From positions 62,001 through 126,000 of the forward strand of contig NZ_JACJKN010000001.1 in NCBI RefSeq assembly GCF_016900775.1: DNA of 64,000 nt. Direction: 5' to 3'. Within the stretch, counting starts at the first letter, position 1. Each line of letters starts with the position of its first letter. Below, one piece after another: positions 1-64,000 of this stretch. This DNA comes from Olsenella uli (lineage in GTDB: Bacteria; Actinomycetota; Coriobacteriia; Coriobacteriales; Atopobiaceae). Under the pieces are notes generated by a model. It saw only the letters and a list, made by a program, of their open reading frames with translations. It had not been told where the DNA came from and did not search any database. The translations under genes were made by a program, and so were the position numbers.

Positions 1-2303
1 ATGGCGCCGATGCCGAGGTCGGCCTGGGCCATAAGCGCCCCCAGCACCGCGGCGAGCGGCTTGCCCCAGCGCTCCGGGACGTCGCGCAGGCGCTCGAAGT
101 ACTCCTGGAAGCTGAGGTAGGCGCGCTCGTGCGCAAAGCCGGTGGCCACGAGGCGCGAGACGCTCTCCACGACGGAGAGGTAGGCGCCCGCGAACTGGTC
201 CGCGCTCATGAGGTAGGGGTTGAAGCCCCAGGCCATGCCGGAGACCGTGGTGGTCTCGCCGCGCACGGGGAACTTGGCGACCATGGCCTTCGACGGCGTG
301 AGCTGCGTCCTGCCGCCGAAGGGCATGAGCACGGTGCCGGCGCCGATGGTGGAGTCGAAGCGCTCGGAGAGGCCCTTGTTGGAGCAGACGTTGAGGTCGG
401 TCACAAGCGCGCGCAGGCGCTCCTCGAGGTTGGCGCCGCCCCAGCTGGGCTGCCAGACGCTCGGCGCCTCGACGTGCGCCGTCTGGTGCTTGGGCGCGCC
501 GTTGCTGGCGAGGAACTCGCGGGAGAGGTCGACGATGACGTCGCCCATCCAGGCCATGCGCACGCGCTTCTCGTGCGTGACCTCGGCGATGACAGTGGCC
601 TCGAGGTTCTCCTCGCGGGCGTAGTCCATGAACTCGTCCACGTCGTCCTCGGCCACGGCCACGGCCATGCGCTCCTGGGACTCGGAGATCGCGAGCTCGG
701 TGCCGTCGAGGCCCTCGTACTTCTTGGTGACCTGGTCGAGGTCGATGTAGAGGCCGTCGGCCAGCTCGCCCACGGCCACGCTCACGCCGCCCGCGCCGAA
801 GTCGTTGCAGCGCTTAATGAGGCGGCACGCGTCGCCGCGGCGGAAGAGGCGCTGGAGCTTGCGCTCCATGGGCGCGTTGCCCTTCTGGACCTCGGCGCCG
901 TCCTTCTCGATGGACTCCACGTTGTGGGCCTTGGAGCTGCCGGTGGCGCCGCCGATGCCGTCGCGGCCGGTGCGCCCGCCCAGGAGGATGATCTTGTCGC
1001 CGGGCTGCGGCTCCTCGCGGCGCACGTGGGAGGCGGGGGTGGCGCCCACCACGGCGCCGACCTCCATGCGCTTGGCCACATATCCCGGGTGGTAGAGCTC
1101 GCTGACCTGCCCCGTGGCCAGGCCGATCTGGTTGCCGTAGGAGGAGTAGCCGGCCGCGGCGGTGGTGACGAGCTTGCGCTGCGGGAGCTTGCCCGCCATG
1201 GTCTGCGACACGGGCACGGTGGGGTCGGCCGCTCCGGTCACGCGCATGGCCTGGTAGACATAGCTGCGGCCGGAGAGCGGGTCGCGGATGGCGCCGCCGA
1301 TGCAGGTGGCCGCGCCGCCGAAGGGCTCGATCTCGGTGGGGTGGTTGTGGGTCTCGTTCTTGAAGAGGAAGAGCCAGTCCTGGTCCTCACCGTCCACGTC
1401 CACGGTGACCTTGACGGTGCAGGCGTTGATTTCCTCGGACTCGTCGAGGCCGGTGAGCTGGCCCGTGTGCGTGAGCCACTTGGCGCCGATCGTGCCCATG
1501 TCCATGAGGGTCACGGGGCGCTCGTCGCGGCCGAGCTCGTGGCGCATCGCCAGGTAGCGGTCAAAGGCCTCCTGCACCGTGGCGTCGTCGATCTGGACGT
1601 CGGTGAGCACGGTGCCGAAGGTGGTGTGGCGGCAGTGGTCGGACCAGTAGGTGTCGATGACGCGGATCTCCGTGATGGAGGGGTCGCGGCCCTCGCCGCG
1701 GAAGTACTCCTGGCAGAAGGCGATGTCGGCCGCGTCCATGGCGAGGCCCCGCTCGGCGATGAAGGCGGCAAGGCCGGCCTCGTCGAGCTCGCGGAAGCCC
1801 TCGAGCACCTCCACGGGCGCAGGGTCGGGGATTTCCGTCGCAAGGGTGGCGGGCTTCTCGAGGGAGGCCAGGCGCGCCTCGACGGGGTTCACCACGTAGT
1901 GCTTCACGGCGTCCACGTCCGCCTCGGAGAGCGCGCCCTCGAGCACGTAGACGGTCGCGGAGCGCACGAGCGGCCGCTCGCCCTGGCTGATGAGCTGGAC
2001 GCACTCGCTCGCGGAGTCGGCGCGCTGGTCAAACTGGCCGGGGAGAAACTCCACGGCAAAGACCGCGGCGCCTGCCGCCACCTCGGGCATCTCCTCGGTG
2101 GCGACGTCGGTCTGCGGCTCCGAGAAGACCGTGGGCACGCAGGACGCAAAGAGCTCGGGCGTGATGCCCTCGACGTCGTAGCGGTTGATGAGCCTGAGGC
2201 CGGTGAGCGACTCGATGCCAAGGAGCGTCTTGAGCTCGCGCTCGAGCGCCCTGGCCTCCCCGTCAAACCCCGGCTTCTTCTCCACGTAGATGCGAGAGAC
2301 CAT
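1..2303 (-). CDS. purL: Phosphoribosylformylglycinamidine synthase, N-terminal part (runs off the window)
   Basis: Catalyses the ATP- and glutamine-dependent conversion of FGAR to FGAM in purine synthesis. Reading the minus strand from the ATG at 2303 gives MVSRIYVEKKPGFDGEA, preceded by a perfect AGGAGG ribosome site. Visible family signatures include FLFKNETHNHPTEIEPFGG (substrate and metal binding), CNDFGAGGVSVAVGELADG and STIGAGTVLMPFGG. The reading frame stays open for 767 codons to the window edge, so this is the long single-chain type, in which an N-terminal PurS-like part precedes the two synthase halves and the glutaminase domain lies outside the window. A TAGAAT -10-like box lies about 45 bases upstream, but no good -35 is seen. 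The gene is separated by about 100 bases from the co-directional ECF transporter genes. Confidence 0.95.
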   Translation of the reverse strand, partial: MVSRIYVEKKPGFDGEARALERELKTLLGIESLTGLRLINRYDVEGITPELFASCVPTVFSEPQTDVATEEMPEVAAGAAVFAVEFLPGQFDQRADSASECVQLISQGERPLVRSATVYVLEGALSEADVDAVKHYVVNPVEARLASLEKPATLATEIPDPAPVEVLEGFRELDEAGLAAFIAERGLAMDAADIAFCQEYFRGEGRDPSITEIRVIDTYWSDHCRHTTFGTVLTDVQIDDATVQEAFDRYLAMRHELGRDERPVTLMDMGTIGAKWLTHTGQLTGLDESEEINACTVKVTVDVDGEDQDWLFLFKNETHNHPTEIEPFGGAATCIGGAIRDPLSGRSYVYQAMRVTGAADPTVPVSQTMAGKLPQRKLVTTAAAGYSSYGNQIGLATGQVSELYHPGYVAKRMEVGAVVGATPASHVRREEPQPGDKIILLGGRTGRDGIGGATGSSKAHNVESIEKDGAEVQKGNAPMERKLQRLFRRGDACRLIKRCNDFGAGGVSVAVGELADGLYIDLDQVTKKYEGLDGTELAISESQERMAVAVAEDDVDEFMDYAREENLEATVIAEVTHEKRVRMAWMGDVIVDLSREFLASNGAPKHQTAHVEAPSVWQPSWGGANLEERLRALVTDLNVCSNKGLSERFDSTIGAGTVLMPFGGRTQLTPSKAMVAKFPVRGETTTVSGMAWGFNPYLMSADQFAGAYLSVVESVSRLVATGFAHERAYLSFQEYFERLRDVPERWGKPLAAVLGALMAQADLGIGA

Positions 2304-2408
2304 GCGCTGCTACCTCCTGCTGTCGAGGGCCCGTTCCCTAACGTCCCATTCTACGGCAAAGCGGCGCGGCGGCGGGGCTGGCGCGCGGGTGCGCGCGGTG
2401 GCGAGGCG

Positions 2409-3200
2409 CTAGGCGAGAAGGACGAGCGCGGCGAGAAGGGCGACGGTGACGAGCGCGGCCACGAGCTCCCTGCCGCCGAGGCGCTGCTCGTGGAGGTGCG
2501 TGCGGCCCTCTCCGCCCTCGTAGCAGCGTGCGTCGAGCGCGCGGGAGAGGCCGTCGGCGTGGCGAAGGCCGCTCGCGAGCAGGGCCACCACCACGGGCAC
2601 GATGGAGCGCACCCGCTGGACGGGCCCGCCCTCGTCGAAGGCGCCGCCGCGCAGCGACTGGGCGTCGATGATGGCGGAGGCCTCGTCGGCGAGCGTGGGG
2701 ATGAAGCGCATCATGAGCGAGAAGACCATGGCGATCTCGTGTCCGGGCAGGCCGAGGCGCGAGAGCGGGGAGAGCATGCGGTCGAAGGCGTCCGCGAGCT
2801 GCGTGGGCGTGGTCGTGAGCATGATGAGCGAGCCCGTCACGAGCGCGAGCGCAAAGCGCGCGGTGTAGAGCGCCGCCGCGGCCACGCCGCCCGAGGTGAC
2901 GGAGACGGGACCGAGCGCGGCGACGACGTCTCCCGTGCGCACGAAGAGCAGGTTGAAGAGCGAGAGCACGGCGAGAAACACCACGAGGGGCCGGACCGAC
3001 GCGAGGACGCGCCCCGCCGGGACGCGCGCCAGCGCGAGCACGGCGGCGACAAAGACGACGGCGGCGCAGAGCTGGGCGGCGTTCAACACGCAGAAGATGC
3101 CCACGAGCGCCGCGAGCGCGCAGACGAGCTTGACCCGCGCGTCGAGCCGGTGGATGGGGGAGGGGGCCGCGTAGTACTGCCCGACCGTTATTCTCAGCAT
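2409..3200 (-). CDS. ecfT: ECF transporter transmembrane component EcfT
   Basis: Integral membrane coupling subunit of an energy-coupling-factor vitamin transporter, 263 residues, the usual length. The N-terminal QYYAAPSPIHRLDARVKL is the typical EcfT opening, followed by several hydrophobic segments. Around residues 170-200 the cytoplasmic coupling helices carry two Ala-Arg-Gly-like motifs (here AQSLRGG and later ALDARCYEGG) that dock on the ATPases. Its ATG lies inside the end of the upstream ecfA gene (7-base overlap), indicating translational coupling. Order RibU-EcfA-EcfT on one strand behind an FMN riboswitch points to riboflavin uptake, though the EcfT/EcfA module could serve other S components in the genome. 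Confidence 0.92.
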   Translation of the reverse strand: MLRITVGQYYAAPSPIHRLDARVKLVCALAALVGIFCVLNAAQLCAAVVFVAAVLALARVPAGRVLASVRPLVVFLAVLSLFNLLFVRTGDVVAALGPVSVTSGGVAAAALYTARFALALVTGSLIMLTTTPTQLADAFDRMLSPLSRLGLPGHEIAMVFSLMMRFIPTLADEASAIIDAQSLRGGAFDEGGPVQRVRSIVPVVVALLASGLRHADGLSRALDARCYEGGEGRTHLHEQRLGGRELVAALVTVALLAALVLLA

Positions 3201-4960
3201 CTCCCCTCCCGTGCAACGGGGACGGGCGCTTTTGCACGCTCCGCGCAGGAGCGAATCGCGGCGACGAGCTCGTCGGTGGTGAGGGGGTCGCCGAGCGGGG
3301 GCCAGCCGCGGTCCTCAAGCGCGCGCGCCACGCGCAGGGAGCGCGGGATACCGAGGCCGCCTGCGCTGAGTTGCTGCTCGTTCGAGCGCGAGAAGACCTC
3401 GCGGGGGGCGCCGATGGCAACGAGGCGCGACTGGTCGAGCGCGATCACGCGGTCGGAGCGCGCGGCGTCCTCCATCGAGTGCGTGACCTGCACGAGGGTG
3501 ATGCCGCGCTCGAGCAGGCGGGAGAGCACGCGGCGCAGCATGGCGCGGCCGCGCGGGTCGAGCCCCGCCGTGGGCTCGTCGAGCACGAGGATCTGCGGCT
3601 CCATGGCGAGGATGCCGGCGAGCGCGCAGAGCCGCCGCTGCCCGCCGGAGAGCGTGAAGGGGGAGTCCGCGCGGCGGGCGGCGAGGCCCACGGTCTCGAG
3701 CGCGCGGGAGACGCGCCGCTCGATCTCGTCCGCGGGGAGCTTGAGGTTTCTGGGCCCAAACGCCACGTCCTTCTCGACCGTCTCAGCGAAGAGCTGGCGC
3801 TCGGGGTGCTGCATCACGTAGCCGACGGCGCGCTTGGCCGCCTTGCGGCCGCGCCGGGAGGACGTGCTGGACCCCGCGATGACGACGTGCCCCTCGTCTG
3901 GCGTCTCCAGGCCGCAGAGCAGTCTGAGCAGCGTGGACTTGCCCGAGCCGGTCTGCCCGATAATTGCCGTCGAGGACCCCGCGGGAACCTCAAACGAGAC
4001 GTCCTCGAGCGCCCGCGCGCCGCGCCCATACGAGAAGGACGCGTGCTCGACCTGCAAAATGGGGACAGTCCCCAATTCGCATACTTTTTTGATGCCCGGT
4101 CTCGCCGATATCAAAGTATTGTGAGAATCGGGGACTGTCCCCAACTCACGGAGGAGACGCTGCTCGTCGCAGGTCCAGGGGAGGGCGAGGCGCTGGGAGA
4201 GGCGGGCGGCGAAGGGCACCTCAAGGCCCAGCTCGGCAAGCTTGGGCCCGTGGGCGAAGACCTCCTCGGGCGCACCCTCAAGCACGATGCGGCCACGGTC
4301 CATGACGAGCACGCGGTCGGCCTCGAGCGCCTCCTCCATGAAGTGCGTCACGTGCACGAGCGTGGTGCCCGCCGCGGCGAGCCGGCCCATCACGCGCAGG
4401 ATCGCCGCGCGCCCGCGCACGTCGAGGAGCGACCCGGGCTCGTCAAGCACGAGCACGGCGGGCTCCATCGCAAGGGCGCCGGCGATGCACACGCGCTGCC
4501 GCTGGCCGCCCGAGAGGCGCGCCGGGTCGGCCCCGGCATAGCCCTCCATCGCAACGCGGCGCAGCTCGCGGGCCACGCGCGCGGCGATCTCCTCGCGCGG
4601 CAGGCCGAGGTTCTCGGGCCCGAAGGCCACGTCGTCCTCAACCACGCTCGTGACGATCTGGTCGTCCGGGTTCTGGAACACCAGGCCGAGCGAGCGCCGG
4701 GCGCGCCGGTACGCCTTGAGGTCCGGCGCGCCGTCCGCGTACACGCGCTCGCCCGCGAGCTCGACCACGCCCTCGTCGGGGGCGAGCAGCCCGCAGATCA
4801 CCGAGGCGAGCGTCGACTTGCCCGAGCCGTTGGCGCCGAGCACGCAGACCCGCTCGCCGCGCGCCACCTCGAGGGAGACGTCGTCGAGCGCGCGCACGCC
4901 CCCGTCGTAGATGAGGGTCACGTGAGAGAGCCTCACGGGCGGCTGGGCGGCGGGCGTCAC
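3194..4960 (-). CDS. ecfA: Fused double ATPase of an ECF transporter (EcfA1-EcfA2)
   Basis: One 588-residue chain carries two complete ABC ATPase domains. Domain 1 has Walker A GANGSGKST at 42-50, signature LSGGQRQRV at 149-157 and Walker B LVLDEPGS near 170-177; domain 2 has GQTGSGKST at 335-343, LSGGQRRL at 437-444 and LVLDEPTAGLD near 458-468. Domain 1 has Gly where family members usually have Thr after LDEP. In most bacteria the two ATPases are separate genes; fusion is known in actinobacteria. The linker at about 273-300 is encoded by a palindromic GGGGACAGTCCCC repeat read in frame, and the C-terminal codons contain a second short palindrome. Overlaps ecfT by 7 bases and follows ribU by 15 bases. 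Provides ATP hydrolysis for vitamin uptake at the membrane's inner face. Confidence 0.93.
   Translation of the reverse strand: MTPAAQPPVRLSHVTLIYDGGVRALDDVSLEVARGERVCVLGANGSGKSTLASVICGLLAPDEGVVELAGERVYADGAPDLKAYRRARRSLGLVFQNPDDQIVTSVVEDDVAFGPENLGLPREEIAARVARELRRVAMEGYAGADPARLSGGQRQRVCIAGALAMEPAVLVLDEPGSLLDVRGRAAILRVMGRLAAAGTTLVHVTHFMEEALEADRVLVMDRGRIVLEGAPEEVFAHGPKLAELGLEVPFAARLSQRLALPWTCDEQRLLRELGTVPDSHNTLISARPGIKKVCELGTVPILQVEHASFSYGRGARALEDVSFEVPAGSSTAIIGQTGSGKSTLLRLLCGLETPDEGHVVIAGSSTSSRRGRKAAKRAVGYVMQHPERQLFAETVEKDVAFGPRNLKLPADEIERRVSRALETVGLAARRADSPFTLSGGQRRLCALAGILAMEPQILVLDEPTAGLDPRGRAMLRRVLSRLLERGITLVQVTHSMEDAARSDRVIALDQSRLVAIGAPREVFSRSNEQQLSAGGLGIPRSLRVARALEDRGWPPLGDPLTTDELVAAIRSCAERAKAPVPVAREGRC
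3210..3238. repeat. Short palindrome at the ecfA/ecfT junction
   Basis: CGTGCAA and TTGCACG face each other at the two ends; read on the minus strand the element begins CGTGCAAAAGCG. A better-preserved copy of the same type occurs at 42635-42663. Here it encodes the last residues of EcfA (AKAPVPVAR) and lies just before the ecfT start. Confidence 0.55.
4061..4142. repeat. REP-like palindromic element inside ecfA
   Basis: The two ends GGGGACAGTCCCC and GGGGACTGTCCCC are themselves palindromic and face each other. The segments between (CAATTCGCATAC and GTATTGTGAGAATCG) are also partly complementary, giving an imperfect hairpin of about 80 bases. It sits exactly between the two ATPase domains and has no stop codon in the ecfA frame, adding about 28 residues in which LGTVP occurs at both ends. 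GGGGACTGTCCCC palindromes are a known kind of REP element linked to RAYT (TnpA-REP) transposases; no RAYT gene is in this window. Confidence 0.75.
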
Positions 4961-4975
4961 GTCCTTCTCGCCAGC

Positions 4976-5551
4976 CTAGCGCGAGACGATCTGCGCGACG
5001 GGCTTCTGGATGAGCGCCGTCACCGCGCAGTTGATGACGATCTTGAGGCCGTTGAAGGGCAGCAGGATGGGCACGATCATCGCGATGACGTCGGCCGTGG
5101 AGACCGCCGTGTAGAGCGGCGTCACGATGATGTTGCCCACGATGCAGGCCGCGAGGGACACGATGGCGCCCACGACCATGCCGGCGACGAGCCCGCGCGC
5201 GCCGCCCACGCGCCGGGCGATGAGGGCGGCGGGCACGCAGAGCGCCACGCCGGCGACGATCGCCATGAGGTGGCCCCACACGTTGAACGAGAAGAGGGTC
5301 TTGAGCACCCACGGCAGGATGACGACGATGGCGCCGGTGCTCGGCCCAAAGGCGAGCGCGGCGACAAACGCCACGATGCCCGAGGGGTCGTACATGAGCC
5401 ACGGCGCGGGCGGGAAGATGGGCACCTCCACGAAGGTGAGGACAAACGCCAGCGCGCAGAAGAGCGCCGTCGTGGCGATGCGCCGGGTGGACCAGGGCCC
5501 GCCCGCGGTGGTGGAGTGGGTGTCGTGAGAGACGTGCGTGGAAGCAGCCAT
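4976..5551 (-). CDS. ribU: ECF transporter S component, riboflavin type (RibU-like)
   Basis: Substrate-binding membrane subunit, 191 residues from the chosen start, with about six hydrophobic segments. FVEVPIFPPAPWLMYDPSG and FGPSTGAIVVILPW are characteristic of riboflavin-type S components. The first in-frame ATG upstream (5572) lies inside the conserved 3' end of the FMN riboswitch and has no ribosome site, whereas the ATG at 5551 (MAASTHVS) is preceded by GGAGG with a 5-base gap, so 5551 is preferred. The riboswitch directly upstream strongly supports riboflavin or a flavin precursor as substrate. It is followed by ecfA after 15 bases and ecfT, giving a complete transporter operon. Confidence 0.93.
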   Translation of the reverse strand: MAASTHVSHDTHSTTAGGPWSTRRIATTALFCALAFVLTFVEVPIFPPAPWLMYDPSGIVAFVAALAFGPSTGAIVVILPWVLKTLFSFNVWGHLMAIVAGVALCVPAALIARRVGGARGLVAGMVVGAIVSLAACIVGNIIVTPLYTAVSTADVIAMIVPILLPFNGLKIVINCAVTALIQKPVAQIVSR

Positions 5552-5568
5552 GATGGCCTCCGTTTCTT

Positions 5569-5695
5569 CCATCCGGACTGTAACCGTTGGTCCCGGACTC
5601 TCACCGGGTCAGCCGCCTTTTTCGCGGGTCGCGGACTTCGGGCCGGCCCATGCCGCCCGTTACCGCCAGTGGGGAGTTTCGCCCCGCCCTGAAAC
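5569..5695 (-). promoter_or_regulatory. FMN riboswitch (RFN element)
   Basis: On the minus strand the conserved FMN aptamer blocks occur in order: AGGGCGGGGCGAAACTCCCC, ACTGGCGGTAACGGG, GACCCGGTGAGAGTCCGGG, and ACCAACGGTTACAGTCCGG followed by ATGG. The spacing and the closing stem fit the RFN element. It ends about 18 bases before the ribU start and nearly meets its ribosome site. Control by sequestering the ribosome site is likely, since I see no separate terminator hairpin with a T run. FMN binding is expected to shut off ribU-ecfA-ecfT. Confidence 0.97.
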
Positions 5696-5783
5696 TGTCA
5701 GCGCGAGTGTAGCACTTATCGGCCCGCCGCGCGCTGCTATACTCAAGAAGTTGCCCATCCTGCCGTCTCCACTGAAGGGAAGC

Positions 5784-6710
5784 GTGTGGCAGAGCATGTC
5801 TGAGAGCGATCAGCCCCTCGCGTGGAAGCTCCGCTCCATCGTCGGCGAGGAGAACGTCCTGGCCGACGAGCCCATGAGCGAGCACGCCACGTTCAAGGTC
5901 GGCGGCCCGGCCGACCTCTTCGTCACGCCGGAGGATCCCGACGAGGTGCGCGAGGTGCTTCTCGCCTGCGACGAGGCAGGGGTCCCGCGCTTTGTCATGG
6001 GGCGCGGCTCCGACCTCCTGGTCTCCGACGAGGGCTATCGCGGCGTGATCGTCTCTCTGGCGGAGGGCCTCGTGGGCGTCTCCGTGGACGGCGCCGAGAT
6101 GACCTGCCAGGCGGGCGTGGACCTGCGCGAGGCCTCCGAGATGGCCTGCGAGCTGGGGCTCTCCGGCCTTGAGTTTGCCTGCGGGATCCCGGGATCGATC
6201 GGCGGCGCCTGCTTCATGAACGCGGGCGCCTACGGCGGGTGCGTGGCCGACGTGCTCAAGAGCGTGCGCGTCCTCCTGCCGGATGGCTCGCAGGAGACGA
6301 TCGGCGTGGACGACCTGGATCTGGGCTACCGGCGCAGCCGCGTTGCCTCGGACGGGCTCGTGGTGCTCTCGGCCACGTTTGCCCTCGAGAAGGGCGACCC
6401 GGAGAAGATCCGCGCCACGATGGACGACCTCATGCGCTGCCGCGAGGAGAAGCAGCCGCTGGAGATGGCGAGCGCGGGAAGCACGTTCAAGCGCCCGGAG
6501 GGCCACTTCGCGGGAAAGCTCATCATGGACGCCGGGCTGCAGGGCTACCGCGTGGGCGGGGCCGAGGTCTCCCGCAAGCACGCGGGCTTCGTGGTGAACA
6601 CCGGCGGCGCCACGGCGGCGGACGTCCATGCGGTGATCGAGCACGTGCAGGATGAGGTCGAGCGCCAGTTTGGCGTGCGCCTGGAGCCGGAGGTTCGCTT
6701 CCTGGGGTAG
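5784..6710 (+). CDS. murB: UDP-N-acetylenolpyruvoylglucosamine reductase
   Basis: NADPH- and FAD-dependent reduction of UDP-GlcNAc-enolpyruvate to UDP-MurNAc in the cytoplasm. Family motifs are visible: TFKVGGPADLFVTP near the start, GRGSDLLVSDEGYRG and SGLEFACGIPGSIGGACFMNAGAYGG (FAD-binding and the active-site region), then SAGSTFKRPEG with the catalytic Ser, and GYRVGGAEVSRKHAGFVVN near the C terminus. Length (308 residues) fits type II MurB. A GTG at 5784 is preceded by GAAGGGA with good spacing; an ATG at 5796 four codons later is the alternative. It is transcribed away from the riboswitch operon with its promoter region near 5696-5783. Confidence 0.96.
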   Translation: MWQSMSESDQPLAWKLRSIVGEENVLADEPMSEHATFKVGGPADLFVTPEDPDEVREVLLACDEAGVPRFVMGRGSDLLVSDEGYRGVIVSLAEGLVGVSVDGAEMTCQAGVDLREASEMACELGLSGLEFACGIPGSIGGACFMNAGAYGGCVADVLKSVRVLLPDGSQETIGVDDLDLGYRRSRVASDGLVVLSATFALEKGDPEKIRATMDDLMRCREEKQPLEMASAGSTFKRPEGHFAGKLIMDAGLQGYRVGGAEVSRKHAGFVVNTGGATAADVHAVIEHVQDEVERQFGVRLEPEVRFLG

Positions 6711-6739
6711 TGCGCCGCTTGCGCGTTCTTCTCGGCAGA

Positions 6740-6824
6740 AATCTCGCACCTAGTTTCTCTTGTACAAAGTAATAGTTTGCTATTACAGTGTTATAGGGAC
6801 AAATAAGTGACTAGGTGCGAGATT
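6740..6824. repeat. Palindromic element B1 upstream of nuclease gene
   Basis: Perfect 15-base arms AATCTCGCACCTAGT and ACTAGGTGCGAGATT enclose an AT-rich centre of about 55 bases containing TACAAAGTA. The arm and the TCTCTTNTACAAAGTA part of the centre recur in element B2 on the other side of the nuclease gene. GTTCTTCTCG lies just outside the left arm at 6725-6734. The right arm ends 14 bases before the nuclease ATG, so the element also holds the gene's promoter region. Confidence 0.85.
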
Positions 6825-6838
6825 GCAAGGGGGGCGCC

Positions 6839-7945
6839 ATGTACGCCTTCGTGAGCCATGAGTCCGCGTGCGACGTCCTGCGCCTGGTCGGCGACGCTCC
6901 CCGCTGGCCGGCATCGGCCCGTCCGCTGCCGTCGGCCAAGGACTGCGTATCGGGCCAGCGGGACTTCAAGAAGTGCCGCCTCGGCGAGCGTCTGAGCTCG
7001 CTCGGGCTGTCCGCGCCTCCCGTTGACCTTATCGTCCCCGCCAAGGGCTCGCGCAGCAGCGGAAGCCTTGTCCGCGCCCACGCGTGGAACGGGGCTGTTC
7101 CGTCGCGTTCGATGCTTGGTCTGGGCGACGGCCTGTTGGTCAGTGGCCCGGAGCTCGTTGTAATCCAGCTCTGCTCTGCCCAGGGCAAGCTCGACGCGCT
7201 GCTGGATGCCCACGCGAGCGCCGTTCGTGCCGAGGTGGAGCTTGCGGCGGAGCTGGGTCTTGAGGAGCGGCCCGCCATTGACCACCCCTTCAAGTGGGAG
7301 CACATCCGTCGGCTCATTGCCGCAACGGTGATTGCTTGCGAGTTCGCGGGCACATATCGGCTCCCCGCAGGCGAGAAGAACGTCAGCTATCGGGCTCCGC
7401 GCCTCATGAGCGCGGTAAGCCTAGAGTCAGCAATAGCCGAGGTGGGGGAGACGCCGGGCACGCGCCGCGCGACGCGCGTCTGCGGCCTCATGCTTGAGGG
7501 CTCCGCCTCCCCCATGGAGACCGTCCTTGGCCTCATGCTCACGCTTCCGGTGGAGTACGGTGGCTTTGGGATTGAGATGCCGCAGCTCAACCGCCCTCTT
7601 GACGTGTCCTCGTGCCGTGGGGAGCTGGCGGACCGCGATGTGGTGACGCCGGACTTTCTCTGGCCGGAAAGGCACGTTGCCATCGAGTACGACAGCGACG
7701 AGTTCCATGCGGCGCGCGGTGCGGGTCAGTCCGCACGAGACGCCGCCAGGGCAAACATCCTGACGGCGCTGGGATATCGGGTGTTCCGCGTGACCTCGCG
7801 GGTGGTGAGGGCGCCCGAGAGCGTGGCGCTTCTCGCCCGCCAGGTTGCCCATGCGCTGGGCGTTGAGCTTGAGCCGACAACTCCGCTGCAGGATCTCCGG
7901 AGAAGAAAGCTCTATCTGGAACTGATGCCTCGGGCTCGGGCGTAG
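6839..7945 (+). CDS. PD-(D/E)XK (DUF559/Vsr-like) endonuclease-domain protein
   Basis: A 368-residue protein whose C-terminal third looks like the DUF559/Vsr-like nuclease fold: PMET with Glu227, TPDF with Asp272, then AIEYDSDEFH with Glu283 and Asp285, followed by ANILTALGYRVFRVTSR. The N-terminal SHESACDVLR resembles a conserved opening shared with the second copy at 50986-52103 (SHTTALEAMR). Start chosen at ATG 6839 because AGGGGGG lies just upstream. The target is unknown. Both flanks carry matching palindromic elements (B1, B2), as if gene and elements move or function together. An in-frame GEKN peptide comes from the CGAGAAGAAC word at 7372. Function as a nuclease is inferred from motifs; the role (defence, repeat mobility or other) is not established. 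Confidence 0.75.
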   Translation: MYAFVSHESACDVLRLVGDAPRWPASARPLPSAKDCVSGQRDFKKCRLGERLSSLGLSAPPVDLIVPAKGSRSSGSLVRAHAWNGAVPSRSMLGLGDGLLVSGPELVVIQLCSAQGKLDALLDAHASAVRAEVELAAELGLEERPAIDHPFKWEHIRRLIAATVIACEFAGTYRLPAGEKNVSYRAPRLMSAVSLESAIAEVGETPGTRRATRVCGLMLEGSASPMETVLGLMLTLPVEYGGFGIEMPQLNRPLDVSSCRGELADRDVVTPDFLWPERHVAIEYDSDEFHAARGAGQSARDAARANILTALGYRVFRVTSRVVRAPESVALLARQVAHALGVELEPTTPLQDLRRRKLYLELMPRARA

Positions 7946-7956
7946 CGCCGTCCCGA

Positions 7957-8073
7957 GGTTCTTCTCGCCAGGAACCTCGCACCTAGTGTCTCTTATACAA
8001 AGTATTACTTTAGTTTCATCATGAAATAGAATCAAAAGAGAGACTAGGTGCGAAGTTCTGGGCGAGAAGAACC
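7957..8073. repeat. Palindromic element B2 downstream of nuclease gene
   Basis: The outer arms start with GGTTCTTCTCGCC and end with GGCGAGAAGAACC; the inner arms carry CTCGCACCTAG and CTAGGTGCGA. About 27 of 30 arm bases pair. The AT-rich centre shares TCTCTTATACAAAGTA with B1. It lies between the convergent ends of the nuclease gene and the DUF711 gene and may act as a two-way terminator. It shows directly that the CGAGAAGAAC word can form the outer edge of a palindromic element. Confidence 0.85.
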
Positions 8074-8088
8074 GCGCGGCCCCAGACG

Positions 8089-9453
8089 TTAGTTCTTGAG
8101 CGAGTTGAGCGGGGCGGGGAAGCGGCCGCCGCGGTGCGCGAAGACCGACCCCGCGAACTGGTTGACCGGCATGACCGGCGCGGAGCCGAAGAGGCCGCCA
8201 AACTCGAGCATGTCGCCCTCCGCCTGTCCGATGGCCGGGATGAGGCGCACCGCCGTGGTCTTGGTGTTGATGACGCCAATGGCCATCTCGTCGGCGATGA
8301 TGCCGGCGATGGCCTCCACGGAGGTGTCGCCGGGGACGGCGATCATGTCCAGGCCCACGGAGCACACGCAGGTCATGGCCTCGAGCTTCTCCAGGCTGAG
8401 CGCGCCGTCGACGGCCGCGCGGATCATGCCCGCGTCCTCGGAGACGGGGATGAAGGCGCCCGAGAGGCCGCCCACGCTGGAGGAGGCCATGACGCCGCCC
8501 TTCTTGACGGCGTCGTTCAAGAGCGCGAGCGCGCAGGTGGTGCCGGGGCCGCCGCACTCGCCCACGCCGATGATCTCCAGAATCTTGGCCACGGAGTCGC
8601 CGGCCGCCGGCGTCGGCGCGAGCGACAGGTCCACAATGCCCTTCTCCACGCCCAGGCGGCGGCTGGCCTCGCGGCTCATGAGCTCGCCGGCGCGCGTGAT
8701 CTTGAATGCGGTCTGCTTGATCTTCTCGGCCACGTCCATGAGGCTTGCGGACGCGGGCAGCTGCGCCAGCGCGGCGGCCATGACGCCCGGGCCGGAGACG
8801 CCCACGTTGATGACGGCGTCCGCCTCGCCGGAGCCATGGACGGCGCCCGCCATGAACGGCGAGTCCTCCACCATGTTGGCAAACACGACGAACTTGGCGG
8901 CGCCGTAGCAGTCGATGTCCTGCGTGCGGCGCGCGCACTCGAGGATGGTCTCGGCCGAGAGCAGCACGGCGTCCATGTTGATGCCGGCGCGCGTGGAGGC
9001 GATGTTGAGGGAGGAGCAGACGCGCTCGGTGGTGGCCAGCGCCTCGGGGACGCTCGCGATGAGGCGGCGGTCGGCGTTGCCCATGCCCTTCTGCACGAGC
9101 GCGGAGAAGCCGCCCATGAAGTCGATCCCGAGCGTCTCGGCCGCGCGGTCCATGGCGTGCGCGAGCGGGGAGAGGTCCTCGTCGGCGCAGCCGGCCGCGA
9201 TCTGCGCGATCGGCGTCACGGAGACGCGCTTGTTGGCGATGGGGATGCCGTACTCGGCCTCCAGGTCGTCGGCGGTCTCCACGAGGTGCTCGGCCGTGCG
9301 CGTGATGCGGTCGTAGACCTTGTCGCACATGCGGCCCATGTCCTCGTCGGCGCAGCCGGCGAGCGAGATGCCCATCGTGATGGTACGGAGGTCGAGGTTC
9401 TGCTCGGAGACCATCGAGAGGGTCTCGGCTACTTCCTGCGGGGTGATGTCCAC
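8089..9453 (-). CDS. DUF711 / PFL-family (UPF0210) protein
   Basis: 454-residue cytoplasmic protein that closely matches the UPF0210 family; [15 protein letters not shown]-like opening, [24 protein letters not shown] and the final [19 protein letters not shown] are typical. The reaction is unknown; the fold resembles the formate-lyase-type barrel. The start is set at GTG 9453 (VDITPQEV) because GAAAGG lies 6 bases upstream and the family begins here; an upstream ATG at 9483 would add ten unconserved residues. In many bacteria this gene follows a small ACT-domain protein (UPF0237); no such partner is adjacent here. Confidence 0.9.
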
Positions 9454-9599
9454 GGCGGGCCTTTCTCGTGCGGGTTTCTGCAACGTTCGATTATACGTGA
9501 GCGCGGGGGTTCGACGCTGCTGGCGCCCCCTGGCGAGTGACAGGTTTCAAACGGACAGCGGCTGTTTTGGGCCCCCGTCCGTCCAAAACGCGTCGCTCA

Positions 9600-9676
9600 G
9601 CAGACCTGACAAAGGTGTCCGGGCAGTTTGTCAGGTTTTTCATGACAAACTGCCCGGACACCTTTGTCAGGTCTGC
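9600..9676. repeat. Long perfect inverted repeat F1
   Basis: Two 34-base arms pair perfectly around a 9-base loop GGTTTTTCA. Core words are CCTGACAAAGGTGTCCGGG and GTTTGTCA with their complements. It overlaps the last three bases (stop codon) of the histidine kinase gene. It is related to the element at 31364-31438 and the half element at 34149-34186. It probably serves as a terminator for the convergent genes, but its perfect length and recurrence mark it as a repeat family. Confidence 0.9.
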
Positions 9677-10986
9677 GGGCGGGCGAGAAGAACGTTGAGG
9701 TAGAAGACGCCATCCTGGATGCCGGCGTGGAGGGCGCCGTCGTAGCGTTCGGCGATCTGGCGCATGGAGCGCACGCCAAAGCCGTGGTTCATGCCGTCGG
9801 CCTTGGTGGTGAGCGGCAGCCCGTCCGTCGAGAAGCGGGGCGACTCGGGGCAGTAGTTCTCCACGCTCACGCCCACCATGGCGCCGCGGCGCTGGACGGA
9901 GAGCGTGATGGCGCGCCGCTCGGGGTCGGGGAGGTCGCGTACCGCCTCGATGGAGTTGTCGAGCGCGTTGCCAAAGAGGGAGTAGATGTCCGCCGGCGCC
10001 ATGAAGTCGAGCGCGGCGCCCTCCGCCATCACGGTGAGCACGATCCCGCGGCTGGAGCACGCGAGGCTCTTCTCCGTGAGGATGGTGTCCAGGGCCTCGT
10101 TGCCCGTTTCCACCACCGAGTCATAGACGTCGACCTCGCGGGCAATGTCGGCGAGCACGGCGCCGTCCACCACGGCGCCGCTGTCCGCGAGATGGCGGAT
10201 CTGATGCTTGATGTCGTGGCACTTGATGTTGATGGCCTCGATGTTCTCGCGGCTGAGGCGGTACTGGCGCTCGCGCTCGGCGAGCAGCCTTTCGGTCTCG
10301 GCCCGCTCGATGTCCGCGTGCTTGGCGTAGAGCAGCTCGTACTCCGCCACGAGCACGAAGACGCAGACCATGGGATGCACAAAGCGCAGCATCACAAGAA
10401 GGCTGAAGAGCGCGCCCTTGAGCGCGAGCGCCTTGATGATGACGTCAAAGCCAATGACCACGATGACCACCACCGCGAGCATCGAGAGCATCATCCGGTT
10501 CTCCACCTCGATGAGCCCCTTGACGTTGACCCTCCTGACCAGGAGGTAGTAGCCCGCGGCGTAGACCACGGCGGGCACGCCAAGCGTGACCAGGACGTCG
10601 GGGAGCCCCTCCAAGGAAGCGTTGGCGTGGTGCGTGACGAGCATCTGGATCAAGATCTGCAGGCCGCTCGCAATGTTCTGCAGCGTGTAGCCCGCCGTGG
10701 CGCAGAACAGCGCGGTCCATGGTCGCACGTCAAAGACAAAGAGGATGAGCAGCACAAAGACGGCGAGCGCAACGCTGAAGACCGTGAACGCCTGGGACGT
10801 GTCGAGCCCGGTCACGGCCCCCGTCGCCAGCGGCACGACCGCAATGGCGAGAAGAACGGCGAGCACGAGGGCGCCCCTGAGCACGTGGTGCGGGCGGCGG
10901 GGGAGCCGGCAGCACAGCAGCGTCACGGGAACGAGCAGCTGGACGAGGGGCTCGAGGGACCACCAGGTGTCGAGGAACTCCCTCAC
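9667..10986 (-). CDS. GHKL sensor histidine kinase (AgrC/ComD type)
   Basis: 439 residues. The N-terminal half (about 1-220) has six or so membrane segments and no clear extracellular domain, as in peptide-sensing HPK10 kinases. A short coiled segment follows (HADIERAETERLLAERERQYRL). KCHDIKHQIRHL carries the phospho-accepting His, and GNALDNSIEAV with HGFGVRSM are the N and G boxes of the ATPase domain. It overlaps the LytTR regulator by 4 bases (ATGA), so the two are translated together. No peptide precursor gene could be recognised nearby, so the signal is unknown. The C-terminal codons NVLLARPQT include a GTTCTTCTCG word and abut inverted repeat F1. Confidence 0.92.
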   Translation of the reverse strand: MREFLDTWWSLEPLVQLLVPVTLLCCRLPRRPHHVLRGALVLAVLLAIAVVPLATGAVTGLDTSQAFTVFSVALAVFVLLILFVFDVRPWTALFCATAGYTLQNIASGLQILIQMLVTHHANASLEGLPDVLVTLGVPAVVYAAGYYLLVRRVNVKGLIEVENRMMLSMLAVVVIVVIGFDVIIKALALKGALFSLLVMLRFVHPMVCVFVLVAEYELLYAKHADIERAETERLLAERERQYRLSRENIEAINIKCHDIKHQIRHLADSGAVVDGAVLADIAREVDVYDSVVETGNEALDTILTEKSLACSSRGIVLTVMAEGAALDFMAPADIYSLFGNALDNSIEAVRDLPDPERRAITLSVQRRGAMVGVSVENYCPESPRFSTDGLPLTTKADGMNHGFGVRSMRQIAERYDGALHAGIQDGVFYLNVLLARPQT

Positions 10987-11693
10987 CGGTGGCCGCCCAG
11001 GTAGTCCGTCACCGCGTCCATGACCTCGCGCTTGCGCGTGCGCGAGACGTGCAGCTGCTCGCCGGTGACCATCTGGAGTGCCGAAGGGCGGATGAACGAG
11101 ATCTTGTCCATGTTGGCGAGGCAGCTCTTTGCCACGCGGATCACCGGCGCGCCCGAGAGGTCCTCCTCGACCTGCCCGAGCGTTCCGCGCGTCTCAAGCT
11201 GCTCGCCGCTCTCCAGGTGGTAGGTGAGCTTGTGGCCGTTGACCTCTATGTAGACGATTGACGAGAAGGGCACCACGCGCACGCCCTCCTCGGTGGGTAC
11301 CATGACGGAGCGCCCGGAGTTCTGCTTGATGACGCGCAGGGCACGGTCCAGGTTCATGGAGAGGTTGCCCCAGGTGACGGGCTTCACGATGAAGCCCATG
11401 GCGCCGACCTCGTAGCCCTTCACGGCGTACTTGGCGAGGTTGGTGACAAAGATGATGGGCGTGGTCTCGTCGTAGACGCGCATGAGCTGCGCCGCCTCCA
11501 TGCCGCTGATGCCCGGAAGATCAATGTCCAGGAGAATGAGGTCGTAGCGGCCCTTGTCAGAGAGCATCTCCATGGCCGACTTGATCCACGTGATATGAAA
11601 GGCCTCGCCATGGGCGTCCCCATAGCGCCGCAGATAGTCAGACAGGCGCTGAGCCTCGCTCGGCTCGTCTTCCACAACGAGTGCGCGATACAT
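10983..11693 (-). CDS. LytTR-family response regulator
   Basis: 236 residues: receiver domain with VVEDE near the start, phospho-accepting Asp in LILLDIDLPG, and Thr/Lys in FVTN and IVKPVTW; then a LytTR DNA-binding domain with IVYIEVNGHKLTYHL and RVAKSCLANMDKISFI. Start at ATG 11693 (MYRALVVEDE), supported by GGGAGGG seven bases upstream; thirteen extra upstream codons are unconserved. Partner of the kinase that overlaps its end. Divergent to the lipoprotein and GH3 genes, which are plausible targets because a candidate LytTR site lies between them. Confidence 0.93.
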   Translation of the reverse strand: MYRALVVEDEPSEAQRLSDYLRRYGDAHGEAFHITWIKSAMEMLSDKGRYDLILLDIDLPGISGMEAAQLMRVYDETTPIIFVTNLAKYAVKGYEVGAMGFIVKPVTWGNLSMNLDRALRVIKQNSGRSVMVPTEEGVRVVPFSSIVYIEVNGHKLTYHLESGEQLETRGTLGQVEEDLSGAPVIRVAKSCLANMDKISFIRPSALQMVTGEQLHVSRTRKREVMDAVTDYLGGHR

Positions 11694-11759
11694 CTGTTTT
11701 CCCTCCCTGGGCCTGGTCGGAGCCAAACCCATCCCCGGTAAAAGGGTACAACATGACGT

Positions 11760-11789
11760 TTACCGGCGGAACGGAACCGCTTACCGGCG
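11760..11789. promoter_or_regulatory. Candidate LytTR binding site (direct repeats)
   Basis: TTACCGGCG occurs at 11760-11768 and again at 11781-11789, a 9-base direct repeat with a 12-base gap (21-base period). AgrA- and ComE-type LytTR regulators bind 9-base direct repeats with this same spacing. The site lies 67 bases upstream of the response regulator start and about 180 bases upstream of the divergent lipoprotein. Assignment is inferred from spacing and location. Confidence 0.5.
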
Positions 11790-11968
11790 TTAAATGCCTG
11801 ACCGTGTCACCGTTTGGCGGATTTGCGTGACGGATGTGCCACGAAAAATGCACCTCAGGCCAAAACTGACGCTCGCGAGCAGCGCGGCGTTTGAATGGAG
11901 CCAACGCAACGGAAGGACCCTGCGAGGCCTGAGGAGTCCGGCGCGGGGAAGGGAAAGAGGAGGAACCC

Positions 11969-12430
11969 ATGAAGAAGCAGCTTGTTCTTGCCGCGGCGTG
12001 CGCGCTCGCGATCTCGATGCCGCTCGTCGGCTGCGGCGGCAACGGTGGCGGCGGCACCGCCAACACCGGCGACGACGCCGCCCAGTCCCAGTCCGGCGGC
12101 GACTTCGACGCCGTCGAGGCGTACTACGGCCAGTGGCATGGCTACGTTGAGACCACGGGCGAGTCCGTCTACGGCACCGCCGGCGGCGTCGAGCCCATGC
12201 TGGATGTCTATCTGGAGCAGGACGGCTCCTGCTCCGTGGAGCCCACCGAGGCCCACTCCGACCTGCTGACCGACGAGGGTACCTGGGAGGCCACCGAGGG
12301 CGAGATTACTCTGCACCTGAGCTCGGGCGACATCGTGATGACGGTCACGAGCGAGGAGAACGCCGAGGCCAACGCCGCCGACTTCGACATCGCCGACTTC
12401 GACACCATCCTGTTCGACTTCTACGGCTAA
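11969..12430 (+). CDS. Small secreted lipoprotein of unknown function
   Basis: 153 residues with a lipoprotein signal: KK at residues 2-3, hydrophobic core and lipobox LVGC with Cys21, followed by a Gly-rich and Ser/Gln-rich linker. The mature part is very acidic (YYGQWHGYVETTGESVYG, later EGEITLHLSSGDIVMTV), resembling small beta-rich extracytoplasmic modules, with no recognised catalytic motif. AGGAGG lies 7 bases before the ATG. It precedes two exported GH3 enzymes and is separated from the first by a strong hairpin, so co-transcription with partial termination is possible. Divergent to the LytTR two-component pair, possibly under its control. Confidence 0.85.
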   Translation: MKKQLVLAAACALAISMPLVGCGGNGGGGTANTGDDAAQSQSGGDFDAVEAYYGQWHGYVETTGESVYGTAGGVEPMLDVYLEQDGSCSVEPTEAHSDLLTDEGTWEATEGEITLHLSSGDIVMTVTSEENAEANAADFDIADFDTILFDFYG

Positions 12431-12453
12431 TCCGTAACGCATTGCTTTAGGGC

Positions 12454-12481
12454 GGCGGGGCCGGGACGGCCCGGCCCCGCC
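12454..12481 (+). terminator. GC-rich hairpin after lipoprotein gene
   Basis: Perfect 12-base stem GGCGGGGCCGGG / CCCGGCCCCGCC with loop ACGG. There is no T run, so it may be a weak terminator or an mRNA 3'-end stabiliser between the lipoprotein and the GH3 gene. Confidence 0.6.
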
Positions 12482-12516
12482 GAGGGAAGAGATGGCTCCG
12501 ACAAAGGGAGACAAGC

Positions 12517-14955
12517 ATGAAGAGCATTTCGCGTAGAGGGTTCTTCGCCGGTACCGCAGTGACGGCTGGCCTGCTCGGCCTGACCGCCTGCGAGGGCACG
12601 TCCCAGACTACCGAGGAGCAGCCCACCTCCGGCGGAGGCTACACCGAGACGGAGACCGAGTTCGGCTACACGATTGTCGAGCAGGAGGGTGGCAAGCGCC
12701 TGTCCTACTCCAAGGACTCCGGCCTCAAGCTCATCGAGCAGGACGGCTTCGCGTTCAAGGACTTCGAGGGCACGGGCGAGCTGGTCCCCTACGAGGACTG
12801 GCGACTCTCGTCCGACGAGCGCGCCGAGGACCTCGCATCCCGCGTCACCATCGACCAGATCTGCGGCCTCATGTGCTTCTCGATGCACCAGCGCATGCTC
12901 GAGGACGACAACTCCGTCACCGACGAGCAGAAGGAGTTCCTGGACGGCAACGTCCGCGCCGTCCTGAACGCCATGTCCGGCTACCCCGCGTTCCGCCAGG
13001 CCGAGTGGTCCAACGCCATGCAGGCCTACGTCGAGGGCTCCGAGAACAAGATCCCCATCAACTTCTCGTCCGACCCGCGCAATGGCAAGAACTGCGCCGA
13101 CTGGCCCGGCAACCTCGCCCTCGGCGCGACGTTCGACCCCGAGATCGCCAAGCAGGCCGGCGCCGGCATCGCCTCAGACCTGCGCAAGATGGGCGTCACC
13201 ATGTTCCTCGGTCCGCAGACCGACATCGCTTCCGACCCGCGCTGGGCGCGCTTCAACGGCACCTTCGGCGAGGACCCGGCCCTCTCCCGCGACATCTGCC
13301 GCGCCTTCATCGACGGCCTGCAGTCCACGGTCGACGAGAACGGCGAGGACCAGGGCTGGGGCACCGGCTCGCTCGTCGCCATGGTCAAGCACTGGCCGGC
13401 CGAGGGCGCCGGCGAGGGCGGCCGCGAGGGCCACACCGACGGCGGCAAGTTCGCCGTCTACCCGGGCGACAACTTCGACGCGCTCATGATCCCCTTCGTC
13501 GACGGCGCCTTCAAGCTCGACGGCAAGACCGGTAGCGCCGGCGCCATCATGACGTCCTACACCATCGCCTACGACGAGGACGAGAAGTACGGCGAGCTCG
13601 TGGGCTCCGGCTTCTCCAAGTACAAGGTCCAGGAGCTCCTGCGCGACAAGTACGGCTTCCAGGGCTCCGCGTGCACCGACTGGGCGGTCCTCTACAGCCC
13701 CGACGACCCCGATGGCAACCCTTGGACCTGCTGGGGCCTCGAGGGCGCGGAGTGGGATGCCGCAAAGCGCGCCTCCAAGGCCGTCGAGGTCGGCGTCGAC
13801 CAGATGGGCGGTTGGAACGACCCGTCCGAGCTCATGACCGCCTACGAGGACATGAAGTCCAACCTCGGCGAGGAGCAGGCCGAGGCTAACTTCCGCGCCT
13901 CCGCCAAGCGTCTGCTGCTCGGCTACTTTGACACCGGCCTCTTTGACGACCCCTACGTCGATCCGGACGTCGCTCGCTCCGAGGTCGACCGCGCTCCCGA
14001 CGATGTCACCGCCGCCGCGCTCGACGCCCAGGTCAAGGGCATCGTCATGCTCAAGAACCACGAGGGCGTGATCAAGGCCGCCGAGGGCGACGCCAAGCCC
14101 AAGGTCTACGTCCCGATGCGCTACACCGCCGCGGCGAAGTCCTGCTCCGGCATGGGTGCCGTCACCTGGTCCGAGTCTGCCGCCACCGCCGAGCTCCCGC
14201 TCCCGCAGGGCACGCTCGAGAACTACTTCGAGGTCGTTACCGACACGCTCGCCGAGACCCTGACCGGCCCGGCCGACGAGGACGGCAACGCCACGCCCGC
14301 CGAGGCCGACATCACGCGCCTCACCGCGGCCGACATCGCCGACTGCGACTACGTCGTCGTCTGCGCCGTGGCCCCCGTCAACGCCTCCTCCCGCCGTGGC
14401 CAGGGCGAGGATGGCTCCTTCATCCCGCTGTCCGTCCAGTACCGTCCCTACACCGCCGACAACGAGTACGTGCGTCAGACCTCCATTGCCGGCGACATCC
14501 TCGAGGACGGCACCAAGGAGAACCGCTCCTACTACGGCAAGACCTCGATGGTCACCAACGAGGCCCAGCTCGACCAGATCCTCCAGGCCGCGTCCGTGGC
14601 GCACGAGGCCGGCAAGCCGTGCATCGTGATCCTCGACATCACGCAGCCGATGTGCGTCCACGAGTTCGAGTCCGAGGTCGACGCCATCCTCGTCTCCATG
14701 TCCGGCTCCACCGAGGCTGCCTGCCGCATCATCGCCGGCCAGGACGAGCCCTCCGGCCTGCTGCCCATGCAGATGCCCAAGGACATGCTCGACGTCGAGA
14801 AGCAGCTCGAGGACGTCCCGAGGGACATGGAGTGCTACACCGACGCCGACGGCAACAAGTACGACTTCGGCTTCGGCCTCAACTACTCCGGCCCCATCAG
14901 CGACGAGCGCACCGAGAAGTACTGCGTCGAGCCGCTGACCGCGCCCGAGGCGTAA
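12517..14955 (+). CDS. Exported glycoside hydrolase family 3 lipoprotein (beta-glucosidase-like)
   Basis: 812 residues. The N terminus has a twin-arginine signal (SRRGFFAGT) and a lipobox-like GLTAC, so the enzyme is probably exported folded and lipid-anchored. The GH3 barrel is recognisable from NLALGATFDPEIAKQAG, DIASDPRWARFNGTFGEDPALS, MVKHWPAEGAGEGGREGH and GFQGSACTDWAVL, with the likely catalytic nucleophile Asp388. A second alpha/beta domain follows (KGIVMLKNHEG, ILVSMSGSTEAACRIIAGQDEPSGLLP), giving the standard two-domain order. The substrate is not determinable; relatives cleave beta-glucosides or xylosides. It follows the lipoprotein by 86 bases and precedes a second, rearranged GH3 gene. 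Confidence 0.9.
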   Translation: MKSISRRGFFAGTAVTAGLLGLTACEGTSQTTEEQPTSGGGYTETETEFGYTIVEQEGGKRLSYSKDSGLKLIEQDGFAFKDFEGTGELVPYEDWRLSSDERAEDLASRVTIDQICGLMCFSMHQRMLEDDNSVTDEQKEFLDGNVRAVLNAMSGYPAFRQAEWSNAMQAYVEGSENKIPINFSSDPRNGKNCADWPGNLALGATFDPEIAKQAGAGIASDLRKMGVTMFLGPQTDIASDPRWARFNGTFGEDPALSRDICRAFIDGLQSTVDENGEDQGWGTGSLVAMVKHWPAEGAGEGGREGHTDGGKFAVYPGDNFDALMIPFVDGAFKLDGKTGSAGAIMTSYTIAYDEDEKYGELVGSGFSKYKVQELLRDKYGFQGSACTDWAVLYSPDDPDGNPWTCWGLEGAEWDAAKRASKAVEVGVDQMGGWNDPSELMTAYEDMKSNLGEEQAEANFRASAKRLLLGYFDTGLFDDPYVDPDVARSEVDRAPDDVTAAALDAQVKGIVMLKNHEGVIKAAEGDAKPKVYVPMRYTAAAKSCSGMGAVTWSESAATAELPLPQGTLENYFEVVTDTLAETLTGPADEDGNATPAEADITRLTAADIADCDYVVVCAVAPVNASSRRGQGEDGSFIPLSVQYRPYTADNEYVRQTSIAGDILEDGTKENRSYYGKTSMVTNEAQLDQILQAASVAHEAGKPCIVILDITQPMCVHEFESEVDAILVSMSGSTEAACRIIAGQDEPSGLLPMQMPKDMLDVEKQLEDVPRDMECYTDADGNKYDFGFGLNYSGPISDERTEKYCVEPLTAPEA

Positions 14956-14977
14956 ACACGCGCTGAAGGACCCAAAG

Positions 14978-15015
14978 GGGCGCGCCGCTGCCATCCTCCC
15001 TGGCGCGGCGCGCCC
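14978..15015 (+). terminator. Terminator-like hairpin after first GH3 gene
   Basis: Stem GGGCGCGCCGC / GCGGCGCGCCC closes a 16-base loop and is followed by TTCCTCT. It is followed immediately by two GTTCTTCTCG words at 15029-15038 and 15053-15062. Confidence 0.7.
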
Positions 15016-15188
15016 TTCCTCTATCGAGGTTCTTCTCGATACGTTTTCCGGCGTTCTTCTCGCCTGCCGCTCGAAAGCGCGACGTGCGGTTTGCGCCGCC
15101 AAAACGACAGGTTGCGGGAAAGGCGAAATACGGCTCGCCCAAACCCGTTGAATGAAGGTATCTGCAACAGAAGGGAAGGGGAGTACCC

Positions 15189-18137
15189 ATGGCTGATGCC
15201 AAGAAGCCCAGGAAGAAGATGACCCGCCGCGGGTTCATCGCGAGCGGCGCCACGGCCGCCGGCCTTGTTGGCGTTACGGTTGCTGCCAACGTGGGCACCA
15301 ACATGTTCAAGTCCGCCATCGACCACTACATCGGCGGCGGCGAGACCACCATCACCAACGCCCCCGGCTCCGAGGACTGGGACACCGCGTACTACGACCA
15401 GCAGTACCGCGGCCGTGGCCGTGCCACGGAGGAGGCCAAGAACATCGTCATCGAGATCGAGGGCGAGGGCATCGTCCTTCTCAAGAATGACAACAACGCG
15501 CTGCCGCTGGCCTCCGGCGAGTCCGTCTCGCTCATCGGCCGCTACGCCGCCGACCCCGTCTACGGCGGGGCGGGCTCGGGAACCGTCGACCCCAACGACT
15601 GCGTTACGCTCTATGACGGCATCGTCAACTCGGGCCTTGCGGTCAACGACACCGCCTACAACTGGATCGCCGAGAACTTCGCCAACTACCCCAAGGCCAA
15701 CATCACGATGGACAACCCGTCCACCGCGAGCTACTACATCGGCGAGATTCCCTGGTCCGCCTACAGCGACGAGGCCAAGAGCTCCATCGCCGGCACCACG
15801 GCCGTCGTGGTCATCGGCCGTGGCGGCGGCGAGGGCGGCGACCTCTCGCGCGACCTCATCGGCGACGTGAACTCCGGCGTCTCCGAGAACTTCACCCCCA
15901 ACGACGAGACCGCCAACTATGTGGAGGGCCAGCACGAGCTCGAGCTCTCCAAGGAGGAGATCGACCTCCTGACGGCGGTCAAGGAGTCCTGCGACAAGGT
16001 CATCGTGCTCTACAACGGCTCCACGCCGATGGAGCTCGGCCCGCTCATGGAGGGCGACCTCGCGGTCGACGCGATCGTCTCCATCGGCTCGCTCGGCGCC
16101 TCCGGCGCGGCGGCCGTGGGCCAGGTCCTCACCGGCGCGGTGAACCCGTCCGGCAAGACCACCGACATCTGGGCCGCGGACTTCACCGCCGACCCCACCT
16201 TCGGCAACTTCGGCGGCAAGCAGTACACCGACGTCTCCAACTACTACACCACCAACTACACCGGCACCGTCTCCAACGGTACCGCGTACTTCGTGGAGTA
16301 CAAGGAGGGCATCTACTACGGCTACCGCTTCTACGAGACGGCCGCCGCAGAGGCCGAGGCGGGCAACTACGACTTCGACTACGATTCCGCCGTCGTGTTC
16401 CCGTTTGGCTACGGCCTCTCCTACACCACCTTCGAGCAGACGCTTGACTCCTGCGCCGTGAACGGCGACAACGTCGAGGTCTCCGTCACTGTGACCAACA
16501 CGGGCTCCGTGGCGGGCAAGAGCGTCGTCGAGATCTACTACAGCGCCCCGTACACCGCGGGCGGCATCGAGAAGAGCGCCGTCGTGCTCGGCGCCTTCGG
16601 CAAGACCGCGCTGCTCGACCCCGGCGCGTCCGAGACCGTCGACCTCACGTTCCCGGTGCGCCAGATGGCGTCCTGGAGCTCCGACGAGGGTGGTTACGTC
16701 CTCGACGCGGGCGATTACGTGATTTCTCTGCGCTCCGACTCCCACACCGTCATCGCCGAGCAGGGCGTCACCCTCGAGGCCGAGACCTACAAGACCGATG
16801 ACGCCACGGGCAACGAGCTTGCCAACCGCTTCGACGACATGACGACGTACATGAACGACAACTGCGGCGGCACCATGTCCCGCGCGGACTTTGCCGGCAC
16901 CTGGCCCGAGGCCGCGGCCGACAAGACCGCTGCCGAGTGCGGCATCACGCTCGAGGAGTACGACTACACGCAGCACCTTGGCGACGAGGCGATGCCCACC
17001 ACCGGCGCCAACAACGGCGTCTCCCTCATCGACCTGCGCGGCAAGGCGTATGACGACGAGATGTGGGACCAGCTGCTCGACCAGCTCACCGTGGACGACA
17101 TGACCACGATGCTCAACGACTGCGCCTACAACACGCCCGCCATCGCGCACATCGGCAAGCCCGCCACCTCCGAGCCCGACGGCCCGGCCGGCTTCACCTC
17201 GCTCACCGGCTCCACCGGTAACTGCGCGTACTGCTCCGAGTTCATCATGGCTCAGACCTGGAACACCGAGCTCATGTACCGCACCGGCCAGATGATTGGC
17301 CAGGAGGCCCTGGCGTCCGGCTACAACGGCTGGTATGCGCCGGCCATGAACACGCACCGGTCGCCCTTTGCCGGCCGCAACTTCGAGTACTACTCCGAGG
17401 ATCCGCTGCTCGCCGGCAAGATGGGCGCCGCGGTGGTCTCTGGCGCCGCGAGCAACGGCGTCTACGCCATGATCAAGCACTACGCCCTCAACGACCAGGA
17501 GTCCTACCGCGTCCAGCACCTCTGCACGTGGGCCACGGAGCAGACCGCGCGCGAGATCTACCTGCGCCCGTTCGAGCTCACCATCAAGGAGTCCAAGGCC
17601 GAGATGAAGTACATCGCCGACGACCAGGGCACCGTCGAGACCGTCGAGATGCCGGGCTGCACGGCCATGATGAGCTCCTTCAACTACGTGGGCACCCAGT
17701 GGGCCGGCGGCTCTCACGCCCTCTGCACCGAGATCCCGCGCGGCGAGTGGGGCTTCACGGGCTGCATCATCACGGACTTCAACCTCTACGGCTACATGGA
17801 CAAGAACTGGGGCCTCGACGGTGGCACCGACCTGCACCTGACCTACGCCGCCATGACGCCCGCGTTCCAGGGCACCGGCGAGGCCTCCGTCGTGGCGCGC
17901 CTGCGCGAGGCGTCCCACCGCGTGCTCTACACCGTGGTGAACTCCAACGCCATGCAGGGCATGGCCCCCGGCTCCACCATCACCACCTCGCCCTCGCCGT
18001 GGCAGTACGGCGTCTGGGGCGGCTCGGCGGTGCTGCTCGCCGGCGCGGCCGCGCTCGGCGTGCGCTGCTACCTCGGCGCCAAGCGCAACAAGGAGATCGA
18101 GGCCGAGGAGGCCGCCGAGAAGGCGGGCAAGAAGTAG
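15189..18137 (+). CDS. Exported GH3 enzyme with swapped domain order and C-terminal membrane anchor
   Basis: 982 residues. It opens with a twin-arginine signal (TRRGFIASGATAAGLVG). The usual C-terminal GH3 domain comes first (GEGIVLLKNDNNALPL, IVSIGSLGASGAAAVGQVLTG, GKTTDIW), then a fibronectin III-like domain (FPFGYGLSYTTFEQTLDS, VTVTNTGSVAGKSVVEIYYSAP), and only then the barrel (PDGPAGF, WYAPAMNTHRSPFAGRNFEYYSEDP, MIKHYALNDQES, GCIITDF with likely nucleophile Asp863). This circularly permuted order is known for some GH3 enzymes. The end has one membrane helix (GVWGGSAVLLAGAAALGVR) and a charged Lys/Glu-rich tail, so the enzyme is probably held at both ends or cleaved at the N terminus. The substrate is unknown. 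Confidence 0.9.
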   Translation: MADAKKPRKKMTRRGFIASGATAAGLVGVTVAANVGTNMFKSAIDHYIGGGETTITNAPGSEDWDTAYYDQQYRGRGRATEEAKNIVIEIEGEGIVLLKNDNNALPLASGESVSLIGRYAADPVYGGAGSGTVDPNDCVTLYDGIVNSGLAVNDTAYNWIAENFANYPKANITMDNPSTASYYIGEIPWSAYSDEAKSSIAGTTAVVVIGRGGGEGGDLSRDLIGDVNSGVSENFTPNDETANYVEGQHELELSKEEIDLLTAVKESCDKVIVLYNGSTPMELGPLMEGDLAVDAIVSIGSLGASGAAAVGQVLTGAVNPSGKTTDIWAADFTADPTFGNFGGKQYTDVSNYYTTNYTGTVSNGTAYFVEYKEGIYYGYRFYETAAAEAEAGNYDFDYDSAVVFPFGYGLSYTTFEQTLDSCAVNGDNVEVSVTVTNTGSVAGKSVVEIYYSAPYTAGGIEKSAVVLGAFGKTALLDPGASETVDLTFPVRQMASWSSDEGGYVLDAGDYVISLRSDSHTVIAEQGVTLEAETYKTDDATGNELANRFDDMTTYMNDNCGGTMSRADFAGTWPEAAADKTAAECGITLEEYDYTQHLGDEAMPTTGANNGVSLIDLRGKAYDDEMWDQLLDQLTVDDMTTMLNDCAYNTPAIAHIGKPATSEPDGPAGFTSLTGSTGNCAYCSEFIMAQTWNTELMYRTGQMIGQEALASGYNGWYAPAMNTHRSPFAGRNFEYYSEDPLLAGKMGAAVVSGAASNGVYAMIKHYALNDQESYRVQHLCTWATEQTAREIYLRPFELTIKESKAEMKYIADDQGTVETVEMPGCTAMMSSFNYVGTQWAGGSHALCTEIPRGEWGFTGCIITDFNLYGYMDKNWGLDGGTDLHLTYAAMTPAFQGTGEASVVARLREASHRVLYTVVNSNAMQGMAPGSTITTSPSPWQYGVWGGSAVLLAGAAALGVRCYLGAKRNKEIEAEEAAEKAGKK

Positions 18138-18174
18138 CCCGCGCGATCGTCTGACCTGAGCCCTTCCCTCCCCG

Positions 18175-18208
18175 ACGGGGCCGGCCCTTCCCCGGGCCGG
18201 CCCCGTCA
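18175..18208 (+). terminator. Strong hairpin terminator after second GH3 gene
   Basis: Perfect 14-base stem GACGGGGCCGGCCC / GGGCCGGCCCCGTC with a TTCCCC loop, 38 bases after the stop codon. It is followed by TCATCC rather than a clean T run. Confidence 0.75.
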
Positions 18209-18260
18209 TCCTGTGGGGTCGGGGGCGCGGGCGCGTGCGGGCGCGCGGGCGTGCGGGCGG

Positions 18261-18503
18261 AAATGTCGCCACGGCCCCGCAGAGGATCCGAGCGGGCGGT
18301 TTGCGACACTTCCTCAGTGGGGAATGTCGCCACGGCCCCGCACAGATTATCTGCGGGGGTCTGGCGACGCTTTGGATGCGGGCAGGCGGAGTGTCGTCGC
18401 GCCTCCGTGCGAGCCGCCCGTGGGGGTCTGGCGACACTTTGGCGCGTGAGAGTGTCGCAAACCACCCGCTTGCTGACTCTGCGGGGGTGCCGCGACGCTC
18501 TGG
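18261..18503. repeat. Repeat array, family D (GTGTCGC type)
   Basis: Fills the 437-base gap between the GH3 and GH43 genes. Units such as AATGTCGCCACGGCCCCGCA (twice), GAGTGTCGTCGCGCCTCCGT and GAGTGTCGCAAACCACCCGC alternate with inverted forms (GCGGTTTGCGACACTT, GGGGTCTGGCGACGCTTTGG, GGGGTCTGGCGACACTTTGG, GGTGCCGCGACGCTCTGG). About four direct and four inverted units are present. Each unit has a TGTCGC block and a CCGCA block around a variable middle. A GTTCTTCTCG word follows at 18531-18540, just before the next gene. Confidence 0.8.
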
Positions 18504-18574
18504 ATGGGCGTGGTGCGGCGGCACGTGCGGGTTCTTCTCGCTATCATGGGCTGCGGGCGAAGGGGGGGGGATCC

Positions 18575-20014
18575 ATGAGAGGCCAGGCGCTCAACCCGTA
18601 TCTTCCCGAGTGGGAGTACGTGCCGGACGGCGAGCCGCATGTCTTTGACGGCCGCGTCTACGTGTACGGGTCGCACGACCGCTTTGGTGCGCCGATGTTT
18701 TGCGTGGAGGACTACGTCTGCTGGTCCGCGCCCGTGGACGACCTCTCTGACTGGCGCTGCGAGGGCGTGATCTATCGTCGATCGCAGGACCCGCGAAATC
18801 GCCTGGGGCTGCGACTGCTCTTTGCGCCCGACGTGGCCCGCGGGCCGGACGGGCGCTACTACCTCTTCTACGCCTTCGACTTCATGAGCGTGATCGGTGT
18901 GGCCGTCTGCGACGAGCCGGCGGGGCGCTACGAGTTCTATGGTCACGTGAGCTGGCCGGACGGCACGCCGTACGGGCGGCGTGCGGGGGACGGGATGGCC
19001 TTTGACCCGGGCGTGCTCGTGGACGATGACGGGTGCGTGTGGCTGTACTCGGGCTTTCGCACCCATGTCCCGGCGGCTGTGACGGGCGGCGTGCGCACGC
19101 GCAGCGAGGGTGGCTATCTGGTGGGGCTGGAGCCCGACATGCTGACGGTGCGCGGCGAGCAGCGGCTGGTGTTTCCGACGGAGGGCCCGGGCTCCTTTGC
19201 CGGCCACGGCTTCTTTGAGGCGAGCTCCATCCGCAAGTACGACGGCCGCTACGTCTTTGTGTACAGCTCGGTGCACAACCACGAGCTCTGCTATGCGGTG
19301 AGCGACCGGCCGGACGGTGGATTTGTCTTTGGCGGCACGCTCGTCTCTCTGGGAGACGTGGGCCTGCCCGGGCGTCCGGACGAGGCACATGCCGTCAACT
19401 ACCTGGGCAACACCCACGGCGGGCTCCTACGCCTGGGGGACGCCTACTACGTCTTCTATCACCGCCAGACCAACCGCAGCTCCTATGCGCGCCAGGCCTG
19501 CGCCGAGCGACTGCGCGGCAACCCGCGGGACGGCTTTGCCCAGGCCGAGGTGACGAGCTGCGGCCTCAACGGAGGGCCGCTTGCGGGGCGAGGGGCCTAT
19601 CCGGCGAGAATTGCGTGCAACCTCTGGTCCGCCTCTGGTGCCGGGCGCGTGGACGGCCGCGGGGCGCGCCGGCGCCTGGCGCGGCACCCGTACTTCACGC
19701 AGGAGGGCTCGGGGCGTGCGGCGCGGCAGTATGTGGCCAACCTGCGAGCGGGGGCGGTCGTGGGCTTCAAGTACTTTGACCTTGCAAAGACCACGAGACT
19801 CTCCGTGGTGGCGCGCGGCCGCGGGGAGGGGCGCCTCGTCGCGGCGACGGACGAGGCCGGCGCGGACGTCATTGGGTACGTTGACCTGCGGGGCGTTGGC
19901 CGTGCGTGGGAAAGCTTCTCCGGGGTGGTCGCGCCGCGCGGGTCACGAGAGGCACTCTTCCTCACGGTGGAGGGCGACCTGCGGGTTGACCTGCTGGAGA
20001 TTGCGCTTGCGTAG
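18575..20014 (+). CDS. Glycoside hydrolase family 43-like enzyme
   Basis: 479 residues, no signal peptide seen, so probably cytoplasmic. The N-terminal NPYLPEWEYVPDGEPHVFDGRVYVYGSHD is typical of five-bladed GH43 enzymes, with FAPDVARGPDGRYYLFYAF, FDPGVLVDDDGCVWLYSGF, FFEASSIRKYDGRYVFVYSS and NTHGGLLRLGDAYYVFYHR. The acidic residues in these blades are candidates for the catalytic Asp/Glu set. The C-terminal 130 residues resemble a carbohydrate-binding module (VGFKYFDLAKTTRLSVVARG). Substrate is probably an arabinose- or xylose-containing oligosaccharide, which cannot be confirmed from sequence. Start at ATG 18575 behind a GGGGGGGGG run. Confidence 0.87.
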   Translation: MRGQALNPYLPEWEYVPDGEPHVFDGRVYVYGSHDRFGAPMFCVEDYVCWSAPVDDLSDWRCEGVIYRRSQDPRNRLGLRLLFAPDVARGPDGRYYLFYAFDFMSVIGVAVCDEPAGRYEFYGHVSWPDGTPYGRRAGDGMAFDPGVLVDDDGCVWLYSGFRTHVPAAVTGGVRTRSEGGYLVGLEPDMLTVRGEQRLVFPTEGPGSFAGHGFFEASSIRKYDGRYVFVYSSVHNHELCYAVSDRPDGGFVFGGTLVSLGDVGLPGRPDEAHAVNYLGNTHGGLLRLGDAYYVFYHRQTNRSSYARQACAERLRGNPRDGFAQAEVTSCGLNGGPLAGRGAYPARIACNLWSASGAGRVDGRGARRRLARHPYFTQEGSGRAARQYVANLRAGAVVGFKYFDLAKTTRLSVVARGRGEGRLVAATDEAGADVIGYVDLRGVGRAWESFSGVVAPRGSREALFLTVEGDLRVDLLEIALA

Positions 20015-20053
20015 GGCCCGGCGCGCGCTGGGCGCGGCCTGCCGCCTGCGACT

Positions 20054-20265
20054 GCTTAGCAAACGGGAGTCGTTGCGGGATTTCCTGGGGAGCGCGTTAG
20101 AGACGGGCGGTCGTTGCGGGTCCCGCGTCGACATCGGTTAGAAAACGGCGGTCGTTGCAGGCGGCTTGTGCGTGCCGAGGTTCTTCTCGGCCAGCCCGCC
20201 TGCAACGACCGCCCATCTCTAACATGTGAGGGGAGAAATCCCGCAACGACCCCAAATGTCTAAGC
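20054..20265. repeat. Repeat array C1 (TTAGAAA ... CGTTGC type)
   Basis: Occupies the gap between the convergent GH43 and OPT genes. Three direct units (CTTAGCAAACGGGAGTCGTTGC, GTTAGAGACGGG plus CGGTCGTTGC, GTTAGAAAACGG plus CGGTCGTTGC) are followed by a centre containing GGTTCTTCTCGG and two inverted units (GCAACGACCGCCC plus ATCTCTAAC, GCAACGACCCC plus AAATGTCTAAG). This three-plus-two layout matches family A. Other copies of family C lie at 24554 and 57078. Confidence 0.8.
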
Positions 20266-20286
20266 GCGGCGTGGATGCGGGGCCTG

Positions 20287-21954
20287 CTAGCCCGTGAGGC
20301 CCCCTACCACCGAGAGGAGTGCAATCACCACGCCCACGATGGACTCGCCGCCCAGCACGCCGGAGGCCACGACCACGCCCTTCTCCTCGCTGTCCGCTAT
20401 GCCGCGCGCCGCGCAGACGCGCTCGTAGACCCACCTGACGCCCGCGCCGAGCGCCGCGGTGAGGGACATATAGAACGGCAGGTACACGCCGAGGCCAAAC
20501 ATCATGGCAGGAAGCCCCGCCCAGTAGAGCGCCACGCCGCCGAGAAGGCCGATCACAAACCCCGGGACGCTCGGGATGCCCGAGACCATCGTCGCCACCA
20601 CGCTCGCCTGCGCGGAGACGAACATCTGCCCGGAGCCAAACGCGCCCGGCCCGTAGGCGGCGAACAGCGTGCAGAGCACCGCCACGGCAACCACGGTGCC
20701 CAGCAGCGCGCCGATGGCCTGGCCCCCCCACATGGCGCGCGGGCTCGTGCCGATGATGGCGCCGGTCTTGAAGTCGCTCATGACGTCGCCGGCAAGGCCG
20801 CACGCCACGGCCACCACGCCGGCCACGTAGAAGAGCTGAACCTGGCTCGCGTCAGAGAACGCCGCCACGGCCAGAAGCACGATGAGGCCGAAGATTTCCA
20901 TCGGGTCGATGCCGGTCTGGCCCACGGACTGCGCGCTCATGATCGTGGTCACAAAGGCGAGAAGAACCACGGACACGGCCACGAGCGGCCCCAGCCCAAG
21001 GCCGATGCACACGAGCAGCGCGGCGGCGGCCACCATGAGGGCAAGCACGCCGAAGTCGAGCCCGGTGCGGCGGCCCTCCGCGCCGTCCTTCTCGCTGCCC
21101 GCGCCGCTGGCGAACGCGTCGCGCCCGCGCAGCAGCCTCGCTGCGTGCGGGAGGATGTCCTTCAGCACCACGCCCACGCCGGAGCCCATCATGAGGCCCA
21201 TGCCCAGGCTGGAGACGATGCCCTGGGCCGTCGCCACGTCCCAGAGGCCCGCGGCGCTCCCACCCACGATGATGCCGAAGTTGCCCACGAGCGCGCCGAG
21301 GAACCAGAACGCCACGGCAAAGCCGCCCACGAGAAAGCCCACGGAGAGCATCTGCGGGGAGTTGTAGATGGCAAAGCTCACGCCGGGGATGGGTAGCTGC
21401 GCCACGAGCGAGGGCATCCAGCCCAGGGCGTCGCGCGCGATGCACCAGAGACCCGCGAGGCCCATGGAGCCAAAGAGCCGCTTGCCCGTGACGCCGCCCG
21501 TCTTGGTGGCCATGAGGGTCTCGGCCGCGGCGGTGCCGATGGGGTACTCGAGGTCGGACTCATCGACGAAGCGTCGGCGGATCGCGGCCGTGCACACGAG
21601 GCCCAGCAGCGTGCCGGCCAGCGCCACGACGAGCATCTCGGCCCAGCTGACCTCGTCGGCAAGGCCGAGCATCCAGATGCCGGGGATGGTGAAGGCCAGG
21701 CCTCCGGCCACCATGGAGCCGGCCGACATCACGATCTGCGTGACGTTGGCCTCGTTGAGGCTCCGGTGCCCAAAGGCCCGCAGCAGGAACAGCGCAACGA
21801 TGGAGGTGAAGATGGTCGGCCACGGCAGCGCGCCCATCTTGAGGGCGGTGTAGACCGAGGACGCCGTGATGATGACGCAGCCAAGACACCCGATGGCAAT
21901 GCCCACGGGGCTCAGCTGCCCGCGCCACGAGGCGCGCGAGCTGCTCTGGCTCAT
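20287..21954 (-). CDS. OPT-family transporter (oligopeptide or metal-chelate type)
   Basis: 555 residues with about 14 hydrophobic segments, the usual size for bacterial OPT proteins. Family features include FRAFGHRSLNEANVTQIVMSAGS-like opening (here LLRAFGHRSLNEANVTQ), DLEYPIGTAAAETL, FVLGALVGNFGIIVGG-like segments and GLAGDVMSDFKTGAIIGTSPRAM. It probably imports small peptides or metal-chelating compounds; the substrate is unknown. A CGAGAAGAAC word lies inside the gene at 20958 (read as VVLLAF). It stands alone and is divergent to coaX, with a roughly 300-base shared upstream region. Confidence 0.88.
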   Translation of the reverse strand: MSQSSSRASWRGQLSPVGIAIGCLGCVIITASSVYTALKMGALPWPTIFTSIVALFLLRAFGHRSLNEANVTQIVMSAGSMVAGGLAFTIPGIWMLGLADEVSWAEMLVVALAGTLLGLVCTAAIRRRFVDESDLEYPIGTAAAETLMATKTGGVTGKRLFGSMGLAGLWCIARDALGWMPSLVAQLPIPGVSFAIYNSPQMLSVGFLVGGFAVAFWFLGALVGNFGIIVGGSAAGLWDVATAQGIVSSLGMGLMMGSGVGVVLKDILPHAARLLRGRDAFASGAGSEKDGAEGRRTGLDFGVLALMVAAAALLVCIGLGLGPLVAVSVVLLAFVTTIMSAQSVGQTGIDPMEIFGLIVLLAVAAFSDASQVQLFYVAGVVAVACGLAGDVMSDFKTGAIIGTSPRAMWGGQAIGALLGTVVAVAVLCTLFAAYGPGAFGSGQMFVSAQASVVATMVSGIPSVPGFVIGLLGGVALYWAGLPAMMFGLGVYLPFYMSLTAALGAGVRWVYERVCAARGIADSEEKGVVVASGVLGGESIVGVVIALLSVVGGLTG

Positions 21955-22116
21955 GTGTTCTCCTTCGAATATCCGCTCCCCCTCATGGGGAGTCGGGTTT
22001 CTGAGACCGCACCAGTATGGCAGAAGCTGGCATGCGGCGGCGGATGGGGATGACGTAAAATCGAAGGTGGTTGACGGTTGCCGCTCTGTCCAAAGCGAGC
22101 AGGTCTAACGACGAAC

Positions 22117-22163
22117 ATGAGTTGGGTCGCTAGCCTAGCGGACGAGCGACCCGCTTCACTCAT
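22117..22163 (+). promoter_or_regulatory. Hairpin in the long leader of coaX
   Basis: ATGAGT (22117) pairs with ACTCAT (22158), and GGGTCGCT (22124) pairs with AGCGACCC (22145). A second copy of the CGACCCA word at about 22173 could compete for the same strand, so two alternative folds are possible. It lies about 100 bases before the coaX ATG in the 306-base gap between divergent OPT and coaX genes. TTGACG at 22071 may be a -35 element. The remainder of the gap shows nothing else I can name. Confidence 0.4.
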
Positions 22164-22260
22164 ATCCGGCGCGACCCAGCCTACCCAAGCGGGCCTCGTC
22201 ATCCACAGTATGCCCATTTCGACCCCTTCCGCGGTGCTGGGGGCTTCTTTTGGAGGACGC

Positions 22261-23061
22261 ATGGCGCAGAACGAGAAGAGTGCAGGCGAGAAAAACCTGC
22301 TGGCGGTTGATGTGGGCAACACCCGCACGCGGCTCGGACTCTTCTCGGGCAGCGAGCTCGTGGGGACGTGGGAGCTCACCACGCATGAGCGGCTCACGGC
22401 GGACGAGGCGCGCATGCAGCTTGCGCAGGTGCTCGCCCTGATGGGGGAGCGGCTTCCCGATGACGCCATCCTCGCCTGTGTGGTGCCCATGCTGACCGAC
22501 GTCTGGCGTCGCGCGCTCGCCGCGAGCTGTCCCGGCCGTACATATGTGGTGGGGCCCGGGCTCAAGACGGGCCTCAAGATGCGCTACGACGATCCCTCCG
22601 AGGTGGGCGCCGACCGCGTGGCCGACGTCGTGGCGGCGCGGGCGGACTACGGTGCGCCTGCGGTGGTCGTTGACCTGGGCACCACGACGAACTTCGAGGT
22701 CCTGGACGCGGACGGGGCGTTTGCGGGCGGCATCATCGCTCCGGGTCTGGCCCTAGGCGCCCGCTCGCTCTCTGAGGCGGCGGCGCGCCTGCCCATGATC
22801 GAGCTGCGCGCCCCAACGTCCGTCATCGGGCGCAACACGCGCTCCGCGATGCAGTCCGGCGTGGTGCTCGGCGAGGTCGCGCGCATCGACGGCCTGCTCG
22901 ATGCCGTGATGCGCGAGCTTGGCGTGGATGCCCCCGTCATCATGACCGGCGATGGTGCGGAGGCGATGGCGGCCCTCCTGCGTCACGAGGTCACGGTCGA
23001 CGACACACTCACCCTGCGTGGCCTCCACCACATCTGGCTTGCCAACCGGCCCAGAAGATAG
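22261..23061 (+). CDS. coaX: Type III pantothenate kinase
   Basis: 266 residues. Phosphorylates pantothenate, the first step of coenzyme A synthesis, in the cytoplasm. The ASKHA-fold motifs are clear: LLAVDVGNTRTRLGLFSG (phosphate-1 loop), DLGTTTNFEVLDADGAFAGG (phosphate-2 and metal), and ADRVADVVAARADYG for pantothenate binding. ATG 22261 has TGGAGGAC just upstream. The first fourteen residues (MAQNEKSAGEKNLL) are an extension that contains GEKN, the peptide often produced by the CGAGAAGAAC-like word. Confidence 0.95.
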   Translation: MAQNEKSAGEKNLLAVDVGNTRTRLGLFSGSELVGTWELTTHERLTADEARMQLAQVLALMGERLPDDAILACVVPMLTDVWRRALAASCPGRTYVVGPGLKTGLKMRYDDPSEVGADRVADVVAARADYGAPAVVVDLGTTTNFEVLDADGAFAGGIIAPGLALGARSLSEAAARLPMIELRAPTSVIGRNTRSAMQSGVVLGEVARIDGLLDAVMRELGVDAPVIMTGDGAEAMAALLRHEVTVDDTLTLRGLHHIWLANRPRR

Positions 23062-23110
23062 CGCTTCCTAGGCGACCCCTAGGGCCGGCGCGGTCGGGGC
23101 GCGGGCGATC

Positions 23111-23345
23111 TTGCGCAATCGGGCCGTTGGTGCGAAAATCTCGAAGCCCTCTGCGCAATCAGCGCCTTGGTGCGAAGCCTTTCTGGCTTCTTCTGAGTAG
23201 GCGGCTCAACGCCAACAGGCATTTTGCTGCTCATGGGCGTAATTCGGCGTCCAAAAGAGGGGGAGGGGCGAGAAAAGGCTTCGCACCAAGGCGCTGATTG
23301 CGCATGATGCGGCGCGCCTTTCGCACCAACGGCCTGATTGCGCGG
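23111..23345. repeat. Repeat array E1 (TGCGCAAT ... TTGGTGCGAA type)
   Basis: In the 377-base gap after coaX: direct units TTGCGCAATCGGGCCGTTGG plus TGCGAAA, and TGCGCAATCAGCGCCTTGG plus TGCGAAG; then inverted units CTTCGCACCAAGGCGCTGAT plus TGCGCA, and TTCGCACCAACGGCCTGATT plus GCGC. The units on either side of the centre are complementary also in their variable parts. A second copy lies at 62783-62977. No gene is seen in this gap. Confidence 0.8.
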
Positions 23346-23438
23346 AAACCCGGCGCCGGGAGCTGCGGACGATGTCGTAGGCGCCGCGCAGATGGCTGCC
23401 GACGCCAACGAGTGGACGGTGCTCGCGCCTGCCCGAGG

Positions 23439-24458
23439 CTACGGGAGCAGCGACGCCTCGGAACCGCCGCACATGGTGCCGTGGGCCATGTTGAGCGCGT
23501 CGACGAGCGGGTAGAGCCCGTCGAGGTAGGCGCTCATGTCGGTCATGACCACCATTACGTACGGCCCGCAGTCAGAGAAGACGATGCCGGCGTCGTTGGT
23601 GGCGGCGATGTCGTTCTCGTCATCGGGATACCAGCCGGGCTTGCTCCACACCTCAAAGCCCGCGCCCTCGCGCAGGAGGTTGCCCATCGGCGTGTAGTTG
23701 GTCCGCGCAAGATATCCGGCAAGCTCGGCGCCGCCCGCCTCCCCGGAGGTGCCAAAGCGGTAGATCTCCTGCCAGACGGAGCAGAGCTCGTGGGCGGAGA
23801 TGTCGGGATAGTAATAGTAGTAGCCGTCCCCGCTTGCCCCGGGGGCGCCGTGCGCGGCGAGCCAGTCGCCAAAGGCCCGCAGGCCAAACGCGTCGAGCAG
23901 CGCATGGTAGGCGTCGTTGGAGGAGTTGGTGAGGCAGTCCTCCATCGTTGCCGCCATGCCCGCCGACCCGCCGTTGTTCTCGCAGACCATCGCGCAGTAC
24001 GCGGCCTTGATGCTGCTTGCGGGATAGAGCCGCTCGTCCGCGTTGCACCAGATGCCGTTGCCGGTGGTGAGGTCCACGAGGGCAAACGCCACGGTCAGGC
24101 CCTGGTTGCGCAGGTTGAAGACCTCCTCCTCCACGCGCTGGAACGCCGGTGTGGCGAGAAAGCCGTCGGGTGCGGTAGCGGTGATGCCGGACTCCGAGGT
24201 TGTGGTGACCACGGGCGCGGAAAGGTCGAGGGAGTGCGTTGGCTCGGGCTCCGGCTCGGGTTCGGGCTCCGGCTCTGGTTCCGGCTCCGGCTCGGGTTCT
24301 GGCTCGGGGGCGGGTTCGTCCAGCACGACCTCCGCAGCGGCGTCCGTTTCGGAGACGTCCTCTGCCACGGCGTCGTCCTTCTCGCCGCCCGCGCATCCGG
24401 CAAGAAGGACGAGCGCAAGCAGCGTCGCCGCGGCCCCTTTGGCGAGCGAGCTCGTCAT
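23439..24458 (-). CDS. Serine hydrolase (class A beta-lactamase-like) lipoprotein with EP repeat
   Basis: 339 residues. Lipoprotein signal with lipobox LLAGC near residue 20, then an acidic linker containing about 13 Glu-Pro pairs, then a beta-lactamase-like domain. SIKAAY preceded by PAS gives the SxxK motif, and SSNDAYHALL is a likely SxN equivalent. The expected KTG motif is replaced by WSKPGW. Such proteins are usually cell-wall peptidase relatives or inactive homologues, and resistance function should not be assumed. ATG 24458 is chosen because GGGAGG lies 5 bases upstream; an ATG 12 codons further upstream would bury the signal peptide. The EP stretch is coded by alternating six-base repeats at about 24240-24320 that can vary in length. 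Confidence 0.85.
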   Translation of the reverse strand: MTSSLAKGAAATLLALVLLAGCAGGEKDDAVAEDVSETDAAAEVVLDEPAPEPEPEPEPEPEPEPEPEPEPEPTHSLDLSAPVVTTTSESGITATAPDGFLATPAFQRVEEEVFNLRNQGLTVAFALVDLTTGNGIWCNADERLYPASSIKAAYCAMVCENNGGSAGMAATMEDCLTNSSNDAYHALLDAFGLRAFGDWLAAHGAPGASGDGYYYYYPDISAHELCSVWQEIYRFGTSGEAGGAELAGYLARTNYTPMGNLLREGAGFEVWSKPGWYPDDENDIAATNDAGIVFSDCGPYVMVVMTDMSAYLDGLYPLVDALNMAHGTMCGGSEASLLP

Positions 24459-24553
24459 GTCTGCCTCCCGGTCATGAGTTTTCGTATGGGACACATTATC
24501 GCAGGCCGTGAGGGAGGGGAGGGCGTGAGTGGCGGTTCTTGCTCGAGGGGATG

Positions 24554-24848
24554 CTTAGAAAATCTCGATCGTTGCAGTTGTGTGGCGCGGGCTTGTTAGG
24601 AAGTCGGGCTCGTTGCAGGCCGGGGCCGCGACCCGTTTAGAGAAATGCGCTCGTTGCAGTGGCCGTGGCGTTTCGGGGTGAATCTTGGGCCGTCTGACCG
24701 CTCAGGTGCCGCCCGTTTCTAGCCCACACACCCCGCTGACCTGCAACGCTCCCGACTTCCTAACCCGCGCGGACCGCCGGTCTCCAACGCCCGTCCGTTT
24801 CTAATCCGCTCCTACCGCCTCCGTGCAACAGCCCCGATTCTCTAACCC
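24554..24848. repeat. Repeat array C2 (TTAGAAA ... CGTTGC type)
   Basis: Most of the 533-base gap between the divergent serine hydrolase and TetR genes. Direct units CTTAGAAAATCTCGATCGTTGC, GTTAGGAAGTCGGGCTCGTTGC and TTTAGAGAAATGCGCTCGTTGC are followed by inverted units GCAACGCTCCCGACTTCCTAAC, CCAACGCCCGTCCGTTTCTAA and GCAACAGCCCCGATTCTCTAAC. The middle of each unit varies. The rest of the gap holds the TetR promoter region. Confidence 0.8.
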
Positions 24849-24991
24849 GCAAGCGCGCGCCCGCCAAGGCGAGAAGGGCCGGCGAGGCGTCCCGCCCACC
24901 GTGGAGATGCTGTGGCCCGCCGGGTGCCGCAGCGTTACTGCACAGGTTGTGCAATACTACGCACGCTGTGAAATAACGTCGAAGGGACCGC

Positions 24992-25669
24992 ATGCAGGAG
25001 TGCGTTCTCAGCACCGACCGCAGGAGCGTCCGCACGCGGCGCGCCCTGCGCCAGGCCCTTGCCAAGGAGATCTCCGCCACGGGCGACCTCTCCCGCGTCA
25101 CCGTGACCGCGGTGACCGAGCGCGCCGGCGTCACGCGCCGCACGTTTTACTCCCACTTCCGGGACATCCCTGACCTCGTCACGCAGATCGAGGACGAGAC
25201 GCTCGCGGAGTTCCGCGCGCCGCTCGCGCGCATCGCCGCCTGCCACCTCAACGACCTGCGCGCCGCCCTTGACCGCGGCGAGCCCGCGCCCGGCGCGGAG
25301 GAGCTGCTCGCCTGCGTGCGCGAGCGCGGCGACTACCTGCGCCCGCTCCTCGGCAACGGGGGAGACCCGGCCTTCGCCGAGCGCATCAAGGCGCTCGCGT
25401 ACGAGGTCGTCGGCGCGCGCGCCCGCGATGGGCTCGACCTGCGCGCGCTCGGCCCGCTCTTTGACTACTACCTCACGTTCTGCATCTCCGCCGAGGTCGG
25501 CGTGCTGCTGCGCTGGCTCGAGGGCGGCATGCGCGAGAGCGTGCCCACGATGGCCCGCCTCATGACCGCGCTCATGTTCGTGCGCCCCGGCGACCTCTAT
25601 GACAACCCCATCGACCTCGACATCCCGAGCTTCGCCCTGGCCGTCATGTGCTCCAAGGAGGACAACTAA
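24992..25669 (+). CDS. TetR-family transcriptional regulator
   Basis: 225 residues. The N-terminal helix-turn-helix is clear: RRALRQALAKEI, then LSRVTVTAVTERAGVTRRTFYSHFRDIPDLVTQIEDE, the standard TetR recognition helix. The C-terminal ligand domain is not specific. The start ATG follows GAAGGGA by 4 bases. Its stop codon overlaps the start of the dehydratase gene (TAATG), so the two are one operon and the regulator probably controls it, perhaps also itself. A GCACAGGTTGTGC palindrome at about 24939 upstream is a candidate operator. Confidence 0.9.
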   Translation: MQECVLSTDRRSVRTRRALRQALAKEISATGDLSRVTVTAVTERAGVTRRTFYSHFRDIPDLVTQIEDETLAEFRAPLARIAACHLNDLRAALDRGEPAPGAEELLACVRERGDYLRPLLGNGGDPAFAERIKALAYEVVGARARDGLDLRALGPLFDYYLTFCISAEVGVLLRWLEGGMRESVPTMARLMTALMFVRPGDLYDNPIDLDIPSFALAVMCSKEDN

Positions 25670-28600
25670 TGAGTAAGACCGCCTCTTCCATCCAGGCCGA
25701 GAAGGCCGCCCGCCGCCCGCTCGCCCTCAAGCAGGACGGCGCCGAGCTCTCGCCGGCCAATCCCGCCGACTTCTCTCACGCGCACCTGCGCCTGGGCATC
25801 GACGTGGGCTCCACCACGGTGAAGCTTGCCGTCATCGATGACAACGACAACCTGGTCTACGCCAACTACGAGCGCCACCACACGGACATCCGCGCCACGG
25901 CAAAGGAGCTCTTCGCCCGCGCGCGCAAGGTGATCGGTGCGGCGCCCATGCGCGTCTCCATCACGGGCTCCGGCGGCATGCTGCTCGCCAACTGGCTGGG
26001 CCTGGAGTTTGTCCAGGAGGTCATCGCCTCCAAGCGCGCCGTGGAGACGCTCATCCCCCAGACCGACTGCGCCATCGAGCTGGGCGGCGAGGACGCCAAG
26101 ATCATCTACTTTGACAACGGCATCGAGCAGCGCATGAACGGCACCTGCGCCGGCGGCACGGGCGCCTTCATCGACCAGATGGCGAGCCTGCTCCACACGG
26201 ACGCCTCCGGCCTCAACGAGCTCGCCAAGGACGCCACGCAGATCCACCCCATCGCGTCCCGCTGCGGCGTCTTCGCCAAGTCCGACGTCCAGCCGCTGCT
26301 GAACGAGGGCGCCAAGCCGGCCGACATCGCGGCCTCCATCTTCCAGGCCGTGGCCAACCAGACGGTCTCGGGCCTGGCGTGTGGCCACCCCATCCGCGGC
26401 CACGTGGCGTTTCTCGGCGGCCCGCTCCAGTACCTCTCGGAGCTCCGCAAGCGCTTCTACCTCACGCTCAACCTCGACGAAGAGCACATCATCGTGCCCG
26501 AGAACGCCCACCTCTTCGTGGCCACGGGCGCGGCCCTTGCCGGCGAGTCCGAGAAGTACGTGACCTTCGACGAGGTCATCCGGCTGCTCGAGAACCTCAA
26601 GGACACCCAGGGCTCCGAGGTCGCGCGCCTCGAGCCGCTCTTCGAGAGTGAGAAGGACTACGAGGAGTTCAAGGAGCGCCACGACAAGCAGGTGGTCCCC
26701 AAGGGCGACCTGGCCACCTATCAGGGCCGTGTGTTCATCGGCATCGACGCCGGGTCCACCACGATGAAGTGCGCCGTGGTGGGCGAGGGCGGGGAGCTCC
26801 TCTACACCTGGTACGGCAACAACAACGGCGACGTGCTCGGCACCGCGCGCCACATCATGGACGGCATCTACGACCTGCTGCCCGCGGGCTGCACGATCGG
26901 CCACGTGACCACCACCGGCTACGGCGAGCAGATCCTCATCGAGGCCCTGCGCGCCGACTCCGGCGAGATCGAGACCGTGGCGCACCTGCGCGGCGCCAAG
27001 GCCTTTGTCCCGGACGTGCAGTTCATCCTGGACATTGGCGGCCAGGACATGAAGTGCCTGCAGGTCAAGGACGGCGTCATCGAGCACATCATGCTCAACG
27101 AGGCGTGCTCCTCGGGCTGCGGCTCCTTCATCGAGAGCTTCGCCGTGTCCATGAACATGACCGTGCAGGAGTTCGCGCAGGCGGCCACGCGCGCCAAGAG
27201 CCCGGTTGACCTGGGCAGCCGCTGCACCGTCTTCATGAACTCCCGCGTCAAGCAGGCGCAGAAGGAGGGCGCGACCATCGGCGACGTGGCCGCGGGCCTG
27301 TCCTACTCCGTCATCAAGAACGCCCTCTTCAAGGTCATCAAGCTGCGCGACTTCGATGAGATCGGCCAGTGGTGCGTGGTCCAGGGCGGCACCTTCATGT
27401 CCGACGCCACCCTGCGCGCCTTCGAGAAGCTGACCGGCCGTGACGTCATCCGCCCGGACATCGCGGGCTGCATGGGCGCCTACGGCGCCGCCCTTCTCGC
27501 CCGCGACCGCGCCGGCGCCATGGGCACCTCCACGATCCTCTCGCGCGAGGACATCGACAACCTCAAGGTCAAGCACACCAACGTCCACTGCGGCCGCTGC
27601 TCCAACAACTGCCTGCTCACGATCAACGACTTCGGCGGCGGCCGTCGCTTCATCACGGGCAACCGCTGCGAGAAGGGCGCGGGCGGCTCCAAGGCCAAGA
27701 AGAACGACGCCCCCAACCTCTTCGACTTCAAGAACAAGCTGCTCTTCGACCGTCCGGTGCTGGATCCCGAGGAGGCCCCGCGCGGCACGGTGGGCATCCC
27801 GCGAGCGCTCAACATGTACGAGAACTACCCGTTCTGGCACGCGTTCTTCACCAAGCTCGGCTTCTCGGTGGTGCTCTCCGACCAGACCTCGGCCAAGACC
27901 TATGACGCGGGCATCGAGTCCATGCCCTCCGAGTCCGTGTGCTACCCGGCCAAGCTCTCCCACGGCCACATCATGAACCTCATCGAGAAGGACCCGGACT
28001 TCATCTGGATGCCCTGCATCCGCTGGGAGCGCCAGGAGGACGACGGCGCCACTAACCACTACAACTGCCCGATCGTCATGAGCTACCCCCAGGCGCTGGG
28101 CCTGAACGTCGACGAGCTCGGCCAGGGCTCCAAGATCGAGTACCTCTCGCCGTTCATCCCGTATGACAAGAAGAAGGAGCTCAAGCGCCGCCTCTACGAG
28201 CTCGTCTCCGAGCAGCGCGAGAAGGACGCGGCGGAGGGCCGCGGCCGCGTGCGCGGCGAGCACATCACGCGCGCCGAGATCGACGAGGCCGTGAACTACG
28301 CGTGGGAGGCTGACCTCGAGTTCAAGGACGCCATGCACCGCGCCGGCGACGAGGCCCTGCGCTGGATCGAGGAGCACGACGCGCACGGCATCGTGCTCGC
28401 CGGCCGCCCCTACCACAACGACCCCGAGATCAACCACGCCATCCCCGAGCTCGTGCACTCCTTCGGCTTTGCCGTGCTCACCGAGGACTCCGTCGCCCAC
28501 AAGATGAAGCCCGAGCGCCCCATCCGCGTGATCGACCAGTGGATGTTCCACAGCCGCCTCTACCGTGCGGCGCGCTTCGTGGCGTCCCGCAACGACCTCG

Positions 28601-30303
28601 ACCTCATTCAGCTCTTCTCGTTTGGCTGCGGCCTCGACGCCCTCACCACCGACCAGGTCCAGGAGATCCTCGAGGCCTCCGGCAAGATCTACACCGTCCT
28701 CAAGATCGACCAGGTCTCCAACCTGGGCGCCGCCCGCATCCGCATCCGCTCCCTCATGGCCGCCCTCACCGAGCAGCGCGAGGAGCTGCGCCGCGCTGCC
28801 AGCCAGGGCAAGGTCCGCGAGGTGGAGCCCGTGGGCGTCCGCCGCGCCGACGGCTCGCTCGAGCGCGCCCGCAAGACGCAGGAGGGTCGCGTGCCGGTCT
28901 ACCGCGAGGCCGCGAGCGCTGCGTTCGAGAAGGTCCGTTACACCGAGGACATGCAGAAGGCCGGCTACACCATCCTCGTCCCGCAGATGGCGCCGATCCA
29001 CTTTGACCTGATCGAGGAGCTCTTCAAGAGCTCGGGCTACAACGTGGTGCTGCTGCCCTCGGTTGACCAGGGTGCCGTGGAGGCGGGCCTCAAGTACGTC
29101 AACAACGACATCTGCTATCCCTCGATTCTGGTCACGGGCCAGATCATGGAGGCGGTGCTCTCCGGCAAGTACGACCTCTCGCGCCTGGCCGTGATCATCA
29201 CGCAGACGGGCGGCGGCTGCCGCGCCACCAACTACATCGCGCTCATCCGCAAGGCCCTCAAGGACTCCGGCCACCCCGAGATTCCGGTGATCAGCCTCAC
29301 CGCCGCCTCCGGCCTGGACGAGAACAACCCCGGCTTCGACGTCCTCAAGAAGCCCGGCCTGCTCATGAAGGCCGTGAACGCCCTGCTCTATGGCGACCTC
29401 ATCATGCAGCTGCTCTACCGCGTGCGCCCCTACGAGGCCGAGCCCGGCTCCGCAGACGCGCTCTACGACCGCATGATGGCCGAGGCCAAGGGCGTCATCG
29501 TGGCGGGCGGCTCCAAGCGCTTCTATGACCTCTGCCAGCGCACGGTGGACGCCTTCGAGGCGCTGCCGCTCGTGAATGACCGCTCCAAGCCGCGCGTGGG
29601 CGTGGTCGGCGAGATCCTGGTCAAGTTCCACCCCACGGCCAACAACCAGGTGGTCAAGGTCATCGAGCAGGAGGGCTGCGAGGCCAACGTGCCGGGGCTC
29701 GTGGACTTCTTCCTCTTTGGCATGACCAACGCCATCAACACCAACGCCGAGCTCGGCACCAAGGCAACGAGCCGCCTCACGCATATGGCGGGCATCAAGC
29801 TCATCGAGGGCCTCCGTGAGCCCATCAACAAGATGCTCAGAAAGACTACGCGCTTCCAGCCCTACCCGGATATCTTCGAGCTCGCCGCCAAGGCCGAGCA
29901 GGTGCTCTCCCTGTGCAACACGATGGGCGAGGGCTGGCTGCTCACGGCCGAGATGTGCGACCTGATCGAGACCGGCACGCCCAACATCGTGTGCTGCTCG
30001 CCGTTTGCGTGCCTGCCCAACCACGTGGTGGGCAAGTCCGTCATCAAGCGCCTGCGCCAGATGCACCCCGAGAGCAACATCGTGGCCGTCGACTACGACC
30101 CCGGTGCCTCCGAGGTGAACCAGCTCAACCGCATCAAGCTCATGATCTCCGTGGCCAAGGAGAACTTCCGCAACAACCGCGGCGGCGGCTTCAAGCTGGA
30201 GAACCCCGCCGACCCCACGATCGGCGAGGACTACGGGATTCCGCTCACCGCCGAGCAGCGCGCCCGCCTGGCCGACATCAAGGCCCGTGCCAGCGTCGAC
30301 TAG
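25669..30303 (+). CDS. Fused 2-hydroxyacyl-CoA dehydratase activase/dehydratase-like protein
   Basis: 1,544 residues, three parts. Two ASKHA activase domains: GIDVGSTTVKLAV near residue 45 and GIDAGSTTMKCAVVG near residue 355; NGTCAGGTGAF and NEACSSGCGSF hold the cysteines that would bind the [4Fe-4S] cluster between subunits. A Cys cluster CGRCSNNC follows, then two regions of DUF2229/HgdB type (PSESVCYPAKLSHGH; later NNDICYPSILVTGQ). Typical activases use ATP to send an electron to a dehydratase of radical type; this large fused protein is common in anaerobes but its reaction is not known. Start at ATG 25669, which overlaps the TetR stop and has GGAGG upstream. Its oxygen-sensitive chemistry fits an anaerobic host. 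Confidence 0.9.
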   Translation: MSKTASSIQAEKAARRPLALKQDGAELSPANPADFSHAHLRLGIDVGSTTVKLAVIDDNDNLVYANYERHHTDIRATAKELFARARKVIGAAPMRVSITGSGGMLLANWLGLEFVQEVIASKRAVETLIPQTDCAIELGGEDAKIIYFDNGIEQRMNGTCAGGTGAFIDQMASLLHTDASGLNELAKDATQIHPIASRCGVFAKSDVQPLLNEGAKPADIAASIFQAVANQTVSGLACGHPIRGHVAFLGGPLQYLSELRKRFYLTLNLDEEHIIVPENAHLFVATGAALAGESEKYVTFDEVIRLLENLKDTQGSEVARLEPLFESEKDYEEFKERHDKQVVPKGDLATYQGRVFIGIDAGSTTMKCAVVGEGGELLYTWYGNNNGDVLGTARHIMDGIYDLLPAGCTIGHVTTTGYGEQILIEALRADSGEIETVAHLRGAKAFVPDVQFILDIGGQDMKCLQVKDGVIEHIMLNEACSSGCGSFIESFAVSMNMTVQEFAQAATRAKSPVDLGSRCTVFMNSRVKQAQKEGATIGDVAAGLSYSVIKNALFKVIKLRDFDEIGQWCVVQGGTFMSDATLRAFEKLTGRDVIRPDIAGCMGAYGAALLARDRAGAMGTSTILSREDIDNLKVKHTNVHCGRCSNNCLLTINDFGGGRRFITGNRCEKGAGGSKAKKNDAPNLFDFKNKLLFDRPVLDPEEAPRGTVGIPRALNMYENYPFWHAFFTKLGFSVVLSDQTSAKTYDAGIESMPSESVCYPAKLSHGHIMNLIEKDPDFIWMPCIRWERQEDDGATNHYNCPIVMSYPQALGLNVDELGQGSKIEYLSPFIPYDKKKELKRRLYELVSEQREKDAAEGRGRVRGEHITRAEIDEAVNYAWEADLEFKDAMHRAGDEALRWIEEHDAHGIVLAGRPYHNDPEINHAIPELVHSFGFAVLTEDSVAHKMKPERPIRVIDQWMFHSRLYRAARFVASRNDLDLIQLFSFGCGLDALTTDQVQEILEASGKIYTVLKIDQVSNLGAARIRIRSLMAALTEQREELRRAASQGKVREVEPVGVRRADGSLERARKTQEGRVPVYREAASAAFEKVRYTEDMQKAGYTILVPQMAPIHFDLIEELFKSSGYNVVLLPSVDQGAVEAGLKYVNNDICYPSILVTGQIMEAVLSGKYDLSRLAVIITQTGGGCRATNYIALIRKALKDSGHPEIPVISLTAASGLDENNPGFDVLKKPGLLMKAVNALLYGDLIMQLLYRVRPYEAEPGSADALYDRMMAEAKGVIVAGGSKRFYDLCQRTVDAFEALPLVNDRSKPRVGVVGEILVKFHPTANNQVVKVIEQEGCEANVPGLVDFFLFGMTNAINTNAELGTKATSRLTHMAGIKLIEGLREPINKMLRKTTRFQPYPDIFELAAKAEQVLSLCNTMGEGWLLTAEMCDLIETGTPNIVCCSPFACLPNHVVGKSVIKRLRQMHPESNIVAVDYDPGASEVNQLNRIKLMISVAKENFRNNRGGGFKLENPADPTIGEDYGIPLTAEQRARLADIKARASVD

Positions 30304-30330
30304 CGTTGACTAAGACTAGCGTTGACTGAC

Positions 30331-30376
30331 GTGACACGGGGACGGAGCGGTGACAACCCCTCCGTCCCCGTGTCAC
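30331..30376. terminator. Perfect hairpin after the dehydratase gene
   Basis: Stem GTGACACGGGGACGGAG / CTCCGTCCCCGTGTCAC, 17 base pairs with a 12-base loop. It lies 28 bases after the stop codon, preceded by a doubled CTAGCGTTGACT. There is no T run. Likely terminator, possibly also a palindromic repeat of the same broad class as elements F and G. Confidence 0.65.
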
Positions 30377-30406
30377 AATGGATGTGTTCGGGGGAGGGGA
30401 GATGCG

Positions 30407-31228
30407 ATGGCGGCCCGGCTGGTGTTCATAGATCTTGACGACACGTTTGTCTCGCCGGACAAGACTATCACGGCGGACAACCTGCGCTCCCTCGACCTCG
30501 CACTTGAGCGCGGCGCGGGCATCGTGCCCTGCACGGGGAGGAGCGCCGACGGAATCCCGGCAGAGCTCGCCTCCCACCCAAGCGTGCGCTATGCCGTCTG
30601 CGGGGGCGGCGCGCTCATCTATGACCTGCGCGCGGACGAGGTCCTGCACGAGCTTCCCATCGAGAAGGACCTGGTGCTCGACCTCTATGCCGCGGTGCGC
30701 GACCTGCCCGTCACCTTTGACGTGCTCGCCGACGGTGTCCCGCGCACTACCTGCGACCGCTGGCCCCTGCTCGACCGCATTGCCGTCAGCGAGCCTACCC
30801 GTCAGCAGGTGAAGGCCGTGCGTGTCCCCTATGACGGGACGGTCGAGGAGCTCGTTGCGGGCGCCGGGAGCGTCGGGCGCGTCAACATCTTCTACCTCAC
30901 CGAGAAGGACCGTCAGGCTGTGTGGGACGCCGTCGACGCGCGGCCGGCGCTCTGCCGCTCCTCGTCGCTTCCCTGCAACGTCGAGGTCACGCGCGCCGAC
31001 GCCACCAAGGGGACGGCGCTTCTCTGGCTCTGCGAGCGCCTGGGCATCTCGCCCGAGGACACGGTGGCCTTTGGCGACTCCACCAACGACGTCCCCATGC
31101 TGCTGGCCGCCGGTGATGGCGTGGCCATGGCCAACGCCTGCCCGGAGTGCCTCGCGGCGGCTGACCACGTGACGTCGTCCTGCGCCGAGTCCGGCGTGGC
31201 GCGCTACCTGGAGCGGCTCTGGGGGTAG
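30407..31228 (+). CDS. Cof-type HAD phosphatase
   Basis: 273 residues. FIDLDDTFVSPDKTI is motif I with the nucleophile Asp; CTGRS is motif II; ATKGTALLWL and GDSTNDVPMLLAAGDGVAMANA are motifs III and IV. A large cap (Cof type) lies between. Such enzymes dephosphorylate small sugar phosphates or cofactors; specificity is not predictable. ATG 30407 is chosen for GGGGAGGGGAG upstream. It is the first of three such enzymes in this 5-kb stretch. Confidence 0.9.
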   Translation: MAARLVFIDLDDTFVSPDKTITADNLRSLDLALERGAGIVPCTGRSADGIPAELASHPSVRYAVCGGGALIYDLRADEVLHELPIEKDLVLDLYAAVRDLPVTFDVLADGVPRTTCDRWPLLDRIAVSEPTRQQVKAVRVPYDGTVEELVAGAGSVGRVNIFYLTEKDRQAVWDAVDARPALCRSSSLPCNVEVTRADATKGTALLWLCERLGISPEDTVAFGDSTNDVPMLLAAGDGVAMANACPECLAAADHVTSSCAESGVARYLERLWG

Positions 31229-31330
31229 GGATGCCCTCCGGGTGCGTACCAAATTCATGAATTGATGTTCTTCTCGTTGCTGCCTCTACCTGCTGATTCT
31301 TTCTGAGGGGCAACGTCTTTGGAGGCCGAT

Positions 31331-31366
31331 GCGTGTACGTATCCGGAGGAGGCGTGTACGTATCCG
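31331..31366. repeat. Two 15-base direct repeats
   Basis: GCGTGTACGTATCCG occurs at 31331-31345 and 31352-31366, a 21-base period, directly before inverted repeat F2. GTACGTATCC suggests a possible protein-binding site. No gene is seen between 31229 and 31503 apart from these elements. Confidence 0.6.
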
Positions 31367-31438
31367 TCCTGACAAAGGTGACCGGGTCGTTTGTCATGAA
31401 AATCATGACAAACGACCCGGTCACCTTTGTCAGGACGG
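31364..31438. repeat. Long perfect inverted repeat F2
   Basis: Two 36-base arms pair perfectly around a 3-base loop AAA. Shared with F1 are CCTGACAAAGGTG and GTTTGTCA, but internal bases differ (GTGACCGGGTCG here, GTGTCCGGGCAG in F1). The differences are matched in the other arm, so pairing is kept. It lies 66 bases upstream of pepT. Confidence 0.9.
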
Positions 31439-31503
31439 TCGCCATTGTCGGGACGCGTGCGCTAGACTAGCAGGCGAGAAAAACGCGACCTCGGAGGTGC
31501 CCC

Positions 31504-32757
31504 GTGTCAGACGTGCTCGAGCGGTTCTTGCGCTACGTTCAGGTGGACTCCCAGTCCGATCCGGCCAACATGGACGTCACCCCATCCACGCCGCGCCAGC
31601 ACGACATGGCGCGCGTCCTGGCGGACGACCTCAGGGCGATTGGCTGCGTGGACGTGACGGCCGACGAGTACGCCTACGTCACGGGCACCCTGCCCGCCTC
31701 CGCCGGCGCCGAGGCGGCGCCCGCCCTCATGCTCTGCGCGCACGTGGACTCCTCGCCGGACGCGCCGGCCGCGGGCGTCAAGCCGCACGTCGTGCGCTAC
31801 GAGGGCGGCCCGCTCGTCGCGGGCGTCGTCGACGGCGAGCCGGTCCAGACCACGCCCGAGCAGGTGCCCGACCTCGCGCACCTCAAGGGCCAGGACATCG
31901 TCTGCTCGGACGGCACCACGCTGCTCTCGGCGGACGACAAGGCGGGCGTGGCCGAGATCATGGCCCTTCTCGCCCGCCTGGCGGCCCACCCCGAGCTCCC
32001 GCACCCCGCCATCAAGGCGGCCTTCGTGCCGGACGAGGAAATCGGCCACGGTGCCGCGCTGCTCGACCTCGAGGCGCTCGGTGCCCGCTGGGGCTACACC
32101 GTCGACGGCGAGACCCTCGGCGAGCTCAACTTCGAGTGCTTCTCGGCGAGCGAGGCCACGGTCCGCGTGCGCGGCGTGATGGTCCATCCGGGCAGCGCCA
32201 AGAACGTCATGGTGAACGCCATCACCGTGGCGGCCGAGTATCAGCGGATGATCCCGGCGGCGGAGCGCCCCGAGCACACGGAGGGGCGCGAGGGCTACTA
32301 CCACCCCACGGACATCGAGGGCACCGCCTCCGAGGTCACGCTCACCTACATCCTGCGCGACTTCGACGCCGAGGACTTCGCGCGGCGCGAGAAGACCATG
32401 CATGACGTGGCGGACTTCCTCAACGCCCGCTACGGCGAGGGCACCGTCACCGTGAGCATCCGCGAGCAGTACCGCAACATGGCCGAGAAGTTCGGCCCCG
32501 AGGACCGCTGCCTCGTGGACTTTGCCCTTGCCGCCAACCGCGAGGTCGGGATCGAGCCCGTGGTGGTGCCCGCGCGCGGCGGCACCGACGGCGCGCAGCT
32601 CACCTTCCGGGGGCTGCCCTGCCCCAACATCGCGACGGGCGGCTACAACGCGCACTCGGTGCGCGAGTTCATCCCCGTGAGCAGCCTCGAGGTGACGGTT
32701 GACCTGCTCGAGCGCCTCGTTGCCAAGTTCGCCGCGCCCGCCGGGGCGGGGGAGTAG
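31504..32757 (+). CDS. pepT: Peptidase T (tripeptide aminopeptidase)
   Basis: 417 residues, zinc M20 peptidase that removes the N-terminal residue from tripeptides. Metal ligands and catalytic residues are visible: ALMLCAHVDSSPDAPA (His and Asp), LSADDKAGVAEI (Asp), AAFVPDEEIGHGA (general base Glu and ligand Glu), LNFECFSA (Asp equivalent region), and PARGGTDGAQLTF with GGYNAHSVREFIP (His ligand). Start is GTG 31504 with CGGAGG upstream. Length and motif order match the family. It is followed after 4 bases by a small membrane protein gene, suggesting an operon with the two phosphatases downstream. Confidence 0.95.
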   Translation: MSDVLERFLRYVQVDSQSDPANMDVTPSTPRQHDMARVLADDLRAIGCVDVTADEYAYVTGTLPASAGAEAAPALMLCAHVDSSPDAPAAGVKPHVVRYEGGPLVAGVVDGEPVQTTPEQVPDLAHLKGQDIVCSDGTTLLSADDKAGVAEIMALLARLAAHPELPHPAIKAAFVPDEEIGHGAALLDLEALGARWGYTVDGETLGELNFECFSASEATVRVRGVMVHPGSAKNVMVNAITVAAEYQRMIPAAERPEHTEGREGYYHPTDIEGTASEVTLTYILRDFDAEDFARREKTMHDVADFLNARYGEGTVTVSIREQYRNMAEKFGPEDRCLVDFALAANREVGIEPVVVPARGGTDGAQLTFRGLPCPNIATGGYNAHSVREFIPVSSLEVTVDLLERLVAKFAAPAGAGE

Positions 32758-32761
32758 CGGG

Positions 32762-33298
32762 ATGTGGATCGCCCTTCTCGTGATGGTGGCCGTGGCGGTG
32801 CCGCTTGCCTCGATCGCGCTCATGCGGCTTGGCAGCGTGCGCATCACGGAGCGCCATCACAGCCGACATGACACCTACGTCATCCCCGTGGCGTTCACGA
32901 GGTCGCTCGTGCTCATGATGGCCTTCATGGGCGTGATGGGGCTCTTCCTGGGCTGGCTCTGCACCTCGAGCGTGTTTGTGGCCGACCCGCCCGAGGTCCT
33001 TGCGTTCTTCGACGCGTTCATCGTGACCGCGTTTCTGATCTGGCTCGTGCTCTCCCGCTACAAGGTCTCGACCTTCGAGGGCCATATGGTCGTCACCCCC
33101 TTCGCGGGGCATGACGTCGAGGTGCGCTACGACGAGATCGAGCGCATGGAGTGGGTGGGCTTCCGCAAGGCGTCCGGCTACCGCGACCTCGACGTGTGGG
33201 CCGGCGGCATGCGTGTGGTGCGCCTGAGCGCGCTTGTGGACCTCGAGCAGATTCTCATGAGCATCGACCGCTTCGACGCGCTCCCGAGCGCTTCCTAG
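32762..33298 (+). CDS. Small membrane protein with a PH-like cytoplasmic domain
   Basis: 178 residues; not a named family to me. Hydrophobic stretches at about 1-20, 48-68 and 83-100 suggest three membrane helices, followed by a soluble beta-rich part (YKVSTFEGHMVVTPFAGHDVEVRYDEIERMEWVGFR) that resembles the bacterial PH-like domain fused to membrane helices. ATG 32762 follows GGGGGAG. It sits between pepT and a HAD gene with very short gaps, hence the same transcript. No function can be inferred. Confidence 0.75.
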   Translation: MWIALLVMVAVAVPLASIALMRLGSVRITERHHSRHDTYVIPVAFTRSLVLMMAFMGVMGLFLGWLCTSSVFVADPPEVLAFFDAFIVTAFLIWLVLSRYKVSTFEGHMVVTPFAGHDVEVRYDEIERMEWVGFRKASGYRDLDVWAGGMRVVRLSALVDLEQILMSIDRFDALPSAS

Positions 33299-33308
33299 GA
33301 GGTATCGC

Positions 33309-34151
33309 GTGATCAAGCTCGTCCTCTCCGACATGGACAACACCCTCGTCCCCCTTGGTGCCCGCACCGCGAGCCCGCGCACCGTCGAGGCCATCCACGA
33401 GGTGCTCGACGCCGGCGTGCGCTTTGGCCCGGCCACCGGGCGCGACTACGTGGAGCTGATGCGCTTCTTCAACATGGACGAGACCTGCTTCATGTCCGGC
33501 ATCTTCTCCAACGGCAAGCGCGTCCGCGTGGACGGGGAGTACGTCCGCACCGTGACCTTCGACCACGACGTGCTCGTGCGCATCGACGAGGTCCTGCGCC
33601 CCGAACAGGGCATGTTCCTCATCTGCTACCCCGCCGAGACCAACCTCCTGAACCCCGCCTACGGGGTGGGCACCACCTCCGAGGAGCTTGCCTTCTTCGA
33701 GGGGCTGACGAGCTTCAACGGCGGCGTGGTGGACGAGGTCCCCGACGAGCCCTTCATCGCGGCCACCATCGCCTGCAAGGGCGCGCCCGAGCGCATGGAG
33801 CGCTGCCGCGCGCTCATCACCGAGGCGGTGCCGGAGGTCGACATCGTCTCGCCCATCCCGCAGTGGTTTGACGTGCTGCCCAAGGGCGTCTCCAAGGCCG
33901 ACGGCCTCGAGGTTCTTCTTGACGCGCTGCACATCACGCCCGACGAGGTGGCCGTCTTTGGCGACGCCGAGAACGACCTTGCCATCCTGGGCAAGGTGCG
34001 CCACTCCGTCGCCGTGGCAAACGCCACCGAGGAGGTGCTGCGCTGCGCCAACTATCGCGTGGGGGCGAGCGCCGACGAGGGCGTGGCCGACGCGCTCTTT
34101 GAGGTTGCCCGCGCCGCCCGCGCCGGAGAGATGCCCGCGTTTCTCTCATGA
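33309..34151 (+). CDS. Cof-type HAD phosphatase
   Basis: 280 residues. Motif I is SDMDNTLVPLGA with the nucleophile Asp; the substrate or motif II region has ATGRD; SKADGLEVLLDAL and GDAENDLAILGKV supply the Lys and acidic pair. The cap domain lies between. GTG start with TAGGAGG upstream. It shares an operon with the membrane protein before it and the HAD gene after it. Specificity is unknown. Confidence 0.9.
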   Translation: MIKLVLSDMDNTLVPLGARTASPRTVEAIHEVLDAGVRFGPATGRDYVELMRFFNMDETCFMSGIFSNGKRVRVDGEYVRTVTFDHDVLVRIDEVLRPEQGMFLICYPAETNLLNPAYGVGTTSEELAFFEGLTSFNGGVVDEVPDEPFIAATIACKGAPERMERCRALITEAVPEVDIVSPIPQWFDVLPKGVSKADGLEVLLDALHITPDEVAVFGDAENDLAILGKVRHSVAVANATEEVLRCANYRVGASADEGVADALFEVARAARAGEMPAFLS

Positions 34152-34186
34152 CAAAGGTGCCCGGGGCGTTTGTCAGGTTTTTCAGG
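34149..34186 (+). repeat. Partial copy of inverted repeat family F
   Basis: TGACAAAGGTGCCCGGGGCG followed by TTTGTCAGGTTTTTCAGG matches the left arm and loop of F1 (GGTTTTTCA), but the second arm is missing. It starts at the stop codon of one HAD gene and supplies the space before the next, whose ribosome site GGAAGGGG follows directly. This looks like a decayed or truncated element. Confidence 0.75.
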
Positions 34187-34196
34187 AAGGGGTCAC

Positions 34197-34991
34197 ATGA
34201 TCAAGCTCATCGCGTCAGACATGGACGGCACCCTGCTCGATGACGACTCGAAGGTCCCCGAGGAGACCTACGAGCTCGTCTCCGCGCTCGCGGACAAGGG
34301 CGTGCGCTTTGTGGCGAGCTCCGGCCGCCGCTACGACACGCTGCGGTGGCTCTTCGAGCCCGTTGCGGACCGGATGGACTACGTGGCCTCGCTCGGCACG
34401 CAGGTCTATGCGGACGGTCGGCTGCTCGACCGCGAGGTCTTCTCCACGCTCTCGGTGATGCGCCTCTTTGAGACCACGCAGCTCTTTGACTGCCTGCACC
34501 TCGCGCTCTACGACGCCACGCACACCTACCTGCTCAACGACCAGAGCGCCTACCTGCGCGAGCTGGACAAGGACCTCCCCAACGCCGAGCGTGTCTTCGA
34601 CCCGCCCTCGCCGGACGTGAGCATCATCAAGGCGGCGCTGTGCTGCGAGTACCCAGACCAGCTCATGGACATGGCCTACGTGCTCGAGCGGGAGCTCTCC
34701 GAGTGGTTCACCTTCCTGCCGAGCGGCTCGCGCTGGATCGACGTGGTGCCGCGCCACGTGAACAAGGCCACAGGCCTCGAGCAGGTCATGCGCTACTGGG
34801 GAATCAGCCCCGACGAGGTGGTGGCCTTTGGCGACTCCATGAACGACTACGCGATGCTGCGCTACGTGGGGCACCCCTACGTGATGGAGAACGCGCGCTA
34901 CGCCGTGCGCCAGATCGGCCAGCGCGTCATCGGGCGCAACTCCGACCATGCGGTCCAGCGCGTCATGCGCGAGATCTTGGAGGGGCTGTAG
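34197..34991 (+). CDS. Cof-type HAD phosphatase
   Basis: 264 residues. ASDMDGTLLDDDSKVPEETY carries the nucleophile Asp in its DMDGT; SSGRRYDTLR is motif II; NKATGLEQVMRYW and GDSMNDYAMLRYVGHPYVMENA are motifs III and IV. The start ATG 34197 follows GGAAGGGG. It is the third Cof enzyme in the run. The partial F repeat lies in the gap before it. Sugar-phosphate or pyridoxal-phosphate phosphatase activity is typical for relatives; the substrate is undetermined. Confidence 0.9.
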   Translation: MIKLIASDMDGTLLDDDSKVPEETYELVSALADKGVRFVASSGRRYDTLRWLFEPVADRMDYVASLGTQVYADGRLLDREVFSTLSVMRLFETTQLFDCLHLALYDATHTYLLNDQSAYLRELDKDLPNAERVFDPPSPDVSIIKAALCCEYPDQLMDMAYVLERELSEWFTFLPSGSRWIDVVPRHVNKATGLEQVMRYWGISPDEVVAFGDSMNDYAMLRYVGHPYVMENARYAVRQIGQRVIGRNSDHAVQRVMREILEGL

Positions 34992-34994
34992 GGC

Positions 34995-36107
34995 GTGGCG
35001 CACGCGCTGACGAGAAGGGCGCTCCTCGGCACGGCCGCGCTCGGCGCCGCCTGCGCGGCGGCGGGGCTTTCCGGGTGCGCCGCCGGCGACGACGGGGCCG
35101 TGAGCTCCGAGCCCGCCGCCACGAACCCGCTCGCGGGCAAGCTCGGCGGCAAGCTCGTGCTCAGGACCTCGTGCCCGGAGGCGCTCATCAACGCCGCGCT
35201 CCCCGCCTTCATGGAGAAGACGGGCGTGGCGGTGCGCATCGTGCCCTGCGCGGACGCCGAGCTGCTCTCCTGGTACGGGAGCGGCTCGGCGGAAGGCACG
35301 GGTGACCCCCTCGAGCCTGCCCCCGACGTGGTGTGGGGCGCGGACCCGAGCTGGTACGTTGGGTCGGAGGGCCGCCTCGAGGAGTACATCTCGGGCGAGA
35401 ACGGCGTCATGCGGGAGGGCTGCCGGAGCGTTGGCGGGCGCATCACGCCCGTGACGCGCGACGTCGCCGTGATCGCGGTGGATGAGGGCGCGGCGGGAGA
35501 CCTCGACGTCACGGGCTACGAGGCGCTGCTCGACGAGCGCGCGGCCGGCCTCGTGGCGATGGAGGACCCGTCCGCGAGCGCGCGGGGGCTCGCGCACCTG
35601 GCGGGCGTTGTCTCAGGCCTCTCCGTACGCGGCGCGGACGCGCCGCGGGAGTGCGTGGGAGGTCTGCTCGCGGGCGGCGCGCTCGTCGTGCGCGAGGACG
35701 CGCTCGACGTCTTGGGGCGAGAAGAACGTGCCGTTGCGCTCACGTCCGAGCAGCGCGCCATGCAGGCGCTCCTCCTCGAGCCGCCCGCTCCCGAGCCCGT
35801 CTATCCTGCGGAGGGGCCGTGCGTGACCTGCGTCTGCACGGCCATTGTGGCCGGCTGCGCCAACCTCCGGCAGGCGCGCGCCTGGGTTGACTTTGTGACG
35901 GGGAGGGAGTGCCAGGAGCGGCTTGCAGCAGACGCGCTCGCGCGGCCGGCGCGCTCCGACGTGGCAGATCCCGAGGGCCTGCCCGACGTGGGGGACCCGG
36001 TCGTCCCTGACCGCGCGGCACTTCTCGCCACGTGGGCGAGCGTCCTTGACGGGACGTGGTCGCCGAGCACCGAGGGCGAGGGCGCCTCGGGTGCGGACGC
36101 ATCATAG
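34995..36107 (+). CDS. Solute-binding lipoprotein, orphan
   Basis: 370 residues. An N-terminal twin-arginine-like signal (TRRALLGTAALGAA) ends in a lipobox LSGC. The mature part resembles bacterial extracellular solute-binding proteins of family 1: GGKLVLRTSCPEALINAALPAFMEKTGVAVRIV and DVVWGADPSWYVGSEGRLEEY. No permease or ATPase gene is next to it, so it may serve a transporter coded elsewhere or act as a sensor partner. Start GTG 34995, 3 bases after the preceding gene. A CGAGAAGAAC word in the gene at 35718 is read as GREER. Confidence 0.75.
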   Translation: MAHALTRRALLGTAALGAACAAAGLSGCAAGDDGAVSSEPAATNPLAGKLGGKLVLRTSCPEALINAALPAFMEKTGVAVRIVPCADAELLSWYGSGSAEGTGDPLEPAPDVVWGADPSWYVGSEGRLEEYISGENGVMREGCRSVGGRITPVTRDVAVIAVDEGAAGDLDVTGYEALLDERAAGLVAMEDPSASARGLAHLAGVVSGLSVRGADAPRECVGGLLAGGALVVREDALDVLGREERAVALTSEQRAMQALLLEPPAPEPVYPAEGPCVTCVCTAIVAGCANLRQARAWVDFVTGRECQERLAADALARPARSDVADPEGLPDVGDPVVPDRAALLATWASVLDGTWSPSTEGEGASGADAS

Positions 36108-36476
36108 GCCGTTTCCGGCGCCGCCCTGGGCGGGTTTTCCGGTCCCCGATGCAGCACGCAAATCACATTACACGACATGATATCGATTTCAGAGTGGTCT
36201 TATCAAACTAAGACCAGCAGGCAACTGATAGAGTTGTTACTACCAGTTTATGAGCAGGTTAGAGGCCATAAACGAGCGTTTCTGGGCGGTAACGGACATA
36301 TTTACCTGCGTAAACCCCGGATTACCGTTTAGCGGCAAAAACCTACCACTCAAAGCGTTCTCCACATTTCCGCGATAACTATGAGGAGAACGTGTATCAT
36401 GGCTACCGTGACCGCATGCCGCCAAATCGTTGGCAACAAGTTCGGTCTTTCATATTGTCGGGCGTGAGGGAGCGGA
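36108..36476 (+). promoter_or_regulatory. AT-richer control region upstream of the galactosidase gene
   Basis: This 369-base stretch has clearly lower GC than its surroundings and several inverted repeats: TGGTCTTA-N6-TAAGACCA (36195-36216), TTTACCTGCGTAAA (about 36300), and CGTTCTCC facing GGAGAACG (about 36354-36391). A good promoter is TTGGCA (36430-36435), 17-base spacer, TATTGT (36453-36458). ACCAGTTTA at 36242 is shared with the operator candidate before the IIA gene at 41365. No convincing coding frame is seen. Probably the main regulated promoter of the PTS/galactosidase locus. Confidence 0.6.
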
Positions 36477-38282
36477 ATGCATACCTTTGAGGTGAAGAAG
36501 GAGTTCCTACTCGACGGAGAGCCGTTCAGGATTCTCTCCGGCTCGATTCACTACTTCCGGGTGCATCCCACAGACTGGCGCCACTCCCTCTACAACCTCA
36601 AGGCGATGGGCTTCAACACCGTCGAGACCTACGTGCCGTGGAACCTCCACGAGCCGCGCCCCGGGGAGTTCGACTTCGAGGGCATCTGCGACCTCGCGCG
36701 CTTCCTCGACGAGGCGGCGGAGCTCGGCCTGTGGATCATCGTGCGCCCGAGCCCGTTCATCTGCGCGGAGTGGGAGTGGGGCGGCCTGCCCGCGTGGCTG
36801 CTCGCCGACCGCTCCATGCGCCCGCGCTCGCGCGACCCGCGCTTCCTCGAGCGCGTGGCCTCCTACTACGACGCGCTCATGCCCATCCTCACCGAGCGCC
36901 AGGTCACGCGCGGCGGCAACATCATCATGATGCAGGTGGAGAACGAGTACGGATCCTACGGCGAGGACAAGACCTACCTGCGCGCCATCCGCGACCTCAT
37001 GACCTCCCGCGGCGTGGACGTGCCCCTCTGCACCTCGGACGGACCGTGGCGCGGGTGCCTGCGCGCCGGCACGCTCATCGATGACGGCGTGCTCGCCACC
37101 GGTAACTTTGGCTCTCGCGCCGGCGAGAACTTCGCCCAGCTCAAGGCCTTCCACGAGGAGCACGGCAAGGACTGGCCCCTCATGTGCATGGAGTTCTGGG
37201 ACGGCTGGTTCAACCGCTGGGGCGAGAACGTCATCACGCGCGACGCCCAGGACCTGGCGGACTCCGTGCGCGAGCTGCTGGAGCTCGGCGGGTCGATCAA
37301 CCTCTACATGTTCCACGGCGGCACCAACTTTGGCTTCATGAACGGCTGCTCCGCCCGCCACACGCACGACCTGCACCAGGTCACTTCCTATGATTACGAC
37401 GCCCCCCTGAACGAGGAGGGCAACCCCACCGAGAAGTGGTACAAGCTGCGCGACGTGGTGCGCGACCTCTTCCCGGACAACTGGACTGCCGATCCGCTGG
37501 TCAAGGCCGCCGTTGACGTTCCGGCCGAGAAAATCGAGCTCACGGGCCGCGCCGGCCTCTTCGAGAACCTCGACAACCTCGACGCGAGCCCGGTGAGTTC
37601 GCTCTACCCGCAGACGATGGAGGACCTGGGCCAGTCCTACGGCTACGTCCTCTACCGCACGCAGATCGAGCGCGACACCTCGGAGCCCGAGCGCATCCGC
37701 GTGGTGGACGGCCGCGACCGCGCGCAGGTCTACGTGAACGGCTCGCTCGTGGCCACGCAGTACCAGGAGCACATCGGCGAGGACATCCGCCATGCGCTCC
37801 CCGAGAAGGACAACCAGCTCGACGTCCTCGTGGAGAACATGGGCCGCGTGAACTACGGCCACAAGTTCCTTGCCGACACGCAGCGCAAGGGCATCCGCAC
37901 CGGCGTCTGCGTGGACCTGCACTTCGTCCTGGGCTGGGAGCAGTATCGCCTGCCCCTCGAGGACGTCTCCGGGATCGACTACTCTGCCGGCTGGGCCGAG
38001 GGGACGCCGTCCTTCTCGCGCTTCGAGTTCACGCTCGACGAGCCGGCCGACACCTATATAGACACTACGGGCTTTGGCAAGGGCGTCGCTTTTGTCAACG
38101 GGACGAACGTGGGAAGGTACTGGGAGATCGGACCCATTGCCACGCTCTACGTGCCCCATGGCATGACGCGCGCCGGCGTCAACGAGCTCGTGCTGTTTGA
38201 GACCGAGGGGACGGTGAGCGACTCCATCTCCCTGCGCTCCACACCCCTCATCAGCCACCTCGAGAAAGAAGGAGTTGAGTAG
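36477..38282 (+). CDS. bgaC: Glycoside hydrolase family 35 beta-galactosidase
   Basis: 601 residues with no signal peptide, so intracellular. MQVENEYGSYG has the acid/base Glu157, and CMEFWDGWFNRWG has the nucleophile Glu239, both in the spacing expected for GH35. FRILSGSIHYFRVHP and FNTVETYVPWNLHEP are classic N-terminal motifs; the C-terminal part has jelly-roll domains ending in VGRYWEIGP. Order bgaC, IIB, IIC, IID, then IIA, agaS matches the bgaC locus known in streptococci, where BgaC cleaves Gal-beta-1,3-HexNAc. The inferred role is cleavage of an imported disaccharide (galacto-N-biose or lacto-N-biose like). ATG 36477 follows GAGGGAG and a strong promoter. Confidence 0.93.
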   Translation: MHTFEVKKEFLLDGEPFRILSGSIHYFRVHPTDWRHSLYNLKAMGFNTVETYVPWNLHEPRPGEFDFEGICDLARFLDEAAELGLWIIVRPSPFICAEWEWGGLPAWLLADRSMRPRSRDPRFLERVASYYDALMPILTERQVTRGGNIIMMQVENEYGSYGEDKTYLRAIRDLMTSRGVDVPLCTSDGPWRGCLRAGTLIDDGVLATGNFGSRAGENFAQLKAFHEEHGKDWPLMCMEFWDGWFNRWGENVITRDAQDLADSVRELLELGGSINLYMFHGGTNFGFMNGCSARHTHDLHQVTSYDYDAPLNEEGNPTEKWYKLRDVVRDLFPDNWTADPLVKAAVDVPAEKIELTGRAGLFENLDNLDASPVSSLYPQTMEDLGQSYGYVLYRTQIERDTSEPERIRVVDGRDRAQVYVNGSLVATQYQEHIGEDIRHALPEKDNQLDVLVENMGRVNYGHKFLADTQRKGIRTGVCVDLHFVLGWEQYRLPLEDVSGIDYSAGWAEGTPSFSRFEFTLDEPADTYIDTTGFGKGVAFVNGTNVGRYWEIGPIATLYVPHGMTRAGVNELVLFETEGTVSDSISLRSTPLISHLEKEGVE

Positions 38283-38283
38283 C

Positions 38284-38748
38284 ATGATCGTTGGAGCACG
38301 TGTCGACTTCCGCCTGATTCACGGCCAGGTTGGCAACCTCTGGGCGAACGCCCGCCAGGTCAGCCGCTTCATGGTCGTCGACGATCAGGTGTCCGAGGAT
38401 GCCGTTCAGAAGCAGGTCCTGCGCATGGCCACCCCGGCCACCTGCAAGCTCTCCGTCCTGCCCGTCGAGAAGGCCGCGGCCAACATTCTCGCAGGCAAGT
38501 ACGACGCACAGCGTCTGTTCATCGTCGTCAAGAAGCCCGAGGTCTACGTCAAGCTTGCCAAGGCCGGCGTGAAGTTCGATGAGATCATCCTCGGCAACAT
38601 CACCTCGATGAACATCGCCAAGAGCTACAACCGCAACCTCAACTGCGGCCAGGATGACGTCGACGCCCTCACCGAGCTGAGCTCGATGGGCATCCCGATG
38701 GTCATCCAGCTGACCCCGCAGAACAACCCGGAGCCCTTCAAGCTCTAG
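38284..38748 (+). CDS. PTS mannose/galactosamine-family IIB
   Basis: 154 residues, cytoplasmic. MIVGARVDFRLIHGQVGNLW has the phosphorylated His14 in the family's typical position. It takes the phosphoryl group from IIA and passes it to the sugar entering through IIC/IID. ATG 38284 has AAGGAG ten bases upstream and is next to the bgaC stop codon. It resembles AgaV-type IIB proteins that handle N-acetylgalactosamine or galactosides. The substrate is inferred from neighbours. Confidence 0.93.
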   Translation: MIVGARVDFRLIHGQVGNLWANARQVSRFMVVDDQVSEDAVQKQVLRMATPATCKLSVLPVEKAAANILAGKYDAQRLFIVVKKPEVYVKLAKAGVKFDEIILGNITSMNIAKSYNRNLNCGQDDVDALTELSSMGIPMVIQLTPQNNPEPFKL

Positions 38749-38845
38749 GGACCCAGCTTGGCGCTAAGCGGTGAGGGGAGATGCACCGCGAAGACATAGC
38801 GTGTGGTACGTATCGTTCGAGACTGCAAGAAGGAGGAAAAGAACC

Positions 38846-39736
38846 ATGATTCAGTGGTGGCAGATTCTTCTGCTTACGCTCTATGCGGGCTTCCAGATCA
38901 TGGACGAGCTGCACTGGTACTCCAGCGCCGGCTCCGCCGTGTTCTCCGGCTTCATTACGGGCCTCATCATGGGCGACCTGGCAACGGGTCTTTTCATCGG
39001 TGGTAGCATGCAGCTCACCATCCTCGGCGTCGGCACCTTCGGCGGTGCCTCCCGCATCGACGCCAACTCCGGCACCCTGATCGCCACGGCCTTCGCCGTG
39101 AGCTCCGGGATGGACCCGGAGCAGGCGCTTGCTGCCCTCGGCGTGCCCGTGGCCGCCATCCTCGTCTACACCGACATCCTCGGTCGTATGGCCAACACCT
39201 TCTGGGGTCACGCCTGCGACGCCGACGTCGAGAAGATGGACTGGAACGCCTATAACTTCCACTACTGGATGGGTGCCGTCTCCTGGTGCCTCTCCCGCAT
39301 GATCCCCGTCTTCCTCGCCCTCGCCTTCGGCCAGGGTCTGGTTGACGCCATCACCGCCGCCCTCAACGGCGACCTCGCCTGGCTCGGCACCGGCCTCACC
39401 GTCGCCGGTGGCATGCTGCCGGCCGTCGGCTTCGCCATCCTGCTCCGCTACCTGCCCGTCAAGAAGCACGTGGCGTACCTCATCCTCGGCTTCGTCATTG
39501 CTGCCCTTCTCGGCACCGTCTTCACCAACATCGCCGGCGTTGCTGGCGACGTGGCCACGGTTGCCGGCGCGGCTGGCGCCGAGGTTGCCGGTGGCGACTA
39601 CAACAGCCTGTCCATGCTGACGATCGCCCTCATCGGCTTCGCCCTGGCCTACATCTACTACCAGCAGCACCAGGCTCAGGCGTCCGCGCCCGCCGTTGCC
39701 GCTGGCATGGAGGGAGATGACGACGATGAGCTCTAA
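38846..39736 (+). CDS. PTS mannose-family IIC membrane subunit
   Basis: 296 residues with about eight hydrophobic segments. MIQWWQILLLTLYAGFQIMDEL, FIGGSMQLTILGVGTFGGASRIDANSG and FAVSSGMDPEQALAALGVPVAA are typical of AgaW/ManY-like IIC. With IID it forms the membrane channel of the mannose-type PTS. The start ATG 38846 has AAGGAGG upstream. The end overlaps the IID start by about 11 bases. Confidence 0.93.
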   Translation: MIQWWQILLLTLYAGFQIMDELHWYSSAGSAVFSGFITGLIMGDLATGLFIGGSMQLTILGVGTFGGASRIDANSGTLIATAFAVSSGMDPEQALAALGVPVAAILVYTDILGRMANTFWGHACDADVEKMDWNAYNFHYWMGAVSWCLSRMIPVFLALAFGQGLVDAITAALNGDLAWLGTGLTVAGGMLPAVGFAILLRYLPVKKHVAYLILGFVIAALLGTVFTNIAGVAGDVATVAGAAGAEVAGGDYNSLSMLTIALIGFALAYIYYQQHQAQASAPAVAAGMEGDDDDEL

Positions 39737-40547
39737 GACCACCGGCTACAAGCTCACAAAGGCTGACTTCCAGCAGATCAACCGCCGCAACCTCGTCGGC
39801 TTCCAGGCTGGCTGGAACTACGAGCGCATGCAGCACTCCGGCTATCTGTGGATCATCCTCCCGCAGCTTCGCAAGATCTATGGGGACAACACCGAGGCCC
39901 TGAAGACCGCCTGCCGCACCCAGTGCTCGCCGTTCTTCAACACCTCGAACTTCCTCAACACCATCATCACGGGCATCGACCTCGCCATCGAGGAGACCGA
40001 GGGCCTGGAGGGCATGGAGACCGTCGCCTCCCTCAAGACCGGCCTCATGGGCCCGCTCGCCTCCATCGGCGACTCGATCTTCGGCTCGCTGCTCCCGACG
40101 ATCTTCGGCGCCCTCGCTGCCAACATGGCCATGGAGGGCAACCCGCTCGGCATCTTCATCTGGATTGCCGTGAACATCGTGGTCGACTGGTTCCGCTGCA
40201 AGCAGACCTACATCGCCTACGACCAGGGCATGAAGCTCGTCACCACCATGTCCGACCAGCTCAACGCCATCACCGACGCCGCAACCGTCATGGGCGTCTT
40301 CATGGTCGGCGCGCTCGTGTCCACCAACGTGGGCATCGTCATCACCGCGCCGATCGACCTCGGCGGCGTCACCGTCGACCTCCAGCACATCGCCAACGTC
40401 ATCTGCCCCAAGCTCGTCCCGGCGGCGCTCGTTGGCTTCGTGTACTGGCTGCTCGGCAAGAAGGGCATGACCTCGACCAAGGCGATCTTCATCGTCCTGA
40501 TCCTCGGCATCGTCCTCGGCGCCCTCGGCTGGGTCGCCAAGGGCTAG
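39726..40547 (+). CDS. PTS mannose-family IID membrane subunit
   Basis: 273 residues. NRRNLVGFQAGWNYERMQHSGYLW and SLKTGLMGPLASIGDSIFGSLLPTIFGALAANMA are hallmarks of IID (EIID-Man/Aga). ATG 39726 is preferred because GGAGGGAG is about 10 bases upstream; ATG 39717 three codons earlier is possible. It overlaps IIC by 11 bases, indicating coupled translation. A strong terminator follows at 40615, so the IIA gene is in a separate or read-through transcript. Confidence 0.93.
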   Translation: MSSKTTGYKLTKADFQQINRRNLVGFQAGWNYERMQHSGYLWIILPQLRKIYGDNTEALKTACRTQCSPFFNTSNFLNTIITGIDLAIEETEGLEGMETVASLKTGLMGPLASIGDSIFGSLLPTIFGALAANMAMEGNPLGIFIWIAVNIVVDWFRCKQTYIAYDQGMKLVTTMSDQLNAITDAATVMGVFMVGALVSTNVGIVITAPIDLGGVTVDLQHIANVICPKLVPAALVGFVYWLLGKKGMTSTKAIFIVLILGIVLGALGWVAKG

Positions 40548-40614
40548 CCCCAGAGCTCCCTGCGGTGCCCGGCTCGTCCGGGCACTGCGCCCGTCCTTTG
40601 GACAACAAGCTGAG

Positions 40615-40684
40615 CGGGCGCGCATCTCACGGCCCGGGACCGGAGGGTTCCCGCCCTATCTCCCGAGATGCGCGCCCGTTTTCT
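40615..40684 (+). terminator. Intrinsic terminator after PTS IID
   Basis: Stem CGGGCGCGCATCTC / GAGATGCGCGCCCG (14 base pairs) followed by TTTTCTCT. A smaller hairpin TGCCCGG / CCGGGCA lies upstream at about 40566-40584. Confidence 0.9.
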
Positions 40685-40703
40685 CTAGAAAGGCAGCTGC
40701 GTC

Positions 40704-41321
40704 GTGCAACCCTACGTCATCGCGTTTCTCGTCCTCGTCATCGCCTACTTCGTCGTGACAGAGGGGGGGAGGCGCTACTACGAGGCCAGGTTCGAGGGCT
40801 TCTTCAACACCGGGCACTACGATCAGGCGCTCGCCTCGCTCGACAAGGTCCTCGCCCGCGTGACCATGACGACGTACCGCCAGTACTCCCTTCGCTTCAT
40901 GTGCTATCAGGCACAGGGCAACGAAGAGATGGCAACGCGCATGATCGAGCTTCTCGTCCGCATGCGCAGCTCCGCCAAGCGGCAGGCGCAGACGCTCGCC
41001 ATCGCCTTCAACTACTTCACCCAGATCGGCAACAAGGACCGCGCCAAGGAGACGCTCGCCCAACTCAAGGCCTGCAAGGGCGCCGAGGCGGCCGTCGTCA
41101 CCGACTGCCAGCTCACCTACGACGTCGTCTTCTCCAAGCGCTACGACTACATCCAGCAGATGGAGGGGATGCTCGAGAGCGCCTCTCCGGAGCTCAAGGG
41201 CAAGCTCTGCTTCCTCCTGTGGAAGCAGTACGCCAACAAGGGCGACAAGACCCACGCCAAGCGCTACAAGCGACAGTTTGAAGAACTTACGAATTTGACC
41301 ACGACCCGGCGTTCGTCGTAA
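40704..41321 (+). CDS. Membrane-anchored tetratricopeptide-like protein
   Basis: 205 residues; family not named. The N terminus is one membrane helix (PYVIAFLVLVIAYFVVTEG). The rest is helical with repeats resembling TPR: FFNTGHYDQALASLDKVLAR, YQAQGNEEMATRMIELLVRM and YFTQIGNKDRAKETLAQLKA. GTG start 40704 has AAAGG upstream. It lies between IID and IIA of one PTS, an unusual place, behind a terminator. It might scaffold the PTS complex or be an unrelated insertion; no catalytic residue is seen. Confidence 0.8.
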   Translation: MQPYVIAFLVLVIAYFVVTEGGRRYYEARFEGFFNTGHYDQALASLDKVLARVTMTTYRQYSLRFMCYQAQGNEEMATRMIELLVRMRSSAKRQAQTLAIAFNYFTQIGNKDRAKETLAQLKACKGAEAAVVTDCQLTYDVVFSKRYDYIQQMEGMLESASPELKGKLCFLLWKQYANKGDKTHAKRYKRQFEELTNLTTTRRSS

Positions 41322-41354
41322 AACGCGCGCCGGTCACGATACACTAGCGGAACG

Positions 41355-41369
41355 CTGGTTATAAACCAG
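41355..41369. promoter_or_regulatory. Candidate GntR operator
   Basis: CTGGTTATAAACCAG is a perfect palindrome 50 bases before the IIA start. HutC-type GntR regulators bind GGTNTANACC-like palindromes, and a HutC-type gene is the second one downstream. The adjacent word ACCAGTTTA also occurs at 36242 upstream of bgaC. Inferred from pattern and position. Confidence 0.55.
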
Positions 41370-41419
41370 TTTACATCGAGTCCTCGGCGGGGCCGGGGAG
41401 AGGAAGAAAGGGAGCTACC

Positions 41420-41854
41420 ATGATCGGATTCATCCTTACGGGCCACGGCCAGTTCTCCAACGGCCTCAAGAGCGCGCTCGACATGATTGCGGGCCCGCAG
41501 CAGGCCTTCGAGATCGTTCCCTTTGAGGAGTCGGGCGCCGGCGAGTACGGCGACAAGCTCCGCGAGGCCGTCAAGGCCATGCGCGCCCAGACCGACGGCG
41601 TCCTCGTCTTCTGCGACCTCATGGGCGGCACCCCGTTCAACCAGTCGATGATGATCACGGCCGAGCAGGACAACATCTCCGTCGTGGCCGGCACCAACCT
41701 GCCGATGCTCATCGACATCGTGATGTCGCGCACCGAGGACTCCACGATCGAGGATCTGGTCTCCGAGGCCGTCGAGGTGGGCAAGGAGGGCGTCTGCCAC
41801 ATGGCGCTCACCGCCGGCTCCGACGACGAGGATGAGGACGGCGAGGGGATCTAG
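41420..41854 (+). CDS. PTS mannose/galactosamine-family IIA
   Basis: 144 residues. MIGFILTGHGQFSNGLKSAL has the phosphorylated His9, and LVFCDLMGGTPFNQS is the family motif. It receives phosphate from HPr and passes it to IIB. The C-terminal tail is very acidic. The gene has its own palindromic upstream site and stands between the TPR-like gene and the GntR regulator. It is needed to complete the IIB/IIC/IID system upstream. Confidence 0.94.
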   Translation: MIGFILTGHGQFSNGLKSALDMIAGPQQAFEIVPFEESGAGEYGDKLREAVKAMRAQTDGVLVFCDLMGGTPFNQSMMITAEQDNISVVAGTNLPMLIDIVMSRTEDSTIEDLVSEAVEVGKEGVCHMALTAGSDDEDEDGEGI

Positions 41855-41902
41855 GCCCGCGCCCACGGCGCGTCCGAGCCGCACGATGCGAAAGGGGGAG
41901 AG

Positions 41903-42634
41903 ATGGTGTCAAGGCCAAAGAAGCAGCCGCTCTACGACCAGCTGGTCGACATCCTGACCGAGAAGATCGATCAGGAGTTCAGGCCCGGCGACCTTCTCCC
42001 CTCCGAGCGCGTGCTCTCGGAGCGCTACGGCCTCTCGCGCACCACGGTCCGTCTCGCCCTGAGCGAGCTCGAGCGACTCGGGCTCGTGGTGCGCCAGCAC
42101 GGCAGGGGGACCTTCGTGGCCGACCGCTCAACGCAGGCCACCAACCTCATGCAGTCCTACAGCTTCACCGAGCACATGCGCTCGCTGGGGCGCGTCCCCG
42201 AGACCACGATCCTCGAGTTCTCCGAGACCGACGCCGACAAGAACCTCGCGGAGCGCATGGGCGTCCGCCTGGGGGAGCGCCTGTTCAAGCTCAAGCGCCT
42301 GCGCTCCGCGGACGCCACGCCCATGATGGTCGAGCTCTCGTACCTGCCGCTGCGCAAGTTCATGACGCTCAAGCGCGCCCTTCTCGACAGCATGCCGCTC
42401 TACGAGATCATCGAGAACGTCTATCACGAGAAGATCCGCGTGGCCGAGGAGGAATTCTTCGCAAGCGTGGCGCGTCCCGCCGATGCCCACCTGCTCGACA
42501 TCTCCGAGGGCGCGCCCGTGCTCGATCTCGTGCGCACGACCTACAACACGAGTAACGAGGTCATCGAGTACACGCTCTCCGTCGCCCGCGCAGACCAGTT
42601 CAAGTACAAGGTCTACCACCAGCGTCTTCCCTAG
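41903..42634 (+). CDS. GntR-family regulator, HutC subfamily
   Basis: 243 residues. The N-terminal winged helix is standard (PLYDQLVDILTEKIDQEFRPGDLLPSERVLSERYGLSRTTVRLALSELERLGLVVRQHGRGTFV). The C-terminal UTRA domain (LMQSYSFTEHMRSLGRVPETTILEF) usually binds a sugar phosphate. Likely ligand is an aminosugar phosphate, given the locus. ATG 41903 follows AAAGGGGGAG. It probably represses bgaC and the PTS genes; the CTGGTTATAAACCAG site upstream of IIA is a candidate target. Confidence 0.92.
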   Translation: MVSRPKKQPLYDQLVDILTEKIDQEFRPGDLLPSERVLSERYGLSRTTVRLALSELERLGLVVRQHGRGTFVADRSTQATNLMQSYSFTEHMRSLGRVPETTILEFSETDADKNLAERMGVRLGERLFKLKRLRSADATPMMVELSYLPLRKFMTLKRALLDSMPLYEIIENVYHEKIRVAEEEFFASVARPADAHLLDISEGAPVLDLVRTTYNTSNEVIEYTLSVARADQFKYKVYHQRLP

Positions 42635-42663
42635 CGTGCAAAAGCGACAGTCGCTTTTGCACG
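42635..42663. repeat. Short perfect palindrome after the GntR gene
   Basis: CGTGCAAAAGCGAC and GTCGCTTTTGCACG are complementary 14-base arms with a single central base. It starts right after the GntR stop codon and lies 28 bases before the agaS start. A less perfect copy lies at 3210-3238 at the ecfA end. Confidence 0.75.
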
Positions 42664-42690
42664 GTCCCGTCGATTCGAAAGGAGCACGCA

Positions 42691-43857
42691 ATGTTTGAGA
42701 AGAGCAAGGAGGAGCTCGCCTCCCTTGGCGCTGACATCACCACCGCCGAGATCGCGCAGCAGCCCGAGCTCTGGAGGGACACCCTCAACATCTACAAGAC
42801 CAACCTGGATGCCATCGAGGCCTTCCTCGCGGAGGCGCGCGCTATGGGCGAGGGCCGTCTCTCCGTCGTCTTCACCGGCGCCGGCACCTCCGACTACGTG
42901 GGCGACACGGCGGCCCCCTACCTGCGCCATGCGGGCGACGCCTCGCTCTACGACTTCAAGCCCGTGGCTACCACGGACATCGTCTCCGCTCCGCGCGACT
43001 TCCTGAACCCCGACGAGCCCACGCTGCTCGTCTCGTTTGCGCGCTCCGGCAACAGCCCCGAGTCCCTGGCGGCCGTCGAGATCGCCGGGAAGTTCGTGAA
43101 GAACGTCCGCTTCCTCAACATCACCTGCGCCCCCGAGGGCAAGCTCGCCGTCGAGTCCGCGGACGACCCGCGCGCGCTCACGCTGCTCATCCCGCGCGCC
43201 AACGACAAGGGCTTTGCCATGACCGGCTCCTACAGCTGCATGACGCTGCTCTCCACGCTCATCTTCGATACCGCGTCGATCGACGAGAAGGCCGCCTGGG
43301 TCGAGCAGATTGCCAAGATGGGCGAGGAGGTCGTGTCCCGCGAGGACGAGGTCGCCGCGTTCCTGGCCGGCGACTTCAACCGCGTGACCTACCTCGGATC
43401 GGGCTCCTTCGTGGGCCTTGCCCAGGAGAGCCAGCTCAAGATCCTCGAGCTCGCGCACGGCCTCGTGGCCACCTCCTGGGACAGCTCCATGGGCTATCGC
43501 CACGGGCCCAAGTCCTTTGTCGACGACAAGACCCTCGTCTTCGTCTACATGAACAACGACGAGTACACCCGCCAGTATGACCTCGATATCCTGAACGAGA
43601 TCGGCGGCGACAAGATCGCGCAGAAGACCATCGCCGTCCAGCAGGACTGCGGCCCGGTCTTCGAGGGCGAGTCCTTCACCTTCGCCGGCTATGACGCGCT
43701 GCCCGAGGGCTACCTCGCGCTGCCGTTCATCATGGTCGCGCAGACGGTGTCGCTGCTCAACTCCGTGCGCGTGGGCAACACGCCCGACACCCCGTCGCCG
43801 ACGGGCACCGTCAACCGCGTGGTCAAGGGCGTCACCATCCACCCGTTCGCAGGGTAA
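42691..43857 (+). CDS. agaS: SIS-domain sugar isomerase/deaminase, AgaS type
   Basis: 388 residues with two SIS domains: VVFTGAGTSDYVGDTAAPYL and TYLGSGSFVGLAQESQLKILEL, plus LVSFARSGNSPESLAAVE and SWDSSMGYRHGPKSF. The size and motifs match AgaS, which converts galactosamine 6-phosphate to tagatose 6-phosphate with loss of ammonia. Position after IIA and GntR and before the deacetylase supports an N-acetylgalactosamine-type pathway. ATG 42691 follows AAAGGAG. Confidence 0.92.
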   Translation: MFEKSKEELASLGADITTAEIAQQPELWRDTLNIYKTNLDAIEAFLAEARAMGEGRLSVVFTGAGTSDYVGDTAAPYLRHAGDASLYDFKPVATTDIVSAPRDFLNPDEPTLLVSFARSGNSPESLAAVEIAGKFVKNVRFLNITCAPEGKLAVESADDPRALTLLIPRANDKGFAMTGSYSCMTLLSTLIFDTASIDEKAAWVEQIAKMGEEVVSREDEVAAFLAGDFNRVTYLGSGSFVGLAQESQLKILELAHGLVATSWDSSMGYRHGPKSFVDDKTLVFVYMNNDEYTRQYDLDILNEIGGDKIAQKTIAVQQDCGPVFEGESFTFAGYDALPEGYLALPFIMVAQTVSLLNSVRVGNTPDTPSPTGTVNRVVKGVTIHPFAG

Positions 43858-44012
43858 CTAACCCGTCCGGCCTTCCCAGGCACCCGATCTTCTCGCTCGG
43901 GCGTTCGGCCATGACCCTAAGGTCTATGGCCTCCGCCTTCGCGAGAATCTCGAGCACCTGGAAAGGCCGTCTTCGTAGTCGTTGCATTCGAGCCATCAAG
44001 GAGGTTGCATCA

Positions 44013-45179
44013 ATGAGCACGTTTGCTATCAAGGCCGACCGCTTCGTACTCCCCGGCGCCACCATGCAGGGCGGCTACCTCACCGTCGAGGACGGGAAGT
44101 TCGGCATGTGGTCCGCCGACGCCCCGGACTGCGAGGTCCGCGACCTCACGGGCTGCGTCGTGGGCCCGGGCCTCGTTGACACGCACATCCACGGCTTCTT
44201 CAACCACGCGACCACCGACCGCGAGGCCGAGGGCATCAACGCCTCGAGCGTCGAGCTCGCTCGCCGCGGCACCACCTGCTGGCTGCCCACCACCTTCACC
44301 GAGTCCGTCGAGCAGATCGAGGGCTCCTGCGCCGCCATCGCCCAGGCGGACGAGGGACGCGAGGAGGGCTTCGTGGGTGCGCGCATCGGCGGCATCTACC
44401 TTGAGGGGCCGTTCTTCACGGAGGCCCACGTGGGCGCCCAGAACCCCGCCTACCTCATTGACCCCTCGGTCGAGGTCTTCGAGCGCTGGCAGGAGGTCGC
44501 CGGCGGGCGCATCGTCAAGAGCGCCCTCGCGGCCGAGCGCGCGGGCGCGTGCCCGTACTGCGCCGCGCTTGCCGCCATGGGCGTGGTGACCTCCATCGGC
44601 CACTCCGACGCCACCTATGACGAGACCCTCGCCGCCGTGAACGCGGGCGCGAGCTGCTTCGTGCACACCTACAACGGCCAGCGCGGCCTGCATCACCGCG
44701 ACCCGGGCGTGACGGGCGCCGCCATGACCACCAAGAACACCTACGCCGAGATCATCTGCGACGGCCGCCACGTCGTGCCGGCCGCCATCAAGGCGCTCGT
44801 GGACGCCAAGGGCTGGGAGCACACGGTCCTCATCACGGACTGCCTGGGCTGTGGCGGCATGCCGGAGGGCGACTACATGTCCGGCGGCCTGCCCGTGGTC
44901 ATGAAGGGCGGCCTCTGCTACCTGAGAAACGGGGACGGCACCACCGGGTCGATCGCCGGCTCCGTGCTCACGCTCGCCGAGGGCGTCAAGAACATGGTGG
45001 ACTGGCAGATCGTGACCGCCGAGCAGGCCATCCGCATGGCCACCGAGGTCGCCGCCCGCTCCGCGCGCATCGACGACCGCTTTGGCCTCATCCTGCCCGG
45101 CCGCGACGCCGACCTCACGGTCTTCAACGCCGACATGACCCTCGCGACCACCTTCGTGGGGGGCGTCGAGGTCAAGTAG
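44013..45179 (+). CDS. nagA: N-acetyl-hexosamine-6-phosphate deacetylase
   Basis: 388 residues, amidohydrolase fold. GPGLVDTHIHGFF gives the metal-binding HxH; GIYLEGPFF holds the Glu metal ligand; TSIGHSDATYDE and THLYN-like (here HTYNGQRGLHHRDPG) hold His residues; LITDCLGCGGMPEG holds the catalytic Asp. It removes acetate from GlcNAc-6-P or GalNAc-6-P; next to agaS the latter is more likely (AgaA), but sequence alone cannot tell. ATG 44013 is set by AAGGAGG 8 bases upstream. Confidence 0.92.
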   Translation: MSTFAIKADRFVLPGATMQGGYLTVEDGKFGMWSADAPDCEVRDLTGCVVGPGLVDTHIHGFFNHATTDREAEGINASSVELARRGTTCWLPTTFTESVEQIEGSCAAIAQADEGREEGFVGARIGGIYLEGPFFTEAHVGAQNPAYLIDPSVEVFERWQEVAGGRIVKSALAAERAGACPYCAALAAMGVVTSIGHSDATYDETLAAVNAGASCFVHTYNGQRGLHHRDPGVTGAAMTTKNTYAEIICDGRHVVPAAIKALVDAKGWEHTVLITDCLGCGGMPEGDYMSGGLPVVMKGGLCYLRNGDGTTGSIAGSVLTLAEGVKNMVDWQIVTAEQAIRMATEVAARSARIDDRFGLILPGRDADLTVFNADMTLATTFVGGVEVK

Positions 45180-45195
45180 CGGCGTCACGGCTGAC

Positions 45196-45271
45196 AGTGC
45201 GCCCCCCTGCGTCACGTTCTTCTCGCCAACAGCGGTTTTGTTGTCGGGGGCGCGCAGGGGGCGCACTCTTT
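45196..45271 (+). terminator. Terminator after the deacetylase gene
   Basis: AGTGCGCCCCCCTGCG pairs with CGCAGGGGGCGCACT (one bulge), followed by CTTTT. The loop contains GTTCTTCTCG at 45216-45225. Confidence 0.85.
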
Positions 45272-45316
45272 TCAACGGCAATGCCGGCGATGCCGGTCCT
45301 GGGGAAAGGAGAGAGC

Positions 45317-46030
45317 ATGGGCAACACGGCAGCGCGCTTCAAGGCGGAGGTCCTGCGCCGCCTGGATGAGGTCCTCGACGGCCAGGAGGACGCCCTGCAT
45401 AGGGCTGCGGTCATCTTTGCCGACACCGTCGAGCGCGGCGGCATCATCCGCGCCTTTGGCTCCGGCCACAGCCACGCCAACGCGCTCGAGATCTGCGGGC
45501 GCGCCGGCGGCTACATCCAGACCAAGGTGGTGCGCGAGCCCGCCTGGGGCATCTACGAGATGATCGACGGCGTGGGGGACCAGTTCTGGCTCAAGCTGGA
45601 CCTGCGCCCCGAGGACTGCCTCGTGGTAATCTCCAACTCCGGCCGCAACCCGCTGCCGGTGGAGCTGGCGACGCATGCGCGGGAGGCCGGGGTGCCCGTT
45701 ATCGCCGTGACCGCGGTTGAGGTCTCTCGCGCCGGCACCTCGCGCGCCAAGTCCGGCAAGCGCCTCTTCGAGTGCGCCGACGTGGTGCTGGACAACAAGT
45801 CCTCCTTCGGCGACGCGGCGCTGGAGGTGGAGGGCCTCTCCACGCGCGTGGGCGGCACCTCGCTCTACACGGGCTGCCTGCTTCTGGACTGTGCGGTCAT
45901 GGAGTCGATTGACATCCTGCTTGAGCGTGGCGTCCAGCCGCCGCTCTTCATGAGCGCCAACGTGGACGGAGGCCCCGAGTTCAACCAGCGCCTCCTCGAC
46001 CAGTTCAAGGAGCGCCTGGCAGAGTACTAG
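45317..46030 (+). CDS. SIS-domain sugar-phosphate binding protein (UPF0309 type)
   Basis: 237 residues with one SIS domain: IIRAFGSGHSHANALEICGRAGGY, LVVISNSGRNPLPVELATHAREAG. It resembles short phosphosugar isomerase-like proteins often found in PTS and amino-sugar loci. Its reaction is unproven. ATG 45317 has AAAGGAG upstream. It probably ends the aminosugar locus, although a strong terminator separates it from nagA. Confidence 0.85.
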   Translation: MGNTAARFKAEVLRRLDEVLDGQEDALHRAAVIFADTVERGGIIRAFGSGHSHANALEICGRAGGYIQTKVVREPAWGIYEMIDGVGDQFWLKLDLRPEDCLVVISNSGRNPLPVELATHAREAGVPVIAVTAVEVSRAGTSRAKSGKRLFECADVVLDNKSSFGDAALEVEGLSTRVGGTSLYTGCLLLDCAVMESIDILLERGVQPPLFMSANVDGGPEFNQRLLDQFKERLAEY

Positions 46031-46092
46031 CGTCGGGCGAGAAGAACGTGCGGCGTGCGGGCGGCGGCTCCGGGTGCTCCGGGCCGTCGCCC

Positions 46093-46306
46093 GTTGTTCT
46101 CAAAAACGGGGTCGTGGCAGCTTGGCGGCAGGCGGCGTTGCCGAAGATGGGGTTGTGGCAGGAGGTCCTTCTCGCCATCTGGCGTTTCTCTGGCGCGTGT
46201 TGTCGAATTGGGGGTTATGGCAGAGGGTTTTCTGCCATAACCCCCACCGCCGCAACGCCGAGGAGCCTCTGGCTGCCATAACCCCATTTTCAGAAGCGGG
46301 ACAACC
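46093..46306. repeat. Repeat array A1 (GTTG ... GGGGTTATGGCAG type)
   Basis: Most of the 437-base gap before the tRNA. Direct units: GTTGTTCTCAAAAACGGGGT plus CGTGGCAG, GTTGCCGAAGATGGGGTTGT plus GGCAG, GTTGTCGAATTGGGGGTTAT plus GGCAG; then inverted units CTGCCATAACCCCCACCGCC plus GCAAC and CTGCCATAACCCCATTTTCA plus a decayed end. Three plus two layout, as in A2. CCTTCTCGCC lies between units. The rest of the gap shows no gene. Confidence 0.85.
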
Positions 46307-46467
46307 GCCGCGGGTCGAGAGCGGCGGCAGAGCGTACCCGCGTGGCCTCGACGAACCCCCCCAACCGGGAAAACGCGAGAAGGACGTGCGTGAGTGCGCG
46401 GCAACTCGGGGGTGGTCGTGCGCACGAAAAAGCCCGAAGGTCGCATGACCTCCGGGCTGACTGTGTA

Positions 46468-46544
<77 letters not shown>

Positions 46545-46705
46545 ATTGGGTGCACTGCGTGCGTGCAAGAAACAACTATATCGACCGGACATCTGTTGCG
46601 CAAGGATGGGTTCGAATTGTGAACGCTTCTCCATATTTGAAGCAGTGAGGGGCGCGGTCGCACGTTCTTCTCGCCCGCGTCTGCACCGATGTCTGGCGGC
46701 GAGAA

Positions 46706-46739
46706 GGCGCCCCGCAGCGGAAGGAGGCTGCGGGGCGCC
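46706..46739 (-). terminator. Terminator of the LPXTG protein gene
   Basis: GGCGCCCCGCAGC and GCTGCGGGGCGCC form a perfect 13-base stem with an 8-base loop, 21 bases beyond the stop codon on the minus strand. The sequence TTCTCG follows. Confidence 0.8.
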
Positions 46740-46760
46740 CGGCGTTCGAGAGATGGGAGG

Positions 46761-48527
46761 CTAGTGACGGCGCCTTATCACCGCGGCCGCGGCTGCGGCG
46801 ACGATGCCGGACCCGCCCAGCACGGCGGGGGCGAGCAGCGATGCGTCGCCGGTTGCCGGCAGGGCGGCCTTCTTGGCGCGTCTGCCGGAGGCCTGCGCGC
46901 CCTTCTTTGTCGCGCTGCCCGATGAGGGGGATGCGCCCGACCCGGAATCGCGGCCGGAGCCCTGGTTCCCGGAGCCGTCTGAGCCGCTGGGGGTTCCAGG
47001 GTTGGTGCCGGGGGTCCCGGAGTGAGTTCCCGGGTCATCCGGGCTGCCCGAGCCGCCGTGGTCGTCCGGTGCTCCGGGGTTGTCCGAGCCGCCGTGGTCG
47101 TCCGGGTCTCCCGGCTCGCTCGGGTCCGTCGGCTCGCCCGTCCCGCCGTCGCCGGGCTCGTGCGTGCTCGACTCGGCCTCCCAGAGGGCGACGAGCGTCT
47201 CGTCAGGGGCGGCCGGGGTGAGCGTTACCGTGTCTCCGGGCTGGTAGACGGTGCCGTCAGAGGCCTTCCAGCCCTTGAAGGCATGGCCCTCGCGCGCGGG
47301 CGCCGCGGCGGCCACGAAGCTCTTCTCGGGGTTGGACGCCCCGGTGCGCCAGCTGATGCCAAAGGTCGAGCGCTCGGTCTCGGGCGTGACGTCCCCGCCG
47401 GCCGCGTCGTAGGCGAGCGAGCAGGTCTTGTCCCAGACCGCGTAGAGCGTGTTGTCAGGGCAGGTGCCCGTCGCCGTATCCGCCTGTGAGACCTCGAAGG
47501 TGTCCTCGTAGTAGCCAAACATGCCCAGCGGGGACTCGTCCGCCGAGGGCGTGCTCGCCGCACCGCGATACATCCTGCGCGGCGGGTACCCGTTGAGGAA
47601 CTCGGCATCCCTCCAGAAGAGGAAGACGTAGCCCTCGCGGACGGGGATGGTGTCGGTGACGTCAAAGGTGGCGGAGGAGGGAGGGTCCACGGTCCCCGTG
47701 GCCCAGACATGTGCGGGCCCGATCACCTTGCTCACCTTGGTGTTAGGCTGGCCATCGATGGTGCCGCCCGTGGCGTTGTAGCGCATCGTGGCCTCATAGC
47801 GCGGCGTCGGCGGGTCAACCACGGTGACCTTGTAGCCCACGTTGAGGACGGTCGTGGCGGTGTCGCCGTCGTCCGCCCTGCCCGAGATGGTGATCTTGAA
47901 GTAGGCGTAGACCGGCGTGTCCGCGGGCGTCGCCTTTACGCCCTCAAACTCGAATGAGGCCATTCCCCGGGAGTTGGGGCTGCCCGCGGAGGTGAAGAGG
48001 TAGCCGGAGCCCGGGTAGCCCCCCGCCGGGTAGTACGTCGACCCCACGGACTGCCCGTAGGGGGACATGGAGATGGTGGTGATCTGGTAGGTCTTGGTCA
48101 GCGCCTCGCCGCCCAGGCCGCCATAGTTCTGCTTGGTGAAGTGCGTGAGCAGCGGGTTGGCTGAGTCCGAGACCGACTGCCCCTTGACAATCACGACCTC
48201 TCCGTACTCCCCGGGACGCGGGTAGGTGTTGCCCGGCGTGTCAAGGCTCCCGTCGGGGGAGTCGTTGGGGTTGATGCGCAGGACGTGGTCCGCGTCGGCG
48301 TCCGTGGGAAAGACGCTCGAGGCTACGCGCGACTGCGCGGAGTCGTCAGGCGGCAGCTCCACGATGTTTTCGCAGGAGAGCGAGGGCTCCTCTTCCTCTT
48401 CTTCCAGGGGCTCCTCCTCTTCAGCTGTCTCGGCGAGGGTGTTGGTGGGCAGGGCGAACGCCCCTGCCGCAAATGCGAGCAGGAGGGCCAGGGCAAGGGC
48501 CCCAAGGCGCTGCGGTAGACGCTTCAT
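46761..48527 (-). CDS. LPXTG-anchored surface protein with InlB-like repeats
   Basis: 588 residues. Signal peptide at the start (MKRLPQRLGALALALLLAFAAGAFALP), then a Glu-rich stretch, then extracellular beta-rich domains. YNATGGTIDGQ, FLFWRDAEF, LAYDAAGGDVTPETE and FKGWKASDGTVYQPGDT resemble InlB B-repeat (MucBP-like) modules. A low-complexity Asp/Gly/Ser/Pro linker with DDHGGS repeats precedes LPATGD, a membrane helix (LLAPAVLGGSGIVAAAAAAVI) and RRRH: a complete sortase signal. Start at ATG 48527 because GAAGGA lies close upstream. Role is probably attachment or matrix building. A sortase is not in this window. Confidence 0.9.
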   Translation of the reverse strand: MKRLPQRLGALALALLLAFAAGAFALPTNTLAETAEEEEPLEEEEEEPSLSCENIVELPPDDSAQSRVASSVFPTDADADHVLRINPNDSPDGSLDTPGNTYPRPGEYGEVVIVKGQSVSDSANPLLTHFTKQNYGGLGGEALTKTYQITTISMSPYGQSVGSTYYPAGGYPGSGYLFTSAGSPNSRGMASFEFEGVKATPADTPVYAYFKITISGRADDGDTATTVLNVGYKVTVVDPPTPRYEATMRYNATGGTIDGQPNTKVSKVIGPAHVWATGTVDPPSSATFDVTDTIPVREGYVFLFWRDAEFLNGYPPRRMYRGAASTPSADESPLGMFGYYEDTFEVSQADTATGTCPDNTLYAVWDKTCSLAYDAAGGDVTPETERSTFGISWRTGASNPEKSFVAAAAPAREGHAFKGWKASDGTVYQPGDTVTLTPAAPDETLVALWEAESSTHEPGDGGTGEPTDPSEPGDPDDHGGSDNPGAPDDHGGSGSPDDPGTHSGTPGTNPGTPSGSDGSGNQGSGRDSGSGASPSSGSATKKGAQASGRRAKKAALPATGDASLLAPAVLGGSGIVAAAAAAVIRRRH

Positions 48528-48635
48528 CTGTGTTCCTTCCACGGTGTGAGGACGAGTTCTCACAGCGTAGGGGATGACGCAGCGTCTCCGGCAAGCGCCG
48601 CCTGCGCGGAAGGGGGCGCTGCGGGCAAAAAGGCG

Positions 48636-48666
48636 CCGCCCCCGCACGTGAGCGATGCGGGGGCGG
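48636..48666 (-). terminator. Strong two-way hairpin in an unexplained gap
   Basis: CCGCCCCCGCA pairs with TGCGGGGGCGG, extended by GGCGCC on both sides. It is followed by TTTTT on the minus strand and CTTTTCC on the plus strand. It stands between two divergent genes (LPXTG protein and amtB), so it does not terminate any recognised gene. Confidence 0.7.
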
Positions 48667-48905
48667 CTGGGGCGCCCTTTTCCGAGGGAGCTACTCGGAT
48701 GGGCTGGGGCGCCAGGACAAGGCGGCTGCCGTCGCGCTACCCGTGGGGGTGAGGAGACGCGTGACGGCCGGGGAGTTGCCGCGTGTCCGATGGAGAGTCG
48801 GAGGTGCCTCTGCCATGTCGGGCGTATGGGGCAAGCCCCATCTGGCCACGTCCGACGGGACCCACGGTACCCCGTGACGCAGCGTTCCCGTCAAGGACAA
48901 AAGAG
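48640..48905 (-). ncRNA. Candidate structured RNA or leader in the LPXTG-amtB gap
   Basis: The 592-base gap between divergent genes has no convincing protein frame. Between about 48905 and the terminator at 48636, the minus strand shows local stems: ATGGGGC / GCCCCAT near 48837-48852, nested within GTCGG / CCGAC. TTGACG at about 48892-48897 could be a -35. The strong minus-strand terminator would end such a transcript about 100 bases before the LPXTG start, so it could be an sRNA or an attenuated leader. No known riboswitch class could be recognised. CGAGAAGAAC lies at 48936. Confidence 0.35.
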
Positions 48906-49119
48906 AAAAGTTTTGCGGCCCCGCGGCCTGAGGGGCGAGAAGAACCGTCGGGCCGCGGGGTTTCCGCGACGTTTCTGGGGCGCAAACGCGGGTTTCGCGC
49001 CGGCTACCAACGTTTCCGGCTCGGCGCGATGCCGTTAACGGCGGCGCGTCCTTCTCGGCGGGCGCGGTGCGGGATGGCAGTATCTGCCGCGTAGTGTCCG
49101 CACGACAGGGGAGGTCGTC

Positions 49120-50397
49120 ATGTATGACACGGGATCTACCGCCTTCATGCTCGTCTGCACCATGCTCGTCCTGTTTATGACCCCGGGGCTCGCGTTCTTC
49201 TATGGTGGCCTGGCGCGCCGCAAGAACGTGGTCAACACGATGCTCATGTGCTTTGCCGTGATTGGCGTCGTGGGCATCGCCTGGGTTCTGGCCGGCTGGT
49301 CCTTCGCCTACGGGGGCGACGGCTCGCTTTCGTGGTTTGGCGGGTTTGACCAGCTGGGGCTTGCCGGGCTCGTCTCCGGCATGCTCGCCGAGGCGGCCGC
49401 CGTCCCGGACGGCGCGGTCTATCCCGCGCTCGTGGACGTGTGCTTCCAGATGGCCTTTGCCATGATCACGGCCGCCATCGTCACGGGCTCGGTGGCCGGG
49501 CGCATGAGGTTTGGCGCGATCATTGCCTTCATCGCCGCGTGGTCGCTCGTGGTGTACGCGCCGCTCGCCCACATGGTCTGGGGCGGCGAGGGCTCGCTCA
49601 TCGGGGACGTCATCGGGGCGCTGGACTTTGCCGGCGGCGACGTGGTCCACATCAGCTCCGGCGTGACGGGCCTCATCCTGTGCCTGTTCCTCGGCGGGCG
49701 CAAGGGCTTTGGCCTCAAGAGCTACCGGCCGCACAACGTGCCGTTCGTCGCGCTTGGCGCGGGCCTGCTCTGGCTCGGGTGGTTTGGCTTCAACGGCGGC
49801 TCCGAGTTCGCGGCGGACGAGGTGGCGGCCCTGGCGATTCTCAACACCGTGGTCTCCAGCGCGGCGGGCCTCGTCTCCTGGCTCGTGACCGAGCGCGTGG
49901 CAACCGGCAAGCCCACGCTCGTGGGCGCCTGCACGGGCCTGGTGGCCGGTCTCGTGGTGGTGACGCCGGGGGCGGGCTTTGTGGAGCCGTGGGCCGCGGT
50001 CGTGATGGGACTTCTCGTCTCTCCTGTCTGCTACCTGGCCATCTCCAGGCTCAAGGCGCACTTTGGCTATGACGACGCGCTCGACGCCTTTGGCTGCCAC
50101 GGCGTGGGCGGCATCCTTGGCGGCGTGCTCACGGGCCTCTTCTGCGTGCCGGAGCTCTCCTGGACCGAGGCGGGCGGCCTGCTTTACACCGGTGACGCGT
50201 CGCTGCTGGTGAGCCAGGTCGTAGGCATTCTGGTCACGCTCGTGATCGTGGTCGTGCTCGACCTTGTGCTCGTGGCCGCGGTGCGCGCCGCCTTTGGCGG
50301 AAGCCTGCGCGTGAGCGAGCACGACGAGGCGCTTGGCCTTGACGTGGCCGCGCACGGCGAGAGCGCCTACCCCGCCTTCACCGGACTCGACGCATAG
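49120..50397 (+). CDS. amtB: Ammonium transporter
   Basis: 425 residues with 11 membrane segments. FFYGGLARRKNVVNTML near the start, GGDVVHISSG (first pore His) and DAFGCHGVGGILGG (second pore His) are the family hallmarks. It conducts ammonium across the membrane when nitrogen is scarce. ATG 49120 follows GGGGAGG. The glnK gene starts 12 bases after the stop, the standard pair in which GlnK blocks AmtB when nitrogen is sufficient. Confidence 0.96.
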   Translation: MYDTGSTAFMLVCTMLVLFMTPGLAFFYGGLARRKNVVNTMLMCFAVIGVVGIAWVLAGWSFAYGGDGSLSWFGGFDQLGLAGLVSGMLAEAAAVPDGAVYPALVDVCFQMAFAMITAAIVTGSVAGRMRFGAIIAFIAAWSLVVYAPLAHMVWGGEGSLIGDVIGALDFAGGDVVHISSGVTGLILCLFLGGRKGFGLKSYRPHNVPFVALGAGLLWLGWFGFNGGSEFAADEVAALAILNTVVSSAAGLVSWLVTERVATGKPTLVGACTGLVAGLVVVTPGAGFVEPWAAVVMGLLVSPVCYLAISRLKAHFGYDDALDAFGCHGVGGILGGVLTGLFCVPELSWTEAGGLLYTGDASLLVSQVVGILVTLVIVVVLDLVLVAAVRAAFGGSLRVSEHDEALGLDVAAHGESAYPAFTGLDA

Positions 50398-50409
50398 GGA
50401 GCGTGCATC

Positions 50410-50748
50410 ATGAAGAAGGTAACCGCCATCATCCGTCCGGAGAAGCTCGAGGAGCTCAAGGACGCGCTCAACGAAAAGGGCATCCACGGCATGACCGTCT
50501 ACGAGGTCATGGGCTGCGGCAGCCAGCACGGCTGGACCGAGTACTATCGCGGCAAGGAGGTCATGCTCAACATGATCCCCAAGGTGAAAGTTGAGCTCGT
50601 GGTCAACAACGCGCAGGTTGACGACCTGATTGGGCTCGTCTGCGACGTGGCCCGCACCGGCGAGGTGGGCGACGGCAAGATCTTTGTCTACCCCGTGGAG
50701 GAGTGCGTGCGCATCCGTACCGGCGAGCGCGGTGTCAAGGCCGTGTAG
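50410..50748 (+). CDS. glnK: PII nitrogen regulatory protein
   Basis: 112 residues. MKKVTAIIRPEKLEELKDAL and GCGSQHGWTEYYRGKEV contain the T-loop with the modifiable Tyr (about residue 51), and IGDGKIFVYPVEE-like GDGKIFVYPVEECVRIRTGERG is the C-terminal signature. It senses 2-oxoglutarate and ATP/ADP and binds AmtB. It is co-transcribed with amtB. Confidence 0.96.
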   Translation: MKKVTAIIRPEKLEELKDALNEKGIHGMTVYEVMGCGSQHGWTEYYRGKEVMLNMIPKVKVELVVNNAQVDDLIGLVCDVARTGEVGDGKIFVYPVEECVRIRTGERGVKAV

Positions 50749-50769
50749 GGGGCGCTGCGGGCCGGGCGC

Positions 50770-50976
50770 GCTGCGTAAATCCGGGTCGTGGCAATTTCCC
50801 CGCCGCCGGCGTTGCGCGGATGGGGGTTATGGCAGCCCGCACTTCTCGCCACCTGCGGTTCTTCTCGCCCGCGTTGTCCAGATTGGGGTTGTGGCAGCGA
50901 GATTTCTGCCATAACCCCAATCTGGACAACGCCCCGCGGCGCCAGATTGCCATAACCCCGATTCCCGCAACGCGCC
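50770..50976 (+). repeat. Repeat array A2, left flank of the broken nuclease gene
   Basis: Direct units CTGCGTAAATCCGGGTCGTG plus GCAA, GTTGCGCGGATGGGGGTTAT plus GGCAG, GTTGTCCAGATTGGGGTTGT plus GGCAG; inverted units CTGCCATAACCCCAATCTGG plus ACAAC and TTGCCATAACCCCGATTCCC plus GCAAC. The middle pair is a perfect hairpin. It contains GCGGTTCTTCTCGCCC. Read in reverse, its 50770-50867 part is almost identical to 52406-52507 of array A3, so A2 and A3 are inverted copies around the nuclease gene. Confidence 0.9.
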
Positions 50977-50985
50977 GAGTTGACC

Positions 50986-52103
50986 CTACTCCAGGCCGTA
51001 TGCCTCGACGGGCACGACGTCCCATCCGTCATCGATGGCCTGGGGCGCGGCGGCGGGGGAGTTCCTCTCGCCGCGCGCACGCTCGCGGGCGCGACCGTCC
51101 CAGTGGACGCCGTCGATGCGCTCGAGCTCCTCATAGAGCGCCCGGCGCCGTGAGCGTCGCAGCTCGGCGACCTTGCGGGTCACGCGATGCTGGGGCAGCC
51201 CGAGCTCTTGGCGGAGGATGTCGGCAAGCCCGTCCATGTAGGCGAGGCTGCGGTACTGGACCTTCGTTACCACGTGCTCGGTGAGCCCAATGGCCGCGAG
51301 CTCGGTGCTTCGCGCGGCGTCTCGCGCGTGGGCCTGCTCGGTCGCGTGGTCGCGGCCGTCGTACTCGACTGCGGCGATGCGCGGCGCGCCTCCCGCCTCG
51401 CCCGCACGGCCGCGGAGCAGGATGTCGGGCTTTCTCACCCCCGTCCTCATTCGGTCGTGCACGCGGCGCACCTTGAGCGGCTCGTTCATGGAGAGCACCT
51501 CGAGCCCGTATCCTCCAAGCGACCTCCTCAGCCCCAGGCGGAGCGAGAGCTTTGTCTCACGGGGAGAGCCCGATCGCACGCAGGCGTGGCGCAGCGCACG
51601 GCGCACCCGCTGGGTTCCACGCTCCGCTCCGAGGGCGTCGAGGTGCTCGCGGATGCGCTCGGGCGTGGTGAGAGGCGCCCTTCGCTGGAACATCCCCTTC
51701 TCCGACGTGGGGTCGATGGCGTAGATGCCAAGAAGCTCCGAGAGCAGGTAGATGAGCTCGAGGTCCGTGAGCTGTGGCGCCATGACCACAGGGAGGTGCT
51801 CGGGCGAGATGCACCGCACGCCCGGGGCAACCTCAAAGGCGGACCCAGGCGGAAGGTCGGGGGAGGCGCGGGTGTGGACCAGCGATCTTCTCGCTCGAGG
51901 CGTCCCCTGCGAGACGAGCAGGTGAAGGGGCTTGCTCGCTTGGGCCAGCTCGGGGACGGTCTGGATGAGTCGCGCAGTTTCCGCGTTGTCCGGTACTTGC
52001 CCGGGAACGTTGCCGTCACAGCGTCCCCCTTTTCGAGACGCCAGCGCAGCCGCTTGCTGCGCATCGCCTCCAGGGCCGTGGTATGCGAGAGAAGGATGCT
52101 CAT
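50986..52103 (-). pseudogene. PD-(D/E)XK (DUF559/Vsr-like) nuclease gene with a frame break
   Basis: Same family as 6839-7945. From ATG 52103 the minus strand reads MSILLSHTTALEAMRSKRL and WRLEKG, then the family-like sequence continues in the -1 frame (VPDNAETARLIQTVPELAQ, KPLHLLVSQGTPRARRS, GIYAIDPTSEKGMFQR). The nuclease motifs are intact in the second frame: SPRETKLSL, RKPDILLRG, AAVEYDGRDH. The break lies at CGAAAAGGGGGAC (about 52022-52034), where A AAG GGG would be a slippery heptamer for -1 slippage. It may therefore be a pseudogene, a homopolymer sequencing error, or a gene using frameshifting. Stop at 50986. Flanked by arrays A2 and A3. Confidence 0.75.
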
Positions 52104-52216
52104 GGCTTGAGGCTAGGGCATCGCCTCGGCGTGGGGGTTTAGATTCGAAGAAAGCTGTTCTCGCAGCTGACGGGCTGCTGTCGCGGTGCTGACGAGAAAG
52201 GCCATCTGCGCAGGTC

Positions 52217-52256
52217 AGTTCACTTGACATAAGTTAATGGAATGAAATAGTGAACT
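52217..52256. promoter_or_regulatory. AT-rich inverted repeat upstream of the broken nuclease gene
   Basis: AGTTCACT and AGTGAACT are perfect 8-base arms around 24 AT-rich bases that contain TTGACA. It lies about 115 bases before the nuclease start (minus strand) and 45 before array A3. It could be a promoter with an operator. The rest of the 410-base gap is array A3. Confidence 0.5.
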
Positions 52257-52300
52257 ATTATTTGTGGAGGGAACGTGTTGCGAGCGCCGCGGCTCGGCGC

Positions 52301-52505
52301 CGTTGTCAAAATTGGGGCCGTGGCAGCCTGGCGCCGAGGCGCGTTGCGAAGATCGGGGTCGTGGCAGAAATCGCGCTGCCACGACCCCGTTTTCCGCAAC
52401 AGCGCCGAGAAGAACCGCAGGTGGCGAGAAGTGCGGGCTGCCATAACCCCCACCCGCGCAACGCCGGCGGCGGGGGAATTGCCACGACTCCGATTTACGT
52501 AGCGG
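52301..52505 (-). repeat. Repeat array A3, right flank of the broken nuclease gene
   Basis: Direct units GTTGTCAAAATTGGGGCCGT plus GGCAG and GTTGCGAAGATCGGGGTCGT plus GGCAG; inverted units CTGCCACGACCCCGTTTTCC plus GCAAC, CTGCCATAACCCCCACCCGC plus GCAAC, and TTGCCACGACTCCGATTTAC plus GTAGC. In reverse orientation it matches A2 over about 100 bases with few differences. CCGAGAAGAACCGCAGGTGG lies at the centre. It ends 8 bases before the stop of the JetD-like gene. Confidence 0.9.
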
Positions 52506-52513
52506 GTCAAACC

Positions 52514-53773
52514 CTACAGGTCCGCAGCCGTGACGATTTCCTGGGGGATGAGCCGCGCTCCCTCCACGACGGCGCGCAGGTACGCGGCCTCCTTTGGCTT
52601 GAGGACGGGCTCCAGCAGCTCGAGCCCCTCGATGCGCACGCCGCCCTGGTCCGTCTCCTCGTTTTCCAGCGGATCGGGGAAGCGCCTCATCGCGCGCCTC
52701 AGCATGAGGCGATACGCAGGGACGAACGGCTCCACCCCGAAGCGCCCGTCGGCCAGGGAGGCGAGCTTGGCCAGGATGGAGAGTCCGGCGCGGTCGATGT
52801 CGCCCCAGTAGAGCACGCGCACGTCCTCGGCCCCGAGCGAGGCGATGAGGTCGGGCAGCTTGTGCGGGTCGTCCACGATGTAGCCGTTGCCAAAGACCAC
52901 GCCGTGGACCCGCTCGTCGAGGATGCGCTTGCGGCCCTCCAGGAACATCGCGTTTCTCATGTTGACCCAGGGGTCAAGGTTCTCGGAGACAACGAGCCGC
53001 AGGTGGCGGTGGTGCTTGGGGATGTGGTGCATGAGCTCGAGCTTGGTCTGCGGGCGCGTGGCCACCGCGTCCGAGAGGCCCATGAGGTGGAGCAGCTTGC
53101 GGCCGTCCGAGTCAAGCGCCAGGAACTTCTCGTCCCCGAAGAGGCGGTAGGAGAGCTCGCGCGTGCTGAGGGTGCCGTCGCCAATGGAGACCGATTCCGC
53201 GAGCGCGGAGTCGAGGGCACGGAGCTCGCGCTCAAAGCGGACGTAGGCGTCGGGCGTGCTGAGCAGCCAGCCGTTGATCCACAGGCGCGGGTCGAGGTCG
53301 ATGATCTTGCGGCGGATGTCCTCGAGCTCGGGCGTCTGCTTGCGTACGGTGTCCAGGCCGGAGAGGCTGCGGGCGGGCCGGCGCGCGGGAGGCCGGGGGC
53401 GCTCCGCGCGGGCGATGGCCTGGGGGCGGTCCCCCGGCCGGGCGTTCTTCTCGCCTGTGCCCTTCTCGCGCACGCCCTTCTTGCCCGTGTCCTTTGGCGG
53501 TGTTCCGCCGGCGAGAAGAACGTAGCCCTCGCCGCCCTTCTCCCGCTCAAGCACGTGCAGGTCGAGCAGGGCCTTGAGCGTGAGCTCGCCCGTCCCGTAC
53601 TTGGTGAGGACGCCCATCACGTCGTCTCGTCCGAGCGGGTTCTTGCGCAGGCGGACGAGCCCGCTTGCGATGCCGCCCGAGACGCTGCGCTGCTGAACGG
53701 GCAGCTCCCTGCTGAGGAGCTTTGCCAGGGAGACGATCGCGTCGTGCTCCTGCTCGGTGAGTTTCTGTGCCAT
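52514..53773 (-). CDS. JetD-like TOPRIM-domain protein (DUF2220 type), orphan
   Basis: 419 residues. The C-terminal half resembles the TOPRIM nuclease domain of Wadjet protein JetD: RLVVSENLDPW with Glu264 and VLYWGDIDRAGLSILAKL with Asp325 and Asp327. The N-terminal part (1-85) may be a winged-helix region. A disordered, Lys/Arg/Pro-rich linker (about 91-135) contains GEKN from one CGAGAAGAAC word, and YVLLAGG from a second. Real Wadjet systems also have JetA, JetB and JetC; none is nearby. The function is therefore uncertain: an isolated plasmid- or DNA-cleaving factor, or a relative with a different role. ATG 53773 follows AAAGG. Confidence 0.65.
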   Translation of the reverse strand: MAQKLTEQEHDAIVSLAKLLSRELPVQQRSVSGGIASGLVRLRKNPLGRDDVMGVLTKYGTGELTLKALLDLHVLEREKGGEGYVLLAGGTPPKDTGKKGVREKGTGEKNARPGDRPQAIARAERPRPPARRPARSLSGLDTVRKQTPELEDIRRKIIDLDPRLWINGWLLSTPDAYVRFERELRALDSALAESVSIGDGTLSTRELSYRLFGDEKFLALDSDGRKLLHLMGLSDAVATRPQTKLELMHHIPKHHRHLRLVVSENLDPWVNMRNAMFLEGRKRILDERVHGVVFGNGYIVDDPHKLPDLIASLGAEDVRVLYWGDIDRAGLSILAKLASLADGRFGVEPFVPAYRLMLRRAMRRFPDPLENEETDQGGVRIEGLELLEPVLKPKEAAYLRAVVEGARLIPQEIVTAADL

Positions 53774-53844
53774 GGGTGCCTTTCTTTGGGGGTTGCTCAG
53801 TACAGGATAGCGTTTCGGGCGGTGCGGGCATGCGGATGGCGGCC

Positions 53845-53861
53845 ATTAGCTCGCAGCTAAT
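53845..53861. promoter_or_regulatory. Perfect palindrome upstream of a lipoprotein gene
   Basis: ATTAGCT-CGC-AGCTAAT lies in the shared upstream region of the divergent JetD-like and lipoprotein genes, 70 bases from each start. It is a probable operator for an unknown regulator. Confidence 0.55.
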
Positions 53862-53930
53862 GAATTCCTTCTTTTGCCCTGATAGGCTGCAGCCATCAGG
53901 ACCAATTCGTCGAAAGAACGGGTGGTATCA

Positions 53931-54443
53931 ATGAGTAAGCTTGCTCCAATTCCCCGTCGCTGTCTCGCCGCCACGCTTGCGCTGGCCGCCGCGTTGGCTC
54001 CGTTTGCCCTCTCCGGGTGCGGAGGGACGTCGTCTTCCGCGGAAGATTCGACTCCCGCCGAGGAACAGCCCGCCGAGAGCCAGGTTTCCGAGCCGACGCA
54101 GTCTGACTATGCGGTCACCATCGATGGGTCGACGGTGACGACTGACTACGAGGGAGCCCCTGCGATCATCGTCGATTACACTTTTACCAACAACTCTGAC
54201 GAGGACACGTCCTTTGCGGTTGCGTGCGCTCAGAAGGCGTTCCAGAACGGGGTTCAGCTTGAGAGCGCGATTGTGACCGAGGACCTTGGGAATGGTTACA
54301 TGGCAGAGATAAAGCCTGGTTCTACGACCACGGCGCGCATTGCCTATAGCCTGACGGATGAGTCCGACGTCACCGTCGAGGTCCAGGAGCTCTTCTCGCT
54401 TGATGATACGATGCTCGCGGAGGCCACGTTCTCGGTCGCGTAG
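53931..54443 (+). CDS. Secreted lipoprotein, DUF5067-like
   Basis: 170 residues. Signal peptide with lipobox ALSGC, a Ser/Glu/Pro linker, then an Ig-like beta domain (YAVTIDGSTVTTDYEGAPAIIVDYTFTNNSDEDTSFAV, later SLTDESDVTVEVQELFSLDD) like DUF5067 proteins. It has more A/T-ending codons than its neighbours, a possible sign of separate origin. ATG 53931 is chosen; a GTG at 53922 is possible. No function can be assigned. It is divergent to the JetD-like gene. Confidence 0.75.
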   Translation: MSKLAPIPRRCLAATLALAAALAPFALSGCGGTSSSAEDSTPAEEQPAESQVSEPTQSDYAVTIDGSTVTTDYEGAPAIIVDYTFTNNSDEDTSFAVACAQKAFQNGVQLESAIVTEDLGNGYMAEIKPGSTTTARIAYSLTDESDVTVEVQELFSLDDTMLAEATFSVA

Positions 54444-54474
54444 AGAACGCGCAGGCGGAGAGGGGTGCGATGCC

Positions 54475-54894
54475 ATGGCGGAACGACTGACTGAGGAGCT
54501 GCTCGACGAGCTCCTCTCCACCTCCGACCTCGAGGGCTACCTCGAGGAGCACGAGCCGGGTGGCCGCACGCTCTCCGAGTACCTGCGGCAGCTCCTTGCC
54601 GAGAAGGGGCTCGAGCGCTCGCGCGTGGTGCGCATGGCCAACCTCAACGACACCTTTGGCTATCAGATCTTTCAGGGCACGCGCCATCCGAGCAGGGACA
54701 AAGTTCTACAGATCGCCTTTGCCATGGCCCTCACGCTGCGCGAGACCAACCGCGCGCTCAAGGCCTCCGGCGCGAACGAGCTCTACTGCAAGGACCGCCG
54801 CGACGCAATCATCATCTTCTGCCTCGACCGCGGCTGCTCGCTCCAGAAGGTGAACGAGGAGCTCTATCGCTTTGGCGAGCGGACCATCTGTTAG
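54475..54894 (+). CDS. Helix-turn-helix protein paired with a kinase gene
   Basis: 139 residues. SEYLRQLLAEKGLERSRVVRMANLNDTFGYQIFQGTRHPSRDKVLQIAFAMALTLRETNRALKASG is an XRE-like helix-turn-helix region. The C-terminal 50 residues (KDRRDAIIIFCLDRGCSLQKVNEELYRFGE) look like a regulatory or dimer part. GGAGAGGGG precedes ATG 54475. The next gene is a Ser/Thr kinase; similar small HTH/kinase pairs occur in other Firmicutes and actinobacteria. It could be a kinase substrate. Array A4 separates the two. Confidence 0.75.
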   Translation: MAERLTEELLDELLSTSDLEGYLEEHEPGGRTLSEYLRQLLAEKGLERSRVVRMANLNDTFGYQIFQGTRHPSRDKVLQIAFAMALTLRETNRALKASGANELYCKDRRDAIIIFCLDRGCSLQKVNEELYRFGERTIC

Positions 54895-54910
54895 GGTCTG
54901 CGATTCTGGC

Positions 54911-55074
54911 GCGTTGCCGATTTGGGGGTCGTGGCAGGATTTGGGCTGCCACGACCCCGCATTTGGCAACAGGAGCGAGAAGAACCCCAGCTCGCGAGAA
55001 GTGCCGGCTGCCATAACCCCGCTTTTCTCAACGCGTGCCGAGACGAGGTTGCCACGACTCCAGATTGCGCAGCG
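54911..55074 (-). repeat. Repeat array A4
   Basis: Unit GTTGCCGATTTGGGGGTCGT plus GGCAG followed by inverted units CTGCCACGACCCCGCATTTG plus GCAAC, CTGCCATAACCCCGCTTTTC plus TCAAC, and TTGCCACGACTCCAGATTGC plus GCAGC. It carries GAGCGAGAAGAACC at its centre and reads in the same direction as A3. It occupies nearly the whole gap between the HTH and kinase genes. Confidence 0.85.
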
Positions 55075-55125
55075 GCCCCGTGGGGCGGACGCCGATCTGT
55101 CTGGCCCCTCTGCTAGGATTGCCAC

Positions 55126-56367
55126 ATGGAGACACACGAAGACACCCTCGAAGAGGACCTGGCGCGCTACCTCGACTCGCTCGGGCGCGAGGACTCGTAT
55201 CGCGTCGACGCCGTGCTCAAGGAGGGCCCGCTCGAGACTACGCAGCGCGTCTTCTTTGTGGGGAGGAGCGGCGCCGAGCTGGGACCGTTCGTGCGCAAGT
55301 ACCTGAGCGCCGAGTCCGGGCTGGGCGGCGCGTACGAGGAGGTGCTCGCGGCGCAGCGGCGGGGCGTGGCCCTTCCGCATCTGCCGCGCATCCTCGAATG
55401 CTACCGCCGGGACGAGAGGATCGTCGTCGTGATGGAGTGCGTGCGCGGGGAGACGCTGGCCGCGCGCGTGGCCCGGGCCGAGGGGCCTTACGAGCGGCTC
55501 GTTCTTCTCGCCCGCGTGTTCCCGGAGCTCTGCGATGCCGTGAGCGAGCTGCACGAGCGGCTGAGCCCGCCGGTCATCCATCGCGACCTCAAGCCGGAGA
55601 ACGTCATGGTCTCCGATGCTGGGGTCACCCTCATTGACCTGGGAATCGCTCGTGCGTTCCGGCAGGGAGGCGAGCGGGACACCACGCACTTTGGCACGCG
55701 CGCCTACGCGCCGCCCGAGCAGTTCGGCTTTGGGCAGACGGATGCGCGGAGCGACGTCTACGCGCTCGGCATGCTGCTCTTCTTCTGCGCCGCGGGCCGG
55801 GAGCCCGTGGCGCGTGACCGCGAGCGCGGCTTTGTGGACGCGGGCGTCCCCGAGCCGCTATGCCTCGTCATCGTTCGCGCGACCCAGCTTGATCCCGCGG
55901 CGCGCTATGCCACGGTCCGTGAGCTGCGCGACGCGCTCGTGTCCGCGCTCGGCGACGTGACGCGCGGGAGGGAATCTTCGCCCACGGAGGAGCCGCCGAG
56001 CTTTGAGCCCGCGCGACCGTCGCCTGGGGCGCTGCTCGCGCGGGTTCCGCGCTGGCTGGGGGCGGTCTGGAACCTTGCGGTGCTCTCGGCGTGTGGCCTC
56101 TGCATCATGGGATGCGTGATGGGGTTTGTCCAGCCCACGCCCGAGAACGCGAGGTGGCCCGTCTGGTACCGGTTCTTCTCGTACCTCGTGTTCCTGATGC
56201 CGGCGTTTGTGATCGCCTGCTACCTGATGCTCGACCGCCGGCCGCTGCGCAGGGAGATTCCCCTGCTTGCGCAGCTCACCGTGGGGCGGGAGACCCGCGT
56301 GGGGCTCCTTGCCATCCTGGGGCTGCTCGTCCTGTGGATTCTGGCCTCGCTGGTCGCGCGGGTCTAG
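55126..56367 (+). CDS. Membrane Ser/Thr protein kinase
   Basis: 413 residues. The kinase domain is about 20-270: FVRKYLS has the likely ATP-anchoring Lys, VIHRDLKPENVMVSD has the catalytic Asp, IDLGIAR is the DFG-like metal motif (DLG), and GTRAYAPPEQFGFGQTDARSDVYALGMLLF is the activation loop. The C-terminal third has three membrane helices and no extracellular sensor domain of known type. It does not look like a PASTA kinase. Its target is unknown; the HTH protein upstream is the natural candidate. It ends by overlapping the stop of a convergent HAD gene (4 bases). Confidence 0.9.
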   Translation: METHEDTLEEDLARYLDSLGREDSYRVDAVLKEGPLETTQRVFFVGRSGAELGPFVRKYLSAESGLGGAYEEVLAAQRRGVALPHLPRILECYRRDERIVVVMECVRGETLAARVARAEGPYERLVLLARVFPELCDAVSELHERLSPPVIHRDLKPENVMVSDAGVTLIDLGIARAFRQGGERDTTHFGTRAYAPPEQFGFGQTDARSDVYALGMLLFFCAAGREPVARDRERGFVDAGVPEPLCLVIVRATQLDPAARYATVRELRDALVSALGDVTRGRESSPTEEPPSFEPARPSPGALLARVPRWLGAVWNLAVLSACGLCIMGCVMGFVQPTPENARWPVWYRFFSYLVFLMPAFVIACYLMLDRRPLRREIPLLAQLTVGRETRVGLLAILGLLVLWILASLVARV

Positions 56368-56984
56368 CCGGCCTGTCGGATGGACGCCTCCAGCGCCTTA
56401 ACGTCGCCGGTGAAGTGGAACGCGCGCATGCCGGCGATGCGTGCGCCCGCGCAGTTGTCCGCGTTGTCGTCCACGAAGAGGCACTCCGCCGGGTCAAGGC
56501 GATAACGCAGGCAGAGCAGGCGGAAGATCGCCGGGTCCGGCTTCATGATGCGCTCCTTGGCCGAGACCACGCAGCCGTCCAGGTATGGCGTGACGGGCGC
56601 GTGGCGGAGCTGGTCCATGATGCGGGTGTTGGCGTTGGAGAGCACGTAGATGCCATAGCCCTCCTGCTTGAGGCGGATTCCGAGCTCGTTGGTGCCGGCG
56701 ATGGGCTCGGAGTGCTCCGGCCAGTGGTCAAAGCACTCGTTGAGGTTGGGGTGCAGGCGCTCGGGCAGGTGGGCGAGCGCGTAGCGGCGCATGGTCTCGC
56801 GGTCGATGGTGCCCGAGTCCAGAAGCGACCACATCGTGCTGCCGAAGAGCGCGCCGTCGAGCAGCTCCGCGTCTTCCGGCGTGTCCGTGAAGAGGCGCGC
56901 GAAGTACGGCCCGTCAAAGGTCATGAGCACGTTGCCCATGTCAAAGATGACGTTGCGGATAGGCGTGCTCTCGCTGCCGGGCAT
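56364..56984 (-). CDS. HAD-superfamily hydrolase (IA type)
   Basis: 206 residues. IRNVIFDMGNVLMTFD has the nucleophile Asp; YVLSNANTRI is motif II; KPDPAIFRLLCLRY and CLFVDDNADNCAGARIAGMRAFHF are motifs III and IV. The small helical cap marks the HAD-IA group (phosphoglycolate phosphatase or haloacid dehalogenase-like). The substrate is unknown. Convergent overlap with the kinase gene. Confidence 0.9.
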   Translation of the reverse strand: MPGSESTPIRNVIFDMGNVLMTFDGPYFARLFTDTPEDAELLDGALFGSTMWSLLDSGTIDRETMRRYALAHLPERLHPNLNECFDHWPEHSEPIAGTNELGIRLKQEGYGIYVLSNANTRIMDQLRHAPVTPYLDGCVVSAKERIMKPDPAIFRLLCLRYRLDPAECLFVDDNADNCAGARIAGMRAFHFTGDVKALEASIRQAG

Positions 56985-57077
56985 GATGCCTCCTCTGTCG
57001 TGGCCGCTGGGGAAAGTATATCCCGTTGACGTGCGGCCTGCGGGCGGATGCCGGAGCGCGGCTCTTCTCGCCGCGCG

Positions 57078-57352
57078 GTTAGAAAAGGCTGCTCGTTGCG
57101 TGCCCTTCTGATAAGCGGGTTAGAGATTGCCGGTCGTTGCGGGGAGTGGGGCCGCGCTGCTTAAGAAAGGCCGCGCATTGCAGCCCGGAAGGGCCGGTTG
57201 CCCCGAGCCGCTCTCCTGGCAGGCGAGAAGTGCTTAGAAAAGCGCAGTTGTTGCACCCTCCTGCGGGTCTGGGTGCGTCCTCTTGATGCAATGACCTCAC
57301 TTTCCTAACCCATCATCGCGCGCAACCTGCAACTGGCCCGGATTCCTAAGCG
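57078..57352. repeat. Repeat array C3 (TTAGAAA ... CGTTGC type)
   Basis: In the 480-base gap after the HAD gene. Direct units GTTAGAAAAGGCTGCTCGTT plus GC, GTTAGAGATTGCCGGTCGTT plus GC, CTTAAGAAAGGCCGCGCATT plus GCAG, CTTAGAAAAGCGCAGTTGTT plus GC; inverted units TGCAATGACCTCACTTTCCT plus AAC and CTGCAACTGGCCCGGATTCC plus TAAG. GGCGAGAAGTG lies within. The remaining gap has only the weak start region of the next gene. Confidence 0.8.
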
Positions 57353-57464
57353 GTGGGGCGGCGTGCGAGGAGAACGAATCCTGTTATTTGATCGTATCCG
57401 TGCTCCGTCTGCATCTTCCGCTCCAAGTTGATCAGGCTGAAAGCTGCGGACGGAAGGGGGAAAC

Positions 57465-58061
57465 TTGTTTGATGGCGAAGATGCGGAGGCGGCGTGGGTG
57501 TATTGCCCTGGCCCGCCGAGCAGGGCCCCGATAGAGCTGCTGCGGGTGATTGCGTCCGGCGAAGCTCCAGAGGTCGGAGATGCCCCTGACGGGGGTTGCG
57601 TTCCCATGGACGGAAAATGGATCGTCTTTTCTGGGGAGGCTGGACAGTGGGATGAGGAGCAGGGCGGGAACTTCTGGGGGTATGGCAACGCATACGAGTT
57701 TGCCGAGGGAGTCTTTCTCTTCGATCCCCTGCTGGGAAGACGATTGCAGTGCGATGAGGAGGCGGGCCGCGAGTTCTGGCCCGTTGCGGTGAGCGACGTG
57801 GAAACGCTTGAGGAAATGGGCGGCTCGTGGCCAGAATCGTTGGCGCGCTGCATGGCGGCCATTCCCGCAAGACGGCGCGGGGACAGCTTTCTGCGCGTTC
57901 CCGAGCTGCTGAGAGTTGACTTTGGGCGGTGGTGCTGCGCCCTCGAGGACGCCAGCGTCTTCGAGGGCGGTCCCTTGGTTGGGACGCCGGCGTTCCGGGA
58001 GGTTGTCAGGGAGTGCGCCGCCCGCATGCGCCTTGTTCCGTGGGCATGCGCGTCTGGTTAG
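57465..58061 (+). CDS. Unknown protein, convergent with an HNH nuclease gene
   Basis: 198 residues; no family recognised. It is acidic and rich in Trp and Gly (WVYCPGPP, FWGYGNAYEFAEGVFLFDP, RREFW-like EFWPVAVSDVETLEEMGGSW). TTG start 57465 with GGAAGGGGG four bases before it. No membrane helix or signal. Its stop overlaps the stop of the HNH gene by 4 bases. The position next to a nuclease makes an immunity or inhibitor role possible, but this is only a guess. Confidence 0.6.
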   Translation: MFDGEDAEAAWVYCPGPPSRAPIELLRVIASGEAPEVGDAPDGGCVPMDGKWIVFSGEAGQWDEEQGGNFWGYGNAYEFAEGVFLFDPLLGRRLQCDEEAGREFWPVAVSDVETLEEMGGSWPESLARCMAAIPARRRGDSFLRVPELLRVDFGRWCCALEDASVFEGGPLVGTPAFREVVRECAARMRLVPWACASG

Positions 58062-59074
58062 GCGACAAGAACGTGGTTCTCCTGCATGAACTGTTCGTAA
58101 TGGGCGGCAAGCAGGTTGCGGCTGGGGTGGCTTGCCTCGTCGTGGGGAAGGCGCAGTCGGCATGAGGCAAGGGGGACGTAGGCTGTGCTGCCCAGGCGCT
58201 CGCTCAGGCTGATCCTCAGCGTATCGGGTTCCACCGAGATCAGGTGGGCATCATACAGGAGGTGCACGTCTGAGCGCAGTAGGATTCCGTTATTAACGAT
58301 CTGGGACTTCCTTCCCCGGTAGGGGTTGATGTGCGCCGCCTGAAGGACCTGGGGAACATCGGTCTCGGTGATGGCGCATGCTCCCTCATACGCGTCGAGA
58401 AGCGTCTTTCGGAACGCATCCTGCTGCTCGCGGCGCACCTGCTCCGCCTTAACCAGCCTGCGCTCGTCCCCGTCGTCGATCTCGGCAAGAATCGAGCGGT
58501 CGTCTTCGGCAAGGGCGTCGAAGCCGGGGAAGGCGAACGCCCCCTCTGCCTCGCTTTTCTCGGTAATTGGTCCGTGGAGCGTAAACATGTTCGTTGCACT
58601 ATTGAAGCGCTCTACGAAGGCGAGGCCAAGTATGCGGTAGCCGTTTGCCTCGCGAACCATGACTCCAACGGGAACCCCGTCCGTCAGGCAGTTCATAAGC
58701 GAGCTGTTGTAGTTCTGCCTCGTGTCAGCTCCGCTGTGGGCCGCGTAATCGAGTACCCAGGTTCCATCTGCAAGATTGATGGGTCTGCGATCGTTGTAGG
58801 CTCCCCGTCCGTTGGAATGGATGGAGAGGGCGTACCTTCTCCCTCTTTTATGGGAGACAAGAGACGCGCCCGGTATGTAGATCCCAGCGTCACGGCTCAG
58901 GGGAATGGGGGTTCGAGGGCGATTCTTCATGTGATGGGGAAGGCGCGGGATTGTTTCCCCGGTGTTTTGCTGAAACCAGTCGTAGCAGGGGATGAACTCT
59001 TCCGGGACGCGTCTCTTCGCCCGCCTGAGGGTCGGGCAGAAGGCCTGACATTCATAGATGATCTGACTGTTCAC
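58058..59074 (-). CDS. HNH endonuclease with an unusual N-terminal domain
   Basis: 338 residues. The C-terminal part (about 225-290) has the HNH motif: GACAITETDVPQVLQAAHIN followed by NPYRGR, then NNGILLRSDVHLLYDAHL, matching HNH_2-type restriction-like nucleases. The N-terminal half (IYIPGASLVSHKRGRRYALSIHSNG, LADGTWVLDYAAHSG, GYRILGLAFVERFN) may be an SRA- or EVE-like reader of modified DNA, which would make it a type IV restriction enzyme; this is inference. Start GTG 59074 with GAAGGAGG seven bases upstream. GC is lower than in neighbours, suggesting transfer. Confidence 0.75.
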   Translation of the reverse strand: MNSQIIYECQAFCPTLRRAKRRVPEEFIPCYDWFQQNTGETIPRLPHHMKNRPRTPIPLSRDAGIYIPGASLVSHKRGRRYALSIHSNGRGAYNDRRPINLADGTWVLDYAAHSGADTRQNYNSSLMNCLTDGVPVGVMVREANGYRILGLAFVERFNSATNMFTLHGPITEKSEAEGAFAFPGFDALAEDDRSILAEIDDGDERRLVKAEQVRREQQDAFRKTLLDAYEGACAITETDVPQVLQAAHINPYRGRKSQIVNNGILLRSDVHLLYDAHLISVEPDTLRISLSERLGSTAYVPLASCRLRLPHDEASHPSRNLLAAHYEQFMQENHVLVA

Positions 59075-59160
59075 CGCCGCCCTCCTTCGATGAGCTGATT
59101 ATACGTTAGCGATTCCCGTGCTACACTGGCCCCACGAATCTCGAGCGAAAGGACAACACC

Positions 59161-59523
59161 ATGTCTGACGTGCTCTTTGTTGAATATCCCAAGTGCAGTA
59201 CCTGCCGTCGCGCCAAGGCGTGGCTGGACGAGCATGGCGTCTCGTATGTGGACCGTCACATCGTGGAGGACAACCCCACTGCCGATGAGCTCGCCGCATG
59301 GCAGGCTCGCTCCGGGCTGCCCGTCCGGCGCTTCTTCAACACGAGCGGCCGACTCTACCGGGAGCGCAACGTGAAGGCGCTGCTCGACGCGGGCATGGCG
59401 GACGCCGACGCCTTCGCGCTTCTTGCCGAGGACGGCATGATGGTCAAGCGCCCCATCGTGGTGGGGGAGGACTTCGTGCTCGTGGGCTTCCGCGAGGCGG
59501 AGTGGGAGGCCGCGCTGCTGTAG
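59161..59523 (+). CDS. ArsC/Spx-family thioredoxin-fold protein
   Basis: 120 residues. LFVEYPKCSTCRRAKAWLDEHGVSYVDRHI has the CxxC (CSTC) of Spx/YffB-like members, and MMVKRPIVVGEDFVLVGF is the family's RP motif. Members with CxxC are often redox regulators or of unknown role and are not always arsenate reductases. No arsenic genes are nearby. ATG 59161 follows GAAAGG. Divergent to the HNH gene. Confidence 0.88.
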   Translation: MSDVLFVEYPKCSTCRRAKAWLDEHGVSYVDRHIVEDNPTADELAAWQARSGLPVRRFFNTSGRLYRERNVKALLDAGMADADAFALLAEDGMMVKRPIVVGEDFVLVGFREAEWEAALL

Positions 59524-59567
59524 TGGCCTCGCCCGGACATCCGGTTTCTCGTTGCGCCAGAATCACA

Positions 59568-59595
59568 AATCGGGGTCCCGAGAGGGGCCCCGATT
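59568..59595 (+). terminator. Terminator after the ArsC/Spx-like gene
   Basis: AATCGGGGTCCC pairs with GGGGCCCCGATT (one wobble) around GAGA, followed by GTTAC. GTTCTTCTCG lies nearby at 59619-59628. Confidence 0.75.
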
Positions 59596-59733
59596 GTTAC
59601 GCGGGCGTTCTACCTGCGGTTCTTCTCGTCCAGCCGTGAGAGTTCTAGTTGCCTTCTTGTTATCAATCGGGGCCGGGGGCGTGGTGTCCGGCGTTCGTGG
59701 CATACTGGGCAGAGTGAGGCGAATGGGGGAGAC

Positions 59734-60396
59734 ATGCTGACAAGGGAGTTCTGCGCCGAGAACATGGAGCTCGTCCCGGCGGCGGTTGCCGCGGGCGCGG
59801 CGCGCATCGAGCTCTGCGACAACCTCGCGGTAGGTGGCACCACGCCGAGTTACGGCGTCATCCGAGCCGCCGTCGCGTTCGCGCGCGAGAAGAACGTTGA
59901 CGTGATGTGCATGATTCGTCCGCGTGGCGGCAGCTTCGAGCACACGCCCGCCGAGGTCGCCATGATGCGCGACGACCTCATCATGGCCAAGAGCCTGGGG
60001 GTCACGGGCGTGGTCTTTGGCTGCCTGCGAGGCGGCTGCCTGGACCGCGAGCTTACCTCTGAGCTGATCCGCCTTGCCCATGAGGACACTCCCGAGGCCC
60101 CCGGCCGTGTGGCGGTGACCTTCCACATGGCCTTTGACGCGCTGTCGCCGGCTGACCAGCTTCTCGCCATCGACTGGCTCGCCGAACAGGGCGTGGAGCG
60201 CATCCTCACGCACGGAGGCGCGGCCGGCACGCCCATCGCGGACAACCTCGACCGCCTGCGCTCCTATGTGGAGCGCGCGGACGGACGCATCATCATCCTG
60301 CCTGGAGGCGGCATCACCTGGGAGAACGCCGAGGACGTCGCCGCTGCGCTGGGCGTCTCCGAGGTGCATGGGACCAAGATCGTCAAGGTGGCCTGA
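59734..60396 (+). CDS. cutC: CutC family protein
   Basis: 220 residues, TIM-barrel. EFCAENMELVPAAVAAGAARIELCDNLAVGGTTPSYG, MCMIRPRGGSFEHT, GVVFGCLRG and VTFHMAFDAL, then RILTHGGA and ILPGGGITWENA are the family signatures. The family was linked to copper handling in older work; its exact reaction is uncertain. ATG 59734 follows GGGGGAGAC. CGAGAAGAAC at 59886 is read as REKN within the barrel. Starts a three-gene run with the pentapeptide and thioesterase genes. Confidence 0.93.
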   Translation: MLTREFCAENMELVPAAVAAGAARIELCDNLAVGGTTPSYGVIRAAVAFAREKNVDVMCMIRPRGGSFEHTPAEVAMMRDDLIMAKSLGVTGVVFGCLRGGCLDRELTSELIRLAHEDTPEAPGRVAVTFHMAFDALSPADQLLAIDWLAEQGVERILTHGGAAGTPIADNLDRLRSYVERADGRIIILPGGGITWENAEDVAAALGVSEVHGTKIVKVA

Positions 60397-60398
60397 CC

Positions 60399-61079
60399 GT
60401 GGCGCGTCCTAGGCAGGCAAGGGGCTTTGCTCAGGTAACGCCCGAGCTCGGCGAGCATATGGGGCGTGAGGTCCTTCTCGCCAGCCTGGCGGAGGGGGAG
60501 GCGCGCGTGCGGGGAACGGCGTTCTCCGGGCTTGAGCTCGACGAGGTTTCCGCCGCCGGCACAGCTTTTGAGAACGTGGCGTTTCGCGGCTGCGTCTTTG
60601 AGGGCGTGGACTTCTCAGGCTGCACGTTCACGGACGTTCAGTTTCTGAGTTGCCGCTTCATCTCCTGCACGATGGCGCGCTCGTGGCTCAACCGGGTGGA
60701 CTTTCGCTCGTGCTCGGCGCCGGGGATGAGCTTTCACAAGGGTCGGCTCACCGGGGTCCTCATGGCGGACTCCCAGTTTGGATACTGCGACCTCTCGGAG
60801 GCCTCCGTGAGCCGCCTGCGCGCTGCGGAGACGAACCTCGCGGAGGCAAATATCCACCTGACCAAGCTCTCGCACGTGGAGCTTGATGGCTGTGACCTCA
60901 CGCGGGCGACGGTCTATCGCTCGAGCCTTGCGGGCGTTGACCTCTCCACGTGCGACATATCGGGCATACGCGTGTCCGGAGACTTCCGCGAGCTGCGCGG
61001 TGCCGTGGTGAGCGCCGCGCAGGCCGTGCAACTGGCGGGGCTTCTGGGCGTGAAGGTGAAGGAGGACGAATGGCTCTGA
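60399..61079 (+). CDS. Pentapeptide repeat protein
   Basis: 226 residues. Repeats of A(D/N)LXX type are clear: FENVAFRGCVFEGVDFSGCTFTDVQFLSC, SEASVSRLRAAETNLAEANI, LDGCDLTRATVYRSSLAGVDLSTCDISGI. They form a quadrilateral beta helix. Some relatives mimic DNA and protect gyrase, but this cannot be inferred here. GTG start 2 bases after cutC stop. Its end overlaps the thioesterase start by 10 bases. Confidence 0.9.
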   Translation: MARPRQARGFAQVTPELGEHMGREVLLASLAEGEARVRGTAFSGLELDEVSAAGTAFENVAFRGCVFEGVDFSGCTFTDVQFLSCRFISCTMARSWLNRVDFRSCSAPGMSFHKGRLTGVLMADSQFGYCDLSEASVSRLRAAETNLAEANIHLTKLSHVELDGCDLTRATVYRSSLAGVDLSTCDISGIRVSGDFRELRGAVVSAAQAVQLAGLLGVKVKEDEWL

Positions 61080-61486
61080 TTGGTGAGGGCGCTCCGCTCG
61101 AGGAGGTCCAGCGGGTCTTCAGGAACGACCGCTTTGCGACGGACGCGTGCGGCTGCCGCGTGGTTGAGGCCTCGCGCGGGCATGCGGTGTGCGAGTTTGA
61201 CATCACGCCCGGACATCGCAACGAGAAGGGCGGCGTCATGGGCGGCGCCATCTTCACGGTGGCGGACCTCGCCTTTGCCGTGGCGTCCAACGTGGGCGAG
61301 CCGGTGACGGTGTCTGTGAGCAGCTCGATTGAGTTCATGAGCGCCGCAAAGGGCGAGAAGCTCATCGCCACGGCGGACGTGGACAAGAACGGGCGCACGC
61401 TGGGGTTCTACAACTGCCTCGTCACGGACGAGCTGGGCACGCCCGTGGCGCGCGTGACCCAGACGGCGATGCACCTGCGCCAGTAG
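61070..61486 (+). CDS. Hotdog-fold thioesterase (PaaI-like)
   Basis: 138 residues. GHRNEKGGVMGGAIFTVADLAFAVASN contains the hotdog helix with a likely catalytic Asp, and VSVSSSIEFMSAAKGEKLIATA follows. It probably hydrolyses acyl-CoA thioesters; substrate unknown. ATG 61070 has AAGGAGG upstream and lies within the end of the pentapeptide gene, so translation is coupled. Terminates at the hairpin shared with the convergent pfp gene. Confidence 0.92.
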   Translation: MALIGEGAPLEEVQRVFRNDRFATDACGCRVVEASRGHAVCEFDITPGHRNEKGGVMGGAIFTVADLAFAVASNVGEPVTVSVSSSIEFMSAAKGEKLIATADVDKNGRTLGFYNCLVTDELGTPVARVTQTAMHLRQ

Positions 61487-61493
61487 GGACTGC

Positions 61494-61516
61494 CGGGGGG
61501 CGCGGGGCGCCCCCCG
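61494..61516. terminator. Two-way terminator between thioesterase and pfp
   Basis: CGGGGGGCGC and GCGCCCCCCG, ten base pairs with GGG loop, between the stop codons of convergent genes. No T run is seen. Confidence 0.7.
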
Positions 61517-61522
61517 ACGGGC

Positions 61523-62716
61523 CTAGTCGAGTGAGGCGAGCTGGGCGGGGAGCTCGCCGATGAGCGGGCGAATGTAGGCGCGCAGCTCGTCCCCGATGCC
61601 CATGCCGTCGGCAGAGATCCACTCGCTCGGGATGTTGCGCACCTGGTTGGCCACGGCGGCGACGTCGATGAGCTTGGTGCGAGACTCGTACGGGTCGTTG
61701 GAGACGCGCTCGATGGCGCACATCTTTGCGGTCTCGCCGGCAAAGGCGGCCTCGACGGCGGCATAGCCCACGTCGTAGGCCTCGTTGAGGTCGGTCCTGC
61801 TGGCGACGTAGCTCGCGCAGCGCTGGAGCGTGGAGAGCTCGACGGCACGGGTCTTGCAGCCGATGCGCTCCTTGGTGAGGGCGGCGAGGTAGCGACTGGC
61901 GCCCGAGAGCATGGCGAGGTGCCCGAACTCATCGGTCCCCACTCCAGGCGCGGCCGCACGCTCGCAGATGAGCTTGCCGTCTGGCGTGCGGACGCCCTCG
62001 CTCACGCCCACCATCACGGTGTTCTTCTTCTCGAGTGCCTGGGTGAGGCGCTCGATGAGGGCATCCTCGTCGAGCGGGACCTCGGGAAGGAGCACGAGGT
62101 CGGGCTCGACGGAGGCAAGGGCGCTCGAGGCGGTGAGCCAGCCGGCGTCGCGCCCCATGATCTCGACGAAGGTGACGCTCTTGAGGTTGTAGACGTCGGC
62201 GTCGTAGGCAAGCTCGTTCATGGCGGTCGCCACGAAGCGCGCGGCGCTGCCGTAGCCGGGGGTGTGGTCGGTCCCCACGAGGTCGTTGTCGATGGTCTTG
62301 GGCACGCCGATGAAGCGGATGTCGCTCCCGGTGCTTTGACCATAGGCGGCGAGCTTGGAGATGGTGTCCATGGAGTCGTTGCCGCCGATGTAGAGGACCG
62401 CGGAGGCCCCCAGCTGCTCAAAGCGCTCGAAGAGCTGCTGGTAGACGACATCATCCGTTCCGGGCGCGGGGAGCTTGAAGCGGCAGCTCCCGAGCCAGCT
62501 CGCCGGGGTGTTACGAAGAAGCTCGAGGTCGACCCTGCTGACGAATGCCTCGTCGAGGCGCACGGAGCGGCCGTCGAGGAATCCCTGGATGCCATAGCGC
62601 ATGCCCTCGACGCGCGCTCCCTCGAGGATGCCTGCGGCAATCACGCCGGCGAGGCTCGCGTTGATGGCGGCGGTGGGCCCGCCCGACTGTCCTACCAGCA
62701 CGCATCTCTCGGCCAT
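61523..62716 (-). CDS. pfp: PPi-dependent 6-phosphofructokinase
   Basis: 397 residues. GGPTAAINA at the start, YIGGNDSMDTISKL at 110-122 (GGND instead of GGDG of ATP-dependent enzymes) and VPKTIDNDLVGTDHTPGYGSA at 138-158 (Lys140) indicate use of pyrophosphate. EIMGRDAGWLT and FVGVSEG-like VGVSEGVRTPDGK follow. It interconverts fructose 6-phosphate and fructose 1,6-bisphosphate, reversible in glycolysis. ATG 62716 follows GGGAG; thirteen upstream residues are not family-like. The donor is inferred from the motif pattern. Confidence 0.9.
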   Translation of the reverse strand: MAERCVLVGQSGGPTAAINASLAGVIAAGILEGARVEGMRYGIQGFLDGRSVRLDEAFVSRVDLELLRNTPASWLGSCRFKLPAPGTDDVVYQQLFERFEQLGASAVLYIGGNDSMDTISKLAAYGQSTGSDIRFIGVPKTIDNDLVGTDHTPGYGSAARFVATAMNELAYDADVYNLKSVTFVEIMGRDAGWLTASSALASVEPDLVLLPEVPLDEDALIERLTQALEKKNTVMVGVSEGVRTPDGKLICERAAAPGVGTDEFGHLAMLSGASRYLAALTKERIGCKTRAVELSTLQRCASYVASRTDLNEAYDVGYAAVEAAFAGETAKMCAIERVSNDPYESRTKLIDVAAVANQVRNIPSEWISADGMGIGDELRAYIRPLIGELPAQLASLD

Positions 62717-62782
62717 TTGGGGTGCTCCCTTCGTCGTTTGCGCTGCTGTAAGCATACCTCAGCGCATGGGCGGCGCGCGCCG

Positions 62783-62977
62783 GTGCGCAAAAGAGCCGAT
62801 GGTGCGAAAGCCAGGGCCGGCGGCGCGCAGTTGGGGCCTTGGTGCGAAGCGTTATGAGGGTCCGTCCTTATAGAGGCTGGAGGTGACCTGGCATTATGTG
62901 ATTCCAAATCAGCCGCTACATGAGATGTGTCGGGTTTTGGGCAAAAAAGGCTTCGCACCAAGGGCCTGATTGCGCAA
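62783..62977. repeat. Repeat array E2 (TGCGCAA ... TTGGTGCGAA type)
   Basis: In the 324-base gap between pfp and eno. Units TGCGCAAAAGAGCCGATGGT plus GCGAAA, GCGCAGTTGGGGCCTTGGTG plus CGAAG, and the inverted CTTCGCACCAAGGGCCTGAT plus TGCGCAA. The latter closely matches a unit of E1. Between them is an AT-richer segment with no gene. Confidence 0.75.
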
Positions 62978-62978
62978 A

Positions 62979-63009
62979 GGCGCGGCCCCGGATGGTCCGG
63001 GGCCGCGCC
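62979..63009 (-). terminator. Terminator of the enolase gene
   Basis: GGCGCGGCCCCGG pairs with CCGGGGCCGCGCC perfectly, loop ATGGT, located 32 bases beyond the eno stop codon on the minus strand and followed by TTTGCGCAA. Confidence 0.85.
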
Positions 63010-63040
63010 AAAGGCTTGCCGAGTCGTCGCTGCCGGGCGT

Positions 63041-64000
<960 letters not shown>

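Follow-up and report, generated by a model that had tools for sequence, protein, structure and literature searches.

Among described systems, RAYT and REP come closest to the locus analyzed here: the gene of the enzyme lies between inverted palindromes, copies of these are scattered, and the enzyme and its repeats co-evolve (PMC2817692, PMC3733652). RAYT homologs meeting the criteria of one of these works were found there only in gammaproteobacteria (PMC2817692), and REPIN populations persist vertically (PMC8049555). As regards nucleases, the EDxHD class of Vsr-like enzymes is named in PMC3943268. In the window, by which we mean the whole 64-kb stretch of DNA that was analyzed, a nuclease gene is set between two copies of a palindromic element (Table 1). 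An earlier note on this DNA had proposed a nuclease/repeat system analogous to RAYT and REP, with solo, non-autonomous copies, and this proposal is supported by our results, with movement catalyzed by the nuclease being an inference. We observed that lineage-specific multi-unit palindromes bracket a conserved nuclease, that solo copies are dispersed, and that related species have empty, solo, and full sites. On balance, we favor the reading that A2, the nuclease gene, and A3 belong to a class-wide set of selfish, REPtron-like nuclease-repeat modules, of which the recognition, cutting, and copying steps are inferred.

Table 1. Positions of the module, the solo A copies, and other features in the window
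Feature	Position	Strand	Remark
Left repeat of second module, TCGCACCTAGTNTCTCTT type	6721..6820	.	
Second, divergent nuclease-family gene, about 30% identical	6839..7945	+	Own unrelated flanking repeats
Right repeat of second module, TCGCACCTAGTNTCTCTT type, internally palindromic	7954..8077	.	
A1, solo copy of A element	46096..46297	+	Decayed orthologous copy in G008
A2, left arm of module, 202-bp palindromic element	50770..50971	+	
A2 units	50770-, 50811-, 50873-, 50907+, 50948+		Spacer with CACCTGCGGTTCTTCTCGCC
Vsr/EDxHD-like (MTES_1575/DUF559-like) nuclease gene, frameshifted	50986..52103	-	Between A2 and A3
A3, right arm of module, inverted second copy of element	52302..52503	-	
JetD-like gene (Wadjet JetD_C, DUF2399)	52514-53773		
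A4, solo copy, one end unit missing	54872..55073	-	Partly deleted in G008, complete in G015

The A element and the nuclease gene

A1 to A4 are copies of one 202-bp element of fixed geometry, with five 24-nt units of the form GTTGCG-N6-GGGGTYRTGGCA at offsets 0, 41, and 103 (inverted) and 137 and 178 (forward), and a spacer whose consensus is close to CAACTGGGCGTTCTTCTCGCC. In the window, we counted 17 occurrences of the unit motif TGCCAYRACYCC, where 0.05 would be expected. In nearly all of 49 copies from three genomes, the unit slots deviate by no more than 1 base from these offsets, and one end unit is missing from some copies. The arrays had been described as being built of small units, which holds for the 24-nt units, though these make up a defined palindromic element and not a loose tandem array. 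As had also been noted, A2 and A3 are in opposite orientation around the frameshifted nuclease, and A1 and A4 are further copies that have no nuclease. The structural likeness of A2 and A3 (167 of 202 positions identical, or 83%; 204 nt and 83% by the repeat finder) is uneven, with the near-identity seen earlier confirmed for the matched half (93/98) and a lower value for the remaining half (74/104), while the other pairs among A1 to A4 are 57-68% identical. Homologous recombination between the repeats has probably kept A2 and A3 alike.

Within the 26 A copies of the own genome (G000), we found that the arms covary, with a z of 7.1 over the unit for U3-U4 and of 3.2 in the variable core for U1-U5. 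Wobble mismatches in the A elements number 74 and 79 on the two strands, and this lack of strand preference argues for palindromes that act as DNA rather than RNA; covariation without strand bias would likewise point to palindromy at the DNA level. A structured RNA had been considered as a candidate and was rejected on the equal wobble counts and on an Rfam search with the A arrays, which gave no match.

The nuclease family comprises proteins of roughly 370 aa, in which a Vsr-like nuclease-type region at the C-terminus follows a distinct N-terminal half. In the window copy, the first residues are in the frame of ORF 51528-52103 and the remainder in that of ORF 50986-52230, while the gene at the same site is open (about 372 aa) in G008 (Thermophilibacter provencensis) and G015 (Olsenella sp. 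SW781). Pfam matches were only weak, with best E-values of 1.4e-4 for REase_MTES_1575 (PF18741) and 1.9e-3 for DUF559 (PF04480), and the window-type protein reached 14-15 bits against a cut-off of 38. No named family was above its cut-off, nothing significant was found in NCBIfam or PHROGs, and PADLOC, searched for anti-phage defense, likewise gave no significant match. Nearly invariant in 79 family members are S180-P-x-E183, D227, [ED]247-Y-x-G-x-x-H253, and D262-x-x-R265, an order that we read, from our own comparison of residues, as that of the EDxHD/Vsr-like enzymes. In a profile search, the catalytic region weakly matched 3r3p, which is annotated as 'Mobile intron protein' (E = 1.4). An AlphaFold model of the nuclease (pLDDT 43) was too poor and remained unused for a fold search. 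Between intact homologues, dN/dS is 0.12-0.28, which shows that the nuclease is under purifying selection. The own genome has 13 nuclease-family paralogs, and a class-wide search located the gene in 153 of 248 genomes and 54 of 110 genera.

As to the surroundings, no other Wadjet genes were seen beside the JetD-like gene, which is present in 25 of the 31 genus genomes and is apparently core. In G002, G007, and G021, glnK directly adjoins it, with no nuclease in between. Separately, we noticed that a 10-12-mer, GCGAGAAGAACG/C, is scattered densely through the window (e.g., at 48936, 53443, 53512, 7957, and 8063), often between genes as inverted pairs and next to or within the repeat arrays. Counts of short-mers in the 64 kb were 26 for CGAGAAGAAC and 17 for CGAGAAGGAC, with C preceding every GAGAAGAAC. 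The density of this mer extrapolates to more than 1,000 copies per genome and is reminiscent of DNA uptake sequences, though a function is not established.

Flank repeats and their relation to nuclease lineages

About 26 A copies are dispersed in the own genome, yet none lies near the other 12 nuclease paralogs, and A elements were found in 3 of 31 genus genomes as opposed to 29 of 31 for the nuclease. By a genome-wide pattern scan, the strict form of the A hairpin is narrowly distributed; given the pattern used, this narrowness holds for that form and not for the whole class. The bracket could therefore be imagined as chance, with two copies of an unrelated MITE-like family at this place being kept alike by gene conversion. 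The absence of A elements from the other paralogs is compatible with this, an A pair within 1.5 kb has a P of about 0.33 by chance, and the A2/A3 similarity is patchy between species. What tells against chance is found in four relatives (G001, G003, G025, and G030), where the orthologous nuclease stands beside the same JetD-like neighbor without A elements, bracketed instead by long inverted repeats of other sequences. These differing brackets overturned an interim view that the A elements are unrelated to the nuclease. Since bracketing also holds at about three quarters of the genus loci, we find a chance bracket scarcely credible.

This figure comes from a comparison of the 800 bp to the left with the 800 bp to the right of each gene, at a threshold of at least 40 bits. 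A flank repeat in common was present at 61 of 81 genus nuclease loci and at 1 of 134 random positions; with duplicates removed, the counts were 60 of 79 loci and 2 of 57 control genes, which were restricted to those having intergenic DNA to their left and right (Fisher, 5e-19). This P is too small because orthologous loci were counted in several species and are not independent. In the own genome alone, 7 of the 13 paralogs compare with 2 of the 57 controls (P = 4e-5), and elsewhere in the class, across further genera and families, 14 of 38 loci compare with 1 of 100. The repeats are inverted at many loci and direct at others, while at this threshold a flank repeat is missing from about a quarter of the loci in the genus and from the majority of those in other families. 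Two findings that the earlier note would have counted as refutation thus failed to appear: arrays are not placed at random relative to the nuclease, and a merely local duplication does not account for the own paralogs, most of the genus, and the loci in other genera. Its association of array and nuclease, however, stands across the nuclease family and not for the A family alone, which has none beyond this locus in the own genome because each paralog has a different repeat.

Two loci deserve separate mention. L158 (G028, contig C35) was left out as a flank query because nuclease-like sequence seemed to be present in its left flank; this apparent antisense sequence in one module flank suggests adjacent or nested modules. 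Outside the genus but in the same family, at L321 (G197), the nuclease lies between 150-bp inverted arrays of TGTGATGTACTTTT units that are 96% identical, and this module has perhaps been active recently.

In the bracketing repeats, units of about 24-28 bp are ordered palindromically into arrays of roughly 100-400 bp, and the repeat sequence varies by nuclease lineage (e.g., TCCTGAAAANNGGCGACTTGGCAG, GGTGCCGGAATCCGGCCATATGCGTG, and CTTGACGATTCGGGGCTCGTCTCAGG), with no constant tetranucleotide head among the units of different families. Nuclease pairs with at least 70% identity always have their repeats in common, whereas those below 45% almost never do. Moreover, among the matches listed, a repeat family is present in 9 of 11 other genomes with an at least 70% identical nuclease and in 12 of 319 otherwise, both being lower bounds, and this is in line with the earlier expectation that each nuclease subfamily tracks one repeat family. 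Solo copies of the L175-type repeat amount to at least about ten in each of G022, G017, and G018, and related genomes differ in having or lacking whole repeat families. Co-divergence of enzyme and repeat is, though, partly expected from vertical descent alone.

Site states, age of the A family, and a possible mechanism

Empty sites, for which the earlier note had suggested a look at close strains, were found in related species, along with solo and full ones. In G016 and G003, the L248 site is empty, its conserved flanks lying 47-57 bp apart, while G020 has one solo family repeat there and G024 has repeat-nuclease-repeat. At the L175/L275 site, there is a solo repeat in G018 and a full module in G022 and G017, and between the latter two, the nuclease segment is inverted between its inverted repeats, with flanks 92-93% identical. 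Both the solo-versus-full and the inversion states at this site could come about through homologous recombination between the repeats, and the inversion could be a switch or plain recombination. In addition, L158 and L161 share 78% identity across the whole module up to the outer repeat edge and no homology in the upstream flank, which was the only side compared, as the downstream flank of L158 is too short. The site states fit gain and loss of a unit that ends at the repeats. Neither a target-site duplication nor a fresh insertion was found, the junctions of the empty sites having diverged too far for the ends to be placed.

In the step from a solo to a full site, a single repeat comes to stand on either side and the flanks are otherwise unchanged, and this is also what homing would give. 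Here, the nuclease would cut solo repeats as the empty target, and the repeat-flanked gene would be copied in by homologous repair, with the repeats serving as target sites and homology arms and solo copies spreading by other means. The E...D...[ED]YxG..H...D pattern resembles the EDxHD/Vsr-like class (PMC3943268), though the match to 3r3p is weak. Against this, the nuclease site is intergenic, between repeats, with no intron, intein, or interrupted host gene; an intact target flanking both sides would stay cleavable; and the rise of solo repeats to about 26 copies is left unexplained. We regard homing by homologous repair as the closest rival, albeit an unlikely one.

Some sites are host to more than one lineage. 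At the L156 site, five genomes (G029, G020, G027, G016, and G028) have modules of different lineages, while in G030 and G003 the site is occupied by a solo repeat that belongs to a further family; at another site, G017 has a solo L175-type repeat where G022 has another nuclease-family module, flanked by inverted repeats of its own. That one site has different modules, or solo repeats, depending on the species would agree with nuclease and repeats being functionally uncoupled passengers with integration hotspots (recombination-prone intergenic sites) in common. We give this very little credence, as it leaves unexplained both the private repeat of each nuclease lineage and the recurrence of solo repeats mainly in genomes with the matching nuclease, and just 2 of the 57 control genes have a flank repeat in common.

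Turning to the age of the A family, most A copies are common to orthologous sites in G008/G015, some of them decayed or partly deleted, and from this vertical sharing the family is inferred to be old. Because the A-type nuclease is frameshifted in G000, the family is probably no longer mobile there. Most copies of the F6 repeat family are likewise common to orthologous sites between species, and movement is therefore taken to be rare or old. A recent A insertion with target duplication was rejected, as the sites compared with G008/G015 showed orthologous or decayed copies; only at L084 is the region absent from both relatives, without a clean junction. Around A1, the flanks of G000 have their counterparts in G008 at two places, though a rearrangement at A1 itself was dismissed since the decayed A1 copy is still there, and only an old rearrangement near A1 is implied. 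As a side observation, a stretch up to 99.5% identical, with an identical A copy included, joins L074 (G000:C2:199800-205900) and L124 (G008:C3:2607800-2613900), other compared flanks of the two species being mostly about 85-95% identical, and a recent transfer is probable. For F6, two direct repeats enclose about 1 kb in L379 (G022) and two repeats also occur in L390 (G018), while L382 (G017) has a single one at the corresponding place, as would follow from repeat-mediated deletion or gain.

At orthologous A copies, divergence is 7.4% at motif positions, 18% in the core, 16% in the spacer, and 13% in the flank, where the low motif value is partly ascertainment, as the copies were found by motif. 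Conserved motif positions, vertical persistence, an intergenic location of nearly all copies, and a fixed spacing near whole helical turns (41 and 62 bp) are all features that binding sites might have. Accordingly, the repeats could be regulatory or chromosome-organizing sites of the protein (e.g., for autoregulation through an N-terminal DNA-binding region), the dispersed copies a regulon, and the nuclease a defense or housekeeping enzyme with nothing mobile about it. However, the gene has repeats on either side, including the side beyond its stop codon, and A copies are as often in convergent gaps as elsewhere (18 convergent, 24 tandem, and 7 divergent). With flanking on both sides and solo copies lacking a consistent position relative to promoters, a purely regulatory role becomes less likely, and whole repeat families differ in presence between related genomes while the defense library gave no match. 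In our judgment, the regulatory reading is improbable.

Under the nuclease-repeat module that we prefer, the nuclease would recognize the roughly 24-bp units of its own repeat, whose arrangement may let two or more subunits bind or the palindrome extrude as a hairpin. It would then cut or nick there, for which no biochemical evidence of contact exists, and other copies or sites may receive the repeat, or the gene with its flanking repeats, through repair or recombination at the break. As in a REPtron, autonomy would belong to the bracketed gene, with solo repeats as non-autonomous copies, and because each enzyme must recognize its own repeat, we propose that the two diverge together. The wider claim is that of a new mobile or selfish class, wherein a Vsr/EDxHD-like PD-(D/E)XK nuclease, and not a transposase, propagates its own private palindromic array and itself, with many distinct lineages per genome, each having its own repeat code. 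This we hold to be evenly poised between true and false, with mobility catalyzed by the nuclease inferred and not shown. If true, PD-(D/E)XK/Vsr-like nucleases would be added, independently of RAYTs, to the HUH, DDE, and serine/tyrosine enzymes that drive the propagation of repeats, and the many paralogs with private repeats per genome would form a natural library of enzyme-site pairs, making the evolution of new DNA specificities in such enzymes testable. It would also account for much intergenic repeat DNA in the Coriobacteriia, a class of bacteria from the gut, and a large protein family so far without annotation would gain a function.

Comparison with known systems

No published description of such nuclease-repeat modules was found in the open-access literature searched, subscription papers being outside the scope of the search. 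The likeness to RAYT/REP (REPtrons and REPINs, with IS200/IS605-like TnpA-REP) is in enzyme-specific palindromes, inverted at many loci, that bracket the gene, in dispersed extragenic solo copies that can cluster near it, and in the co-divergence of enzyme and repeat. In contrast, the enzyme is a PD-(D/E)XK/Vsr-like nuclease and not a Y1 HUH transposase, the repeats are roughly 100-400-bp arrays of 24-28-bp units without the GT(A/G)G head, and the hosts are Coriobacteriia. A Y1 HUH transposase (PF01797) is absent between the repeats, and the PF01797 genes of these genomes sit at other loci; a RAYT as the driver of the A elements was ruled out, as such genes occur in most genomes irrespective of A elements. 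Lacking both the Y1 enzyme and the GT(A/G)G head, the module works like a REPtron but is not one.

With TIRtrons, and with insertion sequences and their MITEs, the module has in common a gene between terminal inverted repeats and non-autonomous copies, but it has no DDE or HUH transposase (none of a known class was detected between the repeats with Pfam, NCBIfam, and PHROGs), its repeats are often direct as well, and no target-site duplication was found at the diverged junctions. EDxHD/Vsr-like homing endonucleases such as I-Bth0305I are alike in conserved residues as we read them, in the weak catalytic-region match, and in selfish nuclease logic, yet differ in that the present nuclease is without an intron, intein, or split host gene and has private repeats on both sides and dispersed solo repeats. 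As for the REase_MTES_1575/DUF559 proteins, the C-terminal nuclease-like region is similar, if only by weak matches, while the N-terminal half is distinct and the literature searched holds no repeat association for them. The general logic of an enzyme with private repeats is already known.
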